Source: Aquificota bacterium (GTDB taxonomy: Bacteria > Aquificota > Aquificia > Aquificales > Aquificaceae). From it: a DNA stretch of 38,114 nucleotides. How positions within the stretch are numbered: the first letter of the stretch is position 1; each line of letters starts with the position of its first letter. A program made the position numbers and the translations under genes. The notes under the pieces were generated by a model. That model saw only the letters and a list, made by a program, of their open reading frames with translations, ran no database searches and had not been told where the DNA came from. Below, piece by piece: positions 1-38,114 of the stretch. The DNA lies in the NCBI GenBank assembly GCA_030549905.1, contig JAUQQK010000015.1, forward strand, positions 1 through 38,114, in the 5' to 3' direction.

Positions 1-117
1 AGGTATGGCTATGGCGGCAAGTATGGCAATGATGGCTACCACTACGAGCAGCTCAATGAGGGTAAAACCCCTGTTGAGCCTTATGGCTCTTTCTGTGGCT
101 TGGTAAAGTGTCCTCAT
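1..117 (-). CDS. Type IV prepilin, N-terminal part (cut by window edge)
   Basis: Reading the minus strand from the ATG at 117 gives 39 residues with a textbook class III prepilin leader: a short basic leader ending in Arg-Gly at residues 16-17, then Phe at mature +1, Glu at mature +5 (FTLIE) and a long hydrophobic helix rich in Val, Ile and Ala ending in Pro. PilD-type peptidase would cut after Gly17. The protein would be a pilus subunit or minor pilin inserted in the inner membrane before assembly. A strong AAGGAGG ribosome site lies just upstream (about 124-130). The gene lies 113 bases downstream of pilQ on the same strand and has its own promoter. The C-terminal part that would tell major from minor pilin is outside the window. 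Confidence 0.93.
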   Translation of the reverse strand, partial: MRTLYQATERAIRLNRGFTLIELLVVVAIIAILAAIAIP

Positions 118-174
118 GATAAACCCTCCTTAAAGTATTTCCTCCCTTGCCCGGGCTCAGGAGGATTGGTTTAA

Positions 175-203
175 AGTTTATTACATATAAAAATCCATGT
201 CAA
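175..203 (-). promoter_or_regulatory. Sigma-70-type promoter of the prepilin gene
   Basis: On the minus strand a perfect TTGACA (-35, 198-203) is followed after exactly 17 bases by TAAACT (-10, 175-180, 4 of 6 consensus bases). Transcription would start near 168, leaving a leader of about 50 bases that holds an 8-base palindrome GCCCGGGC and the AAGGAGG site. It lets the abundant pilin be expressed apart from the long pilQ operon upstream. Confidence 0.6.
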
Positions 204-230
204 TAACCTTCACAAATATTTCACGAAAGC

Positions 231-2204
231 TTACTGGGTTATCAGGGTCGGCTGGACGAATATGAGAAGCTCCGAGTCTTCTTTTTCAAGCCTCTGCTCC
301 GTAAAGAGCCATTTTAGGAAAGGCACGCGCATAAGCCCGGGAATACCCCGTTCGGTATTTCTGTCCGTAGTCTTTACAAGGCCACCCAAAACCACAAGGT
401 CTCCGTCTTTTACTATAACCTTGGTATCCGCCCTCTGGCTCTGCACGGTTGGTATGTCAAATTGAGAGCCCGTTTCCGTTATAAACCTTTCAAGGTTTAT
501 TATCTCAGACTTTGTTATAGTTATGTCAAGCATCATGGTACCGTCTGGCAAAAGCACGGGCACAACCGTAAGGTTTATAGGTATAAGCTTGTATTCTACT
601 GTTATAGTAGTAGTTCCACCGGGTACTACTGTCACCTTCCTTATTGGAAACTCAAGCACGCTTTGTATAGTAGCCGGCTCGCCGTTTAAGGTTATCACTA
701 CAGGCTTGGCAAGGGTTTTAGCCTTCTGAACCTGCTCATAGGCGGAAATTCTAAGGTTAAGAGCATTGAGTATGCCTCTCTGGAAGGTAAAGGCAAGTAT
801 TCCACCGGGCGATTGGGAAAGCCCGGGCTGAAGGTATGTAGGCACGCCAAAGAGCGTCCCCGGTGCTGGCGGAACGCCAAGCCCAAGGTTAGAACCACCA
901 CCTCCGCTCCAGAACTGTGGCACTCTTGCCTGCGAGAGCAAGGCATTCCAGTTTATACCCAGCTCTCTGACCGCACTGCTTGACAGCTCCACCACTCTTG
1001 CCTCTATCTTTATCTGCAGGGGCTGTTCTGAAACTATGTCCTTGTATCTTTCCATTATCCTGTATATCACATCCGCATAGTCCCTGATTATGACCGCATT
1101 CTGGAATATGACCCTCGCGGACTTATCCTTCTTAAACTCCGGTCCAAGAATGCCTTCCCTTGCGATGGGAAAACCGGATACGTTCAGGTTATCTCCCCTC
1201 TGCTGGGTTGGTGCCTGAAGAGTTCTCTGAAGCTCAGATTGTCTTTGCTGGAGCTGTGTTATTCTTTGCTGCAGAACCTGTTTTTCCTCTGGCGATGCTT
1301 CCGCAAACCTTGTCTGGAGGCTTTCAAGCTCTTGCTGTATCTGTCTTATCTCCCTTTCTTCCGCCACGGTGGTTGCCACTCCAGAGCCAAGCACATAAAC
1401 CTCACCCACCTCCGAAAGCATAGGTTGTATGAGCTTTTTGAAACCTTCCGCCGGTAAATACTTTATGTAAAGGGCTTTTGTCAATATGGGCTTTTCCGCC
1501 GTTGTCCTTGTCAGATACCTTTCAACAGCCTTTTCTACCCTTTCAATGTCGCTCTTTTTTGCAGAGATTATAAGAGCGTTAAACTCTGGAGATTCTGTAA
1601 GCACAAGCCCCTCAATCTTCAGGTTATTTATAGCCTTTGCCACATCCTGGTAGGAAACCTCTTTCCTTATGTAAAAGACCTTTGTTATGTATTCTTCCTT
1701 AACTTCCGCACGAAAAGCAGCTTTCTCAATATCCTTTGATAGTTTTCTCAGCTGTTCTATTTTACCCACCTCGTCCCTAATTAAAACCTTGCCAAGTCCC
1801 CTGTCTATCACTACCTCCGCAGAAGGGCTAACCCTTGCCTTGAGTAGGTTTATAAGCTCGTTAATCTGTGCTTCTGAATAACCCGTTATATCAAAGGTAA
1901 GCTCACCGGCTTTTGTTATTCTATAAACCTTCGTGTCCGCAGGCACTGCGATAAGACCATAGTTTTTGAGGATTATGTTAAAGGCTTCTCCCACAGGCAC
2001 TGGCTTGTATATGGCTACGCTCACCGTAGTTTGAAGGTCTTTGGATACGGCAGGGTCAAATATCACGTTCATGCCAGAAACTTCCGACAGTGCCTTCAAC
2101 ACCGTCTCAAGCTTTACATTTTCAAACTTCATCTCTCTAACCGTTTGAGAAAAAGCCTGAAGGGTTAAAAACAGTGTTAGAAAGAGAACTATAAACCCCC
2201 TCAT
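231..2204 (-). CDS. pilQ: Type IV pilus secretin PilQ
   Basis: 657 residues forming the outer-membrane ring through which the pilus (or transforming DNA) passes. Residues 1-20 are a signal peptide. Residues about 22-100 form an STN/N0-type domain, followed by two secretin N domains (about 105-165 and 172-235). The C-terminal secretin domain (about 390-657) carries the family hallmark VVLGGLVK (604-611) and the late IPGLMRVPFLKWLF block (621-634). An insert at about 281-338 is Gln/Glu-rich and predicted coiled coil, inside what would be a third N domain (about 240-380). The 4-base overlap with the preceding small gene places it last in the pilMNO operon. It is unlikely to be a type II secretion GspD because PilM/N/O-type genes precede it directly. 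Confidence 0.93.
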   Translation of the reverse strand: MRGFIVLFLTLFLTLQAFSQTVREMKFENVKLETVLKALSEVSGMNVIFDPAVSKDLQTTVSVAIYKPVPVGEAFNIILKNYGLIAVPADTKVYRITKAGELTFDITGYSEAQINELINLLKARVSPSAEVVIDRGLGKVLIRDEVGKIEQLRKLSKDIEKAAFRAEVKEEYITKVFYIRKEVSYQDVAKAINNLKIEGLVLTESPEFNALIISAKKSDIERVEKAVERYLTRTTAEKPILTKALYIKYLPAEGFKKLIQPMLSEVGEVYVLGSGVATTVAEEREIRQIQQELESLQTRFAEASPEEKQVLQQRITQLQQRQSELQRTLQAPTQQRGDNLNVSGFPIAREGILGPEFKKDKSARVIFQNAVIIRDYADVIYRIMERYKDIVSEQPLQIKIEARVVELSSSAVRELGINWNALLSQARVPQFWSGGGGSNLGLGVPPAPGTLFGVPTYLQPGLSQSPGGILAFTFQRGILNALNLRISAYEQVQKAKTLAKPVVITLNGEPATIQSVLEFPIRKVTVVPGGTTTITVEYKLIPINLTVVPVLLPDGTMMLDITITKSEIINLERFITETGSQFDIPTVQSQRADTKVIVKDGDLVVLGGLVKTTDRNTERGIPGLMRVPFLKWLFTEQRLEKEDSELLIFVQPTLITQ

Positions 2205-2425
2205 TTCTTACCTCCTTCACCTTCCTCGGTTTTTCTTAAAAATTCGGAGGGTTTTCTGTCTGTCTTCACCGCCCTAACAGAGCCATCTTTTCCTTCCACC
2301 ACCACATAGTTTTCCACCTTGCCGTTCTTTTCAATAATTATGTAGCCCACCGCACCCTCAAGGCTCTGAAAGGGCTGCTGGGCAAGGGCAAGAGATGAAA
2401 GCACCAAGAAGACCATTAACCTCAT
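2201..2425 (-). CDS. Small exported protein in the pilP position
   Basis: 74 residues with a signal peptide (1-16, ending in Ala-Leu-Ala-Gln), then a short region predicted to form beta strands (about 25-50) and a charged Glu/Gly/Lys-rich tail. It sits between pilO and pilQ with 4-base overlaps on both sides, exactly where pilP is found in most pil operons. PilP is normally a longer lipoprotein of about 170 residues with a lipobox and an HR beta domain; this protein has no lipobox cysteine and is less than half that length. It may be a minimal PilP replacement that contacts the secretin, but this is inferred from position only. A periplasmic location is well supported. Confidence 0.8.
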   Translation of the reverse strand: MRLMVFLVLSSLALAQQPFQSLEGAVGYIIIEKNGKVENYVVVEGKDGSVRAVKTDRKPSEFLRKTEEGEGGKK

Positions 2426-3147
2426 AACCTATCACCCTCCTTCATTATTAAGTATATTACCAGCTCACCCTTTAGTTCCTTGCCTTCATTTGTTAAGCTC
2501 ATGGAGACAGGATAGGATATAACACCTTCTTTTTTTAGAGTATTAATAAAATTGCTTACCTGCTTGTAATTGCCCGAAAAGGAGAGCTTTAGCTCGCTCC
2601 TTAAAAATTTAACCCCCTCCTGTTGTTGAGCCTGCTTTGGCTGTTGCTTGGTCTGTTGCTGTGTTTGTTGCTGTCCGCCCTGCTGCCCTTGCTGAACAGT
2701 AATCTCCTTTATAAGCTTTTTACCTCCCTCTTCCGCCAGCTGATAGCTTGCCTGCTGCGGGGTACCTATCTGCATACCCAAAAGCTTTACACCACTGCTC
2801 CTTGCCACCTTACCTATGCTTCTTAGCACAAGGCTTATATCTTTTTGGGTAGGTATTTCACCCACAAGGGCAGTAAGCTCCGTATATTTTCTGCTATATT
2901 CCTCATTAAGTTTTTCTTCTTCCTTTCTAAGATTTTCAAGCACAGAGGGTTTGATGCTGGCTCTCAAACGCTCTACCTCCGTCTTTTCCCTATTAACGTC
3001 TCCCCTTAACCTATCTACTTCCTCACCTGCAGGGCTTATGAGCATAAACCAGAGGTAAAGGATGAGGGCTATGGGTATGCCTAAAAGCAAGACATGCCTC
3101 TGCCACGGGGGAAGTGCCTTAAGCTGTGCCAAAAGCCTTTCCATCAT
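2422..3147 (-). CDS. pilO: Type IV pilus alignment protein PilO
   Basis: 241 residues: a short cytoplasmic stretch, one membrane helix (about 18-38), a coiled coil (about 42-92) and a periplasmic ferredoxin-like domain (about 98-150 and 180-241), the PilO architecture. PilO pairs with PilN and connects the inner-membrane motor platform to the secretin. The domain is interrupted by a glutamine-rich segment (152-177, 16 Gln in 26 residues), odd for a hot-environment protein. The first of two adjacent ATGs is chosen because GGGAGG lies just upstream and it makes a 4-base overlap with pilN. Sequence conservation in this family is low, so the call rests on architecture plus gene order. Confidence 0.88.
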   Translation of the reverse strand: MMERLLAQLKALPPWQRHVLLLGIPIALILYLWFMLISPAGEEVDRLRGDVNREKTEVERLRASIKPSVLENLRKEEEKLNEEYSRKYTELTALVGEIPTQKDISLVLRSIGKVARSSGVKLLGMQIGTPQQASYQLAEEGGKKLIKEITVQQGQQGGQQQTQQQTKQQPKQAQQQEGVKFLRSELKLSFSGNYKQVSNFINTLKKEGVISYPVSMSLTNEGKELKGELVIYLIMKEGDRL

Positions 3148-3794
3148 TTTGCCTCCCTTAGCTCCCTTTCCGCGGATAGTTTTACTATGTAAAGCTCAAT
3201 GCCATGGGGGTTTACCTTCCTCTCCAGCTGAGACACAGAAACCTTGCTGGAAGCTGTTGAAAGACTTTTGCTATAACCGCTTAAGCTTTGAAAGTCAAGA
3301 GAGCCCACCTCCATCTCCACGCTTAACTTCTGGGTGTTTATGTCAAGGCTCTGCTTGTAGGTATTTACCCAGGAAACCTTAGGCACGTAGGAGGTGTAAA
3401 AGGAAAAGCCCTCGTTAAACACACCATAATAGGACTTGAGCCCTACTATTATGTCCTTGCTTTTTTCTATGTCTTGTATTTCTTTTTTAAGCTTTGCTAT
3501 CCTGTCTTCGATAGCCTTTTTCTCTTCAAGGAACCTTTTAGCCTGCGCCTGAAGCTTTGTCTTTTCAGCTTTCAGGCTTTCAAGCTCCTTCCTTAATCCC
3601 TCTCTGTCCCTGTCAAGTTTAAAATAGTAGGCTACAGCGCCGATAACCACAAACCAAAGTAAAAGACCCGCATAATATTCAGAACCTGTCCTAAGCAGGT
3701 CTCCCACTCTAAGCCCCTTAAGAGCTTTAAGGTCTATACCCCTTGCTGCAGGCCCTTTTTCTTTTCTGACCCTTGCAAGGTTAACCTTAATCAC
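3144..3794 (-). CDS. pilN: Type IV pilus alignment protein PilN
   Basis: 216 residues. The start MIKVNLARVRKEKG resembles the conserved PilN N-terminus (an I-N-L motif) that docks into PilM on the cytoplasmic side. One membrane helix (about 42-60) is followed by a long coiled coil (about 62-115) and a small periplasmic domain. The start codon is GTG and forms a GTGA overlap with the pilM stop. Fimbrial-assembly (PilN) family membership is supported by length, topology and gene order pilM-pilN-pilO. Confidence 0.9.
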   Translation of the reverse strand: MIKVNLARVRKEKGPAARGIDLKALKGLRVGDLLRTGSEYYAGLLLWFVVIGAVAYYFKLDRDREGLRKELESLKAEKTKLQAQAKRFLEEKKAIEDRIAKLKKEIQDIEKSKDIIVGLKSYYGVFNEGFSFYTSYVPKVSWVNTYKQSLDINTQKLSVEMEVGSLDFQSLSGYSKSLSTASSKVSVSQLERKVNPHGIELYIVKLSAERELREAK

Positions 3795-4666
3795 TCCTCC
3801 AACCCCCTTATACTTAATATATACGGAATAAAAAAGTTAGGCTTAATACCCTCTATATCAAGAAGCCCCAATATGGGCAAGTTTTCCATCATTCTTGTGA
3901 GCATTTCCTCCTCCGCCAGCACCGGACCTGCCACATACATGCTGGAAAGGTCGTTAAGAACCACAAGGTTTCTAATCTCCGCAAAGAAGCTATCAATGGA
4001 TTCTTCATCACCCGTATCCATAAATTCCTTATAGCTCCAGTAGGTTGCATAGTAGCTTATGTTGGAAGTGGAATAGGTGGTAAGAAGAGAATAGTTGTAA
4101 TCCATATAGAGTATGGAAAAGGGAACTGGAAGTTTATGGTAAAGCCCATAATTTACTATGGCTACCACCTCATAATCAAGCACCCTTAGCTTCAAACCTG
4201 CGGATTCTACAGCCCTTTTAATGCTCTCAACCGTCTCCTTCCTTGACATTACGAGAACCACACCCACATGCTTTCCCCCCGGCTGAGGCTCTATAATAAA
4301 GTAGTCATAGTAAGTCTCCTCCCTCATAGCCTGAAGCTCCCGCTTAATAGACCAGTCTATGGCATTTTTCAGGTCATTACCGCTCATGGTGGCTGGATAT
4401 TTGTAATACTTAAGGAGCCCTTCGTCCATTGGGATGCACACGTTGGCGTATTTACCGGAAAGACCGTATTTATTCACCACCTCTAAAAGCACAACAGCCC
4501 TGTCCCTTCCCTCCAGGCTCACCTCTATGGCTTCACCTACTGGCTTTTTGTCCTTGTTTAGCTCAATAACCCTTAAAACCTTGTCGTTAAAATGTATGCC
4601 AAGGCAAGTGCTAATACCCCCAAGTCTAAAAGACGGCAACCTTAAGCGAGGTACAGCCAGTTTCAT
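3791..4666 (-). CDS. pilM: Type IV pilus actin-like ATPase PilM
   Basis: 291 residues of the PilM/FtsA-like actin fold. The opening beta hairpin of the ATPase domain is visible at about 20-45 (LGIHFNDKVLRVIEL), and the IPMDEGLLKYYKYPA region (about 79-93) matches the PilM segment that precedes the 1C domain. PilM is cytoplasmic and binds the PilN N-terminus. Typical members are about 350 residues, so this copy is short, mostly in the second half of the actin fold; whether it still binds nucleotide cannot be judged here. The start overlaps the ppsA stop by 4 bases. Confidence 0.88.
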   Translation of the reverse strand: MKLAVPRLRLPSFRLGGISTCLGIHFNDKVLRVIELNKDKKPVGEAIEVSLEGRDRAVVLLEVVNKYGLSGKYANVCIPMDEGLLKYYKYPATMSGNDLKNAIDWSIKRELQAMREETYYDYFIIEPQPGGKHVGVVLVMSRKETVESIKRAVESAGLKLRVLDYEVVAIVNYGLYHKLPVPFSILYMDYNYSLLTTYSTSNISYYATYWSYKEFMDTGDEESIDSFFAEIRNLVVLNDLSSMYVAGPVLAEEEMLTRMMENLPILGLLDIEGIKPNFFIPYILSIRGLEE

Positions 4667-7218
4667 GAGACTACCTCCTTTAGCCTGCTTTCCGCCTCAG
4701 CTACCACCAGCAAAGTTTTTAGAACCGAATCCGGGTTAAGGGAAAGGCTGTCAATACCCTGTTCCACGAGCCATACGGCAAAGTCTGGAAAGTCAGAGGG
4801 TCCCTGACCACATATACCTACCTTCCTGCCCTTTTCCTTTGCGGTCTGTATGAGCTGGGCTATAAGCCTCTTTACAGCCTCGTTCCTCTCATCATAAAGG
4901 TGTGCCACAAGACCCGAATCCCTGTCAAGTCCAAGGGTAAGCTGGGTAAGGTCGTTAGAGCCTATGGAAAAGCCATCAAAGATATCTGCAAACCTGTCTG
5001 CCAGCACCACATTGCTTGGCAGTTCAGCCATTACATAGACTTCAAGCCCATTATCTCCCCTCCTTAGCCCGTATTCTTCCATAACCCTCAGCACCTTCTC
5101 TCCCTCCTCTGGTGTTCTGCAAAATGGTACCATAACTTTTGTGTTTATAAGCCCCATCTTGTTCCTTACCCTTAAGATTGCCTGACACTCAAGCCCAAAG
5201 GCTGGCTTGTAGGTTTCTGAATAATACCTTGAGGCACCCCTCCAGCCTAACATGGGGTTCTCTTCTTCTGGTTCAAAAAGCTCACCACCTATCAAGCCTC
5301 TGTATTCGTTGGACTTAAAGTCTGAAAACCTTACTATGACAGGGTTTGGATAGAAGGCGGAGGATATTTTGGCAATGCCGTAAGAGAGCTTTTTGACAAA
5401 ATACTGAGCCTTGTCCTCATAGCCAAAGGTAAGGTTTTCTATATCCTCTATGAGCCTTTCAAGGTTTATGGTCTTTCTATCCTTGCCCTTAGCCAGTTTG
5501 CTGGCAAGAGGTTCCTTTGCATACCTGTATATAACCGCCATGCTCACATTACCCTTATCGTCCACAAGCCCCTGAGTTTTTAGCTCCCTGTAAAGCTCCT
5601 TTATGTCCTGATAGTGCAGGAGGGCTAAGGGATGCACTTTTATGTAGTTGGCTATGATGAACTCCTCTCTGGCAAGTCCAACGCCATCGTTGGGTATGGA
5701 AGAATACTTGAAGGCAGACTCTGGATTGCCCACGTTCATCATAAGCTTTGTCCTCGTCCTTGGTAAGTTTTCAAGGTTTATCTCCTCCACTTCATAAGGC
5801 ACATAGCCTTCATACACATAGCCCACTTCACCCTCCGCACAGGACAGAGTTATCTCCATGCCGGTTTTCAATATCTCCGTAGCCTTGTGGGTGCCTACAA
5901 TGGCTGGAATGCCCAGTTCTCTTGCCACTATGGCTGCGTGGGCTGTTCTTCCTCCCCTGTTGGTTATTATGCCCGCAGACTTTTTCATGATGGGCTCCCA
6001 GTCGGGGTCTGTGATGTCGGTCACGAGTATCTCTCCTTCCTGAAACTGCCCAGCATCTTTAAGGTCGTGTATTACCCTTACCCTCCCATGGGCTATCTTG
6101 TCTCCCACCGCTATGCCATAGACTATCCTCTTCTTTGCTCTCTCCTCTATGGGGACGGTGAATTTATAGACTTTGAGGGTCTTTTCCTCTTTTCTTGAAT
6201 GCACCGTTTCCGGTCTTGCCTGCACCACAAAGAGCTGGTTCAGTACGCCGTCCTTTGCCCACTCTATGTCCATTGGCATCCATCTTCCCTTCTTCCTTGA
6301 ATAGTAGTCTTCTATAAGTATTGCCCACCTTGCAAGCTGGAGTATCTCCTCATCTGAGAGGGCAAACTGCTTTTGCTCCTGAAGGGGCACATTAACCACC
6401 TTGGTTCTTTCTGAGCCTGTACCATAGACCATCTTCCTGTCTTTTCTTCCCAGCTTCTTCTCAATTATGGCAGAGTATCCCGCCTGAAGGGTGGGCTTGA
6501 AGACTACATACTCATCTGGGGTAACCATGCCCTGCACAAGAAGCTCGCCAAGCCCGTAGGAGGCATTTATCACCACCACATCCTTAAAGCCTGACTCCGT
6601 GTCAAGGGTAAACATAACACCTGAAGCTCCAAGGTCTGAACGCACCATCTTCTGGACGCCCATGGCAATGCCCACCTTAAAGTGGTCAAAGCCAAAGGAT
6701 TCTCTGTAGGATATTGCTCTGTCAGTAAACAGAGAGGCAAAGCCATTTTTTACCGCTGTAAGCACGTTTTCTGCACCCACCACATTAAGGTATGTTTCCT
6801 GCTGACCCGCAAAGGAGGCATCAGGCAGGTCTTCTGCGGTGGCTGAAGAACGCACCGCCACATCTACCGCAAAGGAGCCATAACCTTCTGAGAGCTTCTG
6901 GTAGTATTCCTTTATGCCCTCTTCAATCTCTTTCGGAAACTCTCCACCCTTTATAAGCTCCCTTATCTCATGTCCTCTTCTTGCCAAATCCTCCACATTT
7001 TTGGGGTCAAGTCCCCTAAGTATTCTCTTTATTTCCTCCTCCAGTCTGTTGAACCTGACAAACTCATAGTATGCCTCTGAAGTCACCACAAAGCCATAAG
7101 GCACGTTCACGCCCAGAGAGGAAAGGTTTCTTATCATCTCACCCAAAGAGGCATTTTTGCCCCCTACAAGTGCTATGTCTTCTATACCCACCTCATCAAG
7201 CCAGACAAGATACTTCAT
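4663..7218 (-). CDS. ppsA: Phosphoenolpyruvate synthase
   Basis: 851 residues; converts pyruvate, ATP and water to PEP, AMP and phosphate, the entry to gluconeogenesis in an autotroph. The N-terminal ATP-grasp pyruvate-phosphate-dikinase domain covers about 15-340 (VRSSATAEDLPDASFAGQQ motif 122-140). The swivelling phosphohistidine domain holds GGRTAHAAIVARELGIPAIVG with catalytic His427. The C-terminal PEP-binding TIM barrel (about 480-840) contains the GFSIGSNDLTQLTLGLDRD block and a KVGICGQ motif with the catalytic Cys. It is slightly longer than the E. coli enzyme (792). It overlaps pilM and glyS by 4 bases each, so it is translated from the pilus operon message. Confidence 0.97.
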   Translation of the reverse strand: MKYLVWLDEVGIEDIALVGGKNASLGEMIRNLSSLGVNVPYGFVVTSEAYYEFVRFNRLEEEIKRILRGLDPKNVEDLARRGHEIRELIKGGEFPKEIEEGIKEYYQKLSEGYGSFAVDVAVRSSATAEDLPDASFAGQQETYLNVVGAENVLTAVKNGFASLFTDRAISYRESFGFDHFKVGIAMGVQKMVRSDLGASGVMFTLDTESGFKDVVVINASYGLGELLVQGMVTPDEYVVFKPTLQAGYSAIIEKKLGRKDRKMVYGTGSERTKVVNVPLQEQKQFALSDEEILQLARWAILIEDYYSRKKGRWMPMDIEWAKDGVLNQLFVVQARPETVHSRKEEKTLKVYKFTVPIEERAKKRIVYGIAVGDKIAHGRVRVIHDLKDAGQFQEGEILVTDITDPDWEPIMKKSAGIITNRGGRTAHAAIVARELGIPAIVGTHKATEILKTGMEITLSCAEGEVGYVYEGYVPYEVEEINLENLPRTRTKLMMNVGNPESAFKYSSIPNDGVGLAREEFIIANYIKVHPLALLHYQDIKELYRELKTQGLVDDKGNVSMAVIYRYAKEPLASKLAKGKDRKTINLERLIEDIENLTFGYEDKAQYFVKKLSYGIAKISSAFYPNPVIVRFSDFKSNEYRGLIGGELFEPEEENPMLGWRGASRYYSETYKPAFGLECQAILRVRNKMGLINTKVMVPFCRTPEEGEKVLRVMEEYGLRRGDNGLEVYVMAELPSNVVLADRFADIFDGFSIGSNDLTQLTLGLDRDSGLVAHLYDERNEAVKRLIAQLIQTAKEKGRKVGICGQGPSDFPDFAVWLVEQGIDSLSLNPDSVLKTLLVVAEAESRLKEVVS

Positions 7219-9194
7219 CTTGCACCTCCATCTATTACAACTTTGCTGAGGTCTGCAAACCTATCAAAAAGTTTCTTTATATGTAAAAGAAGGGCAAGCC
7301 TGTTTCTTCTTATTTCTTCCTTTGGGTCCATAACCAGAACCCTGTCAAAGAAGCTGTCTATGTAAGGCTTTAGAAAAGCAAGCTCTTTCATGTCTTTTAC
7401 CTCAAGCTTCTTAACAGTTTCCCACAGCTCCCTTTCCTCCCTCTCTAAGAGCAAGCCTTCATCCACTCTCATATCATCCCACCCCTCTGGCAAAATCCTG
7501 ACCACCCTCCTGTAGGCTTCCACTACCTTATAAAATTCTTCCTCATACCTTATGCTGGCAAGCTCTTTGACAGCTTTTATAACCTCATAGGGTCTTCTTA
7601 TGTTCTTCACCTCAAGGACAGCCCTCACTAGGTCGTAGCCGTAGGGGTCAAGATATGCTTCAAGCCTCTGCCTCAAAAAGGCTTCAAGCTCGGGAGTAAA
7701 TTCCACAAGCTCAGAAAGGTCTATATCCCAGCCAAAGGCTTCAAGCAGGGCAAAAAGACCATAGGATAGCCTTCTGAGCCCGTATGGGTCTGAGCTTCCT
7801 GAAGGGGTCTCACCAGCCTTTATAAGGGTTGAAAGGCTGTCCAGCCTGTCCGCCAAAGAAAGCACGGCGGAGACCTCGGAGGAAGGAAGCTGGTCAGAGG
7901 AGCTTTTTGGAAGGTAATGCTCGTATATGGCTTTAGCTACCTCCTCATCTTCTCCCTGTTTTAGAGCATACACGTAGCCCATGTATCCCTGAAGTTCGTC
8001 GAGTTCTTTGACGAGCTGTGTAAGAAGGTCCGCCTTGCACAGGTGGCTTGCCCTTTCAATTTTTTTAAGCTTCTCCTCCGAAAGCCCGAGCCTCCTGCCC
8101 ACCTTTAGAGCCAGCTCTTTTACCCTCTGCACCTTCTCTAACATACTGCCAGCCTTCGGGTGAAACAGCACCTCTGAGAGCTTTGGCACAAGGCTTTCAA
8201 GGGGAGTCTTGAGGTCCTCCCTGTAGAAGAAAAGGGCATCCTCCAGCCTTGCCCTTATTACCTTTTCATAACCTTTTACTATAATGCCATCTCTGGGATA
8301 GTTGTTGCTTATGGCTATAAAGTAGGGTAGAAGCCCTGTTCCTGACCTTACGCAGAAAAACCTCTGATGATGAGCCAGCACCGTCATTATAACCCTTTCT
8401 GGAAGCTCCAAGTATTTTTCCTCAAACTTCCCCACCACCGCAAAGGGAAACTCCACAAGGTTTGCCACCTCTTCTTCTAAGCCCTCAGGATAATAAGGCT
8501 CTCCACCTAAGGCATAAGCCTCGTCTTTTACGAAGGCTTCTACCATGCCAAGCCTTTCCCTGTAGTCCGCCACCACATAAAGGTCCTTTAAAAGCTTTTC
8601 GTATTCTCCTGCAGACTTTAGCTCCACCGCCTGAGGTGAGAGTATCCTGTGCCCGTAAGTGCTTCTTCCAGCCTGAAGCCTTCCAAACCTAAGGGGCAGT
8701 ACCTCCTCACCGTATAAGGCACATATCCACCTTATAGGTCTTGAGAACCTCAGGCTTGAGGAATCCCACCTCATGGTCTTTGGAAAAGGCACGGAAAGAA
8801 GAAGCTCCTCAAAGGCCTCCGTAAGCCTTTCAAGGGGACTTTTTTCTCTGACCCTCCTCCTTATGGCTACATACAGCCCTTCTCCCTTCTGAAGCCTTTC
8901 TACTTCTTCAGGGCTTGCGGAGTTCTTCTCAAGGAAGGCAAGCAGTGCCCTTGTAGGCTTGCCCTCCTCATCGTAAGCCACCTTTACAGGCGGTCCGTAT
9001 ATGACCTCCTCCCTTTCTTGAGCCACGTTTTCAAAGTCCTTGACAAAGAAGGCAAGTCTTCTGGGCGTGGCGTAGGTCTTTATATCCTCTCTTTTTAGAA
9101 TTTCAGAGAGCTTTTCTTTTAAGTATGTGACGGCAGGGTTTATAACACGGGCGGGTAGCTCCTCCGTGCCTATCTCTATGAGCAGGTCCTTCAT
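7215..9194 (-). CDS. glyS: Glycyl-tRNA synthetase beta subunit
   Basis: The beta chain of the bacterial alpha2beta2 glycyl-tRNA synthetase. The N-terminal LLIEIGTEELPARVINPA is the diagnostic beta-subunit start. An HD-like domain and a C-terminal DALR-type anticodon-binding region (about 560-655) follow. The start at 9194 is preferred over an in-frame ATG at 9251 because family homology begins there, AGGAG sits 6 bases upstream, and the longer form would run into the upstream gene. It then begins one base after that gene's stop. The alpha subunit glyQ is not in this window and must be encoded elsewhere. Confidence 0.96.
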   Translation of the reverse strand: MKDLLIEIGTEELPARVINPAVTYLKEKLSEILKREDIKTYATPRRLAFFVKDFENVAQEREEVIYGPPVKVAYDEEGKPTRALLAFLEKNSASPEEVERLQKGEGLYVAIRRRVREKSPLERLTEAFEELLLSVPFPKTMRWDSSSLRFSRPIRWICALYGEEVLPLRFGRLQAGRSTYGHRILSPQAVELKSAGEYEKLLKDLYVVADYRERLGMVEAFVKDEAYALGGEPYYPEGLEEEVANLVEFPFAVVGKFEEKYLELPERVIMTVLAHHQRFFCVRSGTGLLPYFIAISNNYPRDGIIVKGYEKVIRARLEDALFFYREDLKTPLESLVPKLSEVLFHPKAGSMLEKVQRVKELALKVGRRLGLSEEKLKKIERASHLCKADLLTQLVKELDELQGYMGYVYALKQGEDEEVAKAIYEHYLPKSSSDQLPSSEVSAVLSLADRLDSLSTLIKAGETPSGSSDPYGLRRLSYGLFALLEAFGWDIDLSELVEFTPELEAFLRQRLEAYLDPYGYDLVRAVLEVKNIRRPYEVIKAVKELASIRYEEEFYKVVEAYRRVVRILPEGWDDMRVDEGLLLEREERELWETVKKLEVKDMKELAFLKPYIDSFFDRVLVMDPKEEIRRNRLALLLHIKKLFDRFADLSKVVIDGGAR

Positions 9195-9195
9195 T

Positions 9196-9762
9196 TTAGT
9201 CTCCTGAAAGCATAGCCTGTGCCACGTTGGCAAAGTAGCTGTTGGGTGCAATCTTCAGGAGTTTCTCATAGGCTTCCCTTGCCTCCTTATTCTTGCCTTC
9301 TGAGGCAAGTATCTGAGCCTTGAGCAGCAGGCTACTGGGGTAGTTAAAGTCCTCTTCCCCGATTTGAGAAAGCTCCTTTAAAGCAGACTGCCTGTCTCCC
9401 CCTTTAAAAAGGGCATAGGCGTAGCGTTCTCTGTAGAGGCTCTTAAGCTCCTTGTCCTTAATGCCCTCTATGATACTTTTTAAAACCTCTTTCTCCTCCA
9501 CCTTCTGACCCTGAAGGGAAAGGTAAAGCTCATAGGATAGGGCAAGGGCGTGCAGGTTTCTGTCTTTGCTCGGAAAGGACTTTATGAGCTCAAGAGCCTT
9601 CTGATAATTGCCAGCCTGCAGGAGCTTCCTTATCTCGTATTCTTTGTAAGACAGCTCCTGAAGTTTTTTATTCCTGTAGCTGTCCCAGAAAAGGAAGCCA
9701 CCTACAATAAGGAGTATTGCCAGTATAAGACCACCGACCCTCAGTACTATGTCTTTCATCAA
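9196..9762 (-). CDS. Membrane-anchored TPR protein (YfgM/ancillary translocon type)
   Basis: 188 residues: one N-terminal membrane helix (about 8-27) followed by tetratricopeptide-like helical repeats, the clearest at about 125-180 (LLKAQILASEGKNKEAREAYEKLLKIAP...). This is the layout of the YfgM/TPR_21 family, which associates with SecYEG in proteobacteria. It lies 6 bases after secF and one base before glyS on one message, and the neighbouring translocase gene supports a link to export. A pilus role (PilF-like) is the main alternative given the operon, but PilF is a lipoprotein and no lipobox is seen. Confidence 0.82.
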   Translation of the reverse strand: MMKDIVLRVGGLILAILLIVGGFLFWDSYRNKKLQELSYKEYEIRKLLQAGNYQKALELIKSFPSKDRNLHALALSYELYLSLQGQKVEEKEVLKSIIEGIKDKELKSLYRERYAYALFKGGDRQSALKELSQIGEEDFNYPSSLLLKAQILASEGKNKEAREAYEKLLKIAPNSYFANVAQAMLSGD

Positions 9763-9768
9763 AAAAAA

Positions 9769-10635
9769 TTATACACTACCGGCTGGCTCAGGCTTTAGCC
9801 TGCTTTTTATGTCAAGCATAATGGCACTGGCTACAAAGATGGAGGAGAGGGTTCCCACCACTACACCCACAACGAAGGCAAACATGATGTTAGAAATAGC
9901 GGGACCTCCGAGGAGGAAAAGGACAAAAGAAACCACGAAGGTGGTCAGTGAAGTCATCAGGGTTCTGGCAAGGGTCTGGTTTATGGAAAGGTCTATAAGC
10001 TCTCTGAGGGGGGTTGCCTTCCTTATGCGGAGGTTTTCCCTTATCCTGTCAAAGACCACCACCGTGTCTGTGACCGAATACCCCGCCACTATGAGCAAGG
10101 ACGCCACCACATCAAGGCTTACCTCCCTGTAGGTTATGGAATAAGCACCCACCACTATGAGCACATCATGAGCCAAAGCTAATATAGCCGAGAAAGCCCA
10201 TAGGGGTTCAAACCTGTAGCCAAGGTAAAGAAGTATGCCACCCAAGGCTATTAGAATGGACCATATGGCTTTCTGACGGAGTTCTGCCGTGATTATTCCA
10301 CCTATGCTCTCAGACCTTATGAGCTCATAGTTTGAGAGTTTTTTCAGACCTTCAAGAGCCTTCTCCTTTGACTCTCCAAGCCTCAGCTTTATTATTATGG
10401 TGCCCTGGGCTGTGTCCTGTACCTGAAAGTGCTCGTAGCCAAGCTCTTCAAGGGTCTTTCTTACCTGAGAGAGGCTGATTTTCTGCTGAAACTTAAGCTC
10501 AAGCACGCTTCCACCGGTGAAGTCAAGACCGAGGTTTAATCCCCTTGTGCCAAGGGAAATGAGGCTTAAAAGCAAAAGCAAAAGGGAAACCAGGTAGGCG
10601 TAAAGCCTTAGGCTCATAAAGGGTATCTGTTTCAT
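9769..10635 (-). CDS. secF: Protein translocase subunit SecF
   Basis: 288 residues with the SecF landmarks: a first membrane helix, [15 protein letters not shown] (about 35-49), a periplasmic domain, then five further membrane helices including the conserved [17 protein letters not shown] motif. With SecD it uses the proton gradient to pull exported proteins across. SecD is usually adjacent, but the next gene upstream is a divergent glycosyltransferase 15 bases away, so secD is elsewhere. It is the first gene of the long minus-strand operon. The ATG has no ribosome binding site because the promoter sits immediately in front. Confidence 0.96.
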
Positions 10636-10650
10636 GGCTATAATTTTATC
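10636..10650. promoter_or_regulatory. 15-base divergent promoter between secF and the GT39 gene
   Basis: The whole gap between the two start codons is 15 bases. On the plus strand a perfect TATAAT (10639-10644) ends 6 bases before the ATG at 10651. On the minus strand TAAAAT (10643-10648) ends 7 bases before the secF ATG. Both transcripts would be leaderless or nearly so. No convincing -35 is seen. Confidence 0.55.
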
Positions 10651-12132
10651 ATGCTCTACCTCCTTGTTTTTTTAGTGCCTTTTCTATACCTTTTTCATCT
10701 TGGAGCCTTTCAGGTCTGGTCTCCCAACGAAGCCTTCTATGCGGACGGTGCAAGGAACATGCTAAGCACGGGGGATTTTATAAACCCCTACTACAACGGC
10801 GAGCCGAGGCTCAACAAACCTCCCATGACCTACTGGCTTGTCTCTCTTGGCTTTTTGCTTTTTGGATTAAAGGAGTGGGGGCTTAGGTTCATGCATGCCC
10901 TTCTGGGTCTTGGCACGGGCGTGCTCACTGCTATTGTAGCCTACGAGCTGACAAAGGACAGAAAGGTAGCCCTCCTTAGCTTTCTTTCCCTTACCCTCTC
11001 CATGCAGTTCTTTGCCAACAGCCAATATGCCTCTCCGGAGGTGCCCTTTACCTTCTTCATAACCCTGAGCCTTACCCTGTGGCTTTTCTACTACAGGCGC
11101 AGGCTTGGGTTTTTGCTTCCCCTTGCCTTCCTCAGCTCTTCTTCTGCCATGCTTGTAAAGGGTCCTGTGGGCTTTATCCTTCCAGCAGGTGTGGTATTTC
11201 TATACCTTCTTCTTACAGACCCAAGGGAGCTTTTAAAGCTAAGATACTACCTTCTAAGCCTTCTTGCTCTTATTTTAGGTCTCTGGTGGCACGCCTACCA
11301 GCTGATAACAAAGGGAAACCTCTTCTGGCAGGTCTTTTACAGCGAACACTTTGCACGGCTTCATAAGGAAAAGGCTCCCTTCTATTACTACCTCATTGAC
11401 CTGAACGTGAGCTTTTTACCCTATTCTTTCCTTTTTTTCTTTGCCCTTTTGTGGCTACTTTTCAAGTTTAAAAGAGAATACATCTTTGTGCTTGTATGGT
11501 CTGGCTTCATATATGGTTTTTTCAGCCTTGTGGGACAGAAGATTCCCGTCTATGTGCTGCCTGCCTTTCCAGCCTTAGCGGTGATAACCTCGGGATTCCT
11601 TTTTTCAGAGGACTTTCAACCGCTTAAAAAGTATGCGAGCCTTTTTATAACCACACTTGTCTTGCTGATAATAGTCTTTGCAGTCCTGTTTTTTAAACAG
11701 CCCCTATATCTGTTTGCCCTTGTCCTGCTTCCACTTTTTGCCTTCTTCAAAGACTACAGGCTCTCTCCGGCGGTGGCGGGTTTCGTCTTTGTGGCGGTGC
11801 TGAAGCTTTTTCTCCTTCCACAGCTGGAAGAAAAAAGGCACTTCAGAGAGCTTGGAACCTTCATAAAGAGCCTTGACCCAGAAGCAAAACTTCCCACCTA
11901 TCAGGTGGGGCACTTTCACCACAGCCTGCCCTTCTATGCGGAAAGAAGAATCATAAGGGACCAGATACCTAAGAAGGGCTCCTTAGTGGTCTTTAAAAGG
12001 GGCTCCTTTGAAGGCTGTGAGCCCGTAAGAACCTTCAGGCTATATACGGGTTCAGAAAGCAGGCTCTTTATATACTTAAGGGATTCCCTTAAAGACAGGG
12101 GGTTTGAAGAGTTTGGCGTATGCCTTTACTGA
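10651..12132 (+). CDS. Membrane glycosyltransferase, GT39/ArnT-like (PMT superfamily)
   Basis: 493 residues, about 11-12 hydrophobic helices, GT-C fold. The first periplasmic loop carries the acidic residue expected for catalysis (Glu27, in [16 protein letters not shown]), followed by the NKPPMTYWL segment typical of ArnT and related PMT_2 proteins. Such enzymes move a sugar from undecaprenyl phosphate to lipid A, a glycan or a protein on the outer face of the inner membrane. The first catalytic-loop acid (usually Asp-Glu) is Asn here, so the exact acceptor cannot be named. The stop overlaps the convergent OmpA gene by 7 bases. Confidence 0.87.
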
Positions 12133-13226
12133 CCGGGCACCTTTATCACTATAAACTCAGCCCTGCGGTTTGTTAGCCTTCCTATGGGAGTTTTATTATC
12201 CGCTATATACCTTTCCTTTCCAAAGCCCGCTATATCTATCCTGTCCGCCGGTATGCCCGCTTTTACCAGATAATCTCTGACCGCTTTGGCTCTTTTCAAA
12301 GCAAGCTTTTCATTGTAAGCCTTAGGACCTATGCTGTCAGTAAAGCCTTCTATCCTTACTCTAACGTTCGGGTTCTCCTTCAGAACTTTCACCACTTCGT
12401 TAAGAAGGGGTAAGTATTCTCTTTTTATCGTAGCCCTGTCAAAATCAAAGTGAATTCTTGCACCTACTGTAAGTGGTTCTTCTTCCACCTGCTGTGTTTC
12501 CTGAGTAGGCACTTCCTCCCTCCTTGCTACAGGTTCCTCCTTTGGCAATTCCACCACAAAGGGCTTTCCCGTGTAGCACTCCAAACTGCCCTCTTTAGCT
12601 ATCTTCACCTTTTCAAGACCCTTACTTAAAGCAGCGGCGGTTTTACCGTAAAAGTCCATTATCAGGTCTGTCCTTCCCTCTGGTCTTGTTAGCTCATAGG
12701 AAAGGGCTTCATAATAGGCTTCAGCCCTCGCCAGCTCCACGGGGGCACAGCTGAGAGCTTTATTTTCACGAAGGTGGGTTATCTCCGCCTTTAGAGTATC
12801 TAAGTCAAGGCTCAGTTCCTTCGCTCTTTTTACAGCCCTTTCATAGCTTTTATCCTCCTCCTCATAAACAATAGGCTCTCCATACTCAGTGTATTCTACC
12901 TTCTTGGTTTTTTTGGGCTTAAGTTCCAGAAAACTGACATGGTCAGCCTTTACCTGTCCAGCCTTCAATTTTGACAGGGCACTGAAACTTTTTACCATAA
13001 AAACCTTTGAGCTTACCTCCTCCATGTTGGAAGCGTAAGCATAGGAAACGTCCCTGTAAGCCCTTGCCTTTTCAAAATGGTAGGGGTCCCTCATATCAAG
13101 CTCTGTTCTTTTTGCCTGCTCTATACTTCTCTGCATTTGATTTACACCATCCATAAGCCTTATATCCACAGAACCCTGAGCCCACAGCAACCCTGTGCAT
13201 ATTAAAAGAAGCATTCCTTTCCTCAT
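12126..13226 (-). CDS. OmpA-family peptidoglycan-binding envelope protein
   Basis: 366 residues. A signal peptide (1-17) is followed by a helical, DUF4398-like region (about 20-215), a Glu/Pro/Gln linker (225-252) and a C-terminal OmpA domain (about 255-364). The OmpA domain has IEGFTDSIG with Asp297, and NEKLALKRAKAVRDYL with Arg312, the pair that holds diaminopimelate in peptidoglycan, and ends in TNRRAEF. Two cysteines (160, 217) could form a disulfide. Unlike several neighbours it has a clear ribosome site (GGGAGG) in a leader of about 25 bases. It probably anchors the outer membrane to the wall; a beta-barrel is not evident. Confidence 0.9.
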   Translation of the reverse strand: MRKGMLLLICTGLLWAQGSVDIRLMDGVNQMQRSIEQAKRTELDMRDPYHFEKARAYRDVSYAYASNMEEVSSKVFMVKSFSALSKLKAGQVKADHVSFLELKPKKTKKVEYTEYGEPIVYEEEDKSYERAVKRAKELSLDLDTLKAEITHLRENKALSCAPVELARAEAYYEALSYELTRPEGRTDLIMDFYGKTAAALSKGLEKVKIAKEGSLECYTGKPFVVELPKEEPVARREEVPTQETQQVEEEPLTVGARIHFDFDRATIKREYLPLLNEVVKVLKENPNVRVRIEGFTDSIGPKAYNEKLALKRAKAVRDYLVKAGIPADRIDIAGFGKERYIADNKTPIGRLTNRRAEFIVIKVPGQ

Positions 13227-13248
13227 ATTTCCCTCCTTCCTCTTATTC

Positions 13249-13266
13249 TACAATAAAATTTTATAC
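13249..13266. promoter_or_regulatory. Divergent promoter between ompA-family gene and dtd
   Basis: A perfect 12-base palindrome ATAAAATTTTAT (13253-13264) supplies -10-like TAAAAT on both strands. Plus-strand TAAAAT (13254-13259) ends 8 bases before the dtd GTG. Minus-strand TAAAAT (13258-13263) or TATAAA (13260-13265) starts a leader of about 25 bases for the OmpA-family gene. Confidence 0.45.
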
Positions 13267-13267
13267 C

Positions 13268-13711
13268 GTGAGGGCAGTTTTGCAAAGGGTGAAGGAATCA
13301 AGCGTTTTTGTTTATGGGGAAAGGGTGGCGAGCATAGGTATTGGGCTCAATATACTTCTTGGAGTAGGTGTGGGTGATACGGAAGAGGATGCGGACAGGC
13401 TGGTGGAAAAGGCGGTTAACTTAAGGATATTTGAAGACGAAAAGGGTAAGTTTAACCTATCCTTGCTTGATGTTAAGGGCTCCGCCCTTGTGGTTTCTCA
13501 GTTTACCCTTTATGCCAGCACAAAGAAGGGCAGGAGACCAAGTTTTGAGCTTGCGGAAAAGCCCGAAAGGGCAAAGGAGCTTTATGAATACTTTGTAAAG
13601 AGGATGTCTGAGTATGTGCCTACACAGTGCGGCGTCTTTGGTGCCATGATGGAGGTTCATATATTAAACTGGGGTCCTGTCACCATAATATTAGACAGCA
13701 AAGAGCTTTAA
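13268..13711 (+). CDS. dtd: D-aminoacyl-tRNA deacylase
   Basis: 147 residues, full family length; hydrolyses D-amino acids mischarged onto tRNA. The N-terminus MRAVLQRVKESSV, the SQFTLYA motif (about 78-84) and the cross-subunit Gly-Pro loop NWGPVTI near the C-terminus are all present. The start codon is GTG at 13268, just after a -10 element, so no ribosome site is expected. The last bases overlap the convergent PLD-HerA gene by 4 bases. Confidence 0.96.
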   Translation: MRAVLQRVKESSVFVYGERVASIGIGLNILLGVGVGDTEEDADRLVEKAVNLRIFEDEKGKFNLSLLDVKGSALVVSQFTLYASTKKGRRPSFELAEKPERAKELYEYFVKRMSEYVPTQCGVFGAMMEVHILNWGPVTIILDSKEL

Positions 13712-13717
13712 AGCTCT
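13702..13717. repeat. 16-base perfect palindrome spanning two convergent stop codons
   Basis: AGAGCTTTAAAGCTCT is a perfect palindrome. It encodes the terminal Glu-Leu-stop of dtd on the plus strand and the terminal Glu-Leu-stop of the HerA fusion on the minus strand. It has no loop beyond TTTAAA and no T tract, so it would be a weak terminator at best. Confidence 0.85.
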
Positions 13718-15531
13718 ATTTCAGCAAGCATGCTAAAGGGCACCCCTATACCACTTAAGAACAGGTGCCCCGGTTTTAAGGCAGGCAGGAGCCTCAGCTG
13801 GTCCTCGTGGGGATACTCAAAAAAGCCGGCAACCGCCTCAAGGTCGTTCTTCGTTATAAGCCTGAAAATAGCCTGAGTGTTTAACTGAGAAAGCACATAC
13901 TTGCTTAAATTGGCTGGTCTTTGCGTGATAGCCACAAGACCAAGGTTAAACTTCCTTCCTTCTAGGGCTATCCTCTTTGTCATGCTTATGGCTATATTTT
14001 CCCTGCCCGTAGGTATCTCGGTAGCTCCACGCTCGGGGGCAAAGTTATGGGCTTCCTCAAGCACCACAAGCCTTCTAAGCCCGTCCTTTCTTGCAAGAAA
14101 GAGAAGCTCTTTCAGCATCAAGCCTACCAGGTTTAATCTTGTGAGAGGGTTTACCACCTCTTTTAAATCAAAAACCACTATATCTTTCTCCGAGTAAAGG
14201 GCCTCTTCCATAAGCCCGCACACTTCTCTCTGGTTTTCTAAGGAAATCTCCCCATAATCCCTGGCAAGCATCGTAAGTAAATCCTCTATATCCTTTCTGA
14301 CAGCTCCCTTTGAGGAGGCTAAAAGAATTTCCTTTAAACTCTTTTCCCTGTATGCTATAAGTTTTATGTCTGGCTTTACATGGCTTCTTATGCTTGCAAA
14401 GAAGTGCCTTTCCTCCTCTGACCTCTCCTGCATAGTAAGACCATAGTCCTTTAAAAGCTCTTTAAAGTCCTCCGTCCAGAGGGGGAAAAGGGTATAAGGC
14501 ACCCTTATATGCTCTATTCTATCCTCAGGAATCTGAAGCCTTTGAGCATACTCTCCAAACAGGTCAAAGATATAAACCTTTGTCATGCCCTCTGGAATGC
14601 CCTCTATAAGCCTTCTGACAAAGGTGGTTTTGCCAGAGCCGGTAGTGCCCATCACCGCCATATGCATGGTGGTAATCTTGGCAAGGTCTACAAAAACGGG
14701 CAACCTTAACCCCACAAGCCTTCCCACCGCCACAGGAATTTCCATAGCATACCCAGAAAGGTTTGTCTTCATAACCCTCAAGAGCTTTTCCTCCCCCATA
14801 AGGAACAGCTGCTGACCCACCTCAAGGGGCTTAATGGGTGTTGAAAAATATCCTTCTGAGGTTTGCTCAAGCTCAAGAAGAAGCCCAACCACCCCAAACT
14901 TTAAAGAGGGCTTGAGCAAGGCATATAATTCTGACAGGTTATAGTCTCTGTTATCCGTCAGTGCCGGTAATTCTATTTCCTGTGAATAAACCCTCTTTAG
15001 CCTGCAAAGGTATTTAGAAGTCCACAGAAGTGTTTGTTCAGGAAGGTCTTCAAAGAGGAGAGCTATGGCTTCCGTGGAGGACTCCACCTTCACCACAATA
15101 CCCACAGCCTTTTCCTCTAATTTTATGGACTGCCTTTTGAAGTCTTCAAATAGGCTCACAAGCTCCGCCACCTTCTCCCTGTCCTCTACCTCCACAACCG
15201 CCTCTAAATTTCCACCCTCCACCGTGCCGGCCCTTGTCAGGTTTGAAGAACCCACAAGAGCCTTGCTGTTATCCACTATAAAAAGCTTTGCATGCAGTCT
15301 CGGGTTTATGTAAATATCCGCTCCGTATCTTCTCAACACCTCAAAAGTGTGCTTACCAGTTATCTCCAAATCCTCTTTGTTCCCTACCCTGAGGACTACC
15401 TCCACCTTCACGTCCTTTGAGAGCAATTTAAGCAACTCCTCTAAAGGAGCGTATTCAATCCATGGCGATGCAATTTTCACACTTTCCTTAGCTTTAGAGA
15501 ACAAACTCTTCAACCTTTCAATAACTTCCAT
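13708..15531 (-). CDS. PLD-nuclease/HerA-type ATPase fusion
   Basis: About 607 residues. The N-terminal phospholipase-D-like domain (about 1-135) has one catalytic HxK motif, LHAKLFIVD (His84, Lys86, counting from the TTG at 15543), followed by SSNLTRAG. One HKD per chain means two chains form an active site. A HAS-barrel-like region (about 225-290) leads into a HerA/DUF87 translocase with Walker A GTTGSGKT (299-306), Walker B VVLEEAHNF (493-501) and the ITQRP motif (539-543). HerA pumps usually work as hexamers with the nuclease NurA on DNA ends; here the nuclease is fused and no nurA is nearby. An ATG at 15531 is preferred; TTG at 15543 would add four residues. It overlaps coaE by 14 bases and is probably co-transcribed. 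DNA repair or anti-phage defence are the plausible roles. Confidence 0.88.
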   Translation of the reverse strand: MEVIERLKSLFSKAKESVKIASPWIEYAPLEELLKLLSKDVKVEVVLRVGNKEDLEITGKHTFEVLRRYGADIYINPRLHAKLFIVDNSKALVGSSNLTRAGTVEGGNLEAVVEVEDREKVAELVSLFEDFKRQSIKLEEKAVGIVVKVESSTEAIALLFEDLPEQTLLWTSKYLCRLKRVYSQEIELPALTDNRDYNLSELYALLKPSLKFGVVGLLLELEQTSEGYFSTPIKPLEVGQQLFLMGEEKLLRVMKTNLSGYAMEIPVAVGRLVGLRLPVFVDLAKITTMHMAVMGTTGSGKTTFVRRLIEGIPEGMTKVYIFDLFGEYAQRLQIPEDRIEHIRVPYTLFPLWTEDFKELLKDYGLTMQERSEEERHFFASIRSHVKPDIKLIAYREKSLKEILLASSKGAVRKDIEDLLTMLARDYGEISLENQREVCGLMEEALYSEKDIVVFDLKEVVNPLTRLNLVGLMLKELLFLARKDGLRRLVVLEEAHNFAPERGATEIPTGRENIAISMTKRIALEGRKFNLGLVAITQRPANLSKYVLSQLNTQAIFRLITKNDLEAVAGFFEYPHEDQLRLLPALKPGHLFLSGIGVPFSMLAEIEL

Positions 15532-16129
15532 CTTGAAACTCAAGCCAGTTTTTTAAAACCCTTGCCACCCTTAGGGCTGAAATTTTTAAATCCTCAAGAC
15601 CACTCAGGTTGTTTATTACAAAGTGGGCATATTTTAGCTTTTCCTCAGGCTTTAACTGCCTTGACCATCGTCTTTCAAAATCCTCTTCAGTAAAACCCTT
15701 CTTTAAAGCCCTGTATTTGCATAGCTCATAGGTGGAATATACAAGGACAACCGCATCATAATTTTTATACGTGCCCTTTTCAATGAGCAGGCTTGCCTCA
15801 AGGACCACTATGGAGTTTTCAGGAAGCTTTTTGTATTCCTCTTCCAGCCTTCTGTAAAGAGCACTGTGGGTTATCTCCTCAAGAAGTCTCAGCTTTTCAT
15901 CATCTTTAAAAACTATATCAGCCAGCTTTTTCCTGTCTATAATGCCTTCCTGACCAAGCACACCATTCCCAAAAGTCTGAAGAACCCTCTCATAAACCTC
16001 CCCCCTTTCCTCATAAAAACCCCTTATAATCCTGTCCGCATCAAACACATGAAGACCCTCCTTCTTAAACACTTCCGCCACAGTGCTTTTACCAGAGCAT
16101 ATGTTCCCCGTCAGTGCAACCCTCAGCAT
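15518..16129 (-). CDS. coaE: Dephospho-CoA kinase
   Basis: 203 residues, P-loop kinase catalysing the last step of coenzyme A synthesis. The P-loop is GNICSGKST (8-16), followed by HVFDADRI with the Asp that binds substrate, and a lid region with the family pattern RWSRQLKPEEKLKYAHFVINN. The ATG at 16129 coincides with the transcription start predicted from the TATAAT at 16136-16141. It leads a two-gene unit with the PLD-HerA fusion. Confidence 0.96.
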   Translation of the reverse strand: MLRVALTGNICSGKSTVAEVFKKEGLHVFDADRIIRGFYEERGEVYERVLQTFGNGVLGQEGIIDRKKLADIVFKDDEKLRLLEEITHSALYRRLEEEYKKLPENSIVVLEASLLIEKGTYKNYDAVVLVYSTYELCKYRALKKGFTEEDFERRWSRQLKPEEKLKYAHFVINNLSGLEDLKISALRVARVLKNWLEFQDGSY

Positions 16130-16135
16130 AACTGT

Positions 16136-16143
16136 ATTATAAT
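16136..16143. promoter_or_regulatory. Overlapping back-to-back TATAAT boxes between coaE and moeA
   Basis: The 8-base palindrome ATTATAAT contains a perfect TATAAT on each strand: plus 16138-16143, minus 16136-16141. The predicted plus start is about 16150 (ATG at 16152) and the predicted minus start is 16129, the A of the coaE ATG. Both messages would be leaderless. No -35 hexamer is evident on either strand. Confidence 0.6.
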
Positions 16144-16151
16144 TCTACCCC

Positions 16152-17357
16152 ATGAGCCTGATGCTCTATGAAGAAGCCCTAAAGCTGGTGCTTGAAAATA
16201 CTCAAAGGCTTTCTACAGAAAAGGTTTTTCTATGGCAAGCCATAGGAAGGGTTCTGGCGGAGGATGTATGCTCTGACTCTGACAAACCGCCCTTTGACAA
16301 CTCCGCCATGGACGGCTATGCGGTCAGGTGGGAGGACATACAGGAAACGCCTGCAAGGCTGAAAGTTATTGGAGAATTGTCTGCTGGTGGCGAAAATACC
16401 CTTAAGCTGGAGCCAAAAACCGCCATAAAGATATTCACCGGAGCTCCAGTGCCTGAGGGTGCGGACACAGTGGTGCCCGTGGAATATACAAGGCAGGAAG
16501 GTGATTATGTGCTGATAGAAGGGTCCTTTAAAAGGGGTGCAAACATAAGGCTTAGGGGGGCTGAGCTAAGGAAAGATGAAGTGGTGCTCAAAAGAGGAAG
16601 CCTTATAAGGGGATATGAAGTGGGTCTTATGGCTTCTGTTAATAAGGTCTTTGTGGAGGTATATAGAAGACCAAAGGTGGCGGTGGTTTCCACGGGCGAT
16701 GAGCTAAAAGACTTAGGAGAGCCTATAGAAAAGCCATCGCAGATAAGAAGCTCCAACCACCATACCATCTATGCAAGGGCACTGGAAAGTGGCTGTGAGG
16801 TGGCAAACCTTGGCATTGTGAAAGATGAGCCACAGGCTATAAGGGAGCTACTTCAGAAGGTAGAGGAATACGACATATTCATAACCACTGGAGGCGTTTC
16901 CGCAGGTGAAAAGGACTATGTGCATATGCTTGTAAAGGAGCTTGGCTTTGAGCTTATCTTCCACAAACTTCGCATTAAACCAGCCAAGCCCGTGCTTTTT
17001 GCCAGAAAGGGCAGAAGCCTTCTTTTCGGACTTCCGGGCAACCCCGTTTCCTGCGTGATGGCTTTTGACCTCCTTGTAAAGCCTGCCATAAGAAAGATGC
17101 AGGGGTTTGAAAAGTGTGAGCCAATTATTTTAAAGGCAGAGCTTGTCAGGGACTTTTCAAGAAGGAATGCGGAAAGAAGAGAGTTTGTAAGGGCTAAATT
17201 CTGGCAAGAGGGTGGAAAACTTCTGTGCGACTATTCTCCCAAAACTGAGTCCCACATGCTCACTTCTTATGTAGATGCTAACTGCTACATGGTGGTCTAT
17301 GAAGGCGTGCATGAGCTAAAGGCGGGGCAAGAGGTGGATATAGTGCCCTTTGATTAA
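16152..17357 (+). CDS. moeA: Molybdopterin molybdenumtransferase MoeA
   Basis: 401 residues; inserts molybdate into adenylylated molybdopterin, the last common step of molybdenum cofactor synthesis. Diagnostic motifs are PPFDNSAMDGYAV (about 47-59), the MoCF-biosynthesis domain with VVSTGDEL (about 178-185), ITTGGVSAGEKDYV (about 244-257) and LFGLPGNPVS (about 291-300), and a C-terminal beta-barrel domain. Its product is needed by the molybdoenzyme encoded 4 kb downstream on the other strand. No moaA-E, mobA or moeB is present here. Confidence 0.97.
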   Translation: MSLMLYEEALKLVLENTQRLSTEKVFLWQAIGRVLAEDVCSDSDKPPFDNSAMDGYAVRWEDIQETPARLKVIGELSAGGENTLKLEPKTAIKIFTGAPVPEGADTVVPVEYTRQEGDYVLIEGSFKRGANIRLRGAELRKDEVVLKRGSLIRGYEVGLMASVNKVFVEVYRRPKVAVVSTGDELKDLGEPIEKPSQIRSSNHHTIYARALESGCEVANLGIVKDEPQAIRELLQKVEEYDIFITTGGVSAGEKDYVHMLVKELGFELIFHKLRIKPAKPVLFARKGRSLLFGLPGNPVSCVMAFDLLVKPAIRKMQGFEKCEPIILKAELVRDFSRRNAERREFVRAKFWQEGGKLLCDYSPKTESHMLTSYVDANCYMVVYEGVHELKAGQEVDIVPFD

Positions 17358-17367
17358 AGAAAATTTC

Positions 17368-17403
17368 TTTACATCTTGTAAAGTAAAAAACTTGCAATAA
17401 ATT
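17368..17403 (+). promoter_or_regulatory. Putative promoter/operator of the STAND-like ATPase gene
   Basis: In the AT-rich 54-base gap after moeA, TTGTAA (17376-17381) and TAAATT (17398-17403) are 16 bases apart, and the latter ends 8 bases before the ATG, so the message would be nearly leaderless. TTTACATCTTGTAAA (17368-17382) is an inverted repeat (TTTAC/GTAAA) over the -35 and could bind a regulator. Confidence 0.35.
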
Positions 17404-17411
17404 TTATTTAC

Positions 17412-18479
17412 ATGATTAGGGTAGGCCCTCCAGGGGAGGAGTTTATAAACAGAAGGAAAGAGCTGGAAGAGGTCAAAAGTTCTTTAATTGCAGGTCAGAG
17501 CTGGGTCTTTATAGCACCAAGAAGGTATGGAAAAACCTCGCTGATGCTTAAGCTATCTGAAGAGCTAAAAGACTACATGCCCTCCATATACATAGACATA
17601 AACCTCTGCACCAATCTGAGAAGTCTTGGAGAGGAGATTATAAACGCTGTGTATTCTCAGGCAGGGCTATACGGCTTTGTTCAGAGGGCTAAGGAGAGGC
17701 TCTCAGAACTTCTCAAATCTGTCAGGAGGCTTAAGCTTGGAGACTTTGAAGTGGAGCTTGGTCTTGAAGCCTTAGAGGAAAAGGACGATTATAATTTCCT
17801 GAGAAGAGCTATAGAACTGCCAGAAAAAACAGCGGAAAGGTGGAATAAAAGGTTTCTTGTAATGTATGACGAGTTCTCTGAAGTGGTGAAGCTCCATAAG
17901 GATGTGCCAAAGCTTTTCCGTAGCCTTATACAGTTTCACAAACACTGTGTCTATATATTTGCTGGCTCTCAGGAAAGTATGATGAAAAACCTTTTTGTAT
18001 CTTCAAAGGGTGTATTTTTTAAATTCGCAAGGAGCCTTTATCTTGACTTTCTTGAGGAAAAGGATTGTAAAAACTACATAAAGGAAAGGTTAAAGGCAAA
18101 CCAGAAGGAGGTGGAAAGGATAGTAGAAATAACAAAATGCCATCCTTACTATCTTAAAAAATTACTCCATATAAAACTAACACGGGAAAAAGCCAGCTTG
18201 GAAGAAGCCCTTCGCATTCTCTTGGAAGAAGAAAGGCACTATTTAGAACTATTAATGTGGCATTTGAAGGAAAAAAAATACAGGGCGGAGGTGGTAAGGA
18301 TATTGAGCTGTGGAGAAAATCCGTACGAACTTTTGAAGGGTGTAATAAGAACCCAGCAGATAAACCAGATACTTAGAGACTTAGAATTTGAAGGCGTAGT
18401 GAGAAGGAGGGCAAGGGGCAAATATGAGCTTACAGACCCACTTCTTGCCCTCTATCTTTGCAGAAAATATCAGCCATAA
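17412..18479 (+). CDS. Archaeal-type AAA/STAND ATPase with C-terminal winged helix
   Basis: 355 residues resembling the ATPase_2 (archaeal ATPase) family. It has the FINRRKELEEV opening, Walker A APRRYGKTS (35-43), Walker B FLVMYDEF (148-155), a sensor-1-like FAGSQ (183-187), a helical lid with CHPYYLKKL (about 243-251), and a C-terminal winged-helix segment (about 285-345, ending KYELTDPLLALYL). Proteins of this type are common in archaea and hyperthermophilic bacteria and mostly lack known functions; some act as signalling switches. It stands alone between moeA and the convergent soeC-like gene, which it overlaps by 10 bases. Acquisition from archaea is possible but unproved. Confidence 0.85.
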   Translation: MIRVGPPGEEFINRRKELEEVKSSLIAGQSWVFIAPRRYGKTSLMLKLSEELKDYMPSIYIDINLCTNLRSLGEEIINAVYSQAGLYGFVQRAKERLSELLKSVRRLKLGDFEVELGLEALEEKDDYNFLRRAIELPEKTAERWNKRFLVMYDEFSEVVKLHKDVPKLFRSLIQFHKHCVYIFAGSQESMMKNLFVSSKGVFFKFARSLYLDFLEEKDCKNYIKERLKANQKEVERIVEITKCHPYYLKKLLHIKLTREKASLEEALRILLEEERHYLELLMWHLKEKKYRAEVVRILSCGENPYELLKGVIRTQQINQILRDLEFEGVVRRRARGKYELTDPLLALYLCRKYQP

Positions 18480-19486
18480 AGGCTTATACGAGTTTGCTTT
18501 CTCTCCATGTAGCCCTTCCTGAGCCTGTAGCCTTCCTGAGGATACAGACCATAAAAGAGGTTCTGCACATGATTTCCTTCCACGAAGAAACACCACCTTT
18601 CTATACCGCTACCTATCAGTATGCTCAGAAAGGTCAGAGCAAAGAAGGTATAGTTGTGGTTTCCTGTAATCCAGGCATACAGCACCAGAAAGAGAGGCAC
18701 CACAAAGGTAAGAATGTATGCCACTGGAAGCATAGAGCCGAGAAGGTCTTTACCCTTTTTGTAGTAAAACTCGGTGGTGCAGTAGTTGTTTGTGGTAGTG
18801 CCTGTGTCTAAAACCCTTATGGGTCTGTTGTGGGGAAGGTTTAGAGCTTCGTTTATTGTAGGTCTTGAGATTAAAAACTGTCTTATGTTAAAAGCAAGCC
18901 TGAAGGCAAGACCCAAAGACAGGAATAGAAAGGTGAGAAACAGGTATGTGGTGATAAACTCCGGTCTGTAGTGGTAGGTGAGAGCCAGAAAAGCAGAAGA
19001 GCCAAGCATGAGATACATGTTAAGGTAGTAAAGCACTGTCAGGGATGTATTCCATTCAAGTACAAACCTGTTAGAAGCGTATATCATGGCGGTGGAAAAG
19101 GCTGAAAGCCAGCCTAATATGAAGGTAATTATTCCGAAAAAGTGCATCAAGAAGGGAGAAGCCTTAAAGTAGTAGGCAAGACCAAACAAAAGCAGTGTGA
19201 AGCCATAAGCACCACTGAAGACTGCCTCACGAGATAGCCATGAGGTGTGAAACCTTTTTATAGCCTTCCATGCCCTCAATTTGTGTCCAAGGTGGAAGCT
19301 GGCACCAACCGCACCAAGTCCAACAAGTACAAGGGATAAGACTACAGAGACAAGCACTGCCTTCTCTGGCATGGCGGTGTTCTTGCCAAAAAGAGTTAGA
19401 AACTCCATAAAGTAAGTGAAAGTAAAAAGACCGATGGATGTGCCTGCTGTGAGGAAAAACCATATCAAGGAAAGGGGTGGATGCAT
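18470..19486 (-). CDS. soeC: DmsC/SoeC-type quinone-reactive membrane anchor
   Basis: 338 residues with about eight membrane helices. The motif GASFHLGHKLRAWKAIKRF followed by SWLSREA (about 61-89) is the signature of the DmsC (DMSO reductase anchor) family. It would hold the catalytic dimer at the membrane and exchange electrons with the quinone pool. It begins 3 bases after the iron-sulfur subunit gene and is the last gene of the operon. The Soe assignment rests on the whole operon; DMSO, polysulfide or tetrathionate reductase anchors are alternatives. Confidence 0.85.
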   Translation of the reverse strand: MHPPLSLIWFFLTAGTSIGLFTFTYFMEFLTLFGKNTAMPEKAVLVSVVLSLVLVGLGAVGASFHLGHKLRAWKAIKRFHTSWLSREAVFSGAYGFTLLLFGLAYYFKASPFLMHFFGIITFILGWLSAFSTAMIYASNRFVLEWNTSLTVLYYLNMYLMLGSSAFLALTYHYRPEFITTYLFLTFLFLSLGLAFRLAFNIRQFLISRPTINEALNLPHNRPIRVLDTGTTTNNYCTTEFYYKKGKDLLGSMLPVAYILTFVVPLFLVLYAWITGNHNYTFFALTFLSILIGSGIERWCFFVEGNHVQNLFYGLYPQEGYRLRKGYMERKQTRISLYG

Positions 19487-19489
19487 GTT

Positions 19490-20188
19490 TTAACCTCCTA
19501 CATGATGTCTTCTTAAAACTTCAAGGAAGAGAGGATTATCATGCTTTAAAAGATGTTCATCTACATGCACTTTTGTTTCAGTGCGTGGCAGGTAGTGGTT
19601 TGCCGGGTTTGTACCCATATCCGGGAAAAGAACGAAGCCATTTCTTTCCTTTATTACCTTATAGACTTCGCTGTTGGGGTCTTCTATATCTCCGAAAAAC
19701 CTAGCTCTTGCTGGACATGTAAGTACGCAGGCGGGTTTCCTATGCTCGGGAGGAAGGGACTCATCGTATATTCTGTCTATGCAGAGAGTACATTTTTTCA
19801 TCACCTTGTCCGCCTCATCAAACTCTCTACAACCATAAGGACAGGACCAGGAGCATAGCTTACAGCCTATGCAATCGTCATAATTGACAAGCACTATGCC
19901 ATCTTGTTCTCTTTTGTAGCTTGCTCCTGTGGGACATACAGGCACGCAGGGAGCATCTTGACAATGTAGGCAGGATTTGGGAAGGTGGAAGACCTGCGTG
20001 TTGGGAAACTCACCCACCTCATAGCTCATTATCCTGTTATACCATACACCCTGTGGCTCTCTTCCGTAAGGGTCAAAGTCTGAAAGAGGTCCAAAAGAAG
20101 CCTGCGTATTCCACTCTTTGCAGTTGGTGGCACAGGCATGGCATCCCACACAGGTGTTTAAGTCTATAACCAAAGCATACTGCGGCAT
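19490..20188 (-). CDS. soeB: Four-cluster ferredoxin subunit, DmsB/SoeB type
   Basis: 232 residues carrying electrons between the catalytic subunit and the membrane anchor. Four Cys groups that would bind four [4Fe-4S] clusters are visible: Cys13/16/19/23, Cys73/76/81/85, Cys106/109/112/116 and Cys133/136/154/158. The start at 20188 is chosen because the family N-terminus begins at MPQYALVID and AGGAGG lies 6 bases upstream; a longer in-frame start at 20233 would run into the Uma2 gene. There is no export signal, consistent with a cytoplasmic location. Confidence 0.92.
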   Translation of the reverse strand: MPQYALVIDLNTCVGCHACATNCKEWNTQASFGPLSDFDPYGREPQGVWYNRIMSYEVGEFPNTQVFHLPKSCLHCQDAPCVPVCPTGASYKREQDGIVLVNYDDCIGCKLCSWSCPYGCREFDEADKVMKKCTLCIDRIYDESLPPEHRKPACVLTCPARARFFGDIEDPNSEVYKVIKERNGFVLFPDMGTNPANHYLPRTETKVHVDEHLLKHDNPLFLEVLRRHHVGG

Positions 20189-20189
20189 G

Positions 20190-20744
20190 TTAAACCTCCT
20201 TAAAGATTTCTGAAAGGTCAAGCTCAAGCTCAAGCACCTTTGAAAAGACCTTCCCTTTTTCTCTTGCGGAAGAGGTTAGCATAAAGCCCTTTTCTGTGTT
20301 TTCATATATTTCAAAACTCTCCCTCAAAGGGTCTATAATCCAGTATTCCCTCACGCCAGCTTTCTGATAGTTTTCCTTCTTTACAATAAGGTCATAGTAG
20401 GCACTGGAAGGCGAGAGAATTTCCACCACCACATCAGGAGGACCATACACACCCTTAGAGGTAATCTTAGCCTTTGAACCTTTCAAAACTACCATTATAT
20501 CTGGCTGGTAGACATTTTCCTCATCAAGGTATAGGTCAAGAGGTGCGTATATTACCTCACCTTTGCCAGCTTCCTCTAAAAGCCTATAAAGCCTTATGAA
20601 GACCTTCTTTGAAGTTCTAAAGTGTTCAAAGCTCGGGCTTGGGCTCATTATAAGCTCTCCTTCTATCAACTGATAGGGACTTCCTTCCGGAAGCTTATCA
20701 TAGTCCTCTGCCGTGTATTTCTTTTCCTTTTCTAAAAGCCTCAT
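20190..20744 (-). CDS. Uma2-family protein (DUF820), second copy
   Basis: 184 residues of the Uma2/PF05685 family, which has a PD-(D/E)XK nuclease-like fold and no firmly established function. Expected acidic and basic positions are present: Glu28/Glu30 (LIEGE), Asp82 (YQPD), Glu108 (VVEILSPS), Lys122/123, then GVREYWIIDP. The active site therefore looks intact. It is a tandem paralogue of the next gene upstream (same KLPEGSPYQLIEGEL opening) and overlaps it by 4 bases. It ends one base before the soeB start, so it is fully inside the molybdoenzyme operon, an unusual location. Confidence 0.9.
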   Translation of the reverse strand: MRLLEKEKKYTAEDYDKLPEGSPYQLIEGELIMSPSPSFEHFRTSKKVFIRLYRLLEEAGKGEVIYAPLDLYLDEENVYQPDIMVVLKGSKAKITSKGVYGPPDVVVEILSPSSAYYDLIVKKENYQKAGVREYWIIDPLRESFEIYENTEKGFMLTSSAREKGKVFSKVLELELDLSEIFKEV

Positions 20745-21289
20745 GGCTCTACTCCTTCAAATACCTCTGAAAGCTCCAGCTCAATGCCAAGAAGTGGGGA
20801 CAACACCTTTCCTTCTTCCTTTACTTCCGCGAAGACTTCAAACCTGCCTTCTCTGTTTGTGTATATCTCAAGGCTCTTTTTTAATGGGTCCGCTATCCAG
20901 TATTCTTTCACGCCATACTTTTCATAGACTTCTTTTTTTATCCTGAGGTCATAGTAGGCATTGGAAGGAGATAGCACTTCTACCACAAGCTCTGGAGCTC
21001 CATATATGCCCTTTGCGGTAAGCTTAGCCTTTGAATTCTTCAGAAGCACCACAAGGTCTGGCTGATAGGCATTTCTCTCATCAAGGTATAAATCCACAGG
21101 AGAAAAAAGCACAAGACCCTTTCCTTTTAGCTCCCTTCTGAGTATGCTGTATATATTCCCTAAGACCATCTGATGGTAGGGTATGGGTGCGGGACTCATT
21201 ACAAGCTCGCCTTCTATCAATTGATAGGGGCTTCCTTCTGGAAGCTTTTCGTAGTCCTCTACCGTGTATTTCCTCTCTAAAAGCCTCAT
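20741..21289 (-). CDS. Uma2-family protein (DUF820), first copy
   Basis: 182 residues, same family and layout as its downstream neighbour: Glu24/Glu26 region (QLIEGE), Asp78 (YQPD), Glu104 (VVEVLSPS), Lys118/119 and GVKEYWIADP. The two copies are clearly paralogous by eye, yet they differ strongly in the segment after the MSP motif (about 33-70) and in the C-terminal 35 residues. It overlaps the catalytic subunit gene soeA by 4 bases at its start, so its translation is coupled to soeA. Function is unknown; DNA cleavage is only an inference from the fold. Confidence 0.9.
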   Translation of the reverse strand: MRLLERKYTVEDYEKLPEGSPYQLIEGELVMSPAPIPYHQMVLGNIYSILRRELKGKGLVLFSPVDLYLDERNAYQPDLVVLLKNSKAKLTAKGIYGAPELVVEVLSPSNAYYDLRIKKEVYEKYGVKEYWIADPLKKSLEIYTNREGRFEVFAEVKEEGKVLSPLLGIELELSEVFEGVEP

Positions 21290-24129
21290 GGCTTATACCT
21301 CAGCACAGGCACCCATCTTTCTTTAATATAGTCTAAAGGCTCCACTCTAAACTGTGGATATGTCTCTGGTGTCTGGTCTTCTGCCTTATATACCTTTACC
21401 TTAGTGTCAAACCAAGCTAAGTGTCCTGTTATCGGATCTCCGTAGTATATCTCCTTACCTCCTATCTTTATGCTGTGGGGTATTACATGGTTCAAGAGAA
21501 AACCTTCGTGTCCTTCTTCAGCTTCTGGTTTAAGCCCCCATGCTCCCTGCATCTTACCTATGGCGTTCCATGTCCATACAGAGTTTGGCTCTGTGGTTTC
21601 CGTTAAAAAGACCTGACACTTGACTTTGCCTATACGGGATTCTACCCATACCCAGTCTAAGTGCTTTATACCAAGCTTTTCTGCGGTTTTGGGGTTCATG
21701 TACAGGTAGTTTCTTGAAGAAATCTGCCTGAGCCATGCGTTCTGAGAGTCCCAAGAGTGATACATCCACTGAGGTCTTTGAGTGAAGGCATAAAGGGGAT
21801 ATTCCTTTCCGGACACTTCCTCCTCAAAGGGTGGATACCAGAAGGGTAGAGGGTCAAAGTATTTTATTAGCCTTTCTCTCAGGATTGGGTCGTTGGGTGG
21901 CTGGTTCTTACCTTCCCATAGTCCCTGTCCTGCAAGCCTGAAGGTCTGGAGGGTTTCAAGATAGAAGTTAAAGATGATGGGAGCCACCTTTTTAATAAAG
22001 CCTACGCTTACAGCCCACTCCTGATAGTCCTTATTAACATGCCTGTAGTACCTCATATTTTCTGGCAGTTTGTAGTAGAAAAAGCCCTTGTTCTTTATAT
22101 ACATCTCAAGCTGGTTAGGGTTTGGCTCTCCCACAAAGTGTTTGTCGCCATTTTTACCCCTCCAGCCTGCAAGGGCACCCACACCAGGACGCACCTGCCA
22201 GTTTATGAGAAAGTCCTTAAAGTCCTTATACTTTCTTGAGCCATCAGGATTTACAAAGCCGGGCAGTTTAAGTCTTGAGCCAAGCTCCACCATTACATCG
22301 CCCCACCCTTTCACATCGTAGCCGTTTTCTTTCGGGTCTATTATGGGATGCCTGAGAGCATCTACAGGACCATCTACAGCGGAGGGGGGTCTGTCAAGAA
22401 GCGACAGAGCAAACCACTGCTCAAGATAGGTGGCATCTGGAAGTACCAAATCTGAATATGCCACCTGCTCGCTATAAAAGGCGTCAATGGTTATAACCTT
22501 TGGTATGATGTAGTTGCCTGCATTGTCGGTGGCGGTAAGTGCTTCTATTATGTAAGGAATGTTCTGGGAAGAGTTCCAAGCCATGTTTGCCATGTAAATC
22601 ATTAAAACTTCAATACCGTAGGGATTTTGCTGGTAAGCGGCAGGTATAACATTCTGGATACAGCCGTGGGCTGTCAGTGGAAACCACCAGCTGTAAGCCC
22701 AGTCTATCCTTATGGGATTGCCCTTCTCATCCACAAGGAGGTCATCGGGGTTTTGAGGATACCCAAGGTGAGGACCCGGATACACATCTCCATACTTTAT
22801 CTCATCAGGTTTTGAGATTTTGTAGGGCTTTGGAAGGTCCTCTATGTGCTTTGGATAGGGAGGCTTGTTCAAAAAGCCTCCGGGCACATCCACCACACCC
22901 AAAAGCATCATGAGCAAGAAAACAGTCCTTGCACTCTGAAAGCCGTTGCTGTGAGAAGCCACACCCCTCATCATATGGAAGGAGACAGGTCTTCCTATAA
23001 CTTTTTTATGCTTTCTGCCCCATACATCCGTCCATTCAATAGGCAACTCTATGGGATGATAAAGGGCTATAGTGCCCATTTCTTTGGCTATTCTTTCTAT
23101 ATCCTTAGCAGCTATGCCCGTTATCTTTTCTACCTTTTCAGGGCTGTAGTCCTTTACCAGCCTTTCCGCAAAAAGGTCAAAGGCTGGTCTTACCCTGTAG
23201 CCTTCCGGTGTAGTAAATTCTCCTATAAATGCAGGCTCTAAGTCCTCAGGTACTATGCGGTCTGCCGGTTTAAAAGTGCTGGACTTTTTGTCAAAGACCA
23301 TGGGCTTTCCTTCTTCGTTTCTGTAAAAGAGTCCGTCCTTTGAAGTACCCGGTGCCTGAATTACCAGCCACGAAGCGTTTGTGTATTCCTTGAGAAATTC
23401 CCAGTTTATAAGGTTATACTTGAAAAGCACATGCATAATGCCCATGAAGAAGGCACCATCTGTCCCGGGTTTTATAGGCACCCACTCGTCCGCAACAGCA
23501 CCATAACCCCAGCGGACAGGATTTACCACCACAAACTTTCCACCCTTACGTTTCATCTCTTGAATACCCAGCTTAAAGGGGTTTGATGAGTGGTCCTCCG
23601 CCACGCCTATGAGCATGAAGTATTTGGTGTTTTCAAAGTCCGCCTCACCAAACTCCCAGAAGGAGCCTCCTATGGAGTAAAGACCAGAGGCAGCTATATT
23701 TACAGAGCAAAAGCCTCCGTGCGCCGCCCAGTTTACAGTTCCCAGCTGACCCGCAAACCACCCGTTTATAGCCTGCATCTGGTCCCTGCCTGTAAAGAAG
23801 GCAATCTTCTGAGGTCCCTTCTTCCTCGCCTCTTCAAGCCACTGGGTGGCTATCTCAAAAGCCTCCTCCCACTCTATTTCCTTGAACTGTCCTGAGCCTC
23901 TCGGACCTACCCTTAGAAGGGGCTTTCTGAGCCTTGCAGGACTGTACTCTTTCATTATTCCAGAAGAACCTTTCGCACAAAGTACTCCTTTATTGGTGGG
24001 ATGGGCGTCGTTTCCCTTTATGTAGGCAACCTTGTTGTTTCTCACATATACTTCTATACCGCACCTGCAGGCACACATATAACAGGTGCTGTAAGCCTTT
24101 CTGTCATAAAAGCTTCCACCTATTTCCAT
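21286..24129 (-). CDS. soeA: Molybdopterin oxidoreductase catalytic subunit, SoeA-like
   Basis: 947 residues of the DMSO-reductase family. The N-terminal [4Fe-4S] motif is Cys16, Cys19, Cys23 and Cys51; the molybdopterin domains follow, and the C-terminal dinucleotide-binding domain begins at about residue 800. Cys141, in GGFCSVNIAASG, is a candidate molybdenum ligand. There is no twin-arginine leader, so the enzyme should stay in the cytoplasm, as in SoeABC sulfite:quinone oxidoreductases and unlike periplasmic polysulfide or DMSO reductases. SoeABC is known in the Aquificales, which supports the call. The substrate is not proved by sequence. A GGAGG ribosome site precedes the ATG, and the gene leads a five-gene operon with two Uma2 genes. 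Confidence 0.85.
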   Translation of the reverse strand: MEIGGSFYDRKAYSTCYMCACRCGIEVYVRNNKVAYIKGNDAHPTNKGVLCAKGSSGIMKEYSPARLRKPLLRVGPRGSGQFKEIEWEEAFEIATQWLEEARKKGPQKIAFFTGRDQMQAINGWFAGQLGTVNWAAHGGFCSVNIAASGLYSIGGSFWEFGEADFENTKYFMLIGVAEDHSSNPFKLGIQEMKRKGGKFVVVNPVRWGYGAVADEWVPIKPGTDGAFFMGIMHVLFKYNLINWEFLKEYTNASWLVIQAPGTSKDGLFYRNEEGKPMVFDKKSSTFKPADRIVPEDLEPAFIGEFTTPEGYRVRPAFDLFAERLVKDYSPEKVEKITGIAAKDIERIAKEMGTIALYHPIELPIEWTDVWGRKHKKVIGRPVSFHMMRGVASHSNGFQSARTVFLLMMLLGVVDVPGGFLNKPPYPKHIEDLPKPYKISKPDEIKYGDVYPGPHLGYPQNPDDLLVDEKGNPIRIDWAYSWWFPLTAHGCIQNVIPAAYQQNPYGIEVLMIYMANMAWNSSQNIPYIIEALTATDNAGNYIIPKVITIDAFYSEQVAYSDLVLPDATYLEQWFALSLLDRPPSAVDGPVDALRHPIIDPKENGYDVKGWGDVMVELGSRLKLPGFVNPDGSRKYKDFKDFLINWQVRPGVGALAGWRGKNGDKHFVGEPNPNQLEMYIKNKGFFYYKLPENMRYYRHVNKDYQEWAVSVGFIKKVAPIIFNFYLETLQTFRLAGQGLWEGKNQPPNDPILRERLIKYFDPLPFWYPPFEEEVSGKEYPLYAFTQRPQWMYHSWDSQNAWLRQISSRNYLYMNPKTAEKLGIKHLDWVWVESRIGKVKCQVFLTETTEPNSVWTWNAIGKMQGAWGLKPEAEEGHEGFLLNHVIPHSIKIGGKEIYYGDPITGHLAWFDTKVKVYKAEDQTPETYPQFRVEPLDYIKERWVPVLRYKP

Positions 24130-24190
24130 GGGGAAACCTCCTTAGTCTATTAAGATAAAGCCCTTTTCCCTTTTTAAACTTTCAATTTCC

Positions 24191-24245
24191 TTATAAGTTT
24201 ATAACTATAACTTATTGAACTTATAAACCCTGCTTATAGTTATAA
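24191..24245. promoter_or_regulatory. Inverted and direct AT-rich repeats upstream of soeA
   Basis: TTATAACTATAA (24199-24210) and its exact complement TTATAGTTATAA (24234-24245) form a 12-base inverted repeat with a 23-base spacer; the second arm covers the epimerase stop codon. In between, ATAAGTT-like words recur, and TTATAA appears at 24191, 24199, 24221 and 24240. It could be a terminator stem for the epimerase or, since it lies 62-116 bases before the soeA ATG, an operator. No textbook promoter was recognised in this 110-base gap. Confidence 0.5.
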
Positions 24246-25205
24246 CCTCACCTCCTTTAGCCAGCCCCAGTTTTCCAAAAACCACTCCACCGTCCTTTTT
24301 ATGCCCTCCTGTAGGCTTACCTTAGGCTCCCATCCTAATAGCCTCCTTGCCTTGCTAATGTCCGCCCACGTAGCTTTCATGTCCGCCTTGTGAAAGTCCT
24401 TTAGCTCAAGGCTTGCCCTTTTGCCCGTGTATTTTTCAATAAGTTCTATCAGCTCCCTCAGACTATGCGGGTTGCTGTTGCCAAGGTTTATTATCTCATA
24501 GCCTAAAGGCTTTGTGGCTAAGATGGTGCCCTCCGCTATGTCATCAATGTATGTAAAATCCCTACTTTGAGAGCCATCACCAAAGACCTGTAGAGGCTTT
24601 TCTTCCAGAACCCACTTTATAAACCTGAATATGCTCATATCTGGTCTTCCCGCAGGTCCATATACGGTGAAGTATCTGACAACCGACACATCTATGCCAT
24701 ACAGGTAATGGTAGGTGTAGCACAGCACTTCAGCGGACTTCTTGGAGGAAGCATAGGGAGATATGGGTGTATTAACAGGAAGGTCTTCTTTAAAGGGCAT
24801 AGGCTGTCCAGCATATAGAGAAGAAGTGGAGGCAAGCACAAACTTTTTCACGCCAAACTCTTTACAAAGCTCTAAAAGGTTCAGAGTGCCAAGCACGTTG
24901 GTGGTAAAATAAACATGAGGATTTTCTATGGAATACCTGACACCAGCCCTTGCCGCCTCGTTTATCACCACATCAAAGTCGTGCTTTTTGAAGACCTCCT
25001 TCAGAAGTTCCCTATCCTCTATATCACCTTTGTAAAAGGTAAAGCCTTCGTAGTCTTTAAGGTTTTTTAACCTGTATTCCTTCACCCTTACATCGTAGTA
25101 GTCGTTTAAATTGTCAATTCCTATAACTCTGTAGCCACGCTCTAAAAGTTTTTGTGAAACCTTCCAGCCTATAAAACCCGCACAGCCTGTTACAAGAAAA
25201 GTCAT
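24240..25205 (-). CDS. NAD-dependent nucleotide-sugar epimerase (UDP-glucuronate/galactose type)
   Basis: 321 residues, extended short-chain dehydrogenase. The NAD-binding GxxGxxG is TGCAGFIG (6-13), and the DNLNDYYD segment (31-38) matches UDP-glucuronate 4-epimerases more than classical GalE. The catalytic residues are Thr127/Ser128-129 and Tyr151/Lys155 (YASSKK). VRYFTVYGPAGRPDM is the usual family block. It would supply an activated sugar for surface polysaccharide, fitting the divergent glycosyltransferase. The exact sugar is not decided by sequence. Confidence 0.9.
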   Translation of the reverse strand: MTFLVTGCAGFIGWKVSQKLLERGYRVIGIDNLNDYYDVRVKEYRLKNLKDYEGFTFYKGDIEDRELLKEVFKKHDFDVVINEAARAGVRYSIENPHVYFTTNVLGTLNLLELCKEFGVKKFVLASTSSLYAGQPMPFKEDLPVNTPISPYASSKKSAEVLCYTYHYLYGIDVSVVRYFTVYGPAGRPDMSIFRFIKWVLEEKPLQVFGDGSQSRDFTYIDDIAEGTILATKPLGYEIINLGNSNPHSLRELIELIEKYTGKRASLELKDFHKADMKATWADISKARRLLGWEPKVSLQEGIKRTVEWFLENWGWLKEVRL

Positions 25206-25219
25206 TAAAATTATTTTAA
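25205..25219. promoter_or_regulatory. Symmetric divergent promoter between epimerase and GT4 genes
   Basis: The gap of 17 bases holds the odd palindrome TTAAAATTATTTTAA. TAAAAT occurs on the plus strand (25206-25211) and on the minus strand (25213-25218), ending 11 and 7 bases before the respective start codons. Both messages would have leaders of only a few bases. Confidence 0.5.
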
Positions 25220-25222
25220 CTC

Positions 25223-26356
25223 ATGCGCATTCTCTCTGTGGTTGATGGCATAGGTTGGGGTGGCACAAAGGAACAAACTTACTTGCTCGCCAGAGAGCTA
25301 TCAAAAAAGGGCATAGAAGTACATATGGCTCTCTCTTTTCAATACACACAGATGGTAGAAAAGCTAAAACCTTATGGTGTGAAGTTTCACTTTTTTGAAA
25401 ATCACAACAAGTTTTCAAGGTTTAATCCGGCCAATTACTACAGACTCTGGAAGACTATAAAAGAGGGAAACTTTGACATAGTTATAGCAAATTCTCCTCA
25501 TGCTTTAGATTTTGTGAGGGTTGTGTGGAGTTTTTTAAAACGAAAACCCAAGCTTATAGCCTACAAAAGAACGGGCAGAAGTTCCAGCTGGCTTTCAAAG
25601 AAGCTCAAATACTCGGTGGCAGATGCCATAGTGGTGGTGGATAAAAGGACTTATGAAAAGCTCTTTAAGGAAGGTTTTTACAGTGAAAGGTTAATTTACA
25701 TTCCAAGCGGTATAGACTTGAGCAGGTTTAGACCTCTGGGTAAGGAGGCGAGAAGCAAAAAGCGTGCTGAGCTTGGCATAGAGGAAGACATGACAGTCTT
25801 CATAAACGTGGCAAACTGGATACCCCACCATAAGGGGCAGCCTCTTCTGATAGAAGCCTTTTCAAGGCTCAACTGTGATAGGTGTCTTCTGGTGCTGGCA
25901 GGCATTGATACGGAAAAGGAGGCTGTAAACTATGCCAGAAGGTTTGGCATTGCCCGTAAGGTTCTGGGTCTGGGTTTCAGGGAAGACATTCCCGAGCTTC
26001 TAAACATGGCGGACTTTTTCGTCTTTGCCTCTTACTTTGAAGGCATAGCAGGGGCTGTGCTTCAGGCTATGGCGTGCGGAAAGGTGGTTGTATCAACGCT
26101 TGCAGGAGGTATTAAGGACTATCTTGTAGATGGTGTTAATGGTATATCTGCGCAGGTAGGCTCCGTGGAGAGCCTTTTAGAGGCTATGGAGAGGGCTTTG
26201 AAGCTTTCACAGCTGGAAAAAGTCAGGCTTTCCGAGGAAGCTATAAAAACAGCCCGGCTTTATTCCATTGAGAGGACGGTGGAGGAATATATTAAACTCT
26301 TTGAAAGGTTGAAAGGTTCAGAGCATGCTAAGCATATACCAGTTTCTTCTCAATAA
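25223..26356 (+). CDS. Glycosyltransferase family 4
   Basis: 377 residues with the GT-B layout. The N-terminal acceptor domain begins MRILSVVDGIGWGGTKEQTYLLARELSKKG (Gly-rich loop at about 10-15). The C-terminal domain contains IPSGIDLSRFRP (about 161-172), FINVANWIPHHKGQ (about 194-207) and the donor-binding EGIAGAVLQAMACG (about 274-287), where the EX7E-type pattern keeps the first Glu but has Gln at the second position. It probably builds cell-surface glycans together with the divergent epimerase. Its last 32 bases overlap the dinG-like gene. Confidence 0.92.
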   Translation: MRILSVVDGIGWGGTKEQTYLLARELSKKGIEVHMALSFQYTQMVEKLKPYGVKFHFFENHNKFSRFNPANYYRLWKTIKEGNFDIVIANSPHALDFVRVVWSFLKRKPKLIAYKRTGRSSSWLSKKLKYSVADAIVVVDKRTYEKLFKEGFYSERLIYIPSGIDLSRFRPLGKEARSKKRAELGIEEDMTVFINVANWIPHHKGQPLLIEAFSRLNCDRCLLVLAGIDTEKEAVNYARRFGIARKVLGLGFREDIPELLNMADFFVFASYFEGIAGAVLQAMACGKVVVSTLAGGIKDYLVDGVNGISAQVGSVESLLEAMERALKLSQLEKVRLSEEAIKTARLYSIERTVEEYIKLFERLKGSEHAKHIPVSSQ

Positions 26357-28235
26357 GGGGCTTGAGAAGAGAAGGGTTCAGGAGAAGTTTTTTAGCATAG
26401 TTCTGTCCGCCATAGAAGAGGGCAACAACACGGTTAAGCTCATACAGGCACCCACAGGCACGGGAAAAACCTACGGCTATCTCATACCCCTTATGGAAAC
26501 AGGGCAAAAGGCTATTATATCCACAGGCACGAAGCTACTTCAGGAACAGCTCAGAAAGGACATAGAAAGCCTGAGAAGTGTCTATTCTTACCTTTACGGC
26601 AAAGACATAAACTACTTAATACTCAAGGGAAAAACTAATTACCTTTGCCTTGACAGATATTACGAGCTTCCACCAACTCAGAGACCTGCTGAGCTGGAGC
26701 TTGCCATAGGAAGTTCCTGGGATGGGGATTTTGAGTTTGTTAGCCTTGAGCCAGAGCTAAAAGAAAAGCTTAGCATAGACGAAGACCACTGCACGCCCCA
26801 CTACAGGAACCTCTGCAAATACAGAAAGGACTGCTATTACTGGTCAAGGCTCAAAAGGATGGAGCAAAAAGCTGACCTGCTGGTCATAAACCATGCCCTT
26901 CTGAGCCTTAAGGACTTTGACGCAGAAGACAGAGTGCTTGTGATAGATGAAGCCCATGAGCTTGACAAGTATCTCACTTCAAGCCTTGGTATGAGCCTTT
27001 CTCTATATACCTTAAGAAGGGAAATAATGGGAAGGGTCAGGGAGTTCATCCCCGGTGCGGACATTGAGCTGGAGGAGTTTTTTGCCAAGCATTTTGGAGG
27101 GCTCTTTAAAGGGGATAAGGAGGAGGTGCCTTTAGAAAGCTTAAAAGCTTATGCGGAAGCCTTTGAAAGGGAGGTGGTCCTTCCTCTCAGGAGCTTCTTT
27201 AAAAATATCAGGGAGAGCCTTATATCTGAACTTACAAATTTCACAACAGAACGCATGTTTGTTAGCCTCAAGTTTAAAGACTACCTTTTGAAAACAGGTC
27301 TTATAGACTGGGACAGATATCTGGACCTGAAAGCTAACTACGAAGAACCCACGCAGGAAGAGGAAAGGCTAATAAAGAAGCTAAGAGACTATGAAATACT
27401 TTCTAACAAGCTCCGCAAGGCTTTTGACTTTGCAAAGGTGATGAAGGAAGACCCGCAGGAGTTTGGATACCTTGTGGGGCGGAAATTCAGCAAAAGGCTT
27501 GGCACCTTTAACTACTATCTTGAGGTATTTCCTGTTTTTCCCGCCGGTCATGTGGATTTTACAGGCTACAGGGCTGTCATAGCTACCTCCGCCACCATAG
27601 ACCCGGAGGATATGGCTTCCTGCGTGGGGCTTAGAGGAGAATACTACGAGCTTGAACATGGCTTTGACTACAGCAGGGTGGATTTTCTGGTGTATATGGT
27701 GGAGCCAAGAAGGGAAAGAGAAAAATGGGAGCTTTGTCTGAAGGAAGGCTACAGATATCTGAGAAGCCTGTATGAAAAGGTGCTTGTTCTTTTAACTAAC
27801 AAGGAAAACATAAAGCTGTTTGAAAAGGAGGGGGATGTTGCCTTTCAGGGTGAAGAGCCTCTATCAAGGCTTGTGCAGGAACTAAGAGAAGGCAAGATAA
27901 AGGCTCTTATAGGTCTTGATAGTCTTTGGTTTGGCGTAGATGTGAAGGGACCAAAGGGCATGCTCATGGCAAAGCTTCCCTTTGAAAGCCCTGAGGACCC
28001 TATAACTTTCCACCGGATAAGGTTTTTAAAGTCCATAGGAGAAAACCCCTTTGATTATCAGAAAAGGAAAGCCCTCATAAAGTTCAGACAGGGCATAGGA
28101 AGGCTTATAAGAAGCAGGGAAGACTATGGCACCATTGTGTTGTGCGATAAAAGAATATTCAGGTTTAAAGAGTTCCTGAGGGCGGTGCAGGAACTGGGGA
28201 TAAGGGTCAGAAGGACTGGTTCCAATTTTCATTGA
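26325..28235 (+). CDS. DinG/XPD-like iron-sulfur helicase
   Basis: 636 residues, superfamily 2 helicase. Walker A is APTGTGKT (42-49) and the DEAH box is VIDEAH (206-211). Between them Cys108, Cys156, Cys164 and Cys170 fit the [4Fe-4S] domain of XPD/DinG helicases. The C-terminal motif VI region is KFRQGIGRLIRSREDYG (about 585-601). These 5'-3' helicases resolve R-loops, forks and G-quadruplexes during repair. The ATG at 26325 lies within the end of the glycosyltransferase gene; the N-terminal residues before the Walker A look like the conserved R-x-x-Q motif, so the overlap appears real. Confidence 0.9.
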   Translation: MLSIYQFLLNKGLEKRRVQEKFFSIVLSAIEEGNNTVKLIQAPTGTGKTYGYLIPLMETGQKAIISTGTKLLQEQLRKDIESLRSVYSYLYGKDINYLILKGKTNYLCLDRYYELPPTQRPAELELAIGSSWDGDFEFVSLEPELKEKLSIDEDHCTPHYRNLCKYRKDCYYWSRLKRMEQKADLLVINHALLSLKDFDAEDRVLVIDEAHELDKYLTSSLGMSLSLYTLRREIMGRVREFIPGADIELEEFFAKHFGGLFKGDKEEVPLESLKAYAEAFEREVVLPLRSFFKNIRESLISELTNFTTERMFVSLKFKDYLLKTGLIDWDRYLDLKANYEEPTQEEERLIKKLRDYEILSNKLRKAFDFAKVMKEDPQEFGYLVGRKFSKRLGTFNYYLEVFPVFPAGHVDFTGYRAVIATSATIDPEDMASCVGLRGEYYELEHGFDYSRVDFLVYMVEPRREREKWELCLKEGYRYLRSLYEKVLVLLTNKENIKLFEKEGDVAFQGEEPLSRLVQELREGKIKALIGLDSLWFGVDVKGPKGMLMAKLPFESPEDPITFHRIRFLKSIGENPFDYQKRKALIKFRQGIGRLIRSREDYGTIVLCDKRIFRFKEFLRAVQELGIRVRRTGSNFH

Positions 28236-28641
28236 CTAACCGTCGGATTATACCAAAGGGCTAAAAGAGGAGCTTATCAAAGATGCATAGAGCCATTCAG
28301 GTCTCATGCCCTTTGACAAAGAGGAATTATCAAAAAATTGCTCATAGAATATAGAAAAACAGCAAAAGCCATAGCCGGTCTTCAGTGGTTTTTGTTCTTT
28401 ACTCAGGGTTCCTTCAACAGGAAAGCAAACATAAAACATATAAGCCCTAAACTCTCTGAAAGATACAAATACACGAATGCGTCCAGAAACCTGCCTGACG
28501 GGCGGTTCAGTTGCCTGAAGAGTAAAGCACGGGGCTTACTCGCTTAGAACTCCTATGGGGTTTTGAGTGATAGTCCTAATCCCTCCACGTAGGCAAATGT
28601 CTTGGAAACCACTAACAGAGTGGCTCTATAATAAAAACATC
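28236..28641 (+). other. 406-base gap with consecutive hairpins and a possible decayed TnpB tail
   Basis: No intact gene is seen. A reading frame ending at 28547 contains NASRNL (about 28476-28493), reminiscent of the C-terminal Asn-Ala-Ala-x-Asn-Ile of IS200/IS605 TnpB, but the upstream zinc-finger and RuvC parts are missing. Consecutive hairpins follow: TTCAG/CTGAA (28506-28519), AGTAA(A)GC/GCTTACT (28521-28540), and a nested TTACTC-AACTCC/GGGGTT-GAGTGA structure with wobble pairs (28536-28570). The last two share bases and cannot form together. This could be a transposon right end with guide-RNA scaffold, or an unrelated structured RNA. The frame upstream of 28340 is interrupted by stops. 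Confidence 0.4.
28609..28632 (+). promoter_or_regulatory. mtnA -10 element preceded by a small hairpin/operator
   Basis: A perfect TATAAT (28627-28632) ends 9 bases before the mtnA ATG, giving a 2-3 base leader. Directly upstream, CCACT-AACAG-AGTGG (28609-28623) is a perfect 5-base inverted repeat in the spacer region, a possible regulator site. Confidence 0.45.
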
Positions 28642-29592
28642 ATGGAAGTAAAAGCCTTTTACTGGAATGGAGAGTATTTGGAGCTTCTTGACCAGAGAGA
28701 GCTTCCGGAAAGGGAAATATGGCTTGAGCTTAGAGATTACACGGATGTGGCAAAAGCCATAAAGGATATGGCAGTAAGGGGCGCTCCTGCCATAGGCTGT
28801 GTAGCCGCTTACGGCTTCCTTCTGGGCATTAGAGCAGGTGAAGACCCCCAAAGGGTTTATCAGACCCTCAAAAATACGAGACCGACCGCCTATAACCTCT
28901 TCTGGGCTTTAGACAGGATGCTGAAAGCCTTGCAAGAAGGCAAAAACTTGGAGGAGGAGGCTAAGAAAATAGAAGAGGAGGACTATATGGCAAACAAAAA
29001 GATGGGCGAACTGGGGGCTCAGCTGATACCAGAAAGAGCAAGGGTTCTGACCCACTGCAACACAGGAGCCCTGGCAACCGCAGGCTGGGGCACAGCCCTT
29101 GGAGTAGTGCGTTCCGCCCATTATGCCGGTAAGGACATATTCGTATGGGTAGATGAAACAAGACCCTACCTTCAGGGTTCAAGGCTTACCGCCTGGGAGC
29201 TTTTGAAGGAAGGCATTCCCCACAAGATAATTACCGACTCAAGTGCGGGCTATCTTATGAGAAAAGGACTGGTAGATTGCGTGCTTGTGGGTGCGGACAG
29301 GATAACAAGAGACTATTATGTGGCAAACAAGATAGGCACCTATGCCCTTTCCGTGCTGGCGAAGGCACACGGCATACCCTTTTATGTAGTGGCTCCGAAA
29401 AGCACCTTTGACTTAAATTCTCATGGAGAGGACGATATTAAGATAGAGGAGCGGTCAGAGGAGGAAGTGAAGGTGATAAAGGGGGTCAGAATAGCTCCAA
29501 ACAATTCGCCTGCCCTTCATTTAGCCTTTGACATAACACCACCTGAGAACATAACTGCCATAATAACGGAGGAGGGTATAATAAAACCATGA
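28642..29592 (+). CDS. mtnA: Methylthioribose-1-phosphate isomerase
   Basis: 316 residues; isomerises 5-methylthioribose-1-phosphate to the ribulose form in methionine salvage (eIF2B-related fold). Motifs: [10 protein letters not shown] near residue 43-52, [18 protein letters not shown] with the catalytic Cys, and [19 protein letters not shown] with the catalytic Asp. An in-frame start 25 codons upstream exists, but family homology begins at MEVKAFYW and the TATAAT at 28627 would lie inside the longer version. It heads a long plus-strand cluster and overlaps the PilZ gene by 4 bases. No other mtn genes are present. Related ribose-1,5-bisphosphate isomerases are a less likely identity. Confidence 0.93.
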
Positions 29593-30281
29593 ACCTCTCG
29601 GATATACTGAAGGAATTAGATAAGGGCAAAAGCTACGAGGTTATAACATCGTGGAAGGAAATACCCATTAGAGTAAATTTACCCGTAAGATGGGTGTCGC
29701 CTCAGGAAAGGTTTGTCAGTTTTGATTTCAAAGGATGCAAGTTCAGGCATGTTTTTTCTGACAAAACCCCCATATACATAAAATTGAAAGAGCTTTTTCT
29801 GCTGTGCAGGGTCTTCAGCAACATAAGAGATGAGCTTGTTTTAGAAGTAGATTCCTCTGTGCCAGCTCCTCCAATAGTCATGAGAGAGTTTGTAAGGGTA
29901 GAGCCAAAAGATACAGAACCTGTATATGTCTCCTTTTGCATAAAGGATAATTGCACCGCAAAATTGAAGGCAGCAGACATAAGCGAGTCTGGAGTTAGCG
30001 TATACTTGCACACGGAAGAGGCAAAAAAATTGATAGAAATTCTTTCTGAAATAACCACAGATGCGGAAAAGATACATACTCCCTTTGAGTTAGAGATTGA
30101 ATTACCAAAAGAAGGTACCATAACGGCGGTGGGTGAGCTTCGAAATGTTCTAAGCATGGATGACGGTGTTCATGTAAGGTTGGGCTTCAGCATAAGTATT
30201 AAAGAAAATGACAGAAGGAAGCTAAGACAGTATATAATGAGAAGGCAGAGAGAAATACTTGAACAGCTTAAGGCTTTATGA
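29589..30281 (+). CDS. PilZ-domain cyclic-di-GMP receptor protein
   Basis: 230 residues. The second half is a PilZ domain with both ligand-binding motifs intact: RxxxR (Arg99-Glu-Phe-Val-Arg103) and DxSxxG (Asp130-Ile-Ser-Glu-Ser-Gly135). The N-terminal about 95 residues resemble a degenerate beta-barrel like the YcgR N domain. The family binds cyclic-di-GMP and adjusts motility, pili or polysaccharide export. The gene overlaps mtnA and the lolC-like gene by 4 bases each. No diguanylate cyclase or phosphodiesterase lies in the window. A role on the type IV pilus encoded in the first 10 kb is an inference. Confidence 0.85.
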
Positions 30282-31444
30282 AAATACTTCTGAGGCTTGC
30301 CTTTAGATATCTCATATCCAGTAAAGGCTCCACACTAATCGTGTCTTTGATTGCCTTCTTTGGGGTGGCTCTCAGCGTGCTTGCTCTTCTTTTAACCATG
30401 GGTGTGTTCGCCGGCTTTCAGAAGGCTTTAAAGGAAAAAATTCTTTCCTCTTCACCTCACCTGATAGTAAGCCTAATTGGTGAAGTTAAGGGTAGTGAGC
30501 TGTATGAAAGGCTAAAGAGGATAGAGGGTGTGCGTAAAGTTTACTTCTTAATAGCCTATCAGGGGCTTGTTTCAAGAGAAGGAAGGGTCATGAGTGTTAG
30601 CGTGAGGGCTACTGACAACAGGTCCTCCACGGAACTTTATGGTAAAAGTCCTGTTGAGGGTTTACTCATAGGCAAGGGTCTAGCGGATATCCTTGGAGTG
30701 AAAGAAGGCGATGAAATAATGCTTGTATCACCTACGGGCCTTCGCACTGCTTTTGGCTTCATGCCAAGGGTAAGGCTATATAAAGTGGAAGGTGTTTTTC
30801 AAAAAGGGGTTTTTGACCAGGACTATGCCACGGTGGTTATGCCTGTAGAACAAGCCAAAGAGTTTTTCGGGGATGCCTATCAGCTTTATGGCTTTGAGGT
30901 ATATCTGAAGGATCCCTACGAGGCCAATGAGGTAAAGGTTAAAGTTGAGAGGCTCTTAGGAGACATTGCAATAGTAAGGTCCTGGATAGACCTTAACAAG
31001 CCCCTTTTTAATGCTCTACAGCTTGAAAAGGTGGGCATTTTCTTCGTCCTTCTTCTTATGGTTGTAATAGCCTCTTTTAACATAACAGCCCTCCTATTTA
31101 TGAAAGCACGCGAGAAGGTAAAGGATATAGCCATTTTGAGAACCTTCGGACTAAGGCAGAGACAGGTTTTTACTCTCTTCCTCCTTCAGGGTTTTATGAT
31201 GGGTGCCTCTGGCACGGTTTTGGGGCTTTTGCTTTCCCTTACAGGAGGTGAGCTTATAAACAGGTATAAGCTGGTGAGGGTGCCCGCGGAGGTTTATCTT
31301 ATGGACCATGTGCCCGTGCACTTTGAGACGTCGGACATAGTCTTTACCCTATTTGGTGCCCTACTTCTTTCCACGCTTGCCAGCCTTCTACCCGCCTACA
31401 GGGCAAGCAGAGAAGACATAGTAAGGGTGCTGAGGAATGAGTGA
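30278..31444 (+). CDS. lolC: Lipoprotein-releasing ABC permease LolC/LolE
   Basis: 388 residues with the MacB/FtsX topology: one N-terminal membrane helix (about 20-45), a large periplasmic domain, then three C-terminal helices (about 250-275, 300-325, 355-375). The cytoplasmic coupling segment REKVKDIAILRTFGLRQRQV is the conserved LolC/E motif. With the next gene it forms the inner-membrane transporter that extracts outer-membrane lipoproteins and hands them to LolA. A single permease suggests a homodimer (LolF-type) rather than separate LolC and LolE. Confidence 0.9.
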   Translation: MKILLRLAFRYLISSKGSTLIVSLIAFFGVALSVLALLLTMGVFAGFQKALKEKILSSSPHLIVSLIGEVKGSELYERLKRIEGVRKVYFLIAYQGLVSREGRVMSVSVRATDNRSSTELYGKSPVEGLLIGKGLADILGVKEGDEIMLVSPTGLRTAFGFMPRVRLYKVEGVFQKGVFDQDYATVVMPVEQAKEFFGDAYQLYGFEVYLKDPYEANEVKVKVERLLGDIAIVRSWIDLNKPLFNALQLEKVGIFFVLLLMVVIASFNITALLFMKAREKVKDIAILRTFGLRQRQVFTLFLLQGFMMGASGTVLGLLLSLTGGELINRYKLVRVPAEVYLMDHVPVHFETSDIVFTLFGALLLSTLASLLPAYRASREDIVRVLRNE

Positions 31445-32096
31445 GGTAATAAGGACGGAGGAGCTAAAAAAGGTCTATGCGAACCGCGTTCAGGCACTAG
31501 GGGGTGTGAGCTTGAGTATAAAAAGGGGTGAGTTTGTGGGGCTTATGGGACCATCAGGCTCAGGGAAAAGCACCCTGCTCCACATAATTGCAGGGCTTGA
31601 AAAGCCCACGGAGGGCAAGGCATACCTTCTGGGCTATGATATGGCGGAGCTCACTCAAGACCAGCTTGCCCTTGTAAGGCAGAGGCATGTGGGTTTTGTC
31701 TTTCAGTTTTACTACCTTCTTGAAGACTTTACAGTCCTTGAAAACCTGACCCTTGTGGGTGAGCTGGCAGGCATAAAAAATGCAGAAACCAAGGCAAGGG
31801 AAATACTGGAATATCTCAGGCTTTCTCACAGGCTGTCTCACAAGCCTTCAGAGTTATCTGGAGGAGAACAGCAGAGGGTTGCCATAGGGAGGGCTCTAAT
31901 GCTTGAACCAGACATAATACTGGCGGACGAGCCCACAGGAAACTTAGACCTTGCGGAAGGCAGGAGAATATTTGAACTTTTTCTGAAACTCAGAGAAGAG
32001 AAAGGCATTACCTTTCTCATAGCCACTCACAACGAGGAGTTAAAAGGCTACTTTGACCGCATATACAGGCTAAAGGATGGACTTTTAGAGGTATAA
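31437..32096 (+). CDS. lolD: Lipoprotein-releasing ABC ATPase LolD
   Basis: 219 residues, MacB/LolD-type ABC ATPase. Walker A is GPSGSGKST (38-46), the signature is LSGGEQQR (140-147) and Walker B is IILADEPTGNLD (160-171), where EPTGNLD is typical of the MacB/LolD/FtsE subfamily. It overlaps the permease gene by 8 bases and would power it. The stop codon lies within a TATAAT that probably starts secG transcription. Confidence 0.95.
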   Translation: MSEVIRTEELKKVYANRVQALGGVSLSIKRGEFVGLMGPSGSGKSTLLHIIAGLEKPTEGKAYLLGYDMAELTQDQLALVRQRHVGFVFQFYYLLEDFTVLENLTLVGELAGIKNAETKAREILEYLRLSHRLSHKPSELSGGEQQRVAIGRALMLEPDIILADEPTGNLDLAEGRRIFELFLKLREEKGITFLIATHNEELKGYFDRIYRLKDGLLEV

Positions 32097-32097
32097 T
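32092..32097 (+). promoter_or_regulatory. -10 element for secG inside the lolD stop codon
   Basis: A perfect TATAAT contains the TAA stop of lolD and ends 7 bases before the secG ATG, predicting a transcript that starts at 32104-32105. It would give secG-prmC-corC-radC-comF a leaderless promoter inside the cluster. No -35 is evident. Confidence 0.45.
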
Positions 32098-32104
32098 TTT
32101 ATGC

Positions 32105-32440
32105 ATGTATTACCTTCTGCTGACGCTCTTTATCATAGTAGCCCTATTGCTTGTGGTGGTGGTTCTGCTCCAGAGGAGCAGAGGAGATGTGGGGAGTGCC
32201 TTTGGTGGTATGGGGCAGGGCGTTTTTGGACCTGGTGGCGTGGATACCATACTTACAAAGCTCACCTACTGGCTTGGCTTCAGCCTGATGGCTCTTGCCA
32301 TGCTTCTTGCCCTAACGCACCCTTCAAAAAGGGGTTCTCTCATAAAGGATGACACTCAAAGACCTCCTGCAAAAACACAGCAAAGTGAGCCTCAAAGACA
32401 AACTCCTCCTGCTGGCACACCTTCTGAAAAGAGACCATAA
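32105..32440 (+). CDS. secG: Preprotein translocase subunit SecG
   Basis: 111 residues: two membrane helices (about 2-22 and 52-72) around the conserved loop LLQRSRGDVGSAFGGMGQGVFG, as in SecG. It is the small accessory subunit of SecYEG. The C-terminal tail from about residue 75 is polar, Pro/Gln/Lys-rich and looks disordered; nearly all of it is encoded in the 92 bases shared with prmC. An overlapping ATG at 32101 is in another frame. Confidence 0.92.
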   Translation: MYYLLLTLFIIVALLLVVVVLLQRSRGDVGSAFGGMGQGVFGPGGVDTILTKLTYWLGFSLMALAMLLALTHPSKRGSLIKDDTQRPPAKTQQSEPQRQTPPAGTPSEKRP

Positions 32441-33164
32441 AGAGCTGTATCTTATGCCAGACCTTCTCTTAGATGAAAGCCTGGCGTCAGACTATGAGCT
32501 TATGTTAAAGAGAGTTGAGGAGGGCTATCCTATACAATACATACTTGGTGAATGGGAGTTTTACGGAAGGAGCTTCTATGTGGAGGAGGGCGTGCTCATA
32601 CCAAGGCCAGAGACGGAGCTTTTGGTGGAACAGGTGCTGAGAAGACTGCCCGAGGACAAAAATATAAGGGGCTTTGAAATAGGCGTAGGCACAGGTTGTA
32701 TAAGCATTACCCTTTTGCTTGAAAGAAAGAAGCTGTTAATGTTTGGCAACGATATAAACCTGAAGGCTTTAAAGCTTTCAAAGAAAAACGCCCTCAGGCA
32801 TGGCGTCTATGACAGGATGTTTCTCTTTGCGGGCGATGCCTTCTCAGCTATAAAGAAAGTCTTGTTTGATTTTATAGTGTCTAACCCGCCCTATATACCA
32901 CAGGCAAGGTGGGAAGACCTGCCGAAAAGCGTCAGGCTGGAAGGATACAGGTCTCTCATAGGAGGTAAGAGGGGGGTTGAGTTTTATGAGCTTGTTTCAG
33001 AGGATATGGACATGTATCTGTCAAGAGATGGCTTCTTTGCCTTTGAAATAGGGCATGACCAGGGTCCTGAAGTGAGGCATATATTTGAAAGGAAAGGCTT
33101 CAAGGTGGAGGTTATAAAGGACTACGCAGGACAGGACAGGATGGTGGTAGGATGGAGGTGTTAG
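32349..33164 (+). CDS. prmC: Release factor glutamine methyltransferase
   Basis: 271 residues; methylates the GGQ glutamine of RF1/RF2. The N-terminal helical domain (1-75) is followed by IPRPETELLVEQ (84-95), the SAM motif FEIGVGTGCISI (109-120) and the catalytic NPPY (179-182). The start at 32349 is kept although it overlaps secG by 92 bases, because the helical domain of the family needs these residues; the next ATG (32454) would delete half of it. It overlaps corC by 13 bases. Confidence 0.94.
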   Translation: MTLKDLLQKHSKVSLKDKLLLLAHLLKRDHKELYLMPDLLLDESLASDYELMLKRVEEGYPIQYILGEWEFYGRSFYVEEGVLIPRPETELLVEQVLRRLPEDKNIRGFEIGVGTGCISITLLLERKKLLMFGNDINLKALKLSKKNALRHGVYDRMFLFAGDAFSAIKKVLFDFIVSNPPYIPQARWEDLPKSVRLEGYRSLIGGKRGVEFYELVSEDMDMYLSRDGFFAFEIGHDQGPEVRHIFERKGFKVEVIKDYAGQDRMVVGWRC

Positions 33165-34417
33165 GCTTTTTACTGGGCACCGTATTCTTCATAGCCTTAG
33201 AGGCTTTCTTTGCCGGCTCTGAAATAGCCCTTGTTAGCGTGGATAGGGGCAGGATTGCAAACCTCTACAAGAAAACAAAGCAGGAGTTTCTTAGGGACTT
33301 CCTTGAAAACCCTGAGGACTACATTACCCTCACCATGCTCGGCTATACAGTAAGCATAGTCTTTGCCTCCACCTTTTACACCCTTGCGGTTATTAAACTC
33401 AGTGAATATGTGCCTTTCATAAAGGGCTTTGAGGTGCTCTTTTCTTCAAGCCTGGTAGTTCTTACGCTGCTTCTTGGCGAGCTTCTTCCTAAAAACCTCT
33501 TTCAGGAGCATGCGGAAAGGCTTGTTTTCCCATCTTTATTGGTGCTAAGCAGGCTCAAGGCTGTAGCAAGACCCTTACTTTATGCAACAAGGGTTATAAG
33601 CAGGGCAGTTAGAAACCTGTTCATAAGCCACAGAGGGGAAGTATTAGAAAAAGAGGAACTCCTTTACCTTCTTGAAGAGGTGTCCAAGGGGGAGGAGGGT
33701 ATGCGCGTCGCTTACAGAATCCTCAGCATGAGGGAGCTTTTTATAACAGAGGAGATAAAGCCCATACAGGAAGTGGTCATGGTTGAGGAGGGTGCAGGTG
33801 TTCAGCAGGTGCTTTCCATAATGAAGGAAAGCGGTTATCGTAGACTACCCGTCTACAGAAGACGTGTGGACCACATAATAGGCTATGTGGACCTCTTTGA
33901 CCTGTTAGAAAACAGACATGCAAAATATATAAAGGAGCTTATACGTCCGGTTCACTACTTTTCAGAGTTTACTACCATAGACAAGGTCTTTGAACTTTTT
34001 AAGAAAAGCAAGGAGCATATGGGAATAGTGGTAGATGAGCGTGGAAATATACTAGGCATAACCACATGGGATGACCTTCAAAGCTATGTATTGGGTAGCT
34101 ATACGGAAGGGAAACATACAGAAGAGGAAATAATAGAGATAGAAAAGGACAAGTGGGTGATGGAAGGTGGCACGGAGAGGGAAAAGGTGGAGAAAGCTCT
34201 GCAGTTAGAGTTGCCAGAGGGACCATACACCACCTTAGGAGGTTTTATATGTTTTTATCTGAAGGGCTTCCCTTCAAAGGGGCAGGTAATCCACTATGGA
34301 GGGTATAAATTTAAAGTGCTTCAGATGGATGAAAGAAGGATAATAAAAGTCCTGGTGGAAAAAGATGTATGGAGGGAAAAGAAGCCTGAAGGAACTTCCG
34401 CAGGAGCTAAAGCCTAG
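33152..34417 (+). CDS. CorC/HlyC-type membrane protein (DUF21 plus CBS pair)
   Basis: 421 residues of the CNNM/CorC/HCC family. A DUF21 membrane domain with three to four helices (about 1-140; LEAFFAGSEIALVSVDRGRI near the start) is followed by two CBS domains (about 200-310) and a C-terminal CorC_HlyC domain (about 320-410). Family members act in magnesium or sodium export and related ion balance. Its last 53 bases overlap radC. Confidence 0.92.
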   Translation: MEVLGFLLGTVFFIALEAFFAGSEIALVSVDRGRIANLYKKTKQEFLRDFLENPEDYITLTMLGYTVSIVFASTFYTLAVIKLSEYVPFIKGFEVLFSSSLVVLTLLLGELLPKNLFQEHAERLVFPSLLVLSRLKAVARPLLYATRVISRAVRNLFISHRGEVLEKEELLYLLEEVSKGEEGMRVAYRILSMRELFITEEIKPIQEVVMVEEGAGVQQVLSIMKESGYRRLPVYRRRVDHIIGYVDLFDLLENRHAKYIKELIRPVHYFSEFTTIDKVFELFKKSKEHMGIVVDERGNILGITTWDDLQSYVLGSYTEGKHTEEEIIEIEKDKWVMEGGTEREKVEKALQLELPEGPYTTLGGFICFYLKGFPSKGQVIHYGGYKFKVLQMDERRIIKVLVEKDVWREKKPEGTSAGAKA

Positions 34418-35042
34418 GGAAAAGCTCCTGCAAAGAGGCGTGGAAGGGCTAACAGAGGAAGAGCTTCTGGCAATAATACTGGGGTCTGGCACTAAGCATA
34501 TGGATGTGCTGAGCCTTTCAAGAGAGCTTTTAAAGATGGGCTGGAAGGAGCTGTCAAAGCTAAGCGTAGAGGGGCTGAAAGAGAGGTTTAAAGGCATAGG
34601 TGATGCAAAAGCCTGTCAGATAAAGGCTCTTATAGAGCTATCAAAGAGGATAAACGACCCCTATGAGGGCATATACATAAACACGCCGGAGGATGCTTAT
34701 AAATTCCTAAGGGAAAAGATGGACGACAGGAAGGAGCATCTTGTGGCTCTTTATCTTTCGCCCGCCAACAGGCTCATTGAATATCATGTGATAGCAATAG
34801 GAAGGATGAACGCCCTTCATGCAGAGCCGAAGGAAGTTCTATACCATGCCATAAACAGCGCCTGCCACGGCATCATAATAGCCCACAACCATCCAAAGGG
34901 GGAGCTAAAGCCTTCAAGGGAAGACCTCGCCTTTACACGCAGGCTAAAGGATGCCTGCCAGCTCATGGGCTTCGAGCTTCATGACCACCTTATCCTTAAC
35001 AGCAAGGGTTTTATATCCTTGAGGCGGGAGGGCTTTATGTGA
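34365..35042 (+). CDS. radC: RadC-family JAB/MPN-domain protein
   Basis: 225 residues. A helix-hairpin-helix UPF0758 N-domain (REKLLQRGVEGLTEEELLAIILGSGT) is followed by a JAB domain with the metal-binding pattern His174-x-His176-x10-Asp187 (AHNHPKGELKPSREDL). Despite its name, the family's role in DNA repair is not established; it is often linked to competence and mobile DNA. The chosen ATG overlaps corC by 53 bases because no later start keeps the SLKELPQELKPREK opening. It is translationally coupled to comF. Confidence 0.93.
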   Translation: MYGGKRSLKELPQELKPREKLLQRGVEGLTEEELLAIILGSGTKHMDVLSLSRELLKMGWKELSKLSVEGLKERFKGIGDAKACQIKALIELSKRINDPYEGIYINTPEDAYKFLREKMDDRKEHLVALYLSPANRLIEYHVIAIGRMNALHAEPKEVLYHAINSACHGIIIAHNHPKGELKPSREDLAFTRRLKDACQLMGFELHDHLILNSKGFISLRREGFM

Positions 35043-35683
35043 TAGGTTTCCTTCAGAGGCTTGGACTGGCAAAGGCAGTCTGCCTTAACTGTGGAAAGTG
35101 CTTTTATGGTAAGGAGCAAGGGTATATATGTGAGGATTGCCTTACCTCTTTAAAGCCGCACCACCCCCTTGACTACTCAAGAAGAATACCCTACATATCC
35201 TCCTACCGCATCTTTGCCCTCTACGAAGGCGTCTTAAGGCAAACCCTTATAGCCCTTAAGTTCCAGCCCTCCAAGGCTCTTGCTATAAATCTGGGCACTA
35301 TAATAAAAGACCATTTGTTTGAGTATTTAGAAGAAATAAAGCCAGACCTTATCACCTTCCCACCATTGAACATAAGAAGGCTATGGAGCAGGGGCTTTAA
35401 TCATGCGGAATGGATTCTCAAAGGTGCTGGCGTGCCAGCGGTAAGCCTTTTTAAAAGGCATGGTTTTTCGCCTCCTATGGCAAGGCTGAACAGGGAAGAA
35501 AGACAAAGGGCTGTTAAAGAGTATAGACTGAAAAAGGAATGCATGGACCTGCTTGAGGATAAGATAGTGCTTTTGTTTGATGACCTTTTGACTACTGGAG
35601 CCACAGCTCAGAGACTGGCAGAGCTTCTACTCAGCGTGGGTGCAAGAGAAGTTCATGCCTACTTTGTGGCAAGGGAGCAGTAG
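35039..35683 (+). CDS. comF: ComF-family phosphoribosyltransferase-like competence protein
   Basis: 214 residues. An N-terminal zinc-ribbon-like CxxC pair (Cys15/Cys18 and Cys31/Cys34) precedes a phosphoribosyltransferase fold with the PRPP loop VLLFDDLLTTGATAQRLAELL near the C-terminus. ComF is needed for natural transformation in several bacteria and may help load DNA with PriA/DprA. The start is GTG in a GTGA overlap with radC. With the pilus and secretin genes in this window it supports DNA-uptake ability. Confidence 0.93.
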   Translation: MIGFLQRLGLAKAVCLNCGKCFYGKEQGYICEDCLTSLKPHHPLDYSRRIPYISSYRIFALYEGVLRQTLIALKFQPSKALAINLGTIIKDHLFEYLEEIKPDLITFPPLNIRRLWSRGFNHAEWILKGAGVPAVSLFKRHGFSPPMARLNREERQRAVKEYRLKKECMDLLEDKIVLLFDDLLTTGATAQRLAELLLSVGAREVHAYFVAREQ

Positions 35684-35684
35684 C

Positions 35685-36896
35685 CTACACCTTCTGAGCC
35701 AGCTTTTCAAAGGCTCTCTTTATGCCCCTTACCGCCTGCCTTATGCGATGCTCGTTTTCTACAAGAGCAAACCGCACATAACCTTCCCCGTATTCACCAA
35801 AGCCTATGCCCGGAGATACAGCCACCTTAGCCTCTTTTAGCAGGAAAAGGGCAAAGTCTAAGGAGTTCATACCAACCCATGAGGGTATTTTCGCCCAGAC
35901 AAACATGCTGGCTTTTGGCTTATCCACATGCCAGCCTATACGATTAAGACCCTCCACAAGTACATCTCTTCTCTTTCTGTAGACCTCCCTTGCCCTTTCC
36001 ACCACTTCGTAGGGGCTTTCCAAGGCTATTATACTCGCCACCTGTATGGGAGTAAATACACCATAATCAAGGTAGCTTTTCAGGTGCGCAAGGTTCTTTA
36101 TAAGAACCTCATTGCCTAACATAAAGGCTACACGCCAGCCAGCCATGGAAAAACCCTTTGACATGGAATAAAGCTCCACCGCCACCTCTTTGGCGCCCTC
36201 CACCTGCAGTATGCTTGGTGGCTCATACCCATCAAAGCCAAGGTCCGCATAAGCAAAGTCGTGTATTACCCAAAGTTCTTCCTGTTTTGCCAGCTTTATA
36301 ACCTCTTTGAAGAACTCAAGGCTCACGCACAAGGTGGTGGGGTTATGAGGAAAGCTCAGCACAACAGCCTTAGGCTTTCTAAAGGAAGCCCTTAAAGTAT
36401 CGTAAAGCTTTCTAAGGTAGCTTTCTTCAAAATCCTCTCCTTCTTCTGGCAATATGGGTACTGGCAGGGCATCTCCCCCCGCTATAATGGGTGCATAGTA
36501 ATGTATGGGATAGGTGGGGTTAGAAACAAGCACCGTGTCCCCCGGTTCTAACAGGGCAAGCATCAAATGTGAGTAGCCTTCCTTGGCTCCTATGGTTAAT
36601 ATGGCTTCCCTTTCAGGGTCAAGCTCCACGCCATAACGGCTTCTGTAAAAGTCGCATATGGCTTTCCGCAGTCTTGGTATGCCTCTTGAGGCTGAATAAC
36701 CATGCACATTGTCCCTTCTTGCCACCTCGCACAGCTTATCCACTATATGAGGGGCTGGCGGAAGGTCCGGGTTTCCCATGCCAAGGTCCACTATATCCTC
36801 TCCTTCGCGTCTGAGCTTATACTTGAGCTCATTCACCAGAGCAAAAACATACTTGGGAAGCCTTCCTACCCTTGGGAAAAGCTCACTGTCCTTCAT
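35685..36896 (-). CDS. Class I/II PLP aminotransferase (AlaC-like)
   Basis: 403 residues, fold-type I aminotransferase. The PLP lysine is Lys247 in [12 protein letters not shown], the conserved Asn is in FPHNPTT (182-188) and the Asp that pairs with the pyridine nitrogen is in [14 protein letters not shown] (211-224). The overall pattern matches the AlaC/glutamate-pyruvate aminotransferases found in Aquificales and proteobacteria; LL-diaminopimelate aminotransferase is an alternative. It overlaps the DksA/TraR gene by 4 bases and ends one base from the convergent comF. Confidence 0.93.
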
Positions 36897-37255
36897 GTCT
36901 CTCCTTCCTCTTCAAGCTCCTTACAGTTTATACACATAGTGGTAACGGGCCGGGCTTTGAGCCTTTCAAAGGGTATAAGTGCCCCGCAGGCTTCACATAT
37001 ACCGTATGTGCCGTTTTCTATCTTCATAAGAGCGTAGTCTATCTTCCTCAGAAGCCTCAGCTCCCTTGTCTTAATTCTCTGGAGGCTAAGATACCTTTCC
37101 GTTTCTATGTTTGCCCTGTCTATCTCATCACCCCCCTCAAAGGCTACGTTGGAAGGGTCTCTAATCTGCTCCTCCGCACGGGCGATTATGCTGTTTCTGA
37201 GCTTTATTAATTCTTCCTTTAGCTCCATAACTTCCTGCGGTGTCAGATGGTGCAT
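36893..37255 (-). CDS. DksA/TraR-type C4 zinc-finger regulator
   Basis: 120 residues: a coiled coil (about 5-80) with a DEIDRA motif (43-48) near its tip, then a C4 zinc finger with Cys87/Cys90 and Cys108/Cys111 (CEAC...CINC). This is the layout of DksA-like proteins that enter the RNA polymerase secondary channel and set rRNA and amino acid gene transcription with ppGpp. It is shorter than E. coli DksA (151). It is the first gene of a two-gene unit with an aminotransferase, fitting amino acid control. Confidence 0.92.
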
Positions 37256-37273
37256 GGTTTATAATTATAAACC
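37256..37273. promoter_or_regulatory. 18-base perfect palindromic divergent promoter
   Basis: GGTTTATAATTATAAACC reads the same on both strands and fills almost the whole 20-base gap between dksA-like and DUF1122-like genes. It contains TATAAT on plus (37260-37265) and minus (37264-37269), ending 10 and 8 bases before the two start codons. Both transcripts would be nearly leaderless. Confidence 0.6.
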
Positions 37274-37275
37274 CC

Positions 37276-37698
37276 GTGAGCCCCTTTAAGGAGGAATTAA
37301 AAGCAGTATTTGAGCTTATCAAGGCAGAAACCGGCAGGTTTGCGGAGGAAGAAAACCTTGTTATAGGATTAGAGGGCAAGCCCCTTCTTTACATAAAAGC
37401 CTTCTACGGAAGAAGACCCTACTGGAAGGAGTGGGCGGAGCTGTTTCACATAGAGCCGGAGTTTTTTGGTTCTGAGTGGGAAGACAGGCTTTATGAGTTA
37501 ATATCTAAGCACTTCAGAAGGGTCTTTGTTGAGTATTATGAGGACCCTGAGACCCTAAGACAGTTAAAGCAGGGCGTGGCACCTGAAGAGACAAGGCTTG
37601 GCTCCAAGCTAAAGGCTCTCGGCTACAGATACTTCAGGGACTGGTATTATCCAGAGGGCTGGCTTGAGGGTGGTTATAAACTGCAGGCGGAGAGATAG
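37276..37698 (+). CDS. DUF1122-like conserved protein
   Basis: 140 residues, soluble, with a strongly aromatic C-terminal half (YYEDPETLRQLKQGVAPEETRL and RYFRDWYYPEGWLEGGYKLQ). It resembles the DUF1122 family known from Aquifex and archaea, whose function is unknown. The GTG at 37276 is preferred to an ATG at 37240: the upstream residues would be read through the promoter palindrome and back over the start of the divergent dksA-like gene, while the GTG fits the predicted transcript start. It stands alone. Confidence 0.75.
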   Translation: MSPFKEELKAVFELIKAETGRFAEEENLVIGLEGKPLLYIKAFYGRRPYWKEWAELFHIEPEFFGSEWEDRLYELISKHFRRVFVEYYEDPETLRQLKQGVAPEETRLGSKLKALGYRYFRDWYYPEGWLEGGYKLQAER

Positions 37699-37704
37699 AA
37701 TGTG

Positions 37705-37752
37705 TGCTATAATAGAAATATAGTTTTATCTGAGGGGGCTTTATGCCTCCTC
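37705..37752 (+). promoter_or_regulatory. Extended -10 promoter with a downstream hairpin, possible small RNA
   Basis: TGcTATAAT (37705-37713) is a perfect extended -10. The predicted start near 37720 is followed by a hairpin GAGGGGGC-TTTAT-GCCTCCTC (37732-37752; one G-U pair). No protein of useful length follows on this strand, so the product may be a small RNA running antisense into the end of the ribbon-helix-helix gene. The 98-base gap 37699-37796 holds nothing else recognised apart from a weak CCTG/CAGG stem (37784-37796). Confidence 0.4.
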
Positions 37753-37796
37753 GTCATCTTGGAAATTGAATAGGTGAGACGCTCCTGAAGGGCAGG

Positions 37797-37991
37797 CTAA
37801 AAGTCAAGGGGGTTATCTGTCATTGCGGTCTTTTCTATGAGGGCTTTGAGCTTTTGAAGTTTCTGAGCTATTAGCTCTCCCATAGGAACGCCCTTTTTGA
37901 TGCTCTCAATTCGTAGCTCTTCCCACAAATGATAAGGCAGGCTAATGGTGGTTCTTTTGTATCTTTGCCCTTTCTTCCTCTTCTGGTTCAT
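37797..37991 (-). CDS. Small ribbon-helix-helix (CopG/Arc-like) DNA-binding protein
   Basis: 64 residues: a basic N-terminus (QKRKKGQRYKR), the DNA-contacting strand TTISLP, then two helices (YHLWEELRIESIKKG and PMGELIAQKLQKLKAL). This is the ribbon-helix-helix pattern of antitoxins and copy-number repressors. The ATG at 37991 is preferred over 38024 because TACAAT (37999-38004) lies 7 bases in front and the longer form would be read through the repeat array. No toxin gene follows on this strand, so it is an orphan here. Confidence 0.75.
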   Translation of the reverse strand: MNQKRKKGQRYKRTTISLPYHLWEELRIESIKKGVPMGELIAQKLQKLKALIEKTAMTDNPLDF

Positions 37992-37998
37992 AGGTTTT

Positions 37999-38069
37999 AT
38001 TGTAGCATCTTGATGCTTGAGCATACAGGCATCTTGATGATTTGATGCATTGATGACTTGATGCTACAA
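37999..38069 (-). repeat. In-phase 8-base repeat array (operator) and -10 of the RHH gene
   Basis: On the plus strand TTGATG starts at 38010, 38034, 38042, 38050 and 38058, spacings of 24, 8, 8 and 8, so all lie on one 8-base lattice (minus-strand unit NNCATCAA). GCATCTTGATG is repeated exactly at 38005 and 38029. The array is bracketed by a 10-base inverted repeat TTGTAGCATC (38000-38009) and GATGCTACAA (38060-38069). The minus-strand -10 TACAAT (37999-38004) adjoins it, so a bound repressor would cover the promoter. Confidence 0.7.
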
Positions 38070-38114
38070 GCTTCAAAGCCTTGAAAGACAAGGATTTAAA
38101 TTTGATAATATCAC

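Follow-up and report, generated by a model that had tools for sequence, protein, structure and literature searches.

To our knowledge, control of CRISPR array transcription is understood in few organisms only. MetJ, which has SAM as its co-repressor and met genes as its targets, reads met boxes with an 8 bp period. The omega protein (ParB of pSM19035) reads 7 bp heptads, directly and inversely oriented (PMC9499535). AmrZ, a ribbon-helix-helix (RHH) regulator of Pseudomonas aeruginosa, is named as a repressor of CRISPR-Cas in PMC10013973 (citing Borges et al. 2020), and its base contacts are made by K18, V20 and R22, strand positions i, i+2 and i+4 (PMC3325190). In the Sulfolobales, the CRISPR-specific DNA-binding protein Cbp1 shapes array transcription (PMC10883916). 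The full-text literature that was searched, with most subscription papers outside its scope, describes neither an RHH protein nor a phased operator in CRISPR leaders, nor a regulator that has CRISPR leaders as its only recognisable sites and a gene that is usually adjacent to a leader.

The window, i.e. the whole stretch of 38,114 bp analysed here, comprises all of contig C10 and ends where that contig ends; C10 is part of a 1.65 Mb draft genome of Aquificaceae type (G000). Comparisons of this region with related genomes suggest a dedicated, hitherto undescribed switch of CRISPR immunity in the heat-loving Aquificota. The features of the window are as follows.

37732..37752, minus strand: hairpin GAGGAGGCATAAAGCCCCCTC past the RHH gene, terminator-like and without a T run, from reading of the sequence.
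37755..37773, minus strand: conserved distal leader motif CTATTCAATTTCCAAGATG.
37797..37991, minus strand: RHH gene of 64 codons, product beginning MNQKRKKGQRYKRTTISLPYHLWEELRIESIKKG; homologues agree on the start site.
37999..38004, minus strand (read 38004-37999): -10-like hexamer TACAAT, ending 7 nt before the ATG.
38000-38009 and 38060-38069: arms of a 10 bp inverted repeat around the array, 100% complementary.
38010..38063, plus strand: operator array with TTGATG at 38010, 38034, 38042, 38050 and 38058, in a single 8 bp phase.
38070..38114, plus strand: CRISPR leader, cut at the contig end; the leader on contig C3 is 97% identical over 153 bp.
38079..38093: leader inverted repeat CCTTG-N5-CAAGG; TTG-N5-CAA is found in nearly all leaders aligned.
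38081..38109, plus strand: promoter-like P2, TTGAAA-17-GATAAT, facing the CRISPR array and away from the operator; 10/12 matches, with a background of 0.5 per shuffle.

An initial annotation of this DNA had described five TTGATG words on an 8 base lattice, framed by a 10 base inverted repeat and lying directly upstream of the -10 of a small RHH gene. All of this was reproduced at the positions given above. The array pattern, TTGATGNNTTGATGNNTTGATGNNTTGATG, has one match in the 38 kb, with 0 mismatches, and none in 100 dinucleotide shuffles even when 3 mismatches are allowed. The array adjoins the RHH gene on its upstream side and overlaps its promoter, so the autoregulated switch proposed earlier is likely.

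We prefer the reading of 64 amino acids for the RHH gene because the alternative 75 amino acid ORF, from 38024, begins within the array, and the starts of homologues match the shorter form. The 7 nt spacing to the ATG is repeated in close homologues (e.g. TAAAAT-7-ATG), and with the hexamer this near to the start codon, transcription probably yields a leaderless mRNA, as it does at most of them. An AlphaFold2 model, a monomer built from six sequences, has helices at residues 20-33 and 37-57, and a strand region at 12-18 that is unpaired, as expected for a monomer. Its Foldseek neighbours are mostly RHH proteins (CopG, MazE6, MatP, AmrZ, Arc, ParD) with weak E-values, none below 0.001; structures of CopG-DNA and Arc are in the top group. 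No Pfam family reached its cut-off; RHH_5 came best (16.8 bits against a cut-off of 26), with RHH_4 and CopG_antitoxin also below. One family member has weak profile similarity to the omega repressor, and there is a weak Arc-like PHROG match. Taken together, the modelled fold, the motif and the weak profile matches assign the predicted protein to the RHH superfamily, for which NCBIfam and PADLOC hold no established family name. Judged by its codon changes, the protein is under purifying selection: dN/dS was 0.04-0.24 in 15 comparisons, which include duplicated copies of its own genome, and 0.08-0.18 between the three intact copies there. The window neighbour of the gene is DUF1122. Elsewhere in the window, at 20190-21289, are two similar adjoining proteins that look by eye like Uma2-family nucleases.

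The leader core, the proximal promoter P1 and the CRISPR array are absent from the window. Judged from homologous copies, the sequence past 38114 would be CRISPR leader. The element recurs in its own genome at both ends of contig C17 and on C26, C3, C25 and C7. Copies whose sequence goes on have a conserved leader that leads straight to the CRISPR repeats, which belong to two families, GTTTCAACTCCACACGGTACATTAGCAAC and CACCATCCCTCACAGTGGGCTTAAAAC; these copies support the divergent target earlier suspected beyond the window edge. The leaders abut the first repeat and are conserved between arrays of one genome, and the copy in the window is called a leader by homology. The breaks in the contigs are explained by the near-identical leaders. 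Leader cassettes have clearly been duplicated and many RHH copies are broken: those on C10 and the two on C17 are intact, that on C26 is frameshifted, that on C3 is internally deleted, and C25 and C7 have none.

In an alignment of 26 leaders from several genera, the sequence is nearly free of gaps up to the array and TTG-N5-CAA lies at an almost constant distance from it; this repeat may serve as a -35 region or bind a second protein. The motif CTATTCARTTGCCAAG forms the distal leader end in nearly all Aquificaceae leaders, including those without an RHH gene. In leaders of G016 and G018 (L131, L120), TATCAATAACTTA is found approximately 35 bp from the first repeat and resembles the IHF consensus WATCAANNNNTTR. 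Bending of the leader for spacer integration would be expected at such a place.

The boxes of the operator fall into three classes, CATCA (class A), CCRTA (class B) and GCATA (class C). A search of the own genome for further arrays, as the initial annotation had advised, found them at CRISPR leaders only. The exact 22 bp pattern of the window occurs solely at four leaders, with 0 hits for the reversed control, and a class B array occurs at three more, so that all seven leaders have an array in 8 bp phase. One match with 3 mismatches, at C7:35020, was taken as chance. Class B operators look intact at C7:116599, C25:60075 and C26:9850 of G000 and in G013 (863804; 864022). In the relatives searched, all pattern matches are CRISPR leaders or degenerate leaders, and reversed controls gave 0; this includes the apparent non-leader matches at G018:875758, G021 C53/C61, G009 C27 and G011 C3:165184. 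A general regulator with other targets was considered and rejected, as the genomes searched show no sites outside leaders.

Periodicity at lag 8 is found in most leaders, at a similar distance from the first repeat. The rows G000_C17s, G067, several of G016 and G013_503640 were not counted against periodicity; arrays are still visible in them. The array is also present in leaders without the RHH gene, in G016, G018 and G021. In G016 the RHH gene sits in the cmr operon, yet a CATCA lattice is present in the leaders. The array is not the RHH promoter in G018 and G021, because there the gene lies beyond the distal leader motif and a hairpin. Three G021 leaders have approximately 37 of 38 operator columns conserved, compared with 178/239 overall, and their flanks vary. 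In Aquifex-type, g6 and g9 genomes, leaders have the array while the RHH gene lies elsewhere, which makes the array part of the leader and more than a site of autoregulation.

The strong RHH family (E<1e-13, profile search) is present in 27 of 112 genomes of the order Aquificales, nearly all of them Aquificaceae. The gene had been called an orphan, which does not hold, since it is linked to CRISPR or cas genes in 25/27 genomes. The only exceptions are G024 and G077, whose genes (TTIKLSE) form a diverged non-CRISPR branch and were excluded from the code test described below. In G065 the leader is reduced to a remnant without repeats. The gene is found at a CRISPR leader or a cas2-cas1 locus; in G016 it is instead part of the cmr type III-B operon, flanked by cmr5-like and cas6-like genes as judged by reading the proteins. 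The recurrent order is array, leader and RHH gene, facing cas2-cas1b-cas4-cas3-cas8b1-cas5-cas7 on the opposite strand, i.e. type I-B, the full operon being typed in the own genome only. Between cas4 and cas3 of that operon (C17, L182:2293-2796) there is a match to the PADLOC candidate defence family PDC-S70. The RHH gene of G053 (L175) adjoins repeats that are of another type, a leader that has lost the operator segment, and a gene recognised by eye as TnpB-like. An origin from phages or plasmids, or decoy sites carried by them, was rejected: the viral contigs, phages and plasmids searched hold no RHH relatives, and the viral contigs hold no array.

Contrary to the refuting condition named in the initial annotation, the repeat is kept alongside the gene, at almost every leader, and its sequence changes with the predicted contact residues. 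Residues 13, 15 and 17 are predicted to point outward from the strand, and residue 15 is always T. Residue 17 is S or K with CRTC (18/18) and I, L, V or Y with CRTA (11/11; p=3e-8), and residue 13 is K with a preceding C (9/9) and R without it (19/20; p=1e-6), in residue and base classes that were defined after inspection of the data. The two residues are i and i+4 around the invariant T15. The class switches within g1, and again within g10/g11, between near-identical proteins. Supported tree branches give only three independent pairs, of which 3/3 agree (p=0.25), and linked inheritance contributes to the co-variation because the codons of the contact strand lie near the operator. The co-variation lends indirect support to a dimer that would place its beta ribbon in the major groove. 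We tentatively raise, as a doubtful extension, that arrays within one cell may be split into separately controlled sets by co-evolved pairs of RHH protein and operator. Class A CATCA boxes would be read by R13/S17 and class B CCRTA boxes by K13 with I17 or L17, giving each leader its own orthogonal regulator through a specificity code of two residues.

A promoter scan of the g1 leaders found an array-directed P1, TTGACA-17-TATTAT (11/12), beside the first repeat and P2, TTGAAA-17-GATAAT or AATAAT (10/12), beside the operator. In G013, P1 alone passes the scan. By eye, the -35 of P2 is 16 bp from the operator edge in g1, g4 and g10. Because these P1- and P2-like sites are directed toward the array, we propose control of array transcription together with autoregulation and commit to neither activation nor repression. 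We regard it as rather probable that the RHH protein acts in trans as a dedicated regulator of CRISPR array transcription and also regulates its own gene. In brief, small RHH dimers would bind the array cooperatively, presumably one per 8 bp box, at a predicted site in the distal leader, some 150-170 bp away from the first repeat. The protein would act in trans on transcription at every leader with a matching array, and at a gene that adjoins the array this binding would also cover the gene's own -35/-10 region and cause autorepression. The evidence here is that of sequence, namely the RHH-type protein, the phased array, its restriction to leaders, the linkage, the purifying selection and the co-variation of predicted contact residues with operator bases; physical binding, the sign of regulation and P1 and P2 as the regulated promoters are what we infer. 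Several findings count against the regulator. Conservation of P2 does not extend to g6/g9, and the scan does not call P2 in G016; the operator is more than 100 bp from P1, the better supported promoter. No intact class B RHH gene was found in G000 or G013, and in a few leaders, from G015, G058, G078 and G014, the array is weak or missing.

The RHH protein could instead be an architectural factor for spacer acquisition, which, bound to the leader array, would help Cas1-Cas2 to find or bend the leader end. IHF plays such a role in type I-E spacer acquisition of E. coli. The typical position of the gene between leader and cas2-cas1b agrees with this, as does an operator that belongs to the leader and is tied to no single promoter, and in the tested set all genomes with the cas1b-like clade (13/13) have the RHH gene. 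However, the leader integration elements known to us lie nearer the first repeat than the array does, and the RHH gene and operators are kept in three genomes where no Cas1 was detected (G004, G009, G071), with assembly gaps possible. This retention favours a role in expression and argues against a purely acquisition role, and we consider an acquisition factor unlikely.

The duplicated cassettes, the many broken copies and the overlap of the window array with the RHH promoter would also suit a passenger, an autoregulated gene copied with leaders by duplication and recombination and without CRISPR function. Such a passenger is improbable, as operators persist in leaders that lack the gene or have it elsewhere, including the cmr operon in G016, and are not directly before the gene in G018/G021; the purifying selection and the linkage in many genera point the same way. 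The initial annotation had implied a toxin-antitoxin frame, and the RHH fold, the weak CopG antitoxin similarity and the omega similarity of one member fit an antitoxin or a partition protein like omega/ParB. This reading is disfavoured and seems very improbable to us: no toxin or ParA gene adjoins in the loci inspected, the neighbours are CRISPR arrays, cas2/cas1 and cmr, with DUF1122 in the window, phages and plasmids gave no matches, and CRISPR leaders conserve the array even where the gene is absent or distant.

If a dedicated regulator is correct, the Aquificota offer a simple system of two parts, a 64-residue protein and a short DNA array, for directly testing control of immune memory. 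They would also offer a natural series of matched residue and base changes, useful for studies of RHH recognition.

Among the known systems, the CopG/Arc proteins are small, single-domain RHH proteins like this one, as the Foldseek and PHROG matches indicate, but they serve plasmid copy control and phage lysogeny and have no CRISPR link. The comparison with omega made in the initial annotation stands as far as RHH dimers on tandem short boxes are concerned, and the box orientations resemble those of the heptads; the period does not agree, being 8 bp as in met boxes and not 7 bp. Sequence similarity to MetJ and omega is at noise level, and the Aquificota protein has no methionine or partition context. 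By analogy, AmrZ is the nearest functional precedent and Cbp1 the nearest CRISPR-dedicated one. Cbp1 is a helix-turn-helix protein that acts mainly on CRISPR repeats, whereas here an RHH protein is paired with a leader operator. AmrZ shares with the Aquificota protein the tie of an RHH regulator to CRISPR control, a Foldseek match and a contact pattern, K18/V20/R22, like that of residues 13, 15 and 17. However, AmrZ is a global regulator that acts on type I-F and is encoded outside leaders, whereas the Aquificota protein appears dedicated to CRISPR, as the predicted reader of an 8 bp phased leader array.
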